Positions 1 through 64,000 of a DNA stretch of 64,000 nucleotides are shown here, in pieces. The notes under the pieces were generated by a model. The model saw nothing but the letters and a program-made list of their open reading frames with translations, had not been told where the DNA came from and ran no database searches. Position 1 is the stretch's first letter; every line of letters begins with the position of its first letter. The translations under genes were made by a program, and so were the position numbers. The stretch is from NCBI GenBank assembly GCA_037043015.1, contig CM073329.1:51448-115447 (forward strand), written 5' to 3'. The DNA is from Bryum argenteum (lineage: Eukaryota; Streptophyta; Bryopsida; Bryales; Bryaceae).

Positions 1-1094
1 CACTCAAATCAGCCCCTACAAGTGTGCAAACACACTTGAGCACAAAAAACAATGCTCAATAAGCCTCCCCAACACTCAAACAAGCAAGTTTCACTTGCTC
101 CCACTCACATCAGATCTCATTCAAGCTATTTGACCACCAAATGCTAGATCTAGATGTCTAATACACACACAAGGTGTATTTGCACCTCTAAGCACTCAAA
201 TCAGCCCTCTATGACTCCAAATGAGCACTTGTGCACTCTCTACACTAGATCAGCCCTCAATCTATTTCAAAGAAGCTTCTAGATCAACAAATCACTCAAA
301 TCTATGCTTGGAAGCCTCAAGCCACCACTTTTGCACCTCAAAGTGCTCAAATCAGTCCTCAATGCACACAAATGAGCACTTGTGCACTCCCTTCACTAGA
401 TCAGCCCCCAATATATGTCAAGAAAGCTTGTAGACCTTCAAATCACTCAAAACTAAGCTTAGGAGTCTCAAATCACCACTTTAGCACCACAATGGATCAA
501 ATCAGCCCTTTGTGTGCACACATGCACCCCAAATGCTAGATTCAGCCCTCAATACTTCAAGTGCACTTCAAGTTGATCACAATTAGCACTCCAAAAGCTC
601 AAAACCACTCCAAACAAAGGATTTGGTAGCCAACAATGCAAATCAGCACCTCCTTGTGTTAGTATCACTCTACCTAAGACAAGGGAAGCATACAATACTC
701 CAATGCCTTCAAGAGTCCTCCAAACACCTCCAAAGTGCTTCAATTGCCTCCAAATGCTCCAAATCACCTCCAAACACCTCCAAACACCTCTAAATGGTTG
801 CAAACACCTCCAAATGGCTCCAAGTGCACCTCCAAAGCTCCAAATGGTTGCAAGCACCTCCAAGTGGTTGCACACCTCCAAGTGCACCTCCAAAACTCCA
901 AATGGTTGCAAAACAACGTTAAATGCCTCCAAATTACCTCCAAACACATCCAAATGGTTGCAAACACCTCCAAATGGCTCCAAGTGCACCTCCAAAGCTC
1001 CAAGGAGTCCAAATCAGCCCTCCAAGTGTGTGCAACACCTCCTTGACCTCTCCAAGCCTCCAAATGTATTCTAACTCAACCTCACTACAAGAGA
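1..1094 (-). repeat. Copia leader minisatellite (minus orientation)
   Basis: This is untranslated leader DNA of a Copia element running leftwards from the primer binding site at 1095-1108. From about 690 to 1075 it is a degenerate minisatellite built on CTCCAAATGGTTGCAAACACC-like units. From 1 to 690 it carries scattered AAATCAGCCC motifs. The stretch from about 540 to 1094 is a near copy, inverted, of 6278-6836. Short open frames here follow the repeat unit in several frames on both strands, so I do not call them genes. Confidence 0.7.
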
Positions 1095-1108
1095 GTGGGC
1101 CCATAACC
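1095..1108 (-). other. Copia primer binding site, half-tRNA-iMet type
   Basis: The minus strand reads GGTTATGGGCCCAC directly after an LTR end (CTTCAATA). This complements the anticodon arm of initiator tRNA-Met (GTGGGCCCATAACC), not its 3' CCA end. The same sequence follows two other LTRs in this window (6264 and 7096). Confidence 0.75.
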
Positions 1109-1300
1109 TATTGAAGCTCAATAAAGGGTGAGAGAGAATACAAACATCAAAGCTTACACACAAGGTAGAGCAATGAATGCTTGAATGAGATACATACTCA
1201 TTCCAAGCCCTTCCTTATATATCCATAGGTAGGCACATGGTGCTACAATCAATATGGGATAACCGAGAGTCCAAGTCCTCTCTTCTCTCTCTAAGGCTCT
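1109..1300 (-). repeat. Copia LTR, 3' part (minus orientation), cut by gap
   Basis: It matches, inverted, the LTR-like sequence at about 6070-6263, including the run GTAGCACCATGTGCCTACC and the terminus TTGAGCTTCAATA before the primer binding site. Its other end is lost in the 100-N gap. Reverse transcriptase sequence of another Copia lies just across the gap, so this may be the junction of two elements or a collapsed LTR. Confidence 0.65.
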
Positions 1301-1400
1301 NNNNNNNNNNNNNNNNNNNNNNNNNNNNNNNNNNNNNNNNNNNNNNNNNNNNNNNNNNNNNNNNNNNNNNNNNNNNNNNNNNNNNNNNNNNNNNNNNNNN
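1301..1400. other. Assembly gap (100 N)
   Basis: A run of exactly 100 N, the usual placeholder for a gap of unknown size. It interrupts a Copia copy between its RT domain and an LTR. Confidence 0.99.
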
Positions 1401-2689
1401 TGGCTCATGGTTATGGTGCGTGTGCTGCGATTGCGCTCAAATGCAACACCAAGGCAAAACTCCAAAGGCCCTAAATCACTCATCTCAAACTCCTTCTCTA
1501 GCTTGGCCTTCAACCACCTCAAAATTGAATCATTACTAGCCAAGATTATCAAATCATCTACATAGATGATCACAATCAACAAGAACTCCTTAGTTTGCTT
1601 TACATACAAGGAGTGATCCGCATGGCTTCTAGAAAAGCCTTCTTTGATGAAGAACAAGTCAATCCTTTGGTACCACGCCCTTGGTGATTGCTGAGCCCAT
1701 ACAATGACTTCTTGAGCTTGCAAACAAGGTGTTGGGTGCCCTCCTCCACAAAGCCAAGGGGCTGGTCCATGTAGATGTCCTCCTCCAACTCACCATTCAA
1801 GAACGCCGTCTTGACATCCATTTGGTGAATCTCCAAGTCCATGGCTGCCCCAATCGCCAACATGCATCGTATGGTGGTAAACTTGGCCCACGGGCGCAAA
1901 GGTATCATGAAAATCAACACCCTCCACTTGAGAGAAAAACCCTTGCCACCAAACGTGCCTTGTAGCGCACCACATTGCCTTGTGCATCTCTCTTGGTCCT
2001 AAACACCCACTTACAACCAACACTCTTGCGATCCTTTGGCAATGGGGCCAATTCCCATGTGTCCATTGGCCATAAGAGATGCATACTCCTCTTGCATGGC
2101 CAACTCCCACTTGCTTGCATCCACACTTTGCAAGCATCACCCAAAGTCAAAGGATCATCAAAACAAGCAAAATTTGCATGTTCTACCTCACTTTGTGTTG
2201 GAAGAATGTGATTCAACCACCAATCTCCAAGCGGCCGCCTCTCTCTTGTGTGGGGTACCTTGTGCCCATTGCACGCTGCCCTCTCCAATCTCCTCATCTG
2301 GTGGTTGTACTTTTGTCTCTCCTCCACCACCTCCTTCTCTTGCCTCTCTTGTGTCTCTTCAACAACACGCAAGCTGCTGAAATTGGAGGTGCATCCACCA
2401 AAATCACACTTGGTGGCTCAATACTCCCACTTGGATGCATCTCCACATTTGCATCTTCACAAGTGGCCTCCTCCGCAAACACCACATCACGACACTTGAG
2501 GATCTTCTTAGTCTCCAAACACATCAATCTATATGCCTTGGTGCCTTCACACATAGCCAAGAAACAAACACTTTGTGCCCTTTGCATCTAGTTTAGTCGC
2601 TTTGCATCCGCACCTTTGCATATGCAATACATCCAAACACACGCAAGTGTGTAATAAAGGCCTCTTACCACTCCACGCCTCTTGGTGTC
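1401..2689 (-). pseudogene. Copia pol remnant: end of integrase plus reverse transcriptase
   Basis: Minus-strand frames hold, in order, the integrase C-terminal motif (GTKAYRLM, then KILKCRDVVF), an acidic linker, the PLGDWW motif, and Ty1/Copia RT blocks: GCKWVFRTKRDAQG, YKARLVA, DVKTAFLNGELEEDIYMDQP, VCKLKKSLYGL and the catalytic IIYVDDLIILAS. Frameshifts and stops break it, for example around 1600-1920 and 2547-2590. RNase H would lie in the gap. The sequence starts abruptly within integrase where the LTR of another Copia copy ends (2690). I therefore infer that this is an outer element into which the RT-less copy at 2690-5950 inserted. Confidence 0.8.
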
Positions 2690-2955
2690 TATTGAGATTG
2701 AAGGGAAAAGCTTTTCTTAGATGGTATTGGATAACTTCAGCCATGCCCAAAGGTTCTTGTTGATACAAGTAGGTGGGAAGCCTCCTCTACATACCTCCTA
2801 ACCATGTGGGATAACTCACCACTATTTTGTTGTGGTGTGTGACTTGACTACAAGCAACACCTAATGGAGTCTATGAACTAACTAAGTGCATAGTTCTACT
2901 CCTATAACTCCATTGTACACTATCTACATCAATCTTGGTACATGTTTCCTCAACA
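2690..2955 (-). repeat. LTR of the decayed RT-less Copia copy
   Basis: On the minus strand this runs TGTTGAGGAAACATG to CTTCAATCTCAATA. It closely matches the LTRs at 6842-7095 and 11091-11336, with short extra segments. It is the 3' LTR of the minus-strand copy and abuts integrase sequence of another element. Confidence 0.8.
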
Positions 2956-5720
2956 CTTGAACTTTGCTAAACTGGGCAAACACCAAAGACCTTTTTGTCA
3001 ATCAACATCAAAACTTTCCAAGCGCATTAGTTAGGACATCAAAGTCACAAAATAACTACCTCCCACTTGGAAATGGTCTTGAATTATCACAAATCAACAA
3101 GTGTCCAACTCCAATGAAATGCCACATTCGCTGACCTCATGTTGGGGAGGAAGAATATGGTTCTTCCACCAATACCTGTGGCTTGCGCTGAGTCCTTGTG
3201 GGGTATCTTGGCTCTTCTAAAGGCTTCCCGTGGCTCCTCCAGCCTGGTCCTTCTCTTCTCATTCAAATGCCCAAGAAGATTGATATCTCCTTCCGCTGAT
3301 TGTGGCATTGGAACACCACCTCCTCCTTGGGCTTCTCCAAATCTTCTTCATCTTCATCTCCCACTTCTTCAATGTCATCTCTTCACCTGAGCCCACACTG
3401 CCCTCACTGGTCCTCCATCTTCTCCCACTTCTACCTTTAAACCGTTTAAAATCAGCTTTTACAACCGTCTTCCAGTTCCTGTTAACTCTCTACACTTGAT
3501 AATGGCCTTGGGATCCACACGCATCACTCCCATCGGCCATCACCTCTCTCACAATACCCAAGTAAAACACACAACCGCCTTGGCATCCAACTTGGTCCTC
3601 TTGGCATTTGGAACCAAGGCATATGCATTGCAACCAAAAACACGCATATGGGACACATGGGGCCTCACTCCACTCAAGCCTCTTGAGGTGTCTTGCCACC
3701 AATGCTTGAGTGGGGCATGCGTGTTCCTCATCTCCATCGTTGATTGCTCACGGCCTCTCCTCCTCTTTCTCATACCTTGCTTGCAACAAAGGCGCTTAGA
3801 AACATAGTCTTCTTGCCATTCTCCACAATGGTGCGGTTTGCACGCTCCTTCTCACCATTTTGTTGAGGCGTGTAAAGCGCTGATGTGTGGTGCTCAATGC
3901 CATTGGCTTTGAAACAGTTCTCAAATGCCATTTTGCATCCTTGCTCCATTATCCGAGCCGCCACCTTCACCTTGCAATCAGATTGAGCACCCTTCTCCTT
4001 CCTTCCAAGTCTCAAAACGCCCAAACACCTCACTCTTGCACTTCAAGATATACACCATTGTTTGTCAGCAAATCATCTATAAAGGTGACAAAATACCTTG
4101 CTCAAACTTCAATGGAAGTGGTCTTCATTGGCCCGCAACGTCCGAATATATCGCAACTCCAATGGCTTCGTGGCCCTTGTTGCTCCATGCTTGGAGAAGG
4201 GTTGTTGATGCTCCAACAAGTTAGCTCCTTCCTCCATCTTGATGCACCTTGCGCCAAGCCAAGGAACTCCAATCGTGCTTGCAAGAAGAGAGGTCAGCCC
4301 CCTCACAATGTGTTGGAGGCCCTTCAAGCTCTTCAAATTCAAGTGCCCAAGCCTCCTATGCCAAAGCTCCAAAGCTCTTGACATGGCCTTCCTCACCCTC
4401 CTTTGAGTCCTTCACAAGCAAATGAACTCCCATTCACCTTGGGAGAATTTGAGTGATCACAATTTTCCCTCACAAGGGGCCATGATGCAATCCAAAGCCC
4501 ACTTGGTGACATCTGAACAACACACCCTACATTGTTGAATTGCACCTTCAAACCTCCCAAAGCCAATTTAACACTCTCACCCTCCAAAGCAAGTTGGCAT
4601 GCAACACACACATGGAGCACCTCACGGATGGTGATCCTCTTAAACTGCCTACCAAGCACTCAAATCAGCCCCTCCACATGCACCTCCCCTATGCCAAAAG
4701 CCTCCACCAAAGCCATTATCTCCACTCAAACAAGCTTCTTCCACTTGCTCCCACTTGAAATCAGGTGTGGAAGGCATCTCGAACTCCAAATCACTCAAAT
4801 GTTGTGAAGAGCCTCAATCCACAATCCAAGCAACATGTCCGCTCAAATCAGCCCTCCAGTGTGCACAAAAGCACTCCAAATCATCTCCATCCTCAACTTT
4901 TGAGGCTAAATGATCACTCTCCTTGCCTTCTAAGCTCACAATCCCTACAAACAAATGACGTGAGAGCCCTTAATGCAAATCAGCACCTACAATAGCATGT
5001 TTCTTGACTCAATTCAACTTGCAATTGCCTCCAAGCACCAAATCTTGAAAACACCTCCAAACCCTCTCCTTGGGGTTCATTCTCCTCCAAATGCTCCAAA
5101 TCAACTTCAATTGACTCAAATGGTTGCAAACAAACTCCAAATGGCTCTAAGTCCTTCATTGGCCTTGTTTCTCCAACATGCGGTGATGAGCCCTCAAACG
5201 ATGGTGGCAAGCTCTCCAACAATGTCATCCCCACATCTCCTTCCGTATTCAAACCTCAAGCAAGCCAACTCATGCGCCCATGCCTTTGATCTTCAATTGA
5301 CAAGAGATCCAACAAGTCATCCTCCTCTTGCATCTTGGTAGTGAAGAACCGCTTGAAATGAGAAATAGGATGTTTGAGAGACTCTTGGTCTTCATGGATG
5401 TTGCAAAGGTTGTCCACGCTTTCCATTGTGTTTTGCAATGGCGGATGTGTGCCCCTTTGCTCTTTGATCCCTACTTGCCTCCTATAGTCAACATTGGTCA
5501 ACGATGAAGCACTCAAATCAGCCTTCTTCTCCCGCCTCTCAACGCCTTCTTGGTCTTGAGATCCGCAATGCACAAAAGTCCTCACCCCATCAACCAAGCA
5601 TCCCACAAGTCCTTCTCCGCAAAAATCATCTCCATCTAGAACTTCCACATGCCAAAGTACACCATTGAACTCTCTCCAACATGCTAAAGGTCTCCTTCAC
5701 CTCAAAGCATGTTGAAGTAG
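2956..5720 (-). pseudogene. RT-less Copia gag-pro-int remnant (decayed copy)
   Basis: On the minus strand it is a broken homologue of the intact 8492-10939 reading frame, starting at the ATG near 5713 and ending near 3123. Recognisable pieces are a gag fragment (RFFTTKMQEEDDLLD), the pre-integrase zinc region (LWHRRLGHLNLKSLKGLQHIV) and integrase (NGIEHHTSALYTPQQNG, HVSHMRVFGC). It lacks RT and RNase H at the same junction as the intact copy: the conserved end (RKPLGDWW-like, then HILPP) is followed directly by the short 3' tail and the LTR. Several internal segments are replaced by leader-type sequence containing GGGCTGATTTGAG, for example near 4655-4690 and 4765-4860. Confidence 0.75.
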
Positions 5721-5947
5721 CTCCCACAAGTGTGATGGCAGCACCTAAAGAAGCAAACAAATGCTCAATAAGCCTCCCTAGAATCTCTAAAACAAAGGCA
5801 AAGTTTCTGAAGTTGCACCAACCAGATCTCATTCAAGCTCCTTGACAAGGAGATCTAAACCTTAAGGACCTCACAAACACCTCCCTCAAGTAGATCAGCT
5901 CACTAAGCCCCAAATCAGACCCTAATGTGGCAAAAAAAAAAAAACAC
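5721..5947 (-). repeat. Truncated leader of the decayed RT-less Copia copy
   Basis: Reverse complement matches 8250-8490 of the intact element, up to and including the T-run at 8255. The upstream part of the leader, its primer site and its 5' LTR are missing. The break lies at a homopolymer run and joins an LTR in the opposite orientation. Confidence 0.65.
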
Positions 5948-6263
5948 CAACTATTAGAGATAGGTTGCTCGTAGTTTAGAAGAGCAACTAATAGTTATAA
6001 GAGTATGTTCTAGTAAGGGATAGAAGCGAGGTGATAGTCCTTTAGAGTGTGTGAAGAGGGCTGGTCCTAAGAGCCTTAGAGAGAGAGAAGAGAGGACTTG
6101 GCCTCTCGGTTATCCCATATTGATTGTAGCACCATGTGCCTACCTATGGATACATAAGCAAGGGCTTCGAATGAGTATGTATCTCATTCAAGCATTCAAT
6201 GCTCTACCTTGTGTGTAAGCTTTGATGTTTGTATTCTCTCTCACCCTCTATTGAGCTTCAATA
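5948..6263 (+). repeat. Copia LTR, family distinct from the 6842 element
   Basis: This ends with TTGAGCTTCAATA directly before a half-tRNA primer site, so it is the 5' LTR of a plus-strand Copia. Its 3' half matches, inverted, 1109-1290. The left end is approximate (TATTAGAGATAGG), as I have no intact partner to fix it. Confidence 0.6.
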
Positions 6264-6277
6264 GGTTATGGGCCCAC
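6264..6277 (+). other. Copia primer binding site, half-tRNA-iMet type
   Basis: GGTTATGGGCCCAC immediately follows the LTR terminus. It is identical to the sites at 1095 (minus) and 7096. Confidence 0.75.
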
Positions 6278-6836
6278 TACTCTTGTAGTGAGGTTGAGTT
6301 AGAATACATTTGGAGGCTTGGAGAGGTCAAGGAGGTGTTGCACACACTTGGAGGGCTGATTTGCACTCCTTGGAGCTTTGGAGGTGCATTTGGAGGCATT
6401 TGGAGGTGTTTGCAACCATTTGGATGTGTTTGGAGGTAATTTGGAGGCATTTAACGTTGTTTTGCAACCATTTGGAGTTTTGGAGGTGCACTTGGAGGTG
6501 TGCAACCACTTGGAGGTGCTTGCAACCATTTGGAGCTTTGGAGGTGCACTTGGAGCCATTTGGAGGTGTTTGCAACCATTTAGAGGTGTTTCGAGGTGTT
6601 TGGAGGTGATTTGGAGCATTTGGAGGCAATTGAGCACACTTTTTGGAGGTGTTTGGAGGACTCTTGAAGGCATTGGAGTATTGTATGCTTCCCATGTCTT
6701 AGGTAGAGTGATACTAACACAAGGAGGTGCTGATTTGCATTGTGCTACCAAATCCTTTGTTTGGAGTGGTTTTGAGCTTTTGAGCTTTTGGAGTGCTAAT
6801 ATTGAGGGCTGAATCAACATTTGAAGTGCACTTGAA
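6278..6836 (+). repeat. Copia leader minisatellite (plus orientation)
   Basis: Degenerate short tandem repeats of TTTGGAGGTG and GCAACCATTTGGAG follow the primer site. This is the inverted partner of about 540-1094. The leader is interrupted at 6841 by the element at 6842-11336 and resumes at 11337-11400, up to the gap. Confidence 0.7.
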
Positions 6837-6841
6837 GTATT

Positions 6842-7095
6842 TGTTTTGAGATGTTGAAAACATGTACCTATTGATGTAGATAGTGTACATGGAGTTATAG
6901 GAGTAGAACTATGCACTTAGTTAGTTCATAGACTCCATTAGGTGTTGCTTGTAGTCAAAGGCAGCCCATAGTGGTGAGTTATCCCACATGGTTAGGAGGT
7001 ATGTAGAGGAGGCTTCCTACTACTTGTATTCAGCCCTTGCATGGCTGAAGTTATCCAATACCATCTAAGTAAAGCTTTTCCCTTCAATCTCAATA
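6842..7095 (+). repeat. 5' LTR of the RT-less Copia element
   Basis: It starts with TG directly after the TSD GTATT and ends CTCAATA before the primer site. The first ~20 bases carry extra sequence compared with the 3' LTR. The rest is almost identical. Confidence 0.85.
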
Positions 7096-7109
7096 GGTTA
7101 TGGGCCCAC
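7096..7109 (+). other. Primer binding site complementary to the initiator tRNA-Met anticodon arm
   Basis: GGTTATGGGCCCAC abuts the LTR. Plant initiator tRNA-Met contains GTGGGCCCATAACC in its anticodon stem-loop, so pairing would need a cleaved 5' half tRNA as primer, as described for Drosophila copia. No TGGTATCAGAGC site, the usual plant Copia form, is present. Confidence 0.78.
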
Positions 7110-7492
7110 GCACGTGTTGGTGCGCTTGAAGGAGAAATTCATTTCATTTGGAGAGGATCGTGGAGCTTGTGGGGCAAACCAGCCTTGTGTTCACTCTTGC
7201 ACCTTCAAACCATATGGTGTAAGTCCATTTCCAAGAGAGAAGTCTTGAGTGCATTTTCTTTTGGGGTTTTGTTGGCTGAAGTTGGTGTTTTTGAGTGCAC
7301 TTGAGTGTGAGGTTGTGTTTGGAAGAGATCAGACCTTGATAGGGCTGGTTGCATGCTCTTACATTGGGTTTGTGCTTAGAATTGCACATTGGGAGCCATT
7401 TAGGGCTGATTGTGCACTTGGGTGCATTAGGGATTGTATTTGAGGCATTTGCAATCTTGGGAGGCTGTTTTGAGTGCTTTGAGTGCTTTAGA

Positions 7493-7873
7493 GGGCTGAT
7501 TTGAAGCCCTTGTGAGTGAATGTGGCACATTTGTGCATTGATGAGTTGAACAAGGGCTGACTTGAGCTTTTGTGAGTAAATGTTGCACTTTGGTGCATTG
7601 GTGAGTTGAAGAAGGGCTGATTTGAGCTCTTGTGAGTGATTGTGGCACATTTGTGCATTGGTGAGTTGAAGAAGAGCTGATTTGAGCTCTTGTGAGTGAT
7701 TGTGGCACATTTGTGCATTGGTGAGTTGAAGAAGGGCTGATTTGAGATCTTGAGAGTGGATGTTGCACATTTGTGCATTTGTGAATGAGAGAAGGGCTGA
7801 TTTGTGCTCTTGTGAGTGAATCTTGCACATTTGTGCATTGGTGAGTTGAAGAGGGCTGATTTGAGCACTTGTG
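7493..7873 (+). repeat. 60-bp tandem repeat array in the Copia leader
   Basis: About six units with an exact 60-bp period, each beginning GGGCTGATTTGAGCTCTTGTG. The period is visible at 7554, 7614, 7674, 7734 and 7794. Related but looser repeats continue to about 8200. Because 60 is a multiple of 3, all frames stay open locally, and the minus-strand frames are a by-product. The array sits between the primer site and gag, where packaging or dimerisation signals would be expected. Confidence 0.9.
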
Positions 7874-8491
7874 AGTGATTGGAGCTAGTTTCTTGCATTT
7901 GTGATTGCAAGAGGGCAGATTGCACCTCATTGAGTGATTAGGGCAAGTTTGAGAGTCCATTAGGGCTGATTTGCATCATTTTGAGTGAGTGAAGCGAGTT
8001 TCTTGCATTTGTGGTTGCAAGAGGGCTGATTGCACTTCTTTGAGTGATTAGGACAAGTTTGAGTGTCCATTAGGGCTGATTTCAGCCCTTGTGAGCTTTG
8101 TGGAGTGATTGTGAGCCATTTTGAGGCACTTGCTCATTTGGATCCATTGTAAGGGCTGATTGGGAGTTCCTTAGCTCCTAGAGGTGTGGATTGCACTACA
8201 TTGTGAGTAAGTGGCTGAATTGAAGAAGTTCTTGCCTAGGTAGCCCATGTTGGTGTTTTTTTTTTTTTTAGCCACATTAGGGTCTGATTTGGGGCTTAGT
8301 GAGCTGATCTACTTGAGGGAGGTGTTTGTGAGGTCCTTAAGGTTTAGATCTCCTTGTGAGGAGCTTGCAAGGGCTGGTTGGTGCAACTTCAGCACTTTGC
8401 CTTTGTTTTAGAGATTCTAGGGAGGCTGAATTGAGTTTGTCAACTCCCCAAGCTTCTTTAGGTGCTGCCATCAAGTGGGAGCTACTTCAAC

Positions 8492-10939
8492 ATGGCTGCG
8501 AGTGAAGGAGATGGCGTGCGCATCATCGACAAGTTCAATGGTGTCAACTTTGGCATGTGGAAGTTCAAGATGGAGATGATTCTTGCGGAGAAGGACTTAT
8601 GGGATGTGGCTGATGGGGGTGAGGAGCCTCCAAGTGCTGATGCGGATCTCAAGACCAAGAAGGCGTTTGAGAGGAGGGAGAAGAAGGCTTTTGCTCTCAT
8701 TGTGACAAATCTTGCGGATCAGCAAATAGCACATATCCGCCATTGCAAAACACCAGCGGAAGCGTGGACAACCCTTTGCAACATCCATGAGACCAAGAGT
8801 CTCTCAAACATCCTATTTCTTCGGCGCCGCTTCTTCACTACCAAGATGCAAGAGGAGGATGACTTGTTGGATCATGTCAACAAGATCAAGGCATTGGCGC
8901 ATGAGTTGGCTTGCTTGGAGGGACCCGTCACGGAAGGAGATGTGGTCATGACATTGTTGGAGAGCTTGCCACCATCGTTTGAGTTCCTCATCACCGCTTT
9001 GGAAACAAGGCCAATGAAGGAGCTGACCTTGGAGTTTGTTACAGCCCGTTTGATGCACGAGGTCACCAAGCGCAAGGAGAATGAACCCCAAGGAGAGGGA
9101 TCAGCGCTTGTGTCAAGATTTGCCAAGGGAGGCAATAGCAAGGATTGCAAGGAGACAAGAACATGCTACAAGTGTGGCAAACTTGGCCACATTGCTCGGT
9201 TTTGTAGGGCCAGCGAAGCCCAAGGCAAGGAGAGTGCACATCAAGCCTCAAAAGTTGAGGATGGAGATGATTTCGCCTTTGCTACACATGGAGGAGGAGA
9301 GGAGGCGGACATGTTCACTTGGATTGTGGATTCCGGCGCCACACAACACATGACCAGCCATCGAGATGCCTTCCACACCTATCAACCGGTTACGGGGAAG
9401 AAGATTTACATGGGAGATAATGGCATGGTGGAGGCTATTGGCATAGGGGAGGTGCATGTGGAGGGGCAATACAAGGGGCAGCCCAAGAGGATCACCATCC
9501 GTGAGGTGCTCCATGTGCCCAAGTTGCATGCCAACTTGCTTTCGGTAAGCAAATTGGCTTTGGGAGGTTTGAAGGTACAATTCAACAATGTAGGGTGTGT
9601 TGTGAGGTCACCAAGTGGGCTTTGGATTGCATCAGCCCCTTGTGAGGGAAAATTGTATCTACTCAAATTCACCAAGGTGAATGGGAGTTCATTTGCTTGT
9701 GTGGCTCAAGGATCAGCCCATGAAGAGCTTGTGGAGCTTTGGCATAGGAGGCTTGGGCACTTGAATTTGAAGAGCTTGAAGGGCCTCCAACACATTGTGA
9801 AGGGGCTGGACCTCTCTTCTTGCAAGCACGATTGGAGTTCCTTGGCTTGCAAGGGGTGCATTGAGGGCAAGCAAGCAAGGCAGCCCTTCTCCAAGCATGG
9901 AGCAACAAGGGCTACGAAGCCATTGGAGTTGGTGCATTCGGACGTGTGCGGGCCAATGAAGACCACTTCCATTGGAGGAGCAAGGTATTTTGTCACCTTT
10001 ATAGATGATTTCTCACGCAAAATATGGGTGTATATGCTGAAGTGCAAGAGTGAGGTGTTTGGGCGTTTTGAGACTTGGAAGGCGCTTGTGGAGGCGCAAT
10101 CTGATTGCAAGGTGAAGGTGTTGCGGTCGGATAATGGAGGGGAGTATGTGTCCAAGGCATTTGAGAACTTCCTCAAAGCCAATGGCATTGAGCACCACAC
10201 ATCAGCGCCTTACACGCCTCAACAAAATGGTGTTGCGGAGCGTGCAAACCGCACCATTGTGGAGATGGCAAGGGCCATGATTCATGACCAAGGGCTCAAG
10301 TATGAGCTATGGGGAGAGGCCGTGAGCAATGCGGTGTACACAAGGAACCGCTGCCCCACTCAAGCATTGGTAAGCAAGACACCTCAAGAGGCTTGGAGTG
10401 GAGTGAGGCCCCATGTGTCTCATATGCGTGTTTTTGGTTGCATTGCGTATGCGTTGGTTCCAAATGCAAAGAGGACCAAGTTGGATGCCAAGGGCATCAA
10501 GTGTCTTTTGCTTGGGTATTGTGAGGGAACCAAGGCCTATAGGCTGATGCGTGTGGATACCAAGGCCATTATCAAGTGTAGAGATGTAACATTCTTGGAA
10601 GACGGAGGAGCTGATTTTAAGTGCTTGGAGGTGAGCCCAAGTGGGAGAAGTGGAGGACCAGCCCAAAGTGTGGGCTCAACTCCAAGAGATGACATTGAAG
10701 AAGTGGGAGATGAAGATGAAGAAGATTTGGAGAAGCCCAAGGAGGAGGTGGTGTTACCGCAGCGGAAGGAGATATCAAGTACTTGCTCACCCAAGGAGCA
10801 AGAGAAGGACCAGCCCATGGAGGAGCCACGGGAGCAGCCTTTAGAAGAGCCAAGATACCCCACAAGGACTCGCAAGCCACTTGGGGATTGGTGGAAGAAC
10901 CATATTCTTCCTCCCCAACATGAGGATCAGCGAATGTGA
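8492..10939 (+). CDS. Copia gag-protease-integrase polyprotein without RT
   Basis: The open frame encodes 815 aa from the ATG at 8492 (MAASEGDG). An in-frame ATG at 8462 is possible but less Copia-like. Domains in order, numbered from the upstream ATG: Copia gag (DKFNGVNFGMWKFKM to the RFFTTKMQEED region); CCHC knuckle from residue 235 (CYKCGKLGHIARFC); aspartic protease (WIVDSGATQHM, near 288); GAG-pre-integrase HHCC region (LWHRRLGHL to CKGCIEGK); integrase core with HSDVCGP, RSDNGGEY (near 556) and NGVAERANRT; then an acidic linker and YPTRTRKPLGDWW. RT would normally follow, but the frame ends after HILPPQHEDQRM. A remnant of the RNase H tail (ADVLTNALGK) is readable just downstream near 11000. 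The frame is free of stops. Confidence 0.9.
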   Translation: MAASEGDGVRIIDKFNGVNFGMWKFKMEMILAEKDLWDVADGGEEPPSADADLKTKKAFERREKKAFALIVTNLADQQIAHIRHCKTPAEAWTTLCNIHETKSLSNILFLRRRFFTTKMQEEDDLLDHVNKIKALAHELACLEGPVTEGDVVMTLLESLPPSFEFLITALETRPMKELTLEFVTARLMHEVTKRKENEPQGEGSALVSRFAKGGNSKDCKETRTCYKCGKLGHIARFCRASEAQGKESAHQASKVEDGDDFAFATHGGGEEADMFTWIVDSGATQHMTSHRDAFHTYQPVTGKKIYMGDNGMVEAIGIGEVHVEGQYKGQPKRITIREVLHVPKLHANLLSVSKLALGGLKVQFNNVGCVVRSPSGLWIASAPCEGKLYLLKFTKVNGSSFACVAQGSAHEELVELWHRRLGHLNLKSLKGLQHIVKGLDLSSCKHDWSSLACKGCIEGKQARQPFSKHGATRATKPLELVHSDVCGPMKTTSIGGARYFVTFIDDFSRKIWVYMLKCKSEVFGRFETWKALVEAQSDCKVKVLRSDNGGEYVSKAFENFLKANGIEHHTSAPYTPQQNGVAERANRTIVEMARAMIHDQGLKYELWGEAVSNAVYTRNRCPTQALVSKTPQEAWSGVRPHVSHMRVFGCIAYALVPNAKRTKLDAKGIKCLLLGYCEGTKAYRLMRVDTKAIIKCRDVTFLEDGGADFKCLEVSPSGRSGGPAQSVGSTPRDDIEEVGDEDEEDLEKPKEEVVLPQRKEISSTCSPKEQEKDQPMEEPREQPLEEPRYPTRTRKPLGDWWKNHILPPQHEDQRM

Positions 10940-11080
10940 CATTTCTTGAATCCCATGGACACTTGTGATTTGTGATGATTCAAGTGGGAGTTAGTTATGG
11001 TTGCTGATGTCCTAACTAATGCGATTGGAAAGTTTTGATGTTGATTGACAAAAAGGTCTTTGGTGCCTTTGCCCATTAGC

Positions 11081-11090
11081 AAAGTGGGAG
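11081..11090 (+). other. Polypurine tract of the RT-less Copia
   Basis: AAAGTGGGAG lies immediately 5' of the 3' LTR, the expected place for the plus-strand primer. Confidence 0.8.
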
Positions 11091-11336
11091 TGTTGAGGAA
11101 ACATGTACCTATTGATGTAGATAGTGTACATGGAGTTATAGGAGTAGAACTATGCACTTAGTTAGTTCATAGACTCCATTAGGTGTTGCTTGTAGTCAAA
11201 GGCAGCCCATAGTGGTGAGTTATCCCACATGGTTAGGAGGTATGTAGAGGAGGCTTCCTACTACTTGTATTCAGCCCTTGCATGGCTGAAGTTATCCACT
11301 ACCATCTAAGTAAAGCTTTTCCCTTCAATCTCAATA
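11091..11336 (+). repeat. 3' LTR of the RT-less Copia element
   Basis: It starts TGTTGAGGAAACATG and ends CTCAATA, followed by the TSD GTATT. The terminal inverted pair TGTTGAG/CTCAATA differs by one base from a perfect TG...CA end. Confidence 0.88.
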
Positions 11337-11400
11337 GTATTGAGGGCTGAATCTAGCATTTGGGGTGCATGTGTGCACACAAAGGGCTGATTTGATCCAT

Positions 11401-11500
11401 NNNNNNNNNNNNNNNNNNNNNNNNNNNNNNNNNNNNNNNNNNNNNNNNNNNNNNNNNNNNNNNNNNNNNNNNNNNNNNNNNNNNNNNNNNNNNNNNNNNN
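11401..11500. other. Assembly gap (100 N)
   Basis: This gap separates the interrupted Copia leader (11337-11400) from the CACTA remnant. The two sides are unrelated. Confidence 0.99.
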
Positions 11501-11502
11501 GC

Positions 11503-12730
11503 GGCGTAGCGGCCACATTTGCGACACCTTGCCGAACCAGCTCCTCCGACAGGAACATCAGAATGAGTAATGTTGAATACATAGGCTCCATCGAAGAAAT
11601 CATCGGCGTTGACTACGGGGTGAAAGCACGCTAAGGTAGCTCACTTTCGGACAACCCATAGTACCTTAAAAGTACTAAAACGTACAATTTCTTTTGCTTT
11701 AAGGCTCCTAATTGAGATATTGCATATTATATACAATTTTAAGCATTTGGCACCCTTAGATTGTGCTTTAACCTACTGAAATTACTTAGTGAAGTCAGAA
11801 AAAAAATCTTTTTGACCAAATTAGGGCAAAAATGATTATTAGCACTTTAACTGAAGAAATCATGATACTTGTGAACTTTTTTTCGATATACTAAAGGAGC
11901 ATATGGTGGCATTTAGCATGCTCTTAAACCCTTAACAATTGAATTTGTACTCTCCTCCTTTATTCAAGTACTTATTTGTACTTTTGTAAGTTTTTGGACA
12001 GCTGTGACATTTCTCGAAAAAATAAAAAACATGTTTTCTTATCAACTTCCCTATATTTTTGGGAGCATATGACAAAGGATTGTATAATTGACAAGTCTTA
12101 GCAATGTCCCCCCCAAAAACATTAGTACTTTGGCATTTAAAGTCATCCTTTTATGGCCTTTCAAAATGACTACTTTCTGCAAAAAAAATTGTGACGTACT
12201 ATTTGATCCACCCTAGCATGCTTTTACCCTACGGCGGGTGGGAAATCATTGTCCTATATTGTAAATGGGTGCAGGCAGTGATGGCGGGTCCACGGGCGAC
12301 TATGAAGCATGACGAATACGGATTCACTCTCGTGAACTTTGATCGGTGCATGCCACATTCAGTGAACTCATTTGCCTTTCCTGTTCAAGTCCAGCAGGTC
12401 TTTTTTGCAGATATTACCAGCCAAGCCGGGTGTAAGGTGGTTCTCCGCAAAGATCCACGCACCACACGAGTCGCCTCGTCCACAGAGATGGCCATGCCCG
12501 AGATTCAATCCCTTCAAATCGGAAATGCTGCAGATCATCCAGGCCTACTCCCAACCGCAGCCACGAGGGACTTGTCACTCGTCCCCCCAACCATGGCAGA
12601 CGCAGTGGTTATGACTGTTGACGATGTACACGCCGCTCTACAAGCAGAAGAGGGAGATGAGGACTTCGAGGAAGGGGACCCGGAACATGCAAACACCATG
12701 TCCACACAAGCAGAAAGTTTTGACACGTGA
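11503..12730 (+). pseudogene. TNP2-type transposase fragment (DUF4216), split by a MITE
   Basis: The left piece ends ...VEYIGSIEEIIGVDY at 11616. The right piece resumes with GGWEIIVLYCKWVQ at 12233, followed by HDEYGFTLVNFDRCM and QQVFFADITSQAG, then an acidic tail to the stop at 12728. These are the hallmarks of the DUF4216 C-terminal domain of CACTA TNP2 transposases. Removing the 613-bp insertion and one TAC repeat gives a continuous frame across the join. The DDE core and N-terminus are absent, so it is a fragment. Confidence 0.75.
11617..12229 (+). mobile_element. MITE 1, 613 bp, TSD TAC
   Basis: It is bounded by TAC at 11614-11616 and 12230-12232. The terminal inverted sequences are GGGGTGAAAGCACGCTAAGG and the complement of GCATGCTTTTACCC. 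It interrupts the TNP2 frame exactly. The interior is AT-rich with no coding capacity. A 3-bp duplication suggests PIF/Harbinger-type mobilisation, although that group usually duplicates TWA. Confidence 0.75.
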
Positions 12731-13306
12731 TTAGGGGACCCGCGAGTATGACTGCATCTAGTCCATTTTTCAGATAACCACTGAGTATGTGACTGCAACC
12801 AGTCCGACTCCGCGAATGACTACTACCAGTCACAAAAAACTTTGTTCTTTTTCCTCAAAATGTAATGTAAATATATATATCCCGTACGCAAAATCAGATT
12901 CGCTAATGAGGAAATGATGAGAGAAGTTTATATTATATTAATCCCTACACTCAAAAATAACTAGATTGTGGTCAATTTGACGTTGGTCGTGCCCCTCATA
13001 ACTAAATTTAGATTGTGCAGGTTTAGACCGCTACTTTGACTTGCATATTGTACAATTTTCCCATACCTTGCCAAAATGTTAAATTAAATTGTAATAACTT
13101 CAGAAATTCACAAAAAAATAATATTATGGAAATGTATAAATAGCTATGTTAAATTATATTTTGCAAATCAATTAATGGATTTAGCTTGGCACTCTATAGA
13201 AAAACTATGAGATTTGAAATAAGATAGTCGTCCACTGCTCCCGTTGGTTTTCAAATCCCAAAGTGTGTTCCATCTATGGCTTCTACAGCCAAAGATAAAG
13301 TACAAC

Positions 13307-13631
13307 ACGGCCAAAGCATGCTAGGGTGGAACACTTAATTAGTACGTCACAATGTGTTTTTTCAGGGAGTAACCAACTTCAAGGCCCGGTTTAGAAGTGA
13401 TCTCATTCCTAAATTACTAGTTATTTTAGGGCCGACAATGACATTACTTATGAATATTATAAATCCATTTTATTTCACTTCAAAAGATATAGGCAATACT
13501 TCTAAATTTTTACTTTTACACCTTTTTTAGAGTACATCATTGTCCCCCAAAAACACACAAAAGTACAAAGTTTATGTGTCGGTGATACAATGGGTTGTCC
13601 GAAAGTGAGCCACCTTAGTGTGCTGTCACCC
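13307..13631 (-). mobile_element. MITE 2, 325 bp, related to MITE 1 and inverted, TSD AAC
   Basis: AAC flanks it at 13304-13306 and 13632-13634. Its right end is the inverse of MITE 1's left end over about 42 bp (TGGGTTGTCCGAAAGTGAGC to TCACCC). Its left end is the inverse of MITE 1's right end (AAAGCATGCTAGGGTGG, then TAGTACGTCACAAT). It is shorter internally and noncoding. Confidence 0.72.
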
Positions 13632-14879
13632 AACAATCTTTAACTTCATGTACATTTTAAACCATTCATGCAATACAAGGGAATCAGATTCTTTATTTAA
13701 TATATCTTCCAAATCTATGAAAAAATAAAAGATGGCCATGATTAGTAAAAGGTTTCACCAAATATATTAGTACCAGTAGAACCAATGAGAAGTAAGAAAC
13801 CCATAAAATTGGTTGAACTTTTATTATCATTGAGTTAGTAAATAATACAAATACAGAAACAAACATATATAGATGTTCCATAGGCCTTCTCATATACTCC
13901 ATATACAAGGTATAAAATTTAAAAAATGATTGGAATTTGAGTCTAAAATTAAGATACAGTTTGAAAGTGTCCACATTTGTAAAATACTGATAGAGGAATA
14001 ACAAGTATCTACGATTTTCAAAAGTGGATTCAATATTTAGCATGACTTTTATATAGTAACTTTTGAAGTCACAAGGAACTGAAGGAAGTTAACATGAAGT
14101 TACTTAATATGATTTGAGAATTGTAATGAAAAATCAAAGAGAAGGAACTTAGAGATAATACCAAAAGTCTTAAAACAAGAATTAATTATTAGTAAAGAAC
14201 CTTAAACCCAATGGATGTAAAAGGATTCTACACTAATTGGAAACCCTCAACCAGACCATACTAAATTGCGTGTACAAAATAACCCACACTAAAATCTCCA
14301 AAAACCACTTTTGGCCCCAAGTTCACACTATTTGATATGCACCAACACCAATTAAAAACCCCCAACCAGACCATACTAAATTGGTCGGGATAATAACCCA
14401 CATTAAAAAACCAAAAATCCACTTCTTTGTCTGTAATTTGTACTATTTACTAGGCACCTACACTAAATAGCACTAGCCAGACTAATTTCGAGCCCAACAA
14501 CCTACGCCAATAACCATATTTCCTGCCCCCCCTGCCCAAAAACGACACTACCCAGACTATACGACACGATGTGCTCCACTAATTGCATAATCCACAAAAT
14601 CAGACTATTAAACCGGAGAACCGCCCACACTATTTCTGTAGATCATGGGGAACGCGTTGACCGCTGCGAAATCCGTGACTGGAGTTAAATGTGACAGTAT
14701 ACTGCCACAATTTTCGACACAGTCACATTTTTTGTGACTGCGACCAAAATTTACCGAAAAAACCTCCTAGTTACAAGGGTCCAGTCACACTACCCCCTGT
14801 TTTCTAGTAGTAATGGGAGGCCTTCTTTGGATCCTTGTCCATCTGTCGCTCGAAAGTTAAGAATTGTTTAGGGTAGATT

Positions 14880-15027
14880 GGTCACAAGGAGGTTCACACA
14901 CGCGACAACTATATATGATCATTGATGTCGAAGTGCATTGCTTGCAAAAGATCGTCCGCCCTTGCAAAGAGTGCACTTCAACATTGGTGATAGCACAGGT
15001 GTCGAATGTGAGAACCTCGTTGTGACG
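14880..15027. repeat. Long imperfect foldback (hairpin)
   Basis: The left arm (14880-14948) starts GTCACAAGGAGGTTCACACA and ends with TCGAAGTGCA plus TTGCTTGCAA. It pairs imperfectly with the right arm (14961-15027), which runs from TTGCAAAGAGTGCACTTC to GAACCTCGTTGTGACG. The loop is about 12 bases. It could be a small foldback transposon or a hairpin RNA source. No gene is seen from 15028 to 16080. Confidence 0.55.
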
Positions 15028-16079
15028 AACCTATCATGAACCAATCTTACCATTCGAGTGATATAAAGAGGAGGATCTAAAGAAGGACGCTTATCGCTTC
15101 AACTTCTACAGAGAGTAAATTTGAATGCAAAGTCAAAGGATCTAAAGACAAATAATCTGAAACCTTGTAAGCTTGCACTGCATCTTCATCTACCAAAACT
15201 CCTCCGTGACCCTTCTAGGCGCAATGAGGGAGACTTTTTATTCCATAACCCGCGTTTGAGCCTGCTCGTCCGAGCCAAGAGTGAGTCTTGTGATTCCATA
15301 ACCCGCACGTGAGCCTTGATGTGAGGCTAACTTCCGGTTGTCTGGTTCTAGCTCACAAGATGGGCCGTGGGGTGTGGTGCGACTAGTACAACCTTCCAAG
15401 CAATGGACACCAAACTTCATACATACATGAAATTTCTAGTTTGGATTCACAAGGAGACACAACCATTCACTCAAGTCTCCATTTAATGCAAAACAAGTAG
15501 CTCCAGCAGTGAATTGAGTCCGCCAAGCCTCCCTAGGAGGTTCAATTAACCCTCATTTGACCAGCAAGGGCCTAGGGCTCAATTACGGGCACAAAATGAC
15601 CAAAAGGAACACTTAAGGCTTCTAAAACACATATGGACTAAGAGGTCCAACACACAATTTAGGGCTGAAAGGGGTTCCAAATCACATCAAAGCACCTTCT
15701 ACCTCAAGCCTAAGCACCCAATCAACATATGAGTGCTAACAATCAACTAAACCTGCAATTCTCCACCACTAATACAATTTTAGGGTTAATTGGAGAATTT
15801 TGGGCAGCGCCTCCGTGCGGTTCTCTCACACGAATTTAAATCGTGACACAAGACAATCAAACCAGCATACACAAGCAAGAAAACGCACATTCATACATGA
15901 AACTACAACACAACATCACCAAATCAAGCTGCAACCCAAACATGTTTTTGGGCAACAAATTGACATTTTCCAAAGCATTCATGCATCTAACTCCACTAGG
16001 GTCGTTGCACACACAATCTAGCTACTCAAGAGTGTCACAATCACATCAAAGGAGGATGAAATGAGGCTTCCCCTCAATC

Positions 16080-16380
16080 TGCCGCCACCAGTAAGGTCCC
16101 TTTGGTAGAACAACGATTTCTCCCTCGTCCTTGCTCCAATGGGGGCGAGCTTGGTCCCGTTAGAAAGAAAACTTGACGATGCTCCTAGATCTCTAAAGCA
16201 CGCCCTCCAATTCCTTGCCAATCGTGAGATCTTGTCCTTCAAAGCCGACCCTTCAACTCTGCCGTCACCAGTAGGGGTACTTTGGTAGAATCGCAATTTC
16301 TCCCTCGTCCTTGCTCCAATGAGGGCGAGCTTGGTCTTGTTGGAAAGAAAACTCGACAACGCTCCTAGATCTCTAAGTGT
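16080..16380. repeat. Two ~180-bp tandem units, with a partial third copy near 17672-17735
   Basis: CTGCCGCCACCAGTAAGG at 16080 recurs as CTGCCGTCACCAGTAGGG at about 16260. The segment TTCTCCCTCGTCCTTGCTCC is shared. The end part (TCGTGAGATCTTGTCCTTCAAAG) recurs near 17700. The minus-strand frame at 16018-16611 merely reads through these units, so I do not call it a gene. Confidence 0.7.
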
Positions 16381-17055
16381 TGCGCACCTCTCCTTGAGGA
16401 GTGCCCGCAACACCAAGGGCCCAAGGGGGACACCGGAGTGACGCCGGGCCTTGGGGTGCCAAGGTGAAGGGAACCTAAGTGGGCCTAGTGTGGGAGAGGA
16501 CCCCGGGCGTTGGAGACGCCTCTCACCCACGGAGACTAGGAGCCACGAGGGAATGGACATGAGATTATGGAAGCTCATGTTGCGATTCCGGAATGCTAAG
16601 GAGCACCTCATTTGGAGGTGTGAGCTAAAAGTTATGGGAGTTGGAAGATTGTGGGACTAAAGGGAGTGCTGTCCAGGGACAGTGCTGGACTGGGAAGCTG
16701 GCCCGGGACTCCCGAATCTTCAGAGGGGCATAACTCCCTCAATACTTGTCGGAATGAGGCAAGTAAGGTGTCTATCGGCATCTACTTGACGAGTAGATGT
16801 CGATAGAGTGGTCGCTCGTCGCGTTTGGATGCGGGACGAGGTAGATACGAGCCCTGGAAGGTTCGGGAAGTCTCCCGGGGCCTTCCAGCGGCTAAGGCAT
16901 TGGGAGATTGGGTGGTCTTCCAAAACTAAGAGGTGTGAGGGTCCAGCCCTTCACCTAGGACCAGGGGGCTGCCGAATCCCACAGAGTATACTATGGGGAG
17001 GGCTGGTCTCCCTCCCCACTCCCATGGTGCCTTGGTGGTGACCAAGGTGGGAGTC

Positions 17056-17290
17056 CCGAGTGGTGTGGCTAGTGTTGGGGCCTCACCATGGGGACTCCCA
17101 AGCCAAGGTGAGTCCCAATGGGTGGAGCTAGTGTTGGAGCTCCACCATGGGGACTCCCAAGCCAAGGTGAGTCCCAATGGGTGGAGCTAGTGTTGGAGCT
17201 CCACCATGGGGACTCAAAGTGCAAAATGAGGCACGGTGGGTGGAGCTAGTGTTGGGGCTTCACCACGGGGACTCATATGGGCAAAATGAG
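17056..17290. repeat. 59-bp minisatellite
   Basis: Units GTGGAGCTAGTGTTGGAGCT followed by CCACCATGGGGACTCCCAAG repeat with a 59-bp period (compare 17102 and 17161). There are about 3.5 copies, and the last ones are diverged. Confidence 0.8.
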
Positions 17291-17887
17291 GACCATGAGT
17301 GCTACCGATGTGGGGTGGTGTCTCACCGCCGGCGTTGTGACTACTTGGTGGCCTTGGGGTCACCATGGTGGTCGTGGGCGGTGGTGGTGGTGAGACACCA
17401 CCAAGTGCGGTTAGGCCGCGTGGTATGGGAGTGCTACCAAGTTGGGCCTTGGACATAAGTGGAAGTCCGCACCTAACCATTGGCTACCTACGAAGGGGTT
17501 GAGTCCCGGTTGCATGAGTAGGAGGGATTGATAACCAAGCGGTGAGCTTGGTGGTTGGTATGGGGAGCTAACTTTGTGCATGTGGGGGATGTGCAGAGTT
17601 AGCGCTCGTGACACTTGCTAGAGTTGGGAAAAAGTTGGTGTAAGCTAAGGTGAGCTAGCAAGGGTTGCGACACTAAGGCACGCCTCCCAATTCTTCGTGA
17701 ATCGTGAGATCTCGTCCTTCAAAGTCGGCAGCCACTCCCAAATTGAAAACTCCAACCCTTCTATCTTCTCCCCCAACCTACCCACACTCACACCCACATG
17801 CAACGAATCCACACATCCTACTTGCAAGTTTGTTCGTGTTAGATTACCCAACTCTATTTTGCATAGCTACAACCTAAGAAAACTTCC

Positions 17888-17955
17888 ACACACACACACA
17901 CACACCCTCTTCCCCCACACAAGGGAGAAAGAGACACACACACACACACTCTCCC
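17888..17955. repeat. CA microsatellite, interrupted
   Basis: Two CA runs (about 17888-17905 and 17935-17950) are separated by a short unique piece. The flanks carry no gene that I recognise. Confidence 0.8.
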
Positions 17956-18635
17956 CAACCCTAGCCCAACGGTAGGGAGAAAACAACTCCACTACATCCA
18001 TTCATCATTTCATCCACCGGTCTTGTAACCCCTTTCCCACTTTCTAACTTTTTAGAATTAAAACCATTGAGGATTTTGATTCTAACAAGTCCGGATTAGC
18101 GAGATAGGGCTCCGAGACATTCTACTACGAGGACATTTAAATAAACCAAGTTCCAACCCTCACACTTACCTAGACCTAGGGTAACATAAATACAAAAATG
18201 TGACTAATTGGAACTACCCAATTCCTCCTAAATCCCACCAATTCCACTTATGTATTTATTGAATACTTCAAATATTCAATACTTAAAATCAACCCACAAG
18301 AATTCCACAACATTCTAACCTCAACTAACATATGTCGGGGTTTGAGACTAAAATGATAAAACATAAGAATAAGCATTACATAACGTGCGTAAATGATCAA
18401 AACCTTGCGGGAAGGGTTTTCCCGCCGAGGTGAACCATCTCGAGGGTTCACACTTGATGGACTTGATAGTAACTATTTGTATTCCATAACTTGTGTGTGA
18501 TGCTAAATTGCCGGATTGATCTTGCATGATGCCCCTTAGTTTCATTGGTGAGTTCCCTCACATCCGCCTCCCTCTTTATCCTTCTCGACCTGCTCAGTCC
18601 GTACTCAACGAACTTCGCTACCCTCCTCTTCTTGG

Positions 18636-18731
18636 AATGAGTGAGTATCTCATTCAAACATTCTTTGCTCTACTACTTGTAAGCTTTGAGTGTGTTGTAT
18701 TCTCTCTCTCCCTCTATTGAATCTCAATAGC
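18636..18731 (+). repeat. Copia LTR end fragment
   Basis: GAATGAGTGAGTATCTCATTCAA to TCTATTGAATCTCAATA resembles the last ~95 bp of the LTR at 5948-6263. No primer site follows, so this is a 3' or solo LTR piece. 18732-19260 has no recognisable gene. Confidence 0.55.
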
Positions 18732-19264
18732 ATAGAACTGAGTGATTCTTGCATCAGAAGAGATGACTCCAGATCATTGCGTTTGTTCCATGGCCCGAGC
18801 TCTCCACTTTTATTCTCCCTTCACTCCATACCGCTCCGCTTTCATGTCGCCTTTATGTCCTTCATCCCCAGAGTTACTCCATGAGCGACGCCTCCTGAAT
18901 GCTCCTTCGTCAGTAGTCACAACATCATCAGAGTCTCAAACGGCCGCCCAAAAGTATGTCATGTTCAAGGGAGGGTCACAGTACTGCTAGTTTAAGGTCA
19001 TTCTGGACCACGGATCTGAACGACGGATCGGAACGTAAACCATGTAAAATTAGCAATTTGATAGTACCGATACTCCAACAACTTGTCGTCAGACATGTCT
19101 TTATTTTTCCTTAGTTTCATTCAAGTCGTGAAACTTCTCTACCTCCTAAGCCAGCGTCCGATTAGCTTCATCCGTGAAATGATACGGCTTCGAGCACACA
19201 TCTTTCACATTTTCTTCCGTTGAGGTGTATCATCTTGGTCTTCCCAATCCGGTGATGGACGGAC

Positions 19265-19600
19265 TGCTAGTTTAGGGTCGTCCCGGACCGCGGGACCTCA
19301 GCTTCTGAACGATCGTTAAGAACCATGTAATGCATAGACGAAGATGTACAAGAGACCGCTAGTTTAGGATCGTTCTGGACCGCGGCACCCAGCTTCTGAT
19401 CCACCGTCGGAAACCATGTAAATCAGCAAGGATGAAGGGCGTGCTAGTTTAGGGTCATCCCGGACCGGGATTCCGAACTCCATAACGACCGTCGAGAACC
19501 ATGTTACTCATAAACTATGAGTGACAAGGGCGTCTTGGTTTAGGGTCGACACTGGAGCACACGACCGAAGATCTGAACGACCACTCAAAACATTTGAATG
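19265..19600. repeat. Degenerate ~88-bp tandem array
   Basis: CTAGTTTAGGGTCGTCCCGG-type units start near 19265, 19357, 19443 and 19531, each ending in GAACCATGT. One outlying copy starts near 18988. Spacing is 86-92 bp. I recognise no gene from 19600 to 20763. The open frames there (for example 20407-20760 plus) have no familiar motif. Confidence 0.7.
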
Positions 19601-20763
19601 TCGAGGCTCGAGTATTGGGCGGGGTATTGGGCGACCCAGAAGCAAGATACAAGCAGAGACGAGCACAAATGAGACCTTGAATCTGCGAAGAATTCTACTC
19701 CTTGTGTTTGGGATGGGAGTCCAAATTTATTAAAAAGCATGAAGTCCAACTTACGTGTGAAGCGTTTGGGACTAGACAAACACAGTTGTTAATTTTTGAT
19801 GAACATGAAAAGAAGGAAACTGCCCTAGTGACTCGGACGAAGTCTGAGCAATTGCTTTCTCTAACTAATTATTGCTGACGAGTACGGTGTATAGAGTTGT
19901 TGCCGTCGAAGACGACGGAGGCCGCAACGGTCGAGCTCGTGCATGCTCTCTTGATTACTTGTAGGAGGCTCGCCGGCACACAAAGTTTCACGCTTAATCG
20001 AGCAGCCGCCACACCAGAGTGAGTGTGAGGACACCAAGTCATGGAAAATCCGAGGGTCGCAATAAATCCTTGTGGGACAGTAGTCAAGTGGGTGCAATGA
20101 GGGGGGAGGGAGGCATGAATATGGCATGAATATGAAAGGGACGAGGAAGTGCACAAAGTATTAGAAGGCAATACTCACCGTAAACGTTGAGCATCCAAGG
20201 CGTTGAGTATCGAAGGCGTCACATGTATGTCACTGCGCCGTCGCCATCGCAAAAACCGGTGCCTTCCGCGGTGTCCGGGACGGAGGAACCCCGGAACCTA
20301 CGGTATCGACGATACCATTGACAGGATTGTGCTGCACACTACATTAGAGACGAGGCATTACTGTGGACACCTTGCGAGGAGTGAAATAGTCGGCTCCTCT
20401 TTGTGAGTGCGAGGTTGGAATATAATCCAAGTTCTCCAGAACAAGCGATCGGTCCGTGTACTTGGCACAAACTCGGACTTTTATACCGAACCCCGTTGCA
20501 TGTGGCGTACGGTCAGGCATTTGGCCGTTGAATTTTTGCATCAAGGTCATGTAGCGTGGAATGTTGAGTCCGGACCTGACTGTGTGGAAAATGTACTTCG
20601 CCACAGACTGGCAGAGCTTTTGATCGTTGGAGTTGCCTTGGTAGACGATGGGAATATTGCATTGAACCGAGGGTTGAGCAGTGCCGATTCGGGGCTAGAG
20701 TCTACGAGGAGGGTGTTGGACGCATTTGGACATCTGGGCTGGCCCCACACCATCTTGTGAAGG

Positions 20764-21138
20764 ACCTTAACCCTTAAACGTCTAAGGTGACCCGAGGGGT
20801 CCTTTTCCAACATAATCTTCTCTGTAGTTCTCAATGTACTCAACTTTTCACTTATATTTTGATGTCAAACTGGTCACCTTCTTCTGATGCATTCAAAAAG
20901 TGAAATTTTAGAATTCAAATCACAATTTGTATGAGTGATTTTGTGCTTTGAAAGGATTATGGTAGGTAGGTTGGGGTTGTACAATACTTGTAGGAGGTTG
21001 CAAGCTCATCATTGATTGGATCATTCATGATGCCCAAGTTCAAAAAGTGCACTATTCATGATGCCCGAATCCAAAAGATGCTGTGATCCAATACTGGGCT
21101 GCCCAAATCCGTATAGCTAGACCTTTAAGGGTTAAGGT
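20764..21138. mobile_element. Probable MITE, 375 bp, next to the AP-4 beta gene
   Basis: ACCTTAACCCTTAAACGTCTA (20764-20784) and its inverse, TAGACCTTTAAGGGTTAAGGT (21118-21138), pair with one mismatch. The interior is noncoding. I found no clear target duplication. It ends 167 bp before the AP-4 beta start codon, so it may form part of that promoter or 5' UTR. Confidence 0.55.
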
Positions 21139-21305
21139 GCAGCCTGTCTTGTGGGTGCCCGACATGCGGGATGTACTGTTCTTCGTCTTCCCCCCTGTTC
21201 TTCCGTTGTTCTTCCTCCCTCTCTCCCCCTGTTCTTCACCCTCCCCCCCCTCTCTCCCCACCCACTTCCTCTCCGTGTCGGGATTCACGTATCTCCTACC
21301 TCACT

Positions 21306-24300
21306 ATGAATGCCGATCCTTCTGCTCGCAAGGGCGAGCTCGCCGACCTCAAGGCGCAACTTCGCCAGCTGGCGGGCAGTCGGCAGCCGGGAGTCGATTC
21401 CCTCAAGCGCGAGCTCTTTTCCAAGGTCATCTCCTACATGACCATCGGCATCGACGTGTCCTCTCTTTTTTCCATGATCGTGATGTGTTCCGCCACTTCT
21501 GATCTCGTCCTCAAAAAAATGTGCTACCTCTACGTTGGCAATTACGCTCGTGGCCATCCCGATCTTGCCCTTCTTACCATCAATTTCCTCCAGAAGGACT
21601 GCCATGACGACGATCCCATGATCCGCGGCCTCGCCTTGCGTAGTTTGTGCTCCTTGCGCGTCCAGAACCTCCTCGAGTATCTCATTGGTCCTCTGCGCTC
21701 TGGTCTCAAGGACGGCGTTGGTTACGTTCGCACAGTGGCTGCTATGGGCGTCCTCAAGCTTTATCGTATCGCGCCCTCTCAGTGTACCGAGAATGAGTTT
21801 CCTGCCATGCTTAGGGCTTTGCTTCTCAATGATCCCGATGCTCAAGTACATCTTCTTTCCCCTCTCAATTTCCTTATTTCTCTCATTCAAGTTTTAGGGC
21901 ACGATGTAGCTCTTCCGTCTCTCTGATCCTCAATTACGTTAAGTTCAGTATGTCACTGAACTTTTCGCGGGGTTTTCAGCTTCTGACCTCGCATTTGACG
22001 CCCCTGTGCCCTTCGCCTGCTGTCAGCACTTGTTCTTCCTTTTGGGAATGGCATTGACACTGAACGGACCTCTGTCCTTGGAACCCTGATTTTTCTCTTC
22101 TGAAATTGTATCGCTCTACTCGATACAGGAATTTGTAGTATACATACTGCACAAACGCAACAGGTCCGTTTGATGAGGATAAAACAGATGACCTCTCTGA
22201 TTTGGATATGCCAACAATCAGGACGGTGTTCCGCGTGGGAGAGGTTGATTTTTTAGTTAACACTAAATTTGGCAGGTGGTTGCGAATTGCTTGTGTGCGC
22301 TTCAAGAAATCTACACTGCCGAGGCGAATGTTTCTCCGGAGACAGCTGCCAGGGATAGAGAACATCTGCTTAGCAAGCCTGTCATATACTCTCTTCTAAA
22401 CAGGTGAAACTATGCAGATTTGGAATTTCTTGTTCTTCATCGATCACATATTTCACCTATTCCAATGTATTCTCAATTTCATGTATGTTCATGACCCCAC
22501 GGCTACGGCTTGAAGTTGCAGCTCATCTTGTAACATGCAGAGTGGCTGCCCCCGTTTGTGGCTGCCTCCGTTTGAGGTTTGAAAATCGTAGTACTTGATG
22601 GAATATTATTTCTTACTTCGCAGTCTTGGAGAAGGAAAGGCATTTTTTCTTGCCTTCAATTCATAAGAGTATGTTGTGGTGCAGGATAAAGGACTTCACT
22701 GAATGGGCTCAGTGTTTAGTCTTAGACATCGTCTCAAAGTATATACCATCTGATTCCGATGAGTCCTTCGACATGATGAACATTCTCGAGGACAGATTAC
22801 AGCATACAAACAGCGCTGTTGTGCTGGCCACAATCAAAGTTTTCCTTCACCTGACCATTTCAATGGCCGACATTCACCAGCAAGTATGCCCTCCTTCCAC
22901 CTGTTTCTTTGGGGATAAGGGTCCTTGATTGTAAAGCTTTAGCTTGCAAGTGTTGTGCACTTTAAGATTGCAGTTGGCTGCAGCTGAACCTGAATTAAAT
23001 TTTCTGAATTCAACTGCGCAGGTGTATGAGCGAATAAAAGCACCTCTGTTAACATTAGTTAACTCCGGGAGCTCTGAACAAACGTATGCAGTTCTCAGTC
23101 ATTTACACTTGCTTGTTCTGAGGGCTCCTACGCTGTTCTCCAGTGATTACAAACACTTCTACTGCCGGTATAGTGACCCAAGCTATGTAAAGAAACTGAA
23201 GCTGGAGATGCTTACTGCTGTAGCCAATGAAACAAATACTTATGAGATTGGTAAGTGTGACGACTCTGGATTTGGTGGTGAATAGAATCTTGACCTGGAC
23301 ATTTGTAATTGCTCATCACATGAGCTCAAGTTTGCTCTTCATTCTAGGTTTACTGGTTTTAGAGCACTCAATTCGTCTATTCTCAAGTAGTACCGAAGTT
23401 GACAGAATGTCTTTGTGACGATTGACAGTGACGGAGCTTAGTGAGTACGCAGCAAACGTGGATGTAGCCATAGCCCGGGAATCCATTCGTGCTGTGGGGA
23501 AAATTGCATTGCAACAGTATGACGTCAACGCCATCGTTGATCGGCTGCTTCAGTTCCTTGAAATGGAGAAGGACTATGTGACAGCAGAAACTTTGGTTAG
23601 TATTGTCTGCCGTTCCTTCACGGATCCATCGTTGTTCCAGTCCTGTCCCTCACCTCTGTCCTCTTTAGAGCAATGGTGAAAACCATGAGTGTGCTGCATA
23701 CTGTGTAGCTTTTGCTCCTAATGACTGCAACCACAAGGTCGCTAGATTATTTCAAAGTTTGGGGCCAACTTGTTTCAGATTGGATATGATGTTAGAGCAA
23801 GCAAGTATTCGTATCAACTAATCTACTAAATGGTTTTTGACTAGGTACTGGTGAAAGACCTCCTCCGTAAATACCCTCAATGGAGCCATGATTGTATTGC
23901 AGTGGTTGGCAGCGTGAGCAGCAAAGCTGTGACTGAGCCAAAAGCAAAGTCCGCGTTAGTGTGGATGCTAGGCGAGTATGCCTATGACATGCCTGATGCT
24001 CCCTACATCTTGGAGGGTTTCATCGAGAACTGGATCGAGGAAGACTCTGCTGAGGTGATCTTCTAGTCGTGCAGCAACGGTCAATCTGACTTTCCTTGTA
24101 TTGAACCCTATTAGTTTCTAATAGCACTCATTCTTAATTCTAGTGTTTTGCAGTTCATTGGGTGTTTCTACTGGTAGACCTCAATATCTTGCTATTTGTT
24201 GGAGATGCTAGCTAGTTCTTTAGAGCCGACGCAATCCACAATTATACTTTTGCAGGTAAGACTGGAGCTTTTGACGGCAGTCACGAAGATTTTTTTCAAG

Positions 24301-27075
24301 AGGCCCCCTGAAAGCATCAAAATGTTAGGTGCTGCACTTTCGGCTGGACTTGCTGACGTTCACCAGGTAAAATGCATGTGATGCAGCAGTTTGAAATTGC
24401 TCTCGCGGTGATATAAGCAGACTTAAATGATGTCCGTCATCATAATTCTGCTCTGAGCAGTAAATGCTTTTTAACGGGACTATCAGTATGTTCCCCGATG
24501 TACATATATGCGAATGATTAAGTGATATGAGCTTATGAGTTACGGTAGTCAGGCCTTAGAGCGAAAGAATAAGCTGGGTTGGACATCAACGATTAAGATG
24601 TCTAGAACCATTTACCGTGGAGTTAGAAAAGTATCATGAAGGTTCAGGGTCTTGCAACTTAATCTTAGTGTATGATTTTTAGTATTTTGAATGCACAGAG
24701 TCCTTTTCGACTTCTTCTTACCGTATAACCCTGACCCATTCTCCATCCTTGTGACACTTTTAAGGAAGTTTATTGTAAACGCCTTGACGCCACTGTAAGA
24801 ACTACATGCTTTTGTGGTGTGGATCATCGTTGGCTATATTCGAGGGAGGTGGATTGGGATTGGGTCTGTCTGCCCTAAAAATCTCTATATAATTCTCGGT
24901 ACACAAAAGTGGTGGTCGTCTTTCGGAAGCGGGTTATGTACAATCAATTCGCGCATCATGAATATATTTTTTGTAACAAGTAGGCCTGAATATGTCTGGA
25001 TAGACAAACATGTATACATACACAAAGACGAGATAGGTGTATGTGTGTGTATACACATCAATGTTAGCCACTCAGAATAAACATGTTTGTTTGTACATGC
25101 CTTCATTTTGAATAGATGTCATTAATAGAAATGTCTGTTGAATATTGCAGGATGTGCATGATAGGGCTATTCTGTATTATAGGTTACTGCAGCAGGGTGT
25201 GGAGGTAGCTGAGCAAGTTGTGAACCCCACAAAACAAGCTGTTTCAGTTTTTGCAGACACGCAGAGCAGCGAAATTAAGGACCGGATATTTGATGAGTTC
25301 AACAGTTTATCTGTTGTTTATCAACAGGTGTGTTCATTTGTGTAGTTGTTATTTTCGTAACTGTGTTACCATCTTCTGTGTGTTTTCTTCTTCGTGTGAC
25401 AAAGTTATCGACTAACCTGTTCTGTTATACAGCTATAGTAGTAATATATAATGGATTTTAGCGTATCAAAGTGCAATAACTTAACATGTTTGACAGTATG
25501 TAACCTTGAATAATATGCACATCAATTCATTTGGAGTAGCGAGGGTTTTTTTTGGCTCGATCTGTTTTTAAAACCCAGAAGCGGAGTGACCAGCTGAGCT
25601 TCTTGATTAGGTGATGATTCAGGGCTTGCATGGAAGATTTATGATGATACTCTTTGTTGTGTGCAGCCTTCTTACATGTTCTTGGACAAGGAAGTACGTG
25701 GGCCAATTGAGCTAGCAGATGATTCTGGAATGTTACCCATGGGACCGACTATTGCGGATGATGTGCTGCCGAGCCAACTAGTGGATGCTACTGATAATGA
25801 TCTTCTTTTAAGTGCATCCGACAAGGAAGAAAGCGTTGCAGCTGCTAGCAATGGTTCTCACTATAGTGGTCCAGACTTGGCCGGCTTTGAAAGCTCATCT
25901 GCTACTCCAAGGTGAGTTGAGTTTTCATGCGATATATTGAACTTTCAGAGTATCTGTTTGATCTGCTCGAGACCAAAAATTGCATCGATGTATGTCAGCA
26001 CTCGTTTCTGGATTATCTCACTTATACACGACTCAGATTTTTTACTAGTTGACGATGACAACGAACCATGCCTATCTGGATGATTGATCACTCAATTCAA
26101 AATCTAGAAGATAGTTTCCATGCCATGAACCAGAGACTGAATGCTCCTAACACTCTACAATGCCCTTGGAATCTACCACTGCAAGCTTATCGGTATTTGG
26201 ACTCGATAGCAAGATATGCTTCAAAAAATCCATGTTGTTTTTATTTTTATTTTTATTCTTTGTCTTTGACGTCTCATTCCACCTCCCATTCTGTATAGGT
26301 CACAGCCATCATCTTTCTCTACCTCAACTTCCCAGGCCACGACGACATCAGCTCCAGCTGCCACTTCTTTACTGGACTTCGAAGACTTACTTGGCTTGAA
26401 CACTTTGGAAGTGTCTGCACCTGTTTCAACTTCTTTGAAGCTCAAGGTCAAACCGTCCTTGGTTGCTCAAGCTTTCCAGCGGAAGTGGGGTCAACTTGCA
26501 GTTGCCTCAACATTGGTAAATATCCATGTACTCTTATCTGTTCACTGGAGGACCTTACAGATTTGTTGATTGGTGGAGTGTACAAAATGCCATATTGGTG
26601 ATGAGTTTTTGCACTTCTTATTCCTTTCGGACTTTCTAGGACACGTCTGTCTAGGATCAAATCAGATTGCTTTGTTCTTTTAACCAAAAGAAGATCATAG
26701 CGCCGCAAATTAATGCAAGTTCGGGGTTGAATCTGCAATTAATGAATTTTCTGCTGAATATTGTATCCTCGTCGCGAGCAGGATCATACATTGTCAAGCC
26801 CGGCGGCTTTACCAACTCCACAACCACTCATTACGCACATGCAAGCCAACTTGGTGGAAGTTATGGCCTCAGGTGGGAAGGCTCCCGCATTCAAATTCTT
26901 CTTTTATGCCCAAGCAGCTGATGCTCCACCTACAGGAGGCTTTTTCTTGGTGGAATTGGTAGTCAACACATCAACCGGATCCTCTCAAGCGAAGATAAAG
27001 GCAGATGACGCTTCTTTAGCGCCTGCGTTTCGAGAGTTGTTCCTTGAGATATTGAACTCATTTGGCTCAATATAA
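21306..27075 (+). CDS. AP4B: AP-4 complex subunit beta (beta-adaptin 4)
   Basis: This is the large beta subunit of the AP-4 adaptor, which sorts cargo at the trans-Golgi network together with epsilon, mu and sigma. Eleven exons join in frame to 838 aa, close to the Arabidopsis length: 21306-21845, 22276-22403, 22685-22883, 23022-23250, 23429-23595, 23845-24054, 24256-24366, 25151-25327, 25667-25911, 26299-26515, 26782-27075. All introns are GT-AG. The adaptin N-terminal solenoid is well conserved (RSLCSLRVQNLLEYL, LNDPDAQ, KHFYCRYSDPSYVKKLKLEM, ARESIRAVGKIALQQYDVNA, ADTQSSEIKDRIFDEFNSLS). A Ser/Thr-rich hinge follows, then a beta2-appendage-type C-terminus (FKFFFYAQAADAP). The start is the ATG opening MNADPSARKGEL. 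No breaks are seen. The AP-1/2 beta subunit is excluded by the hinge and appendage. Confidence 0.93.
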
Positions 27076-28358
27076 GAACAATATTTCTAAATGTCTCTCA
27101 ACTGGTCTGAACTTTTCACTTAGACTATCGGCAGGATACTGATCCACCCTCTTGTAGGGAGCCTGTACGGGAGTGATTATCTATGTCAATATGAATGAGG
27201 GGTCGTGATATTGCTGTGTTGCCCATCGACGACTTGATGCGGCCTGCTGAAGTCAATAGCAGCATAGCCCAGCGCTGGATTCTGCTGCACCCCTGCACTC
27301 CTGACAAAAAAAATAAAAAATGAGGAATATAGTAACGGGAGAACAAAGGAACATGAAAACATGATACAAAGAAAGAGGGAGCATAGTAATAGGAGAACGA
27401 AGGTGCAAGTGTATGATGGCTCTAGCGAAGTGCTCAAGTTGAATTAAAGTTGCACTTGCTGGTACACGGGTTTTGACACTGGTATTTCTCTAAAAACATA
27501 GAAACATTGAGGTACTAGGGATACCCCGCATTTTAAGTGTCAAAGGGACATCTCCAAAACAATTTCCCCAAAGACACCATGTTTGAGATTTAAGTGTCTT
27601 TTGACATTCTTTGTGGCAAAATATGCCCCCCAACCTACCGAATGAGTCCACCCTAAGAAAGTAAGCAATCAAGACTAAGTGTACTCAATATTTATTAGTG
27701 GAGGATAATTACTTAGAGACTATTACCATACATTTACCTCAGGATTGACTGAATACAATTAACTATATCAGTGTCCAGATTTTTGAAGTAGAAATTTCAA
27801 AATCATGTTCTTGACTCTTAAAAAATCCTTAGAATTCAAATGGGTTTTGGGGATTTCAAGCAGCCCGTTTGAAGGTGTTGAATTCAATATTTTTGCGTGA
27901 GATTTTTACCCACTGCTCTCTATATTGCAAAGTCTATGTGGTTAAATTTCAGGTTTCAAGTCCAAAACGGGCAATTTAAATTTAGTGTATTTTAAAATTA
28001 TATTTTTGAAATATGTTCATTACCAAACCAATAATCAAATTCTAAAGTGATCTAAGTCAAACAGGTTACCATTTTTACAAGGGTAGCCCTCAAAAATTAC
28101 AAAAACAATCTTAAGAATTTCTCATGATTTATCAATTTATTCTTTAAATTTTTCAAAATTTGAGAAATAGGAATTTCCAAAATAGCATTTCTAAAAATTC
28201 ATAAACTCATGAAGGCACCTACTGACCATTTAACATTTTTTAGAAAATTAATATATATAACTTGGTGCATGTATTTCTATATTGTTGTTTTAGAATTTCT
28301 TCTAGAATTCTTTTTTTTTTAGAATTCATTTTTAAAAAATGTTAAAAAAGTCTCTAAC

Positions 28359-28398
<40 letters not shown>

Positions 28399-29690
28399 AA
28401 AACAAACCCACATGTATTATCGGTTATATTATATTCTGCACACATTCACTATTGAAATTGAAACAAACATTAAATGAAATCTGAAAGAATGATCTAAAAT
28501 ATAACAATCACTATTTGATAAACTTTAGATGAAGTGGTTTACGTGGTTAATGTGATTTATGCTTTATCTATTCATGCAGGACAAGCCGTCACGGTCATGT
28601 TTTAGGAAGTATGGGCATAAGAGAGCCCCCTCAATAATGGCTCCAATTTCAGATTATCCAATAAGTAGCGAAATTTGTGAATTTGAAGGTGGACATTTAG
28701 GTGCTTCCTCGCATTCCATTATTGGTACTGCTCCATCTTAGAGCAATCTCCCTTCAGTGAGTTCTGAACTGAGTAATGGTGTTCCTACGCAATTGGAGGT
28801 TTCAGTTTTGATGCATCCGATTCCCTCACACTTTTGGCAGTCACTGAAAGTGATAGTTGGTTAGATAGTTCGTCAGTCACTGTATGGCAAGGCTGGTCAT
28901 AAGTCAAGGTTGGAAAATCCACTACAAACACCAGCATACTACCAATCATTCAACTTTTCATTGCGCACAGCAAACCGTGATGTTCAATGAAACCTACAAC
29001 AGTCTTACAGTGCCATAACCTCTTCTGGTGAATTTCTTCACCACTATATGAACGGAGGAAATTAGCATTCACAAGAATTCTCAAGAATAATCTCAAATAC
29101 ATGTGATGACTGTGGGGAAAATATATCACTTTGGGTAAAATGTTCCAGATTTCCTAGGAAATTATAGACAACGATACATAACGTAGTCAGTGTAACTACC
29201 GTGAATAATATCCAAAGGTATTGTAGATTTGTAGTCCCCAGTTCTCGGTACTTGCCAACCAGAAAAGAATCCACGATGTCGCCCAAAGCCCAATTGATGC
29301 ATCGTATTTCGCCTCAGACATCTCCCGGACAACCAAACTTGACGTATAGTTGCGGTGTAGAACTAACGTATCGACCATTTCCTCGGAAAGAGCCAAGCGA
29401 GGCCTTTCCGAAGTCTTCCCGAAGTTACACAAGTGCGTCTCTCTTGAACTCCAAGCGTCTCCATAATTTTGAGACACAGTGGGTACTGCGAAAAGGAATG
29501 AGGCCAATCTGAACCACAATGGTGGTTCAATGAAACTCCACTCCTGCATACCCCTAAGATATGGCCTACATGAATCTAAAGCTCAGTGCATCGAAGATGT
29601 ATGACATTAACAGGTCCTCTTCGTGAATATTATCATACACAGAGGAGATCAAGAGTAGATGTCAAGATCAAAGAGAGCAAAAATCTACCA
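27076..29690. other. Intergenic region between convergent genes; AT-rich repeats
   Basis: It holds AP-4 beta 3' sequence, then AT-rich DNA (27700-28560) with a dispersed noncoding repeat (27920-28100 resembles 35300-35400 and 43690-43900). An open stretch at 28559-28741 has no motif I recognise. 29000-29690 is probably the 3' UTR or flank of the WDR20-like gene. Confidence 0.5.
28361..28397. repeat. ATT microsatellite
   Basis: About 12 uninterrupted TTA/ATT units. Confidence 0.95.
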
Positions 29691-32600
29691 TCATTGCCTC
29701 AGGTGCGAAATGCCGCCTTTCCCTGGTGCCAATACTTTATCCTTGACTCCCGCAGTCGCATAAACCTCCGAAGCGTGAACGGGCAGGTTGTCGCTATGAC
29801 CTGGCCTATCCCATATTTTAAGATGGCCTTCGTGGCAGGCTGTTACGATCGCTTCCTTCGAAAATAGAAGTCCAGATAACGGCTCTGCATGTACACGGTG
29901 TGCCATCACAGGAGCCAGCTTGGGCACCTCTTTCCTGGCAGGAGCATGGCGTAATGGACCTGCTGAGTGCAGTGCCCCATCCCAATTTGCACCCTGGTTG
30001 GTAGACAACATGGAAGGAGAGCCGCCTGAAACTGGTGTCATGCGCAGGGGTACAACCACTTCGTCCATAGACAAATCCCACAGGAGCAGCTGTGTATCCT
30101 GTATAAAAGAAGTCCACAATGCTTTGGAGTTAGAGTGGAATGCAACTACTTCTTGTGACAGTGATTCAATCCATGGACGTCCAACAGAGGATCCATGCAG
30201 GTCACATACTTCCACCTAGCTCTCCCAACCTATATTTGATGTAAGTTGTACCAAGAACACCAATACAAGCTGGCTAGAAGTAACGCCCGGCAACATTACA
30301 TTACATGCAGAACTGGCAAAAGATGCACAGGATCCAGCATAACAGAAACGAAGTACTTCTGATGACGAGAGTCGATGTACCTGCCCAACAGAGCCGAAGC
30401 GGTAGGTCGTAACCTCTCCTGCTCCAGTGTCACCGGTGGGTGCATCCCAGTAGGGATCGAAGGCCACCGCACTCACCTGCAACCGTCCCGACCAGATTTC
30501 ACATCCTCAATATCCAAAGCAGAGAAAGAACGAACACATTTCTACGTGGCTCTCTAGGTTGTCTCAGCAGAATCGCTCTTCTACAGAAGGGACGTAGCAT
30601 ACACATTGTAGACGAATAGAACAGAGCGAGTCACAACATTGAGACAGCTTAAACATTGATTTAGTACCCATGAATTATGTCCCTCTCCCCATGCAACAAC
30701 AGCTTGGTCTTCCATACTCCATACTTGTACAAGGTCGTCTTCCCCACCTGTCAAGATATACTTCCCATCCGGGCTGCCAAGGCCAGCCACGTCATTATAC
30801 CAGGTCAGGCCATTACATTGAGTGAACGATATGGCCTTCAGCAGAACGAGAGAAACTGCAGCACTTGGAATCGAGTTTGGGACAATACCTCCATGAACAG
30901 CAAAGCAAGGCACCAAAATAACTTTTACAACCACATAAAAGGGTCTCTTTCGCATAATCAAAAACCCGCAAATAACCTGACACATAAAAGGACAAAGTCA
31001 ACCCCAAATAATCAAGAACATTTACAGCACAACACCTATTCTCCGAAACAGATACTGAAAAAAAGGTCATTACTACACTGACCAAAATAACAAGCAGACA
31101 CAATTAATGCCTGAATATTGATTTTCAGGTGCAATGTCTGAAAATCCATCGATATTCCAAGACGAGCAACTGCATTCTTGAACTTGTGGGATAGAACGTA
31201 CCATCCCGACCTACTGCAGCCAGATAAGCACCATCCCGAGAAAAAGCAAGTCCATTGATAGAGCCCTGGCACACATGCCATCTGGCAATTGGGTTGCTCT
31301 GCAGATTGAATTATCAACCATAGTCCTGTCATTGTGGGCCATAAAACAAACACTACTAAATCCTTCCCAAATTTCAAATTCTGTTGCATTTGATCATGTT
31401 ATCCAACGGCAAAGATGGACTTCAAGCACATCTCAGGAAAATGCTAGATATAAGGAAGTGATAATTTGTTGAAGGTACCTTACTAGACCTCGCATGTGAA
31501 ACATGAAACTGAGCCACGTCTTTGACAGGAGGAAAGGGAGCATCTCCACTACCATCTTTAGTCTGCCACAATTTTACCATCTATTCAGAATCCATCATGC
31601 TCAAAACGTTCCCTGTAGTAAGAGAAATAAAATACATTGACTGCAGAATTCAAGCCAATGGGAGAAATAAAACTAGGCAAATACAAACACAGCTTGTAAC
31701 CTGCAGAACTAAACTTTGAAGAATAATTTGAAAGGTCAGATGATGACATTCAGATTTATCAGATGATGACATTCAAAAGCGACGCGACCCAAACGAAACA
31801 TTCTTAACTGCTCCAGCTCACCGTTCCATAAACATACTACAGCTGCTAATTTCCAAAGTAGGAACACCTACAGTTGAAAGGAGGAAATGTCTACATTTTT
31901 TTGAGGATCACAGAAGAGATGAGGCTTTAAAAATTCAAGTTCGTAGTGAGGCCGATCTTACTTTGTCATACACAAAAAGATTGCCATCCGCATGAGCTGC
32001 CACGAAAAGGCCTTCGACGTTTGGGACATGCGAAACCGCAGTGCACCGACTGCAAAAACACGATGTCGATCTGTTATACCAGTGCTAGTACGCCAACCCA
32101 CTCAACCTCAAAATCTATAAGCCATCCCATCTGATTTCCAAGGAGTATCATAACAATTCATCCAAATCAGACGTAAGCTTGCACACTGATTATGCAGTAA
32201 AAACACCAAATGGCAGTAATGATGATATATTCCTGTGCAATCCGAGTAAATCTGTATCAAGATTATATCCAAACAGCAGATATCCGAACACCAGCACACT
32301 TCCGGTCGAACTGAAATAGTTACCGACTACTTGTGCAACCTCAACATACTTGTGCGACCTCCACCATCTAGAAACAAAGCAAGGTGGCCGTACCTGCTGT
32401 TGATCGAGCCATCTTTATTGAAGTGCATAGCCCCAACTATCTTTTTCCCCGAGTCTTGCAATTGCTGTCTAAGGGATGCACTGTACACTGCATGAAAGAT
32501 AAATGATGGTTCAGACTAGGAGACTCGGATCAACTGTTCACTGCTGCCTTCTTCCGAGATCCAAAAGAGGCAAAGTATACAAAATAAATAAACCATGAAA

Positions 32601-33859
32601 CAAGAGATGGTGTGATCACTATATCCACAACCTGTAAAACAATCACAGATGAGGTACAAGAGCGGACGGGGTTGAACGTAAACTACTAAGTCTACCTACA
32701 GTAGACAAGGCAGCATGGAGTAATACGCACCATCCCCAGTACTTAATCCAATGAGGAGGTCATTGCCATCCTTCGAATCTTCGTCAAAATGGTGACATAC
32801 TGGATTGGCACCACTAAACTGAATGGCCTTGATTGGCTCCTGAAAATACAGTAGTGCGTGGACCTCAAATACAAGGCTCAAGGATGTAATAATTTATAGC
32901 AATCACCAGTAGTACAGCTCACTACTCAAATGTTACTTCGATTCGCAAAGGAACATGCACCGCACCTAAGAAGGAAGGATATAAGAAATTTAAGAATGTA
33001 TACAAATTCTACCACAATCACGAATCGACAAGCCCTAAATACTTGGAATCAAAAGAAGCCAGCCATTCTAAACATTGCGTGAAAAGAACCAATGAAAAGC
33101 TAGCGTCGTCTGAGCTGAAGAGCGAAATCCAATAAAACACAAAACCTTCGGGGAAATCACTTGCCTTGTCCAGAGAGTAGTAATCACTGATGAAGATGGC
33201 ATCGCCAACATTGAAGATTAAATACGTGCCTCCCCCATCAAAAGAGGAGGTCAAAGGACCATTGCTTAATCCCGCTGCGCTCCCCACATTACTTGCAGTT
33301 GGGGATTTGCTGCTACCGCTAAGCCTACTGGTGAACCCATTTCCTCCTCCAAACCCCAGGCTCCTACTGCCGTTCCCGGCTCCCAAAAGACGAGCAGCTG
33401 TTGAGCGCACGCCCCCAACAGTGCTGGAATTGCCACTGCTGGCAGACGATGATTGAGTGGGCTTCTCTTTCAGATGCGCCAAAGTGACCTGCAGAAACAA
33501 GGAGGGAGAGAGGGAGGAAGAGAGAGAGAGGGAGAGAGCCGGACACTAGTCAGAAAAAGAGGAAGTTGACAAGGTAGGAGCATGGCAACGGCGAGGTAGA
33601 ATTAGAAAAGTTCACTGCCCTAAAGGCGAGCAGAGCAGAGCAGAGCAGAGCAGGGCAGAGCAAGCAAAGGGCAGAGAGGGAGCAGGCGGGAAGGGGGGAT
33701 TGGGGAGGAGGAAGAATTAACCTGAGTGATGACCTTGGCCGAAAGGCTGTAGTGGGGGATCGCGGAAGGGTGGGTCTTGTCGCGCGAGAGGTTGTAGCGG
33801 CCCTCGGGCGTCTTGAAGTGAGTGCGCACGCCGGGGGTGGAGGCAGTGGACGCGGCCAT
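29691..33859 (-). CDS. WDR20/CreC-type WD40 repeat protein
   Basis: WD40 protein of the WDR20/CreC family. In fungi and animals these activate ubiquitin-specific proteases (USP12/46-type), and the plant homologues are of the same type. Eleven exons on the minus strand give 543 aa: 33859-33722, 33488-33165, 32839-32731, 32487-32394, 32049-31962, 31562-31479, 31298-31202, 30976-30889, 30773-30668, 30476-30381, 30098-29691. Conserved blocks include [13 protein letters not shown] (exon 1), a Ser/Gly-rich insert (exon 2), [60 protein letters not shown], and [19 protein letters not shown]. The C-terminus ends in a last blade ([12 protein letters not shown]). Intron 2 has a GC donor (AAG|GCAAGT). 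Intron 1 carries GCAGA repeats. A MITE lies about 320 bp upstream of the start. Confidence 0.9.
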
Positions 33860-34176
33860 GGGGGACAAGGCAATCAGCGAGGGCGGAGCATGATGGAGGT
33901 GAAGTAGGGTAAAGAGAGGAGCCGCGAAACAAAACGAGCAAGACCGGCAAACTAGGCAACGCAAGCGAGATGCAAGTGATAAACATAGAATAGAGGGTGA
34001 GGGGGTGGGGGTGGGGGCCGCGAAGGGCGAGGAAGAGCAGAGTGTGATCGGAGAACGACAACACGGCGGCAGCAGGCAAAGCAGCAGGCAACAACAAGTA
34101 AACTTACTAACAACAGCACATCAAGTCCAGGTAAAGCCACAGGTGGGAGTGGAGGTGACAACCCCCAGAGGGAGTA

Positions 34177-34533
34177 AGGTAGCGACACCCATTCCTGTGA
34201 CTTTAAGCTAATTATCATATTTCTGAATGAGGAGTATGAGAAATTATTATACCAGGGGAAAGGCAATTAGATTTTAAACTCAAATGTATCGAAAAAGTCA
34301 TGTTATTGTAAAATTTGTGTTCGTTCTTGATAATCAAAGTCAAAAATTGATTTGCACATTTTGATTGTGTCTAAATGGCCTTGATTCCGTGACTTGGAGA
34401 AGCAAATTCTGCCACTATACCTTTACTGCATTTAGTAATATATGTTCTCAACACATGATCAAAGTCACTCGGATTGAGATGCCCTGTATGCTGACGCAAA
34501 TAGGTGCAGTAACGGGAATGGGTGTCGCTACCT
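34177..34533. mobile_element. MITE with TA target duplication, 357 bp
   Basis: TA at 34175-34176 and 34534-34535 flanks inverted ends AGGTAGCGACACCCATTCC and its complement. The interior is noncoding. The TA duplication suggests Tc1/mariner-type mobilisation. It shares the AGGTAG start with the MITE at 59283. It sits just upstream of the WDR20-like gene. Confidence 0.75.
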
Positions 34534-37500
34534 TACATTGAAGATGTCTCTCAGCTTATGTGCATTCCTCTTTTACTTTTTTTGTTTTTTTCTCTCTCTC
34601 TCACTCTTTTAACTTTTCTTCCCTTTCTCCCTTCGAGCATCCTTGTGTGCTTCACCCTGCACAACTCCTTCGCCTTTCACTCTTCATTCTTTTCTCCTCA
34701 TATTGTGAACTGAGGTGGAATCTTCAGAAACTATTGATCACCAACCAATGGCCTTTTCATAGAATTTTGAGGGTATCATCTTTGCAACCCATCAAGTGCT
34801 TCCTACAAGTCAAGCTGGAAGTAGTCGATATTGTATGCGTCTCACCACCTCATGCCAAGAAGACAATTTAAATTCTAAAAATATTAAGGGATTGCTCCCT
34901 ACAAAGATAATTGATGATTTTTTCTTTTTTTAGTCAAGCCGAAAATACGTGTTGACATGCCCATGGCCCAACATAGCGATGCCTTAGTGGCTATGAAAGG
35001 TCGCAATAGATACCTTCTTGAAGGATTATTGCATCCATCAAAATTGAATTTAATCCCTAACTATAATTGAAGACAAAATTTGTCTTTTGCTATTTCAAGC
35101 AGCCTAGGTTTCTGGATTACAATTAATATTTTTTATTAAGATTCTTGTTAGGTGTTCTTTATACTACAAGGTGTGCATATTACCATTACTACAAGGTGTG
35201 CATATAACCAATTGCACAGTCAAATTTCAACTTTTGAATCTTCTAGGGCAATTCTCGGGATAAGACCCAAGATGGTGCAATTTAGATTTACCTTTTCCTT
35301 CTTAGTTCTTTTTGAAATATGTTCAAAACCAAGTCACTACTCAAATTCCAAAGTGACTCAAGTCAAAAAGTTCACCAATTCTACATGGGAAGCCTCAAAA
35401 AATTACAGAAACAATGTCCATAGTTTTAGAAATTTTGGAAAAGTTTCTCACGAAAAGTGTCAAGAATTGAGATATTGGAGTTTTTCAAAAAATTAAAATC
35501 AAAAAAAAAAAAAAAAAAAAATCACAAATTCATAAAGGCACCTAATTTCCGTTCAATTTATTTCAAATTGAGAATTGTCATTCCGCAATATTTAACTTGC
35601 CAAATTTGCACATCTAAGGCAAGATTTGACCTCCCAGGAAACAATTTAAGTTTTTGCCCTGGAATCATGTGGGAACCTTCAATTTTTGCATAAGCATACT
35701 CAACTTGGTTACCTACATGGAAAAATATGAGCAAAATGTTTGGTGTAGCAATCACGAGCTTGCCCTTTGCACCATGGGAACACACATCCTTTGTAATGCC
35801 TAGAAAAACTTCTATTGCAACTTTGAATGTTAGGATCTCACAAATGATAAACATCCAACAATTAATTTTTGAAAGAGTGTCTAAAAACAAGGTGTACAAG
35901 ATCTTACTCTTGGAAGTCAAGAAATAGTCAAGAAAATATAACATACACCCGGGAGTCCATGGAGCTTGAAAATAGAAGTTTAGGGGTTTCATGCTCTCAA
36001 AAACACAAGGAAATTTAGGAATTAATCCTTGAAGCTTCTTGTGCATTTTTGGAGCTTGAAACCTCAAAAATGCAATTTCTACATCTTTGCAGTCTCGAGA
36101 GTGTGAACCAAGTTTTCTTAATTTTTTTAGAATTCCAACCATAAGATTTCATAATTTAGCCACTCATTAGTCACTATTCCAGAAATTGATCATTGGATGT
36201 TTGGATATTATAATCTTGCATATAAGGTTGCCCTTGTAGAATTGGTAAACTTTTAAACTTTATGCCTTTGGGACTTAAGTAGTGATTTGTTGATAAAAAT
36301 ACTTTTAAAAAAAAAAGAGTTTTTCTGCACGACGTGGGTGTGAAAACTAAATTTGGCCTAAAAAAACTCTAGAAATGATAATTTACTTTGCAATTTGTTG
36401 CACACACACCTTGTAGTATAGGGAACACTCAATAAAAATCTTAGTCAAATATTAATTCTAACCCAAAAACATAGGCTACCCAAAATGACAAAAGACCCCT
36501 TTGGGGTGCAAGGATAGTTAGGGGGTTAAAAATGCCAACTCAACTTGGCTTTAGTGAAAAGATAATCACTTCTCCCTAGCTTGACTTGATTGATTTTTTA
36601 TTATCTCTTTTGCCTCTTGACTTGTCACTTTTACACTTGTTCACTTTCACAAGGAGCTCTTGAAGCTTACAACAACATAAATAAACTTGCCGCAAACTAG
36701 GAGCAATATAGAGTAAGAAGAATACGTTTTACAACTCACAACATTTATTTGATTATTTTTTCATTTCCAAATTCCTATTCAAGTTGCAAAGTGACACAAT
36801 GGTAAACTTGAAGATTTACATTAGCAAGATTCAAAGTTTTGAGCTATTAATTTTTATTTTTCTTCTTTAAAACTAATTCCAAGTCTGAGGTCTAGGGATT
36901 TTTGTTGAACGTAATGCATACTTTACCGTATTGTCATCTTCATACCTTCTTTCATAATAATTTGCAAAGAAGTGGAAAAGCGTAATAAGTCTGTTAAATT
37001 TTTATAAGCGCACTAAACCTAGTTACCTTAATGGAAAAGAATATGAGCAATTTCTTTGTCAAAACGATCATTAAACCCTCAACACCCCTGGCTATTTTTA
37101 GCCAAAAGAAATTCTATTTTGAAAAGAGTGTCATGGATGAAAATGAAGGTAAGCTAATCAAATATGTAACATTGGATAAGATAACTCAAGATTGACCCAA
37201 TTTAGCTAAGAGTTAGTCTCCACTAAGATATTAGTTGCACTAAAACTAAGGGAACTAAGAAGGTATCAAAGGGTTCTAAGATTAGAAGGGAAAGTATATA
37301 TACTTTAAGAAGTAATTGTCCCTTAAATTAAGAAAGCAACTAGGCACGGTGGGGAGGTATATAAGACCCTCCGAGTCTAAGAGGAATCCACTATCTTTTC
37401 TCTAATATGTATATTTGGGTTAGGTTGAGTTTAAGGGATCTTTAGAGGTTACTCTCACCTTTGCCGTGGTTTCTTTCATTACAATCAGGTACTCACTCAG

Positions 37501-39255
37501 TGAAATTTGCATTTATACTTTGTACTACGTAAATTCCATTTCTAGAATTTGAGGGTACCCGTTTTGTTGATTTCAAGCCACCTTGCTAACGTTTTAGCAG
37601 TACATTCCACTGTCAAATGAGATCCCCTTACAAACTTTCTTGAAGACAACCTATGCTTTTACACTTGAGCCAAAGAGACAAAGTTTGGTGGTTGTGCTAG
37701 GCATTATTGTAAAGCTCCTGGTATCCACTATGAGTATATGAGAAAAAAGTCCCCGGAAAAAGAAATTATATAGTTCTCACTTTACTTGTACTGGGTTCGC
37801 CAAAGTCGTTGTAGGAAGCCAACTAGAGTAGTTTAATTGTAACAATACATGTATTGACCAAAAGGATGAGACTTTTGTCTCGTCATTCTGAAACAATCAA
37901 TGTATATCAAATGTAAAACAGTTGAAACAAGAGCATTTCAGATTGTAAAGCAAAACGGACTGCTCGACTTGGTGAGAATTCGTGTTCTTTGGAATAGACC
38001 TGAAGGAGCTTTAGTCCCTTCGCAACTGAGGTGTTGGGATTGATCACTGCTCGATGGCCAGGAGTCACCAAAGATGAGAGGCGGCCTATAAATTGCTCGT
38101 GGTGAACCCAACCACAACTCTCCCGCTCCCCGGTTTGAATTTCAATAATACTTTACATACCGGTATCGGCCTGCGGCCAACCGCCGTGAAGCCCACTTCG
38201 AGGGTGAGGCCCTCTCTTTCAACAATCAGTTGAGCGGGTTTCGATGTCATCAAAGTAGTGTGGAGTATCGTTCATTACGAAAGATGCACTTCTGTAATCC
38301 ATCTTCTTACATGGTCAGTTCCATATAAGGGCACCGTGCACTTGAGTCTAGTCCAGATCCAGATTCTTGTGAATTGTCGAGAATTGTAGGCGGATTCATG
38401 TAGAGCGTTTTTATAAATATGTGTGGAGATCCACAGTCCCTCTGACGGGAGTCCATGTGCGCCTTGCTGATCGTCATGCTGGTCCTGGCATAAATTTCTA
38501 CATTTTGCTCTCTGAGATTTAGGGTCCTTGATGTGCGACGAGGAGAGGATAGTGGAAACAGTTGAGCTATGCTCATGGTTTGCAATGGGAAATCCTAGTG
38601 GAAATCAAAGAAGTCCTGCAGATAAGATACCTCATTTCGGACAGTATCTAGTTTGGCAGGGTGAAATTGACTGAGCAAGCAAAACTGTACAAGACATATG
38701 CCAGCACAGATGTCGTCGTTGAAATGGGACCACATACACACTTCCAAGCAGGCAGAAATCAGACAGATATGAAGGCTTGGTCGGATGATTTCACAAGAGA
38801 AATGCCGTAAACGCCAACTTGATATTGATACATCGCTCTCATGAGCCAGCCAGCAGCCCGCGCACCTGCGGTGGCTGCTAGAGAAATAGGATTTACAAAC
38901 ACAATTTAACTACTCCAGACTGCTTCAGGATATGCCCAGACACGTCGTGCCTCACGCGTTCCTCTAAGAAATTTGGCACTTACTCACCCAGATCTGGCGC
39001 TATACGAAGCAAGGGCGGCGATGAATTGGGAAGCATGGCCTTGCCTCCGATAAAAGTGAATTAGTCTCCGTCAAAATTGCAGGACAGTGGAAGTCGAAGA
39101 GGAGCACAAGAAGAGGAGCAGCCAGCATAGGTAATGCCTGACTGCCGGCCAAGCGAGCGGCAATGCCAACACCAATCAATGCCACTCACACTACTCCTCA
39201 CCCGCCGGCCGACCAAGCGGGCAACGGGCGTTTGGGCCCGCCGGATGCCAGTACC
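34534..39255. other. AT-rich intergenic region
   Basis: I see no gene I can support. It contains diverged noncoding repeats (35280-35580, 35690-35760 and 37000-37090 share segments with 43650-44350), a poly-A run near 35500, and a promoter-like TATATAAGACCC at about 37350. It also has GC-richer DNA from 37950 to 39255, which may include PSB27 3' sequence. The minus frame at 38307-38585 has no recognisable motif. Confidence 0.5.
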
Positions 39256-39849
39256 CTATCGGCCTCGGTTAAGCGCCTTCTCGGCGTCCTTCACCTCGTC
39301 CAGGATGCGGTCCTTACGCTTGGCCGGAATTGGGTAAGTAGCGCCGAAGCTCACGAAATGGCCGCTGATGGCGTTAATGACGGAATACATGTTGCTGAAT
39401 GACGGTTTTCCTGCCACCTTCTTGGCCTTCCGGTACTTGGCCACCCAGTCGTTGCCTGCCTGCCTCAGCTTGGCTACCGCCGCAGCCTTGTTGGGGTCGG
39501 TCTTTTCCAATGCCAGCGTCGTGCGCACCTGCTCGATCACGTCACTCGTTTCCCGCTTATAATCCTCGTCCGCATCTGCCCGGGCACCAGACACAGCGCC
39601 AAATGTGGACACCAGCAATGTGGCAATCGAGAGCTGGCGGCGAGACAAGGCGGGGACATCGGAGGGATCAGTGGCCGATGCGGAAGCAGAAGCAGAGGCT
39701 GCGTGGCGCTGCGACAGGCACGGGGCGGTTGCATTGCGCATCAAGCTCGAGGCAGAAGAGCCAGATTTGGACGACGAGGAAGGGTTAGAGGGCGTTAGAC
39801 TACAAGGCGAGTGGTGGAAGACCGAAGAGAGGTGCAATGCGGACGCCAT
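39256..39849 (-). CDS. PSB27: Photosystem II repair protein PSB27, chloroplastic
   Basis: Single-exon gene of 197 aa from the ATG at 39849; a longer in-frame start at 39966 is less likely. PSB27 is a lumenal factor that binds CP43 during assembly and repair of photosystem II. A Ser/Ala-rich transit peptide is followed by a twin-arginine-like signal (RRQLSIATLLVSTFGAVSGA) with likely cleavage after ARA. The mature four-helix protein begins DADEDYKRETSDVI and carries the family blocks TDPNKAAAVAKLRQAGNDWV, AKYRK and ISGHFVSFGATYPIPAKRK, ending AEKALNRGR. It most resembles the PSB27-H1 form. It is divergent from the gene starting at 40490, with 640 bp between start codons. Confidence 0.93.
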   Translation of the reverse strand: MASALHLSSVFHHSPCSLTPSNPSSSSKSGSSASSLMRNATAPCLSQRHAASASASASATDPSDVPALSRRQLSIATLLVSTFGAVSGARADADEDYKRETSDVIEQVRTTLALEKTDPNKAAAVAKLRQAGNDWVAKYRKAKKVAGKPSFSNMYSVINAISGHFVSFGATYPIPAKRKDRILDEVKDAEKALNRGR

Positions 39850-40489
39850 AGCCGGGCCTGAAGCTGCAGCAGCAGGTAGGCGAGAGAGGGAGCGAGAGTG
39901 TGGAAGTGGAATTTCGAGAGGAACGAGAGGAAGACAGCAACGGAGTATCAAACGAGGGTGCAACAATCGCTCTGAATTCTCAAGTCATCCAATACGCCCT
40001 GGAGTTGCCTGCGATTGTGGATGAGAATGACGACGGACGGATTGCAAAGCACGCAGAGGTCCAAGAACGACGCGTCCCCGCCTAGCCTCGGCCCCTCGAC
40101 CCCAGTGGCAGAAACGCATTGGAGCCTCGCTTGTGGATAAAAAGCCCATATCTCCTCTCCGCCCGTCCTTCCGTCCGCCCGAACGAGCCTCTCCGGCTCC
40201 TTCGTTCGTCCGCGAACTGTTTTCGTTCGTCCTGGGTTTTGATTCTCCTAATCAGTTGGTTACAGGGTTGTCCCCTTCCACCTTGCCCTGCGCAACCCGT
40301 CTGTCTGTCTGTTCCCTGCTGCTGCTATATTCCTACCCTCGTTCGCTCCTAGCGTCATTGCCCTCTCTTTCCTACTCTTCTCTTTCCCTCTCTTCCCTTC
40401 CTTTCCCTTCTCTTCCGTCTTTTCACCCAGTCCCTCGCAAAGTTACCGTTTTCGCAGTCCATCGCTCTCTCTCTCTCTCACGCGCGCTC

Positions 40490-42582
40490 ATGGCTGATGT
40501 TATGGAGGAGACCGATGATGCTCATGACTCTGCCGAGGCTTCCGACTACGATCAATCGACAGCCGAACATGCTACCCCGGATGTTGGTGCCGCTCGTGCA
40601 GCCCTGGATGCTGTGGTGAAAGAAAAGGATCATGTCCACGTCGAGAATAACTTGCTGTCCGACCATCTCATGGTACCGTCCCTCATCTGTCACTTTGACT
40701 GCCCACAGTATCTCCTCTCCTCTTACGACTTAACGTTTTACGTCGGATCAATCGTTCCGTCTCGGGGTCCATCCATGCCTCCTCATTCCTATGATAGCCT
40801 GCGGTATCGGATTGCGAAACCGACATCCCACCCTTTTTATTGTAAAACTGCTAGTAGATATTCTCCAAGGCATGCTCACCCGCCCTTAGAGTCACGCGTG
40901 GCCGTACAGCACGAGTGAATGTTTCCAAATAGAGCATTTCTAAAGGGCAGGAAGGTGGACGGTCTTGCTCTTTTAGCTACTTCCCCTGGGTCCGGTCTGA
41001 CGTGCGTCATGTATGGGGATTTAAATATACATGGGTACGTTGATCTGTTCAAGTTCTCGGATTCTCCTCGTTCTCCTACTCACGAGGATGTGCGAGTGTG
41101 GAGCTGCATTGTTATGTAGAGGCTCATGATGCGCTCTGGGAGCGGAGACAACATGCAAACCATTCAACTGGATTCCTTGGAGGAGCTTGACGAAGTGTAC
41201 GAGGAAGTGGCGGAGAATCAAGGGTTCGTCCCGGCCGGTATGTCAAATAACCTTCCTTCGCCTAGCTCCGACGGCCGCCGGGAGTCGGGTGCCTATCGCC
41301 CTTCTTGGATGCGCAGTTCACAGGAGACAGCTCAAGGCTTGAGCATGGAGGAACGATGCGACATTGCAGTGGCAGAGACCAAATGTATTCAAGATCAGAT
41401 GAACATTTATCGGTGAGCACTTGTTTCTTTGCCGGGCTGTATTTACCAAAGTTCTGACTGATGGTATTCTTTGGCCTCAACCTTCTGTATCATTACGGAC
41501 CAAGACTGACCTTCACGCTCTTCGCTTCTCGAAGCTTTTTGTGAGATTTGCAGGCACGAAAGTGAGCGCATGTGGGATGAACTTCAGGCCGCATATGATG
41601 AATCTGAATTGAGAATTGGTGAAATTCGAAGAGAAATCTCAGATTTCCGCCGTGAAGTCATGGCTGAATCTGCCGACAGGGGTGCAAAATACGCAAGTTC
41701 AGAGCATGTGTTGAAGTAACGACTTTCTCATGTTGCTTAATATACTGCTACGCTTTGTGTGCTGTATTTTCAGAGTGAGTGCAGTATTTCCGTACCAACT
41801 CACATCTGGAAACAACGCAGTCAGGTTCCTGCAGCAGAGAATTAAGACCACCCGCTTTAAAATAGAGAAGCTCCGGGAGCGTAACGCTACACTCCACGGG
41901 AATATCGCTAAAACCGGGACAACCCTTGAAATGAAGAAAGATCTTTCGGATGTTCTGCATGCAGTGGACTTCGATCAATTAGCAATACAGAAACAGCAAC
42001 TTGAGAATCGTCTTCGTGATCGTGATAAGGAAGTCTTCCATTTGAAAGGAGAGAACCTCAAAACTGAGAAGGTGACCTCATCATTTTCAGCGGATCTGCA
42101 GTTTATTCTGCCAGTTCACGCCCCTTGAAAGTATTATAATGCGCACTTTGATTGATAGAATGCTGTGCAAATCTGAATCATTAATATTTAACGCAAAGTT
42201 CAGGCATTGGAGAAAGCGCAAGCCCAATTAAACTTGCTGACTGAACAATATAAAGTCATCAAGGAAACATTAAGCGAGCGAAAACCTCAGCTAATACGCG
42301 TGAAGGAAGATATGGCGAAGGCATTAGAGCAGAAGGTAAGCTTACAGTTTCTAGACATGGAACGGCATTAGAGATAGGATGTCGTTGACTATACGAAATT
42401 GGGTTGTGTAAGAAAGTGGAATACTGAGCACGCAGGCACAAGCGCAAGAAGCATTCACACAGTATGTCAAGGAACGAGAAGGCTCAACGGAGGGTGAGCA
42501 AAAGCCTTCGGTGATGGAGTATCTGGGACTGAAGAAGAAGGTGTCGGGTTTGCAACAAATTGCGCACACAATGCAAATGAAG
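40490..42582 (+). CDS. CCDC96/CCDC113-like ciliary coiled-coil protein (3' end uncertain)
   Basis: I read six exons: 40490-40672, 41120-41412, 41554-41715, 41774-42071, 42204-42335, 42436-42582. All join in frame, giving about 405 aa. The acidic N-terminus (MADVMEETDDAHDSAEASDY) precedes a long coiled coil. The signature region RFLQQRIKTTRFKIEKLRER ... DVLHAVDFDQLAIQKQQLEN ... LNLLTEQYKVIKETLSERK matches the conserved domain (DUF4201) shared by CCDC96 (FAP184) and CCDC113 (FAP263), axonemal proteins linked to the nexin-dynein regulatory region. The frame may end at a TGA/TAA shortly after 42582, or the gene may be truncated by the AT-rich repeats that follow. The exon 3/4 junction (LK|VSAVFPYQ) is the least certain. 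In a green plant this implies motile sperm. Confidence 0.75.
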
Positions 42583-43530
42583 GTACTTCTTCATTATTTG
42601 GTTGCACAGGGTGATTAAGCATGAGAGGAGAATTTGTTACCGTGCTCATCGATCATCACCAGCGTGGCCACTGAGGATAGTGCACGGAAGTCGTCCAACA
42701 GCGAGGCGAATGTCCTTCGATGGCTTGTTTCTAGTCTGTAAGTCCCTCGTGGGGGCGTGAGGGTTCTCTGCACTGGCATCTTGCCTTCTGCGTATGCATA
42801 ACAGCTCCACAAAAGTTATTACCCTACCTGCGTTCCCTTCAGTTTTGTACGTCATCAACCATAATTATATCTAATCTTTAAGCGAAAATGTGACACATGT
42901 TGTCTTACAGTTGAAATTAAGATTGAGAACCTTTCAAAATCCACTCTCACATATCAATTTAAACATCGACCTTGTCAATACAAAATCTATTGTATCATCA
43001 CAAAATTGATAACAATGAAAATTTATTGATCTATATAAAGAATCAATTATGGGACCTTGAGTTTGCTTACTAATAATTTGTGGAACTCGTGTATTGGTGT
43101 AAACGAAGTGAGTGTTTCTCAAAGAAAACTTAGTGAAATTGGTGCAATGGTCTAGAAGAAGGAAGTGTATATGGTTTGCTTGAAAGAAATAAAGGCTTTG
43201 ATAATTGCCAAACAATGTTCTATCTAGAAAATAAGTTTTACACAATGAGGCACATTTTGTACACACAAGTGTGTTTCAACATGGTGACATGGACCTTGTT
43301 GTAAGAAGACCCTCAAAGCTTTTTGAAGAATTTATCTCATACTTTTTTGAGCACCAATAATTAGCTAGGAACTTTAGATACTCTTTTAAGTAATCAAAGT
43401 TGTTAGTTGTTATGTGAAAACCTTCAATTCTCAAAGGGCCTTGCTTGAGTTCCTTCCAAACTTAAGGCTAAATAATGAATATCCTACGGATATTCTACTT
43501 AGAATTTTATGTGGGAGTTGAGATACATTC

Positions 43531-43604
43531 TAAGCATGTTATCTACTTTAACCCTATAGTTCATCAAAGCATGTTATCTACTTTAACCCTATAGTTCATC
43601 AAAG
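43531..43604. repeat. 36-bp tandem duplication
   Basis: GCATGTTATCTACTTTAACC and the following CTATAGTTCATCAAA occur twice back to back without change, so the duplication is recent. Confidence 0.85.
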
Positions 43605-44088
43605 CCAAAACAACTTTTTGTAATTTTAAGCAGCATGGATGAAGGGGTTAAAAGTAACATTTTCTTATAAGATTTTTACCAAGTGTCACTATATTACAAA
43701 GTGTATGTGGTACAATTTGCAAAGCCATATTCCAATTTTTTTACCTTCATATAGAAATCATAGGTATCAAACCCAAAAAGGAGAGAATAAATTTAGTCAA
43801 TAATTATATCTATTTTTTGAAATATGTTCATATCCATATTAATACTTGAGTTCCAAAGTGTCCCCAAGTCAAAAACAATTACAAGGGAGGTTAAAAAATT
43901 ACAAAAAAACAAATCTTCATATTATATCTTCGAATATTTTTCGAATTCAAGATTTCGAAATATTTCCAAAATCTTTGTCCTTAAAATTCACAAACTCACA
44001 AGGGCACCTACTCACCGTTCAACTTTATCTCAAACCAAATATACGTAATATGTGATGCATGTTTTTATATTTTATTATAACCATGCAT

Positions 44089-44091
<3 letters not shown>

Positions 44092-44161
<70 letters not shown>
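44092..44161. repeat. AT dinucleotide microsatellite
   Basis: About 34 uninterrupted TA units, flanked on the right by TTTA repeats. Confidence 0.97.
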
Positions 44162-44165
<4 letters not shown>

Positions 44166-45829
44166 TTATTTATTTTTTTGACCTTTTTATAGATATGACT
44201 TGCATGAGGTCAAAAAAAGTGGAATGAGTCTCTAAAAATTTGCATGAGCGTACTTAACTTGATTACCTAGATGAAAAAAAATATGACCTAATTTTTTGAG
44301 GTAACAATCATTAAACCCTGAAGTTCCTTAGATGCCAAAACGACTTTTTGCAATTTGGGGCAACCCAGATGAAGGGATGGAAAGATAGATTTTTTCCTAT
44401 AATTTTTATTGTGTGCTCTTCATATTGCAAAGTGTATATGGTAGAATTTCCAAAGCCACTTTCCAATTTAAAACCTCTATTCGGAAATTTCAGTTTTGAA
44501 TCTAAAAAAGCGGTTCAAGTTTAGTCTATTTTTTATTTTTTATTTTTTTGAAATATGTAATAACCAAATCACAACTCCAAATCTCAAGTGATTATCATTG
44601 TGTTGACACTTTTGTTGTTGTCATTAAGATAATACCATCTTATCAAAGAGAACCTAATGAAGCTCGATGTTTGTGAATTTAATGCTTCGATGACCTTGAT
44701 TAGAGTCATCTTATGTTATTGTGATTCCATGTGTCATTTTTAGATCCATTTGTCTACCTTGTGGGTCACTTATTATCAATCTCATTATCGATATCATCAA
44801 ACACTTGACCAAAAAAAAGGGCATGTACTATTCAATGAAATAAAATATCAAGATGATAGGTTCTTCTCAAAGATTAAAAGGATTGGCGATTGCAAATTCT
44901 CCCAAATTTCACTTTCTAAGAAATGACATAGTCGGTAGTTGCCAACCTTACAATCTTGAAGCCTCACAAGTAGAATAAGTGCTCTATATGAAAATGGCAT
45001 TGTAATACAATTCGATGATTAGTTGAATCCTCAAATCCTAACGCTACATGTAGATTAATTATGTCTAAAAAAATTCTATATTTTCATAAATGATGTTTCA
45101 GATACTTTAATAAATCAATAAGCTTCTGCTCATTGATACAATCATAATATGTTCATCAAAAGTGTTTTTATGGAGATAGATTTTCATGCAGGTGGAAGTA
45201 GCGGACCTTACTGCAACCCAATTAGGTGTAAAACTTCGCGAAGGAATAAGATTCAACAAGAAGTGAAAATTTGGTTCCCGAAGCAAATTAATGTGAACAA
45301 TGTACATTTCATCAAATTTTGTGAATCAACAACACAAATTGACTCGAGGTCATTGCTTGCATCGAAAATCTGCTTAGGGTTACATATATGAGTAATCAAC
45401 TTGTTCATTAAGTTGATTCATGGTAAAATCCTCTCATGTGATTGGTTCATTTCTTGAATTGGCTCAAAAGGCTTTTCATGTGAATTCAAGGTCAAATTCT
45501 TGATATTGGATTCTAATTTGTGGAGGACAAATCATGAATTGCCCTGCACTCCAAAATTGACAGCTATAAGAATGGAAATAAAATTCTTGGCCTTAGGGCC
45601 ATTGCTTGAGTTTCTTAGAAAGAATATTATTTATTGGAACATCATATCATGAACAAATGAAAAGTAGTGAAAGTCATCAAAACTATGAATTTGCCCCATG
45701 ACCTTGTTTTAGTCTTTTATATTGTAAGCAAATGACTCAAAGGGACCGAAGTTTCTATTTATCTATCTAAGCGAATGAGTATTACAAAGTACAAACACCA
45801 TGTCTGTCCGTGAAACTTTCTAAGAGTAG

Positions 45830-45976
45830 AAGTAACTTTTACTTCTTAAAATTTCTCCCTCATCGGCTTGCATGCCGCTGCCTCTAGAGAACTTACGTTT
45901 CAACAGTAAAAGTAAATTTTACTTCTAAAAATGTCTCCCTCATGTGCTTGCGTGCCGCTACCTCTGGAGAACTTGC
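45830..45976. repeat. ~75-bp tandem duplication
   Basis: Two diverged units of AGTAACTTTTACTTCTTAAAA, then TCTCCCTCAT, then CTTGCATGCCGCTGCCTCTA, then GAGAACTTACG. No coding potential. Confidence 0.7.
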
Positions 45977-46793
45977 GCCTCATTGATGTTGTCTCAACCA
46001 CCCTTCCTTACATTCTATAGATCACTTCCAAATTAATTTGTAAGCCACATCCGAGGTGCCTTTCATTTTGCTAAGTTATTTCTTGTTTATTTCCCAAAGC
46101 CGACTAGGCCATATTCTAATCAATCATGATTTGGTCACCCTCTAGCTTCCTAAATTTAGTGAGTATGAAGTTGAGACCTTTTGAAAATTGGAAGGTTTTT
46201 TGCAAACCTTCCAAAAAGTCCTTTCGAGCTTCAAAATATATCATACTCTAGAAGATATTCACAAGTCAAAGTTTGAAAACACTACTCAAAAGTTGCCCAA
46301 AACCCTAAACTTTTAAACACTTAATCCTAAACCCTAATACGCTTGTTTATCCTCAAAATTTGCCCAAAAACACTTAAATTACAAAAACTTCAAAAATTCA
46401 CCGAAAATTGAAATTTTACTTTTTTTCAAGTTTTGTCTTTGAACATGTAAACAAGGTATTAAGGCATGAACTCAATGTTCGGATTTTCAATCCAAATTTT
46501 GCTCACATTCCACTTTTATTGTCAAAATTCAATTGAATTTCAGCATACCTCCATGTGAATAATCAAGCAATTCATTAGGTTTTATAAAATGCATGAGGGT
46601 AGAAATTGTATAGACATGTTCTTAACTCACCTAGGTACAAGAATTTAAAGAGTCACACATTAGATTTTCTACCAAAGAAGGTTTCTTTGGGCCCTCAAAA
46701 AACTAGTTACCTTTTCTACAACAAGGCAAAATATTTTTTCTCCAACTTTAAACATTATGATGTCACAATTGGTAAGAATTTGAATATGAGATT

Positions 46794-47596
46794 TGTTAGC
46801 TGGGCTGCTAGAGTAGTGCTTTACTAAGTTTCCTCGGAGTCAACGTTAGGAAGGGGGGTTCTCAGGGCAAGTCGTGGTTTAAACGGAGAAGGGAGTCTTG
46901 GGCCTTTGACTGTCCGTGACAGCCTGGGCAACGTGGGGTAGGAGCATTAATGTCGGCAGGGAACACTAAGATCGTGAGAGTCTTGCTGCTTAATGTCCGA
47001 CTATCCACTTAGGGATATCGGAGTTGGAAAGGCAGCAGGGGGGTGAAAGGAGAGAGAAAGGCTCGACAGGAAAGAGTCGTCTGTGGTACTACGACTCACT
47101 CAGTCGCCATTGTAGTCTATGCTGCCTTAGCAGGTGCAATACCCCAAGCAGGGGGCGTGGGAGTTCCCTGCGTAAGGTCAGCGAAGAGCATCGAAGGATT
47201 CTTGCACAACATTGCCACAGAGACTAGGAACAAGAGAAGTATCGAGTTAGGTTAAGTGGGAGGGGGAGGACGTGTGTAGCAAAATGGCCATGCAAAGTCT
47301 AATAGAGAAGAGACAGGTTCTCAGACCTTTGTATTAAAATATGAATCCATACAATCGCAGCATTCTGCTCAATGTTGACATGGGGTGACTAAGAAGTGTC
47401 TATCCTCTGGTTTTCTACAACTTAAGTACTCTACTGCTGCCGAAATCTACTGCTGCCTGACGGTGGCCCTATCCGTCCGACTTGATCGCTCCGTGAATGA
47501 CGTCGCAGCCTGTTTTGTCTCCCGTGACTGCGTCACCTTCTGCTGATTTCCTCCAAAGCTGGTGTGCCCTCAGTTGACAACGTTGGCTTGGTAACA
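46794..47596 (-). repeat. Gypsy 3' LTR (803 bp)
   Basis: It aligns along its whole length with 55889-56690. The short frame at 47024-47255 recurs in the other LTR and is not a gene. Confidence 0.95.
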
Positions 47597-49821
47597 TTTG
47601 GCCATCTCTTCGAGAGCACAATCCGTCCTCGGATTTGTCATCGGCGGGAGGTACGCTCTGCTGGACGTCGATTGGGCCGGGTAATTTCCCGGGGCAGCTG
47701 CTGTCCTCAACGAGGAGGTTCAAATCCGCCATACATGTCTTTGATGGCGGCAGCAATGCCCCTGTGTAACAGGAGCTTGTCTCGGACATTGGCGGCATGG
47801 GCATAGACATCGTAGACATCTTACCTAGCATTTTATTGCAGCCCGGACAGTTGACGTTGTCGGCTTCGGGGTTGGCAAAACGCTGAGCTAAGTCCGGGTG
47901 GTCGATGAAGTACTGGCAGACCTCCTCGGCTGCCTGATGATACTCCTCTTCATCTTCACTGGAGTTCCCTGTTTCTACATCCCACGATCCATCGTCGAAC
48001 AATTTGAGCAACTCCTGTTTATACTCCGTAAATGATCGGGGTACTGGGTTTACCGATTGCCGTTGTGGAGAAGGGGCCGAGGGTAGAGGTGATGCCCCTC
48101 GACTTGGTGCGGTTTCTTCGGAAGCAGGGGGCCTTGGTGACGGCTGGGGAGTTTCCTCCGTGTCGGTGAAATGGTCCGGAATCTGGACTTGTTCAGCACG
48201 ATCTTCCGCAGGCACGGCCTGAAACCCTCCTAAGTCGCTGTCGGCGGAAGGAGCAAGGGCATCAGTGGGGGGGTGCTTCGGCAGGCAAAAGGAGGGGCGG
48301 TTGAGTACCGATTTCTCCTTCATCGATGTCCCCTGTTGTCGCTGTATCCATCATTTCGATGCTGTGAGCGTTATCATATGAGCCGTCGTAATCAGGCTCG
48401 TCAAGCCCTAATTCCCTCAACGAATCCTGCACGCATTGAGGGACAAGATCCTCGGGCAACTGTTGAGTGGCGGGGAGTTTGCACATCGCATGGTACATGA
48501 CCGTGGCTATGGTCGTGGCAGCGTTGTTTACCCATAGCAACTTGTTGGCTTCAAAGTTATCCATGTCGTTCTGCAGCTCCTTTTGCCTTGCATCCGCCAT
48601 CGGCACTGTGGTACGCTGGCTTGCCAGCTACTCATAACTCTCCCGAAGAGCGGTTTGACTGCTCTCCAAGGCCTTAACGCGTTCAATCGCGATGTCGCGC
48701 TATTGGGCTACTGCGAGGATTCGATCCTTGGCCGCTTGCAGGTCTATCTGCAAAATGCCCACCCTTGTTGCCAACTGTTGCCGATCGGTGTTGACCTTCT
48801 CTAGGTCATGTTGGAGCTGTAACACCCTGTCGTCCCTCTTTCTTATGTCAGCTTGCACAGCTCGCAGCTTTCGCGCATTCTCCACTTCGAGTTCTCTAAC
48901 CCTGATGTCTAACGCCTCTTTCTGTGTCTCTGCGCTGTCGAAGTGGGCCAACAAGGTTTGCAGACATGTTGTGAAGGCGTCCGCATGTCGTTGCAGTTGC
49001 TCTCGTGGTGATGTTTTCTGTGTTGCCTCTGCTGTCTGCGCCTCGAATTGAATGCGAGGTCGCTTACTGGAACTCGGAACTCCGGGGTTAGCCACTGGCA
49101 ACACGGTGGGGTTCGTTCGCTGTTGCTGTTGGATGTTAACAAAGCTCATCAGTGGCGGCATTGGGCGTTGGTCATTGTGAATGGCCAACGTTCTACTGAT
49201 GAAGGTGGACAAGAAGGGCCCAATCGGGCTCACGTAATTTGCCCTCCGCTGGTAATTCTTTAGCTCGAGCCTTAAGTTCTGCTCCATCAAGAGGCCCCAA
49301 TTGATCTTTGCTCTAGCTTTCGTCATCAGGAGCAACTCCAACTGTAATGGTGTGATGACATTACAGTTGATTCGAAAAAAGATTTGACTTAAGATGCCTC
49401 GGAGACGCACATACCAAGGTTCCGGGAGCAAGGCACCGATCTGTCTTACGTCGTACCCCTTGATGGGGTCACAATAAACGTTGGGAAACCTCGCGCGCAG
49501 GTCCGGCTTTTCGTAGCCGCAGTCCTCCGTCCACCTGGTGAGTCATGTACCATCCCACCCGTAGTGCTGAAAAAGGTAACCGCGAGAGAACTGCAGTTCG
49601 ACCCCCTCCACGGTGCCAACTGGAAATGCGTTGTTGTCATCTTTGAGCACCATGCTGTCCATGAATTGTCGACAACGATCAATGTTGAGTCGCCAATGGT
49701 GCATGTCTTCGCGGTAGCGATGAATGCCCGTCTCCGCAGCCCACACGTTATCGATCCTCGTGAGCCAGTCGATCATGTTCTTGGGCGTATGGAATGGTAG
49801 CAACTTCGGTTTCTGCGCCAT
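47597..49821 (-). pseudogene. Third ORF of the Gypsy element: coiled-coil protein, broken
   Basis: It starts at the ATG at 49821 (MAQKPKLLPFHTPKNMIDWL) and runs towards the 3' LTR. Same-frame stops lie at 49543-49545 (TGA), 48700-48702 (TAG) and 48628-48630 (TAG). A frameshift lies at the 7-G run at 48267-48273. The N-terminal part has no domain I recognise. The segment ITPLQLELLLMTKARAKINW is reminiscent of plant retrotransposon 'additional ORF' proteins. A long coiled coil follows (residues around EALDIRVRELEVENARKLRA), then a Pro/Ser-rich acidic tail and a CPGCNKML motif. It is neither RT, integrase nor an envelope: I see no signal peptide or membrane segment. Function unknown. Confidence 0.65.
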
Positions 49822-50808
49822 AGCTGACAGCAAAACACGCAAGTTGCCGGAAGACAACACAAGGTAAGTGAGCGAACGCAGCGAGGCGTGGAGGCAACAG
49901 TGGACTAAGAACGGCAAAGGCCGGACTTGGAGGCGGAAAGGGCGAGTGAGAGTGAAAATGAGAGTGAGGGTGAGAGGGATAGAGAGAGCGCGGGACAATG
50001 CAGCGCACAAATGAAGGTCCTTCTCCCCTGCTGCCATATTTATACATTTTTTGTTGTCTGTCTCGGCAGTAGGTCGGGGACTGGTCTCGGTGGGTGGTTT
50101 TGGCGGCGGGGGGTAACCTGAGCAAATTGGGTTTGAGTGTTTAGAGTGGCATCCTGAGCAAATTGAGTACTTGGGGTCGATTTTGGCGGCGTGGATAGGA
50201 CTTCGAGTGCCTGTCTCGGGTGGCGGCATACTGTCCATCATGGGGTCATCATTAGTGATGATGGCCCAATCACCAAGGTGCCCTTGATGGCTGTACTTGT
50301 CTACATGAATGTGATTTATGTGGACTACTGTGGGGGCAGCCTTGCCTTCCCCCTTTTTCCCTGCTGGCCGTGCCTGCTGAGTTTGTGTTAGTGTCCTCCC
50401 TACCAAGGCCTGATACTCCCCATGCTGGCTTTGAGTTGTCCTGCGTACTGCCGAGGCAACATTGGTGTGTGCCGAGGCGTGAGGTTGCCTTGGTGTTGCC
50501 ATTCGCCCTGTTGAGGCGGCCAGAGTGCCTACCGAGGCGTTAAGTTGTTTGTATAAAGATGGAGGTTTTGAGGCACCATGGTTGCCATTGTGTGAATCTG
50601 ATTTGTTGACATGGTTGGCCTCTGTTGTCAGCTGTCTTGTTTTGTCAACCGAAGTGTCTGTCGAGGCCTCAAGCGGAGTGTTTTTATGTGAGGTATCTGC
50701 GTTGTCTTTGGGTAGTACTGCTGTTTCTGCTGGGTTGGCTTCGTCTGACCACTGTTGTGCTTCGGTGACGAGATGGTTGTGTAGTTGTCCCAAACTTAAC
50801 GTCGGCAT
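49822..50808 (-). other. Open region between pol and the third ORF, with promoter-like sequence
   Basis: An uninterrupted frame runs from the ATG at 50808 (MPTLSLGQLHNHLVTEAQQW) into the third ORF. Its first part is Ser/Thr/Gln-rich without a known domain. Its last ~200 bp look more like a promoter plus CT-rich 5' leader than like coding sequence. It could be coding, an upstream ORF, or a spacer. Confidence 0.45.
50036..50044 (-). promoter_or_regulatory. Putative internal TATA box of the Gypsy element
   Basis: The minus strand reads TATAAATAT, 215 bp before the ATG at 49821. It is followed by a strongly CT-rich stretch (49930-49985), typical of plant transcription starts and 5' UTRs. Confidence 0.5.
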
Positions 50809-50849
50809 CTGTTGGCTGTTTAGTGCATGTTAATGCTTTAGCTTGGCTG

Positions 50850-53129
50850 CATTGACAATTGTTGCCTGCGCATTGAAGTTGTCATCGTTGACTAGAAGGA
50901 CGGTATTATTTGGTAAAGCTAGTTGTACCCTGTATGGTCCGTGCCAGACGGATTCAAATTTAGTTTTGTGCAATTTAGGATCCCTTGGGCACCATAGTAC
51001 TTGATCTCCTTTATCAAAAAGACGATGAGGATGTGATCCTTGAAAATGTTTCGTAGTGATCCTTGAAAATGTTTTCGCGCGGCATCACGGATTTCCTCTA
51101 GTTTGTGGAGGTCCTCCATCCTGGCAGCTAACACTCGGTGAGGAGCATAGTCTTTTGGCTGTAATGTTTGGAAGGTTGGAGCTAGGTACTCCGTGGGCAA
51201 CAGGGGCTGCGTGCCATAGACCAACTCAAACGGGCTGGCTTGTGTTGCCGACTTAACGGCTACTCGGTAGGCCCATAGTGCTGCTGATAAGCAGTCATCC
51301 CAGTCACCATAGTTGGCTTGCGTGAATTTGCGTAGCATATTGATGATAGTCTTGTTAGTAGACTCGGCTTGTCCATTTCCTTGAAGGTAGTATACTGTAC
51401 TGGTCCGTTGTTTGATGAGATGCTTCTCCATCAGTTCCTCAATGACAGCGTTGACGAAGTGTGTTCCTTGATCGGAAACAATTTCTAACGGGCACCCAAA
51501 TCTCGTAGTAATGTTTTCATAAATGAAGGTTGCGGTGACAACAGCAGTGTTATTTCGGAGAGGTTTGGCTTCCACCCACTTTGTTGTATAATCGGTGGCA
51601 ACGAGTATGTATCTATAGCCTTGTTTTGTCACCGGACGAATGGGGCCAACAAAGTCTAAACCCCATCTCTAAAAGGGTCCTAGTGGGAGGATGGGCTTCA
51701 TTGGCACCCTGCCTTGGTATTGGAAATTTGTGGCGGCAATTTGGCACGCATGGCATCGTTTGATGTAATCAAATGTATCTTTGTGCAGCGTTGGCTACCA
51801 ATACCTTGTTGCCAGTATTTTCTTAATGGTGGTCTCCGGCCCCTGATGTCCCCCTGCTGGCCCATCATTTAAATGCGAAATGATGTCTGGTTGTTGACTA
51901 GTGGGTACGCAGAACCGAATCTCACCGTCCACTCCCTTACGGTATAGCCGCCCTTGGACGAGAGTGTATGGCAGCGTTGTTCTTACAAACTTGATTCTTT
52001 GGGTCTCTGTGGTTTCTTCGGGAAGCTTACCGCTAGCCAGGTATTCGATAATGTGCTGTCTCCAATCCTTGTCTTCTGTTGCCTCTGTTGCCTTTGTTGC
52101 ATGTATAGCCGCCGTTTGTATGTATGGTTCGTTAAAGGAGTCATCGATGCCTTCCTCAGTTGTATTTGTGTCGCGTGATAAATAGTCCGCTACAATGTGT
52201 CGTTTGCCCGGAATGTAGACAACCTCAAAATCGTACTCCATGAGAATCATAATCCACCTTGCTACTCTGCATGTAATCAATGGTTGATTTACCAGATAGG
52301 ACAAACTATGGTGATCTACCATGAACCGGAATTTATTTCCAAGTAAATAATGCCGAAATTTCTTTACTGCATAAATCATAGCCAGAGCTTCCCTCTCAGT
52401 GGTTGAGTAGTTTTTCTCTGCTTGATTAAGCAATCGGCTGGCGTAGGCAACAGGTTGATCATGTTTGTCGTCTACGTTTTGGGCTAACATGACCCCCACG
52501 GCGATCTGAGAGGCGTCGGTGTGTACGTGGAAAGGTTTTGTCCAATCGGGTGCCAACAGTATGGGTGCTCTTGAATAAGCCCGTTTAATTTTTTCCAAGG
52601 CGGCTTGTGCTTCAGTTGTCCAATCGCGAGGGTATGAATAGCCAGCGTGGTTCAGCTTGGTGATAGGAGCGGTAATATGAGCCAATTTTTCAATGTACAT
52701 CCTATTGAACTGTGATAAGCCCAATAGTCTTTGTACGCCTTTTTGGTCCTTGGGTGGGGTCATATCCATGATGTCTTGTATTTTTGCTGGATCGGGAAGT
52801 TTACCGTATTTGCATACGATATATCCCAGAATGACTCCGGCAAAAAATAAGAACATACATTTGTCGGCGTTGAGGCTGACTCCATTAGTTCGACAAGCTT
52901 GGAATATTTGTCTTAAGTGGTCAACGTGGTCCTTCATTCGGCCATATACCGTTCCGTCATCGAGGTAGATACGAAAAAATCGTTTTAGATAGGGACGGAA
53001 TATTAACTCCATAACCCTTTGGAATGTCATGCGTACGTTTTTGGCACCAAAGGGCATCCGTTCGAATTGGTAAGGTCTCCACTCTGTTGAGAACGCTGTC
53101 TTGTTCTTGTTTTGTTCAGCCATGGCCAC
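50850..53129 (-). pseudogene. Gypsy pol, second part: RT end, RNase H, integrase
   Basis: This continues the 55817 frame after the TAG at 53130-53132. RT motifs: FERMPFGAKN and the catalytic IYLDDGTVYG. RNase H: HVHTDASQIAVGVMLAQ, YSTTEREALAMIYAVKKFRHYL, VDHHSLSYL and ADYLSRD. Integrase: HHCC-type region near 51720-51850, WGLDFVGPI, and the catalytic D, D, E in [17 protein letters not shown] and [12 protein letters not shown] stops interrupt at 51795-51797 and 51669-51671. A 23-bp duplication (51033/51056) shifts the frame before the C-terminal segment, which is still readable to about 50855. Confidence 0.9.
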
Positions 53130-55817
53130 CTAGTAGTATCCAGAGAAACAGTCTAAAAACGAATACATTTCATGGCCTGCGACCTCGTCTATAATTTCTT
53201 CCATATGTGGCAGCGGGTAGTGGTCTTTTTTAGTGGCAGCATTGAGTTTCCGAAAATCCACGCAAATACGCAAGGCGCCGTTCTTTTTAGGGATGATAAC
53301 CATAGGTGACAACCAGGGCGCGGCATCGGCGGGGGATATGAATTTTGCACTCAACAATTTTTCCAGTTCAATTTTTACCTTGGCAGCATAGTTGGGGTTC
53401 ATGCGGTACCTCCGTTGTTGTACAGGCTGCGCGTTGGGCTTCAAATCTATGGTATGTTCGGCGATGTTTCTGGGAATTCCCTTGAGGTCTTCATGTGTCC
53501 AGGCAAATATATCTCGGTATTCCTGAAACAGCGCTATTGCCGCTTGTTTGATGCCCTTGGGAGCGTCAGCGTTGATTTTAACGTACTTTGGTTCCTCGGT
53601 GCTACCCAAGTTCACTAGTTCAACGTTGTCTGTGGCACCGTTGGTCCGTCCGGTGACAACTTGTTGCTCCAAGGCTTTTGTGGCTGGTGTCACATTTACC
53701 GTGATGTCTTCTTGGACTTCCTGTGTGAAGTGTTCAGGTATGTCTAATCCCTCTTCCTCTTGAACAATGCTGGCTAGTTGTATTTCGGCAACAGGGATTA
53801 AGGCGGGGTCGGCGTGGAAAACTAAAGCCTCTTGTTCTGGTGTCAATCCTTTGACCCAATTAGTTCCTGCTGTGAATCGGATCTGATCTACTTTGGCTTT
53901 AGTGACACACCTATCCACCGGAATGACGACTATTTTGTCATGATGGCGTAGACGAATCTGATTCCGTGCCCAATCATGCACAGCATTCATATCCCTTAAC
54001 CATGGTCGTTCTAATATCATAGGGAAGTTAGTGCTGTCTGGCATGTCAATGACGACAAAGGTGGCTGGTGTCGACACTCCGTGTGTGGTGATGGCGACAG
54101 TGGCCAGTATGCCTAATGGGGTTACTGGGGCGTCGTTGGCCATCCTTAATATGAACTGAGCCATCTTAGGCAGCGACAACCCTAACTGTCGCCTAAGGCT
54201 GTCACTCACAACGTTGACACCGGAGCCTCCATCCACTAAGACATTGGATAGCTTATGTTGTCCTAGCCGTAAGTGTATAACGGCAGCGTCGGGATCGATG
54301 GTTGTTACATTGGTATCGAGAGTCGTCAATGCTGTCGTAGTATTGGGCAATGCTGTCTGTTGCAAATACTTCTGTAATTCTGGACTAATTTTCAGTAGAC
54401 TGGTTAGTGTAATACTCACAGTAGTGTTGTCAAGTATCTGTTGCATGTTGATATCCGTGGTTGACTCCAGATCTGCTTGTATTTGTTTTCGAAGATTGTG
54501 CAATCGTTCCCAGTGTTGTTCCGGGAACGGTTTGCGGTGTTCCACCACATGATCTGGTGCCACGACTTTAGATCTTGTAGTTACGGCAGCGGTGCTAATT
54601 GTGGACACATTTGTTTCAGTCCCGTGTACTTCTGTCAACGTTACTCCCCCCCGTCTGTTTGGGTTGAGCCTCTGGAGGTCCGTAGTTGTCGTTGTTTGCT
54701 GATGTGTTTCAGAAGTGTGTCTATCATGTGCCCAACGTTGTTTTAGGATGGGGCACTGCCCTCGCCTATGGTGGAGAGATCCACACTCCCAACACCCGTC
54801 ACCCTTTCCTGGTTGAAAGGCGTCTACGTGGACTTCGTCGGGGTACAATGCTGCCGTAGTGGGGCGGGGTCGTCTGTTGTCATTTGTTGCGTTGTTGCCT
54901 GATGCGAACCAGCAACGGCCGTTGTGGGCCTTCCTACAAGTGGAACACAGAGTCAACGTGATGCGTGCATCTTTTCGTGAGGTTGGCAAGGGCAACAGCG
55001 GAACTTGTGTTTTGTTAAGCAATCCTAACTCCCTACTGATGTCATTGGCGGCCGTTAGAATATCCGGTAAGGTTTTTACACCCCTGATGACAATACCTTG
55101 CTGAATCCAAGGTAACAGACCCTTTTTGAACCATTCACATAAGTAGTCTTCGGTTGGCTTTTGATTGAGTTTGTCAGCCAATTGTTTGAAACGGTCGTAA
55201 AAGGTATCAACAGTTTCCCCTTTGTCCTGCGTGATGTTGCCTAAAGCACGAAGTATTTCGGAGGACGTCTTTAGTTTACGAAATTTCTGTAAGAAACTTC
55301 GTTCCATGTCCTCCCAAGTAGGATTGACATGTTCTGCTTCGAAGTCAATGTACCAATTGATGTGGTTTCCCTGTAAGGTGGTTCCGAAGAGATTTTGTAA
55401 GTCAGCAGTTGTGGAAACTCCATTGGTACGAGCAATGACTTTGAATCGTCTGATGTGCCAATCGGGGTCTGCAGCGTCGTCAAACACTGGGTATGGTATC
55501 TTTGGTAATTTGATTAACCTATCTCTTTCCCCTGAGTCCATCGAAGTGGCCACCGTAGGATTGATAGGTGGCACCGAAGTGGAGGCTGATGGCATCGCTG
55601 CGACTCCGGGGCTTGGCATTGTTGCCGAGGTAGCTGGACCATGCAGGCTTTCATACTCATGAGTAAGTATTTCAAGTCGTGCATTGGTAGCCTCATTTTT
55701 TGCAACTAGTTCTGTCATTTGTTGCTTCATCCATTGCAAGAATTCTTTGGTAGAATTTGGATCATCGTTTGGTGGTGCCGTTTCCGGCTCTTTGTCCTTC
55801 GGCTGTCGTGGCGCCAT
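53130..55817 (-). CDS. Gypsy gag-protease-RT (N-terminal part of the polyprotein)
   Basis: An 895-aa open frame. Gag: a hydrophobic core (NWYIDFEAEHVNPTWEDMER to FKKGLLPWIQQGI), then zinc knuckle CWECGSLHHRRGQC (CX2CX4HX4C). Retropepsin: VLVDGGSGVNVVSDSL, with the DGGS form common in plant Ty3 elements. RT start: PWLSPMVIIPKKNGALRICV, DFRKLNAATKKDHYPLP and YSFLDCFSGYY. It ends at a TAG that replaces a conserved glutamine position, and pol resumes in the same frame on the next codon. Confidence 0.9.
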   Translation of the reverse strand: MAPRQPKDKEPETAPPNDDPNSTKEFLQWMKQQMTELVAKNEATNARLEILTHEYESLHGPATSATMPSPGVAAMPSASTSVPPINPTVATSMDSGERDRLIKLPKIPYPVFDDAADPDWHIRRFKVIARTNGVSTTADLQNLFGTTLQGNHINWYIDFEAEHVNPTWEDMERSFLQKFRKLKTSSEILRALGNITQDKGETVDTFYDRFKQLADKLNQKPTEDYLCEWFKKGLLPWIQQGIVIRGVKTLPDILTAANDISRELGLLNKTQVPLLPLPTSRKDARITLTLCSTCRKAHNGRCWFASGNNATNDNRRPRPTTAALYPDEVHVDAFQPGKGDGCWECGSLHHRRGQCPILKQRWAHDRHTSETHQQTTTTTDLQRLNPNRRGGVTLTEVHGTETNVSTISTAAVTTRSKVVAPDHVVEHRKPFPEQHWERLHNLRKQIQADLESTTDINMQQILDNTTVSITLTSLLKISPELQKYLQQTALPNTTTALTTLDTNVTTIDPDAAVIHLRLGQHKLSNVLVDGGSGVNVVSDSLRRQLGLSLPKMAQFILRMANDAPVTPLGILATVAITTHGVSTPATFVVIDMPDSTNFPMILERPWLRDMNAVHDWARNQIRLRHHDKIVVIPVDRCVTKAKVDQIRFTAGTNWVKGLTPEQEALVFHADPALIPVAEIQLASIVQEEEGLDIPEHFTQEVQEDITVNVTPATKALEQQVVTGRTNGATDNVELVNLGSTEEPKYVKINADAPKGIKQAAIALFQEYRDIFAWTHEDLKGIPRNIAEHTIDLKPNAQPVQQRRYRMNPNYAAKVKIELEKLLSAKFISPADAAPWLSPMVIIPKKNGALRICVDFRKLNAATKKDHYPLPHMEEIIDEVAGHEMYSFLDCFSGYY

Positions 55818-55867
55818 TGTTCTTGATGTAGGGCTTCTATTTGACTGGTGAGGAACTCGACACTACA

Positions 55868-55885
55868 TCCCCAGCATGGTCGCCA
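55868..55885 (-). other. Gypsy primer binding site
   Basis: The minus strand reads TGGCGACCATGCTGGGGA, three bases inside the 5' LTR. It begins with TGG, complementary to a tRNA CCA end, and resembles the TGGCGCCGTTGCCGGGGA class of plant Ty3 elements. The tRNA is not identified here. Confidence 0.65.
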
Positions 55886-55888
55886 AAA

Positions 55889-56690
55889 TGTTAGCTGGGC
55901 TGCTAGAGTAGTGCTTTACTAAGTTTCCTCGGAGTCAACGTTAGGAAGGGGGGTTCTCAGGGCAAGTCGTGGTTTAAACGGAGAAGGGAGTCTTGGGCCT
56001 TTGACTGTCCGTGACAGCCTGGGCAACGTGGGGTAGGAGCATTAATGTCGGCAGGGAACACTAAGATCGTGAGAGTCTTGCTGCTTAATGTCCGACTATC
56101 CACTTAGGGATATCGGAGTTGGAAAGGCAGCAGGGGGGTGAAAGGAGAGAGAAAGGCTCGACAGGAAAGAGTCGTCTGTGGTACTACGACTCACTCAGTC
56201 GCCATTGTAGTCTATGCTGCCTTAGCAGGTGCAATACCCCAAGCAGGGGGCGTGGGAGTTCCCTGCGTAAGGTCAGCGAAGAGCATCGAAGGATTCTTGC
56301 ACAACATTGCCACGAGACTAGGAACAAGAGAAGTATCGAGTTAGGTTAAGTGGGAGGGGGAGGACGTGTGTAGCAAAATGGCCATGCAAAGTCTAATAGA
56401 GAAGAGACAGGTTCTCAGACCTTTGTATTAAAATATGAATCCATACAATCGCAGCATTCTGCTCAATGTTGACATGGGGTGACTAAGAAGTGTCTATCCT
56501 CTGGTTTTCTACAACTTAAGTACTCTACTGCTGCCGAAATCTACTGCTGCCTGACGGTGGCCCTATCCGTCCGACTTGATCGCTCCGTGAATGACGTCGC
56601 AGCCTGTTTTGTCTCTCGTGACTGCGTCACCTTCTGCTGATTTCCTCCAAAGCTGGTGTGCCCTCAGTTGACAACGTTGGCTTGGTAACA
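55889..56690 (-). repeat. Gypsy 5' LTR (802 bp)
   Basis: Partner of 46794-47596. Differences seen are one missing base near 56312 (GCCACGAGACT) and C to T near 56614. Confidence 0.95.
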
Positions 56691-56695
56691 AGATT

Positions 56696-59282
56696 TGATG
56701 TAAATATACACAAACAAGTTAGATACTAGATCTTACGGTTACACAACTAAAAATACGTCAAATATTGAAAATTTTCACTTTGCACCAAAAACATATAGTT
56801 TTAAGTAGTTTTGAAACTTCTTGGTAGTTTTTGGACAAGTCAATTTTAGGGGTTGATACAAGTTTTTGACTGTACAAAAGTATCTCCACAAATTCCAATT
56901 TTAAAATGTGCATGAGAGTTAGAATCCAAACCTTAGGGTGGTTATTATTCTTATTATGAGACTTCCTTATTTGATTTGATGTATCATTGTTGTGCTTTAA
57001 TTGGGTAGGACTTCGTAGGCGACTTATATAAAGTAATAAATGATAGTTGCCCTAATTGATACTATTTGTTTAGCCATTTTTAAATCCATTTAACATCCTA
57101 GCAACATATAAGATGCATATTTGCTACCAACTTCGTTGCTCACGCCCAACTTGTATTTTCTTTTGCAAAAAGTCTTCAAAGGGTTTACATGAAGGAAAAC
57201 CCCAACACTGTAACAAGTTATTATAGAGATATGTAATTGGCCTATTCATGCATTCGGCCTAAGATTTTGGTTAGAATAAATTTCAAAACCCCTAATCAAG
57301 TAAAAACAACTCATAGTTAGACCTAATCAAGACCACGCTAAAAGTATGCTTACCTCTATTACCTTTAGAACACTATTTGTCAATTTGTAAATGATTAGTG
57401 TTGGCGGCTACATGTGTAGCCATGCTAAACCTAACTCTTCTCCTAAACCTTGAACTCTTTCATCCCAAGTTTCATTTTCTTATGCACACTAAATATCCAT
57501 AACTCAAAAGATTACAATGTCAAAGTGATGCTATTCTTCATAAATAGTGTGATAATTTACATTTAGTGTTCTTGCAAAAGTAGGTTTCATGATATTTAGA
57601 GTGTTTGCAATAACTGTAAGTTACACTAAACACACTATCTAGTGTAATTCTCAAATCTTACAGATACCAGTTCCACATCCAATTTCAAATACGAGTTTAA
57701 CCTCTAGACATCTCTAACATCAAAAAACAACACTTTAGATGACAGGGCTGAAACTTTGAAGAGTTATAACTTCTTTGTTTGGAGTTAACTTTGTTATTAA
57801 CATAATCACTTTGCTTGGCTCACAAATCTAGTCTACTTTGTGGGGGAAATTTTGCGGCGTTGAGGCTTTATAGCATGTATTCTAGTAAATGCTACTTTTG
57901 TTTTAGGGTTATAAACATAGGGAATGTTAACAATTGCAAGCCAATTATGTGAAATCAAAAGTAGTTTTTATGAATTTATTTATATAAGTATGATCATAAG
58001 ATAAATTCTAATATCTTTTTAGCTGGAGAATTTTTGATCCAAATAATTCCACTATCATAATGCTAAAATGTTACTAGGATGAAAATACTAAAAAGAAAAG
58101 CATGTGACATTTTAGCAAAATCTCAAATTTGAACCGTTAGATTTTCTTTATTATAGATATTATAATTGTTAAAGTTGGTTGAACTTTTTTCCTATGAGAA
58201 TTCCATAAAGTCACATCAACTTTCTTAGAACATTAGGGGTTAAATTAAATTTTCCCTTGATTAGCTCTTTAAATTTGTTTTCCTAGGTGAATTAGAAAAA
58301 AATTCTATGGAAATTTCACCCTCAAAGAATATACAAATTCCATGAAAGTATTGATTACATGACAAATATTTGAATGAAAAATATAAACTTTGAAGAGCCA
58401 TGACATCTCATTCTTTATTTAGATTTTGTTTTGGACAAAATCATTCGGACTAGGTCCCAAACCAAGTCTAGTTTGTGTAGTAAAAGTTCCACACTTGTAC
58501 AACTTGAATAACTTTCTAGTTGGTGAATTGCTATAGATTCGTTAATAGTATTTTCACTTCAAAGTGAAATTGATGAAATTTTGAAATTTGATTTAAGTTC
58601 CAATATGTTATGAACTCACAATCTATGAGGCCCCATGCCTACAAATCTTATCCACGTGACCTAGAACACATCTATAAGAAGATCTTATCCTTTAACTTTC
58701 CTTAAAACCCGAAACAAGTTTTAGAGGTTTTTGCATGAGAAAAACTTAGGCAACTTTGACCATTATAATCTCACAAATGAGATAGAATGAACGGTTCAAA
58801 TTTGGTATGTGAGAAGGAGGTCAATTGAACTTTGTAATCTTACGGTTGAATCTTTTAAATAATGCTTAGATTGAGATTTATTGAGCTTAATCTAAAAGAA
58901 GGTCAAATTCAACAAGTTTTGCAACAAGGAAATTTAGGGGTTATGATTGAGATCTAGATAGCTCACCTCATGTCCATTTATGACACTTCGGAAACACTTG
59001 TGTTTGTAGGCAATCGAGGATTAAGTATTGAGAGTGAATAACTCCTAAAGTAGAGAAAATTGTGAAACAAGGAAGGTCCTTACACAAAGGCCACAACAAT
59101 CTGCCACAACAATCTACTTCACAATAATCGTAAGGGGAATATTACAGGCGTGAATAAGGGGAGAACAACAAACATTTACTTGACTCATCAGGCAGGGGTT
59201 GAGACTTGGGATGAGGGGCATGTTCCGAGTGAGAGCACCCATCATGTACCGTAATCAGTTGGTGGAGAACTTGGTGGTCCTA
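56696..59282. other. AT-rich intergenic region
   Basis: I see no genes, long frames or clear transposon ends. It continues the AT-rich DNA that the Gypsy element split. Confidence 0.5.
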
Positions 59283-59671
59283 AGGTAGAATGCCCTTAAA
59301 CCGCTCAAATAAGAGATTCAGCATGGTTGTGGACATCGTGTGTATTGTTTGTAATTTTTCTTCGATGGAGAAACAAGAGGGAGAGTGAATGCAAAAATTT
59401 CCAGAATTAAATAGCAAAAGATGAATTTACCACAAATTTTTGAAGTCAAAAGTGTACATGACCTTAAACCGCTCAGTAGACTCTCCTTTGTGGCGGGTCA
59501 CGCATGTAGCAAAAACCGTGCAAAAAGATTCCAGATCAAGTCACTATGAACCCTCAGATTTCAGAATATTCTTTTTTGCCGTGGGTGCAAAAAGGTCCAG
59601 GCCATGGGCGGTTTAACAGGCAGTCTAGCATGCGCTTCAGGGGGGCCGAACGGTTTAAGGGCATTCTACCT
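59283..59671. mobile_element. MITE with TA target duplication, 389 bp
   Basis: Perfect 21-bp inverted ends AGGTAGAATGCCCTTAAACCG (59283-59303 and 59651-59671), flanked by TA (59281-59282 and 59672-59673). The interior repeats the CTTAAACCGCTCA motif near 59464 and has no coding capacity. It ends about 650 bp before the CASC3 start codon. Confidence 0.85.
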
Positions 59672-60316
59672 TAAACCCGAGCCGCCACAAGTGAAGCTGG
59701 TTGTGCTGTGAAACAAGTGACATCCAGGAGAGGAGCAGCCAACGCCAAGTTATGTCTTTCTGGGAACCCAACCCTGAATGACTCTATCATATGGCTGCGT
59801 CTTCACTGCTGCACATGGACTCCTGCATACTCCTTCGCCTCTGATTCTCCTTGACTCCCTGCTTCTTCTCTCTCTCTCAAACCCTAAAAGAGTCCCTGTG
59901 CCTCTCTCTCTCCCTGGGGTTGGAGGTCCTCTCGCCCCATTCCCCTGAAAGCCATCAGCCATCGTTTGGCCATCCCTTCGCTCTGTCACTTTCCTGTCTC
60001 CAACTTTCGCTATCTGTGTTCTCTGCTTCTTCCTCTTCGTCTCCTTCTTTTTCTTTGTTTTCGTTGTCTCCACCTTCGGCACCCCCTCCTTAATTTTATT
60101 ATCAAGTTTTTTCCTGTTGTCATCCTAGTTATAGCTTCATTCCATTCCTTTCTGCTCCTTTGTCGTCTTGATTCTTTTTGGTTTGATTTGTAATGCGCCC
60201 TCCCTTTCCTGGTCACTCATCATTCCGCTTTGCTCCTTCCTCCCCTCGCCCCGCCCGGTCTTGGTGTTCGCTGCTGCCCCTCCTGCATCCCCGTGTGCCT
60301 TCTGATCTGCCTCCTC

Positions 60317-63300
60317 ATGGCCACTGCGCTCTCCGAGTCGGGCTTAGAGGAGGGCGAGTACGACAGCGACAGCGATGGCACTTCCGCTTTGGCCTTGCGT
60401 CGCCGCCAAGCTAGTGACGACGAGGACCGCGAACTGCCGCTCGACGCTGTCTCGTCTGCCGATGACGACGACGAGGAGGACGACGACGACGCCTCTCCCC
60501 ACTCTTTCTCCGACGACGAGGTTGAGGGCACGCTCCCTGATGGAGAGGGCGAGGCTGTTTCTTCCCTCTCGCGACGCCGCCGCTTAGTTAGTGACGAGGA
60601 CGATGACCACGAGGGTTTGCATCAGGAGGACGGTAGCCGCAGAAGTGTCGACCCTGAAGATGGTGCGCAAGGTACTGCTGCCACGGACGCCCCTGACAGT
60701 GTCGAGCCTGTGGAAGAAGAAAAGAAAGAGGCCGAACCTTTTGTTGTTCCTACTGCCGGGGCATTCTACATGCACGATGATCGCTTTCGCGGGGTTGCTG
60801 GAGCCCGTCCCAGGTGAATCCTACATACCGAAGCTAGCAGCTCCTTTTCCCGTCTGTTTAATGGCTCGATTTTCACTGTTGCTGCTGAATGCTCTTCCCT
60901 CAAAACTACATCAGTAGTTGCGAACTGCGAACTAGTCAGAGCGGCATACCTGCAGGGTTCGGTTATTCGATTTCTCAAAGGTTTTGGTAAATTCATCAAA
61001 TGCTTTGCAATCTCTTCTTTTCTGTGTAATTCCCTTTTTCGACGGAGTGCACCTTGGCGCTATTCACTATTCCCGTATTCAAATAACTGTCTTCAAGTCT
61101 CAGGCTTTGGAAGCATAATTCGCTGCACATATTTTATGCATGAGTCGCCAGGGCTGGAGACTTGTTTCTTTGCGTGGTTAAGTCTCGTTATTGCAGTTAG
61201 AATAGACTCCGTAGGGAGCTGCAATGCATGAGTTCACAGCTCCGTTTTGAAGAACGACGTGAACCATGAACTCAGACAATCGTTATTTATGTCCGTACCC
61301 AAAAATTGGATATCCCAGTCCGAATTAATAACAGTCGGGGTGAATGTGCGGACAAGTCAGTGGGACTTGTTCGTGCGGGATTTCCTCTTCGCCCTAAGTA
61401 CTTCGTATTGCACGAAACGTTTTCACTGTTGAGGTCTTTTTTTTAATGGAATGAGGAATGCAGGCGGGGCGTGGGAGGCAGCAGAAAGCTCTGGGAAGCT
61501 AAGGATGAGAAGCCTTGGGTGCATGATTTATTTGAAGAACTCAATTTGCGGGATGACAGTTATAGAGACGATGGATCTTTTAGAGGTGGAAGAGGTAGGA
61601 GTCGAGCTAGAGGACGTGCTTCTGGGGATCGGCACAGGGGGTGGGTAGGGAAGCTTGCTAGTGATTCAGAGGAGTTAAATATAAGTCGTGCCCGGCGAGG
61701 GCGAGGAAAGGGTCGCCCTGTAAGAAGTGAAGGAGCAGATCACAGCAGAGCCGACGAATCTGGTTTTTCAGCAACAAAAGGAACACAAGAAAATACTGCT
61801 AGCACCAACTCTGAGGGACAGGATGAAAACACTAAGCATGAGTTCACAGCACCTCCTCGGAAAGTTGGTGCTGGTTCTCTGAACTCTGCATCACCACCTT
61901 TTTTTCCTTCAAGTGCTGTACAACCAAAAACAGTGGAGGGATCAGAATCCAACCCGGCCAATGTCCATCGAAGTACCAAAGGGAGGGACCGAGGAACCAA
62001 AGCAAGCTCTCAAGTTTTTGTGGCGAAATCTAGTGCATCTGGAGGGGCCGGAAGGGGGCTACAAGTTGGAGCATTGCAGAGCAGTCCCCAGTCTCAACAA
62101 CCAGTCATGCCATCGACAAATCAGACAAGTAAGGAACTCACTCTAACCATGTGAGGTGTGGGGTTGATACTTTAGGCATTTTAAAGTTCATAACATTGAG
62201 ATTCTGAAAGATAGCTCTCTGAAAGATTGAATCGAACCAGTATGACTGCCAGGTGTTCGGAAACACTCGGTACATTTTAGAGGACTGCATAATACCGGGT
62301 TGGGACTTCAAAAATGTCATTGTGATTCTCCTGTTCTTGATTAATAAGCGTGCTAGTAAGTATATCAGCTCAAAGTAGAAGGATAATTTGTGAATTTGAC
62401 TGATAGCGGTAGGTTGTTGTTCTGTTGAGACGCATCTCGTGATGGTTGCTTTAGTATTTGTCATTGAACTGAACGTGATGGAGTGTAGCTTAGTCAGACA
62501 CCAACTAGGATGCAGAGAGTTTCGACTTTCATGTTAAGTCAGTCATCTAGCTTGGCGCTGTCATGTAGGTTTTATCATTCCTAAATTTTTTTTATGACTT
62601 GTTTTATGTGCCTTTAGGATTACAATCACTTTGTACTCGGGATATTGTTGATTAGCCAGTTCTCACATTGAGTTGAAATTTGTGTTGCATCAGCAACAAA
62701 CATGAGAAACAGTAGCAGTAGCAATCAAAGCCAGCCCCCTCTAGTACCTTCAGTGCAACCTCAGTCACAACAAGCTCAGGCCCACGAAGTACAAGGTCCT
62801 GGCGCAGTTATTCACGTTTCAGCCGCGTCATCCCCCGCTAATTTAGGGCAGTCTGTGCAACCTGCCAGACCGAGAAGTACAGGGGGTAGAGGCGGCAGAG
62901 GGGCAAATGCCCAGGTAGTGGGAGGAAGGGGTGGTCCCTATGCTTATCACGGAGGTGCTTCGACGGGAATAAACAACGTTGTGCAGAAGGTGGACCCAGG
63001 GTTTGCTCCTCCAATTCCTGGTGTTGGACCTGGTCAGGATCTGAACTTCTGGGGTTTTTGATCAAATTGTTGTTGTTCCCTACTCCTGTCATGGTTTCCC
63101 TTGTGAACCCTTAATCAGTATCACTAATCGAATTTTCAAGCGCTTACGCATTGTCGTTGCATTTCTGCTCGTCGCTTTATCAGTTAATAGAATTAGGCCA
63201 GGAAACCTAGCATCGATGCGTAGTTGCTGACGGTCATACTGCATGCTATTTTGTAGTTGCCGTTCAATATGGAGGCCATCCACCTGCAGGTATGCCACTC

Positions 63301-63986
63301 CCAGCTGTGGGCATGGCCATGCCAAATTATTCTGGCCAACCACAATACGGGTTTCCCAACCCAGAAGTAACCTGGTATGCTTCAAGTTTTAACCTATTTT
63401 TCTTACAAGATGATTCTTATACGTAATTTTGAGTAGTTTTTATTCTAAATGTCCAGAGTCATTAATATCTATGATGACTTACCGATCTCTTTTCATTGAC
63501 CTAATTGTGCAGGATACCAGTACTGGCAGGAGGTGGAACAATAGGTGCTGGATATGCAACACCTTACATGACTATGGAGGCCACACCTCCACCAATGTAT
63601 TTCAGCCAGCCAGCCCCACAGCCGCCCTCTTTCCGTCCCACTGGGTCAGTTCCTATGTTCCTATGACTCACATTTCTTTCACAAATTCCTGTAGTGATTT
63701 GACTGTGGGCCAAAATTTACATTGATCACACTATTCAAGGTTAGGTACCTGTTGTTATTGAAGCAGTTCTAGCTACAGATTATCTCATCAGCTATTTTCT
63801 GTGTTGCGATGTTGAATCGTGTTTAATGTTGTTTACAGAAATGGTTCAAAACCAGGTGGGCTGTGGAAACCGCCTCCTAATCAAGGTCATTATGCCGCCT
63901 CAACACTTGAATTTCCGTCGATGTATGTGAGTGAAGTTGAGCAACAGGAACACCGAAGGACATGTGCTGTAATTTTTCAGTTTTAA
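60317..63986 (+). CDS. MLN51: CASC3/Barentsz/MLN51, exon junction complex core protein
   Basis: Plant MLN51 binds eIF4AIII and RNA within the exon junction complex. Exons: 60317-60813, 61464-62128, 62694 to about 63037, 63257-63374, 63513-63645, 63839-63986. Exon 1 encodes an acidic N-terminus with GEYDSDSDG and LALRRRQASDDED, and starts the SELOR domain (VPTAGAFYMHDDRFRG). Exon 2 completes it (RKLWEAKDEKPWVHDLFEEL), then is Arg/Gly-rich. Exons 3-6 are Gln/Pro/Gly-rich and include the plant-specific block EVTW-IPVLAGGGTIGAGYATPYM and a final LWKPPPNQ. The start is the ATG of MATALSESGLEEGEY. The exon 3 donor (GTCAGG) and the 3' end are tentative: a TAA lies at 63984, but a donor after PPPNQ could lead to exons beyond the window. 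The 5' leader is CT-rich. Confidence 0.85.
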
Positions 63987-64000
63987 CGGAGACTACAAAA

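Follow-up and report, generated by a model that had tools for sequence, protein, structure and literature searches.

The present study describes a family of Ty1/Copia retrotransposons in the moss Bryum argenteum whose copies have a deletion of reverse transcriptase (RT) and RNase H in common. It is probably a semi-autonomous family, with RT supplied by full-length relatives and Gag, protease and integrase likely contributed by the RT-less elements themselves. The family is represented at 6842-11336 of the window, i.e. the whole stretch of 64,000 nucleotides that was analyzed. The analysis shows that the copies have one junction in common and inserted independently and recently, that RT-bearing relatives whose cis signals match reside in the same genome, that catalytic residues are conserved, that shared variants have a synonymous excess, and that sequence is exchanged between the RT-less and RT-bearing pools.

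Structure and spread of the RT-less element

The window element, on the plus strand, has a frame for gag, protease and integrase, with RT and RNase H missing, between LTRs at 6842-7095 and 11091-11336, and is flanked by the target duplication GTATT (6837-6841 and 11337-11341). The 5′ LTR has a 10-nt extension (6842-6851) ahead of the usual TGTTGA start, and across the 248 bases aligned the pair differs by one substitution, with small indels at the 5′ edge as well, in agreement with the near-identical LTRs and clean duplication noted in the first-pass annotation. A primer binding site of the half-tRNA type, GGTTATGGGCCCAC (7096-7109), which we take to be the complement of the initiator tRNA-Met anticodon stem-loop, is followed by a leader (7110-8491) with 60-bp direct repeats at 7445-7912. 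The frame itself (8492-10939) encodes 815 amino acids plus a stop, with Pfam matches to Retrotran_gag_2 (8570-9082, E 3.3e-45), DUF4219, the zinc knuckle zf-CCHC (9158-9205), Pol_BBD (9320-9559, with protease motif DSGA at residue 280), the HHCC domain gag_pre-integrs (9650-9874), the integrase core rve (9914-10219, with catalytic D484 and D547, and E583 just past the Pfam stretch), rve_3, and SH3_retrovirus, the SH3-like integrase C-terminal domain (10400-10603). The Pfam search found neither RVT_2 nor RNase H on this frame. The order gag-protease-integrase with Copia-type domains places the element in the Ty1/Copia superfamily; relatives such as P0001 run on into RT after integrase.

The deletion, as aligned to P0001, removes 1,416 nt, or 472 codons, in frame and at a 7-nt microhomology that reads GCTATGG in RT-bearing copies and GTTATGG at the junction in the window copy (10994-11000). 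The frame had been described as ending at the point where RT would start; it is indeed stop-free and lacks RT, but a 1-bp loss private to the window copy ends it at HEDQ, upstream of the deletion point. In seven other RT-less copies the frame extends to a stop at 822-829 amino acids, still before that point. After the junction comes the end of RNase H, VADVLTNA(I/L)GK, retained in the window copy as VADVLTNAIGKF plus a stop (11000-11038) and succeeded, as first reported, by the polypurine tract GCAAAGTGGGAG (11079-11090).

The genome search for further copies suggested by the first-pass annotation found the junction pattern, with up to three mismatches, at 41 places in the 259-Mb genome and a reversed control pattern at none. 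Of 40 aligned rows, 38 had the same junction; the letters at the join differed in L025 and in an older copy on the minus strand of the window (2690-5947). This minus-strand copy, also said to have the same junction, agrees in the flanks but reads differently where the two sides meet. Its 5′ LTR and a portion of its leader are missing, and its frame is decayed, with 119 indels and 7 in-frame stops in the alignment. The window element inserted into a Copia element of another family (plus strand), whose LTR end, primer site and leader lie at 6080-6836 and which resumes at 11337-11400; the unoccupied sequence of this host was found inverted near 492-556, with the 5′ side compared by eye.

Among the 28 RT-less copies having both LTRs, LTR pairs were free of substitutions in nine, and 12 had 5-bp target duplications with differing flanks; therefore the deleted form itself transposed, and recently. 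These pairs were chosen by position, and may join different elements surely in L036 and perhaps in L017 and L023; L009 was compared over 154 bases only, the 3′ LTR end of L047 is altered, and the window duplication was entered by hand. The 41 junction places and the young copies with target duplications bear out the earlier proposal of a propagating non-autonomous family with one common deletion. An assembly collapse, or a chance deletion that never propagated, could be imagined from a segment exactly 10,000 bases long between runs of 100 N, but is refuted by the 41 junctions and by the 12 copies with duplications in differing flanks, and we give it essentially no credence.

RT-bearing relatives and shared genomic zones

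A 35-mer typical of RT-bearing copies occurred at 65 places in the genome (control, none), and 29 of the 87 RT matches listed were at 91% or above. Among the matches listed, at least four relatives combined RT at least 95% like that of P0001 with stop-free frames that were 1,230 amino acids or longer. The primer site was identical, letter for letter, in L049, the sole RT-bearing copy read at that site, the polypurine tract was identical in four of five RT-bearing copies, and LTR ends were close variants. LTRs of the RT-bearing type were 92–94% like RT-less LTRs in five of six cases and about 85% in the sixth, two of the six being typed by gag and leader only. Features by which partners are paired in the available text of PMC9744471, namely a common primer site, matching LTR ends and homologous LTRs, are thus found here, the primer site from one RT-bearing copy. 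For simultaneous activity, another feature named there, the LTR ages obtained cover the RT-less side. The decayed RT-bearing Copia that adjoins the minus-strand copy (1401-2689, minus strand; Pfam and tblastn), put forward earlier as a plausible donor, was rejected as a close RT partner: it belongs to a more distant family, 44–46% like the window family in tblastn pieces (too low a figure wherever the frame shifts), and much closer RT-bearing relatives are found elsewhere in the genome.

Both kinds of element occupy the same restricted parts of the genome. With zones defined from RT-bearing copies alone and covering 0.74% of the genome, 29 of the 39 RT-less copies on contigs C1-C11 fell within them (0.29 expected), as did 47 of the 60 RT-bearing copies on these contigs. 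Zones were present on C1-C5, C7, C8 and C10, with two each on C7 and C10 and none by rule on C6, C9 and C11, and may correspond to centromeres.

Constraint on the gag-integrase frame and exchange between pools

Selection on the frame was suggested by variants present in four or more copies, of which 78 were synonymous (S) and 39 nonsynonymous (N), against a neutral N/S of 2.75 and 2.20 in singletons; these counts and the whole-frame tree take in U_L017 and U_L014a, pieces of unresolved class. With visible recombinants removed, derived variants in four or more copies gave S 79 and N 50 (P 4e-18) from 28 of 42 rows, the 14 dropped being visible recombinants, copies that were short or rich in indels, and unresolved pieces. 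Derived singletons had an N/S of 1.66 versus 2.70 and so were not fully neutral. L042 was omitted from the alignment and selection counts and the minus-strand copy from the selection tests, the copy at C2:4563305 is represented by a piece beside L013 (U_L013), and all P values take sites as independent. By domain, derived variants in these 28 rows showed clear constraint in gag, in protease and in the C-terminal domain of integrase, weak constraint in the integrase core (S 9, N 11, P 0.047), and none in HHCC (S 1, N 8) or the linker. The protease D, integrase D-D-E and zinc ligands were unchanged in the 27-33 readable of 41 rows, except for one copy with an H-to-L change in HHCC.

The two pools are not sealed from each other. 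Of the 41 rows, the RT-less copies L035, L033 and L017 contain blocks close to an RT-bearing copy, and dS between RT-less and RT-bearing elements was 0.05-0.10 in HHCC and the integrase core compared with 0.30-0.40 in gag. With the first RT-bearing rows the split between the pools had support of 100 on the whole frame and of 100, 100, 76 and 84 by domain; the gag comparison set was small, with four RT-bearing rows: L049 alone had been followed into RT, and L012, L020 and L027 were typed by likeness of gag, leader and LTR. This clean split became less firm with L050, which is probably RT-bearing and has a gag placed within RT-less clade B, in a check that used 36 of the 65 RT-bearing places and in which one place (L025) was computed. 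Its RT-less-type gag implies that recombination supplies part of the synonymous pattern, and since the pools recombine, selection on RT-bearing gag-integrase sequence could leak into the RT-less pool. Thus the selection test proposed in the first-pass annotation did find a synonymous excess, but recombination with RT-bearing copies could produce part of it. The claim of selection was lowered because of the placement of L050, and a stricter test was added.

An alternative explanation, which we regard as distinctly less likely than semi-autonomy but deserving of weight, could be that the RT-less elements are pure parasites that receive all proteins in trans, with gag-integrase a passenger that looks conserved through youth and through refreshment by template switching with RT-bearing elements. 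The visible exchange between pools and the lack of visible constraint in HHCC are consistent with this, as is the finding that, among 24 copies followed from where the frame starts, 16 have it broken. The open frames of 815-829 amino acids in the remaining eight are, however, found in both clade A and clade B, and the stricter test, confined to shared or fixed variants private to a clade (10 clade A and 13 clade B copies), retained a weaker synonymous excess that would not be expected of a passenger (S 17, N 12, P 0.0013), although clade A shared variants alone reached only P 0.07. It is also conceivable, if improbable, that copies build up because their LTR arrays serve centromere chromatin, coding capacity being secondary; the strong clustering, like that of RLC5 in other mosses in the text available (PMC7466625, PMC9946827), would fit, but the zones are candidate centromeres and constraint at the codon level would be left unexplained.

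The semi-autonomous explanation would begin with one ancestral copy that lost RT and RNase H by deletion at the 7-nt microhomology and whose descendants kept moving. Their RNA would be reverse transcribed, in mixed particles, by the RT-RNase H of full-length relatives that match them in primer site and polypurine tract and almost match them in LTR ends. To these particles the RT-less elements probably add, actively, Gag, protease and integrase of their own, and insertions would be directed to the same centromere-like zones as those of the relatives. The first-pass proposal, in which the family would supply particle and integrase itself and depend on others for RT alone, is something we infer from sequence, and it may hold.

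Known systems and significance

TRIM, LARD and gag-only elements lack pol or hold only gag, and the window element, with protease and integrase, falls outside these groups. Public protein sets from ENA and JGI yielded a second RT-less Copia group, comprising P0028, P0036, P0047 and P0121, with a gag-protease-integrase layout; in-frame loss of RT-RNase H after integrase was seen in P0028, P0047 and P0121, and gag in P0028, P0036 and P0047, P0121 being a shorter record. It has another junction, the likeness of P0028 to the window protein is just 54%, and the integrase catalytic triad, kept in the window family, is replaced at every position.

The following comparisons draw on partial texts of the papers cited. 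Half tRNA-Met primer sites are described for the moss Copia lineage Bryco, and GGTTATGGGCCCAC after the LTR agrees with this, but the feature also occurs in Osser and part of Gymco-II (PMC6317226). The closest parallel by host is RLC5/tRLC5 of Physcomitrium patens and RLC5 of Sphagnum (PMC7466625, PMC9946827), in which full-length and truncated Copia elements likewise lie together in tight clusters, a likeness of description, not of sequence. Insertions of the P. patens group are polymorphic between accessions and therefore recently mobile. That group is characterized by a single cluster per chromosome; in B. argenteum two large contigs have two zones each and some have none.

Among grasses, RLG_Quinta of einkorn wheat, centromeric with full-length RLG_Cereba, is similarly non-autonomous with an intact coding part and with primer site and LTR ends common to its co-resident partner, but is a Gypsy element encoding only GAG and a DUF, whereas the moss family is Copia and keeps protease and integrase as well (PMC11302176). 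RLG_Sabrina_SA and RLG_WHAM (with RLG_Wilma, wheat) also lack RT, and are termed semi-autonomous because a GAG or GAG-protease frame is intact; they differ in being Gypsy, in having lost integrase too, and in their high copy number (PMC9744471). BARE2 of barley is, like the moss family, a Copia without one function, presumably taken from a relative, but is its mirror image, with GAG disrupted and other genes kept (PMC9744471). As far as the available texts describe them (PMC9744471, PMC11302176), non-autonomous LTR elements with partial coding have in most cases retained gag alone or gag with protease, with BARE2 as the mirror case, and no description of a gag-protease-integrase element without RT was recognized in the portions of the open-access literature searched.

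A family that keeps integrase without RT, beside full-length relatives with which it exchanges sequence, offers a way to ask which proteins have to come from the element itself and which may be borrowed. We suggest, tentatively and as something rather less than an even prospect, that in moss centromere-like Copia clusters the loss of RT is repeated and stable, with RT-less elements selected as suppliers of Gag, protease and integrase that raise the shell-to-RT ratio of shared particles, and with at least one separate lineage having also lost integrase catalysis while keeping a long polyprotein, a division of labour. If the zones are centromeres, the family would also tell who builds moss centromeres.

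The deleted element and its copies

The Copia element at window 6842-11336 is bounded by a GTATT target duplication and by LTRs whose 248 aligned bases contain a single substitution, apart from some indels at the 5′ edge, and its 815-aa frame carries gag, zinc knuckle, protease/BBD, HHCC, integrase core and SH3 domains with no RT or RNase H domain, much as the first-pass annotation had described it. Measured against P0001, a 1,269-aa RT-bearing relative found by protein search (93% identity over 743 aa), the deletion removed 472 codons in frame. The junction (window 10994-11000) was aligned in 40 rows, made up of the window element, an older, decayed copy on the minus strand at 2690-5947 and 38 loci retrieved from the genome, and 38 of these rows have the same junction, barring point changes. 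In the other two, locus L025 and the minus-strand copy, the join letters are altered and the junction flanks unchanged, so the earlier statement that the minus-strand copy has the same junction holds for the flanks and not for the exact join. Further copies were sought in the genome (259 Mb, 25 contigs), where the junction pattern (at most 3 mismatches) occurred at 41 places and its reversed control at 0. The deletion edges in RT-bearing copies are GGTGGCTATGGAAGAAG (L049) and CAAGCTATGGTTGCTG (L017 and others), and both edges carry the 7-nt repeat GCTATGG, so that this repeat served for the deletion. The frame had been thought to end where RT should begin; rather, the stop precedes the junction, with seven copies reaching one at 822-829 aa created by changes 5′ of the junction, and the 815-aa end of the window copy is due to a private 1-bp loss.

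Among 28 copies flanked by LTRs on both sides, paired by position such that a few pairs may join LTRs of different elements, nine had no LTR substitution and 12, including the window element, had a 5-bp target duplication; when the frame was followed from its start in 24 copies, 8 had it uninterrupted, at 815-829 aa. Repeated, recent transposition of the deleted form itself follows from these counts, as expected of the propagating non-autonomous family proposed at first. L010 and L025 have a common flank and look like a duplicate of one insertion. In L013, L023 and L044 a polypurine tract precedes the 5′ LTR, as in tandem elements with a common LTR.

The window corresponds to C9:51448-115447, and several other features lie in it. 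The leader of the element contains 60-bp direct repeats (7445-7912) whose number seems to vary from copy to copy. Runs of exactly 100 N at 1301-1400 and 11401-11500, with 10,000 bases between them, resemble scaffold joins or else withheld sequence. To the eye, minus-strand ORFs at 50919-55817 look like a further retroelement, parts of which resemble gag, RT and integrase. The nearest named records to a Psb27 gene in the window were from the moss Ceratodon purpureus (74%) and then Sphagnum (65%), which makes the host a moss.

RT-bearing partners and shared zones

A 35-mer from the RT start of the RT-bearing group occurred at 65 places in the genome (control 0). From 2,139 candidate RT matches to P0001, 87 were listed and 85 scored; among those listed, 29 were at least 91% identical, and four with at least 95% identity fall in frames that are free of stops and 1,230 aa or longer. 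The primer site of the window element is GGTTATGGGCCCAC, which fits the half tRNA-Met type. The site of the RT-less copies is identical in L049, the one RT-bearing copy read there, and their polypurine tract is identical in four of five RT-bearing copies; LTR ends are close variants between the two types, and LTRs of the RT-bearing type are 92–94% alike to RT-less LTRs in five of six cases and about 85% in the sixth. Primer sites of this half tRNA-Met kind are described in Bryco and Osser elements and in part of Gymco-II (PMC6317226).

Several RT-less copies were nested inside other copies of the same Copia group. RT-bearing and RT-less Copia copies together form dense zones at 28.9 Mb on C1, 4.5 on C2, 30.4 on C3, 28.0 on C4, 19.1-19.3 on C5, 0.3 and 1.4 on C7, 9.0 on C8, and 15.4 and 16.7 on C10. 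Zones defined from RT-bearing copies alone made up 0.74% of the genome and held 29 of the 39 RT-less copies on C1-C11, where 0.29 would be expected; ten copies, among them the window element, lie elsewhere. These centromere-like zones are similar to the RLC5 clusters interpreted as centromeres in mosses (PMC7466625, PMC9946827), yet C7 and C10 have two zones each and C6, C9 and C11 have none by the rule used.

Selection and probable exchange between pools

Purifying selection on the gag-integrase frame was upheld in part. Taking sites as independent for all P values, variants in at least four copies (42 rows) comprised 78 synonymous and 39 replacement changes plus one stop, the neutral N/S being 2.75, and singletons stood at 2.20 and included 9 stops; derived alleles in at least four copies (28 rows) gave S 79 and N 50 (P 4e-18), with derived singletons at 1.66 versus 2.70. 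Pairwise dN/dS was 0.19 in RT-less clade A, 0.21 in clade B and 0.18 between them. For derived variants in at least two copies (28 rows), N/S was 0.41 for gag, 0.61 for protease and 0.28 for the C-terminal domain of integrase, all three showing constraint. The integrase core was weakly constrained (N/S 1.22 with P 0.047; 0.81 with P 0.0007 for all variants in at least two copies of 41 rows), and there was no constraint in the linker (2.38) or the HHCC domain (residues 387-470; N 8, S 1). The protease D, integrase D, D, E and zinc ligands were invariant in readable rows (27–33 of 41) except for one HHCC H-to-L copy; zinc ligands of the HHCC domain are nearly always retained, though its variants show no constraint.

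An alternative source of this constraint could be the RT-bearing elements, as selection within them can leak into RT-less ones if the pools recombine, and they appear to do so. Of 40 gag matches scored from 365 candidates and paired by coordinates alone, 24 had the RT-less junction downstream at the expected distance, two had the RT-bearing 35-mer downstream (both on C4, with 96% and 97% identity to the window), and 14 stayed unassigned. One of the C4 gags, L050, nests in RT-less clade B (support 67 for pairing with L033). L035, L033 and L017 contain blocks unusually near the RT-bearing copy. The RT-bearing comparison set was thin, with four gag rows: L049 alone was read into RT, and the rest were assigned from similarity in gag, leader and LTR. 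Measured to RT-bearing copies, dS fell from 0.30–0.40 in gag to 0.05–0.10 in HHCC and integrase core, which suggests old exchange in that stretch. Variants private to a clade of RT-less copies (S 17, N 12; P 0.0013 for the combined set, tested against 0.70 replacement) still favour constraint, from few sites: S/N was 8/8 for A shared (P 0.07), 6/4 for B shared (P 0.026) and 3/0 for A fixed. Template switching requires both RNAs inside one particle, so exchange also fits a helper model.

Propagation, very probably with a borrowed RT

The first-pass annotation proposed that the family makes its own particle and integrase and borrows only RT. That it propagates by means of RT from elsewhere is almost certain; an active contribution by its own Gag, protease and integrase is supported, not settled, and we lean modestly towards it. 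Most likely, RT-less RNA would be primed by the same half tRNA-Met as that of the partners, copied by partner RT-RNase H within mixed particles, and inserted as DNA by integrase of either source. Semi-autonomous wheat LTR elements (PMC11302176, PMC9744471) work in a similar mode, but the moss family differs in that integrase is kept. In genomic placement it is likened to moss RLC5/tRLC5.

RT is likewise missing from another Copia group (P0028, P0036, P0047, P0121; 28 member sequences in total from a P0028 search and alignment in public protein sets), but its three integrase catalytic positions are replaced, with G, M, G at the positions aligned to D, D, E in these four. In P0028, P0047 and P0121 integrase is joined in frame to the end of RNase H, followed by QSGSV, while P0036 stops short of this. 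Within the group, integrase core identity was still 88–93% across five pairs compared, and the RT-bearing P0012 and P0013 (67–69% identical to P0028) retain D, D, E. The interest of the moss family lies in its retained integrase, its exchange with partners, and the existence of this second, integrase-dead group.
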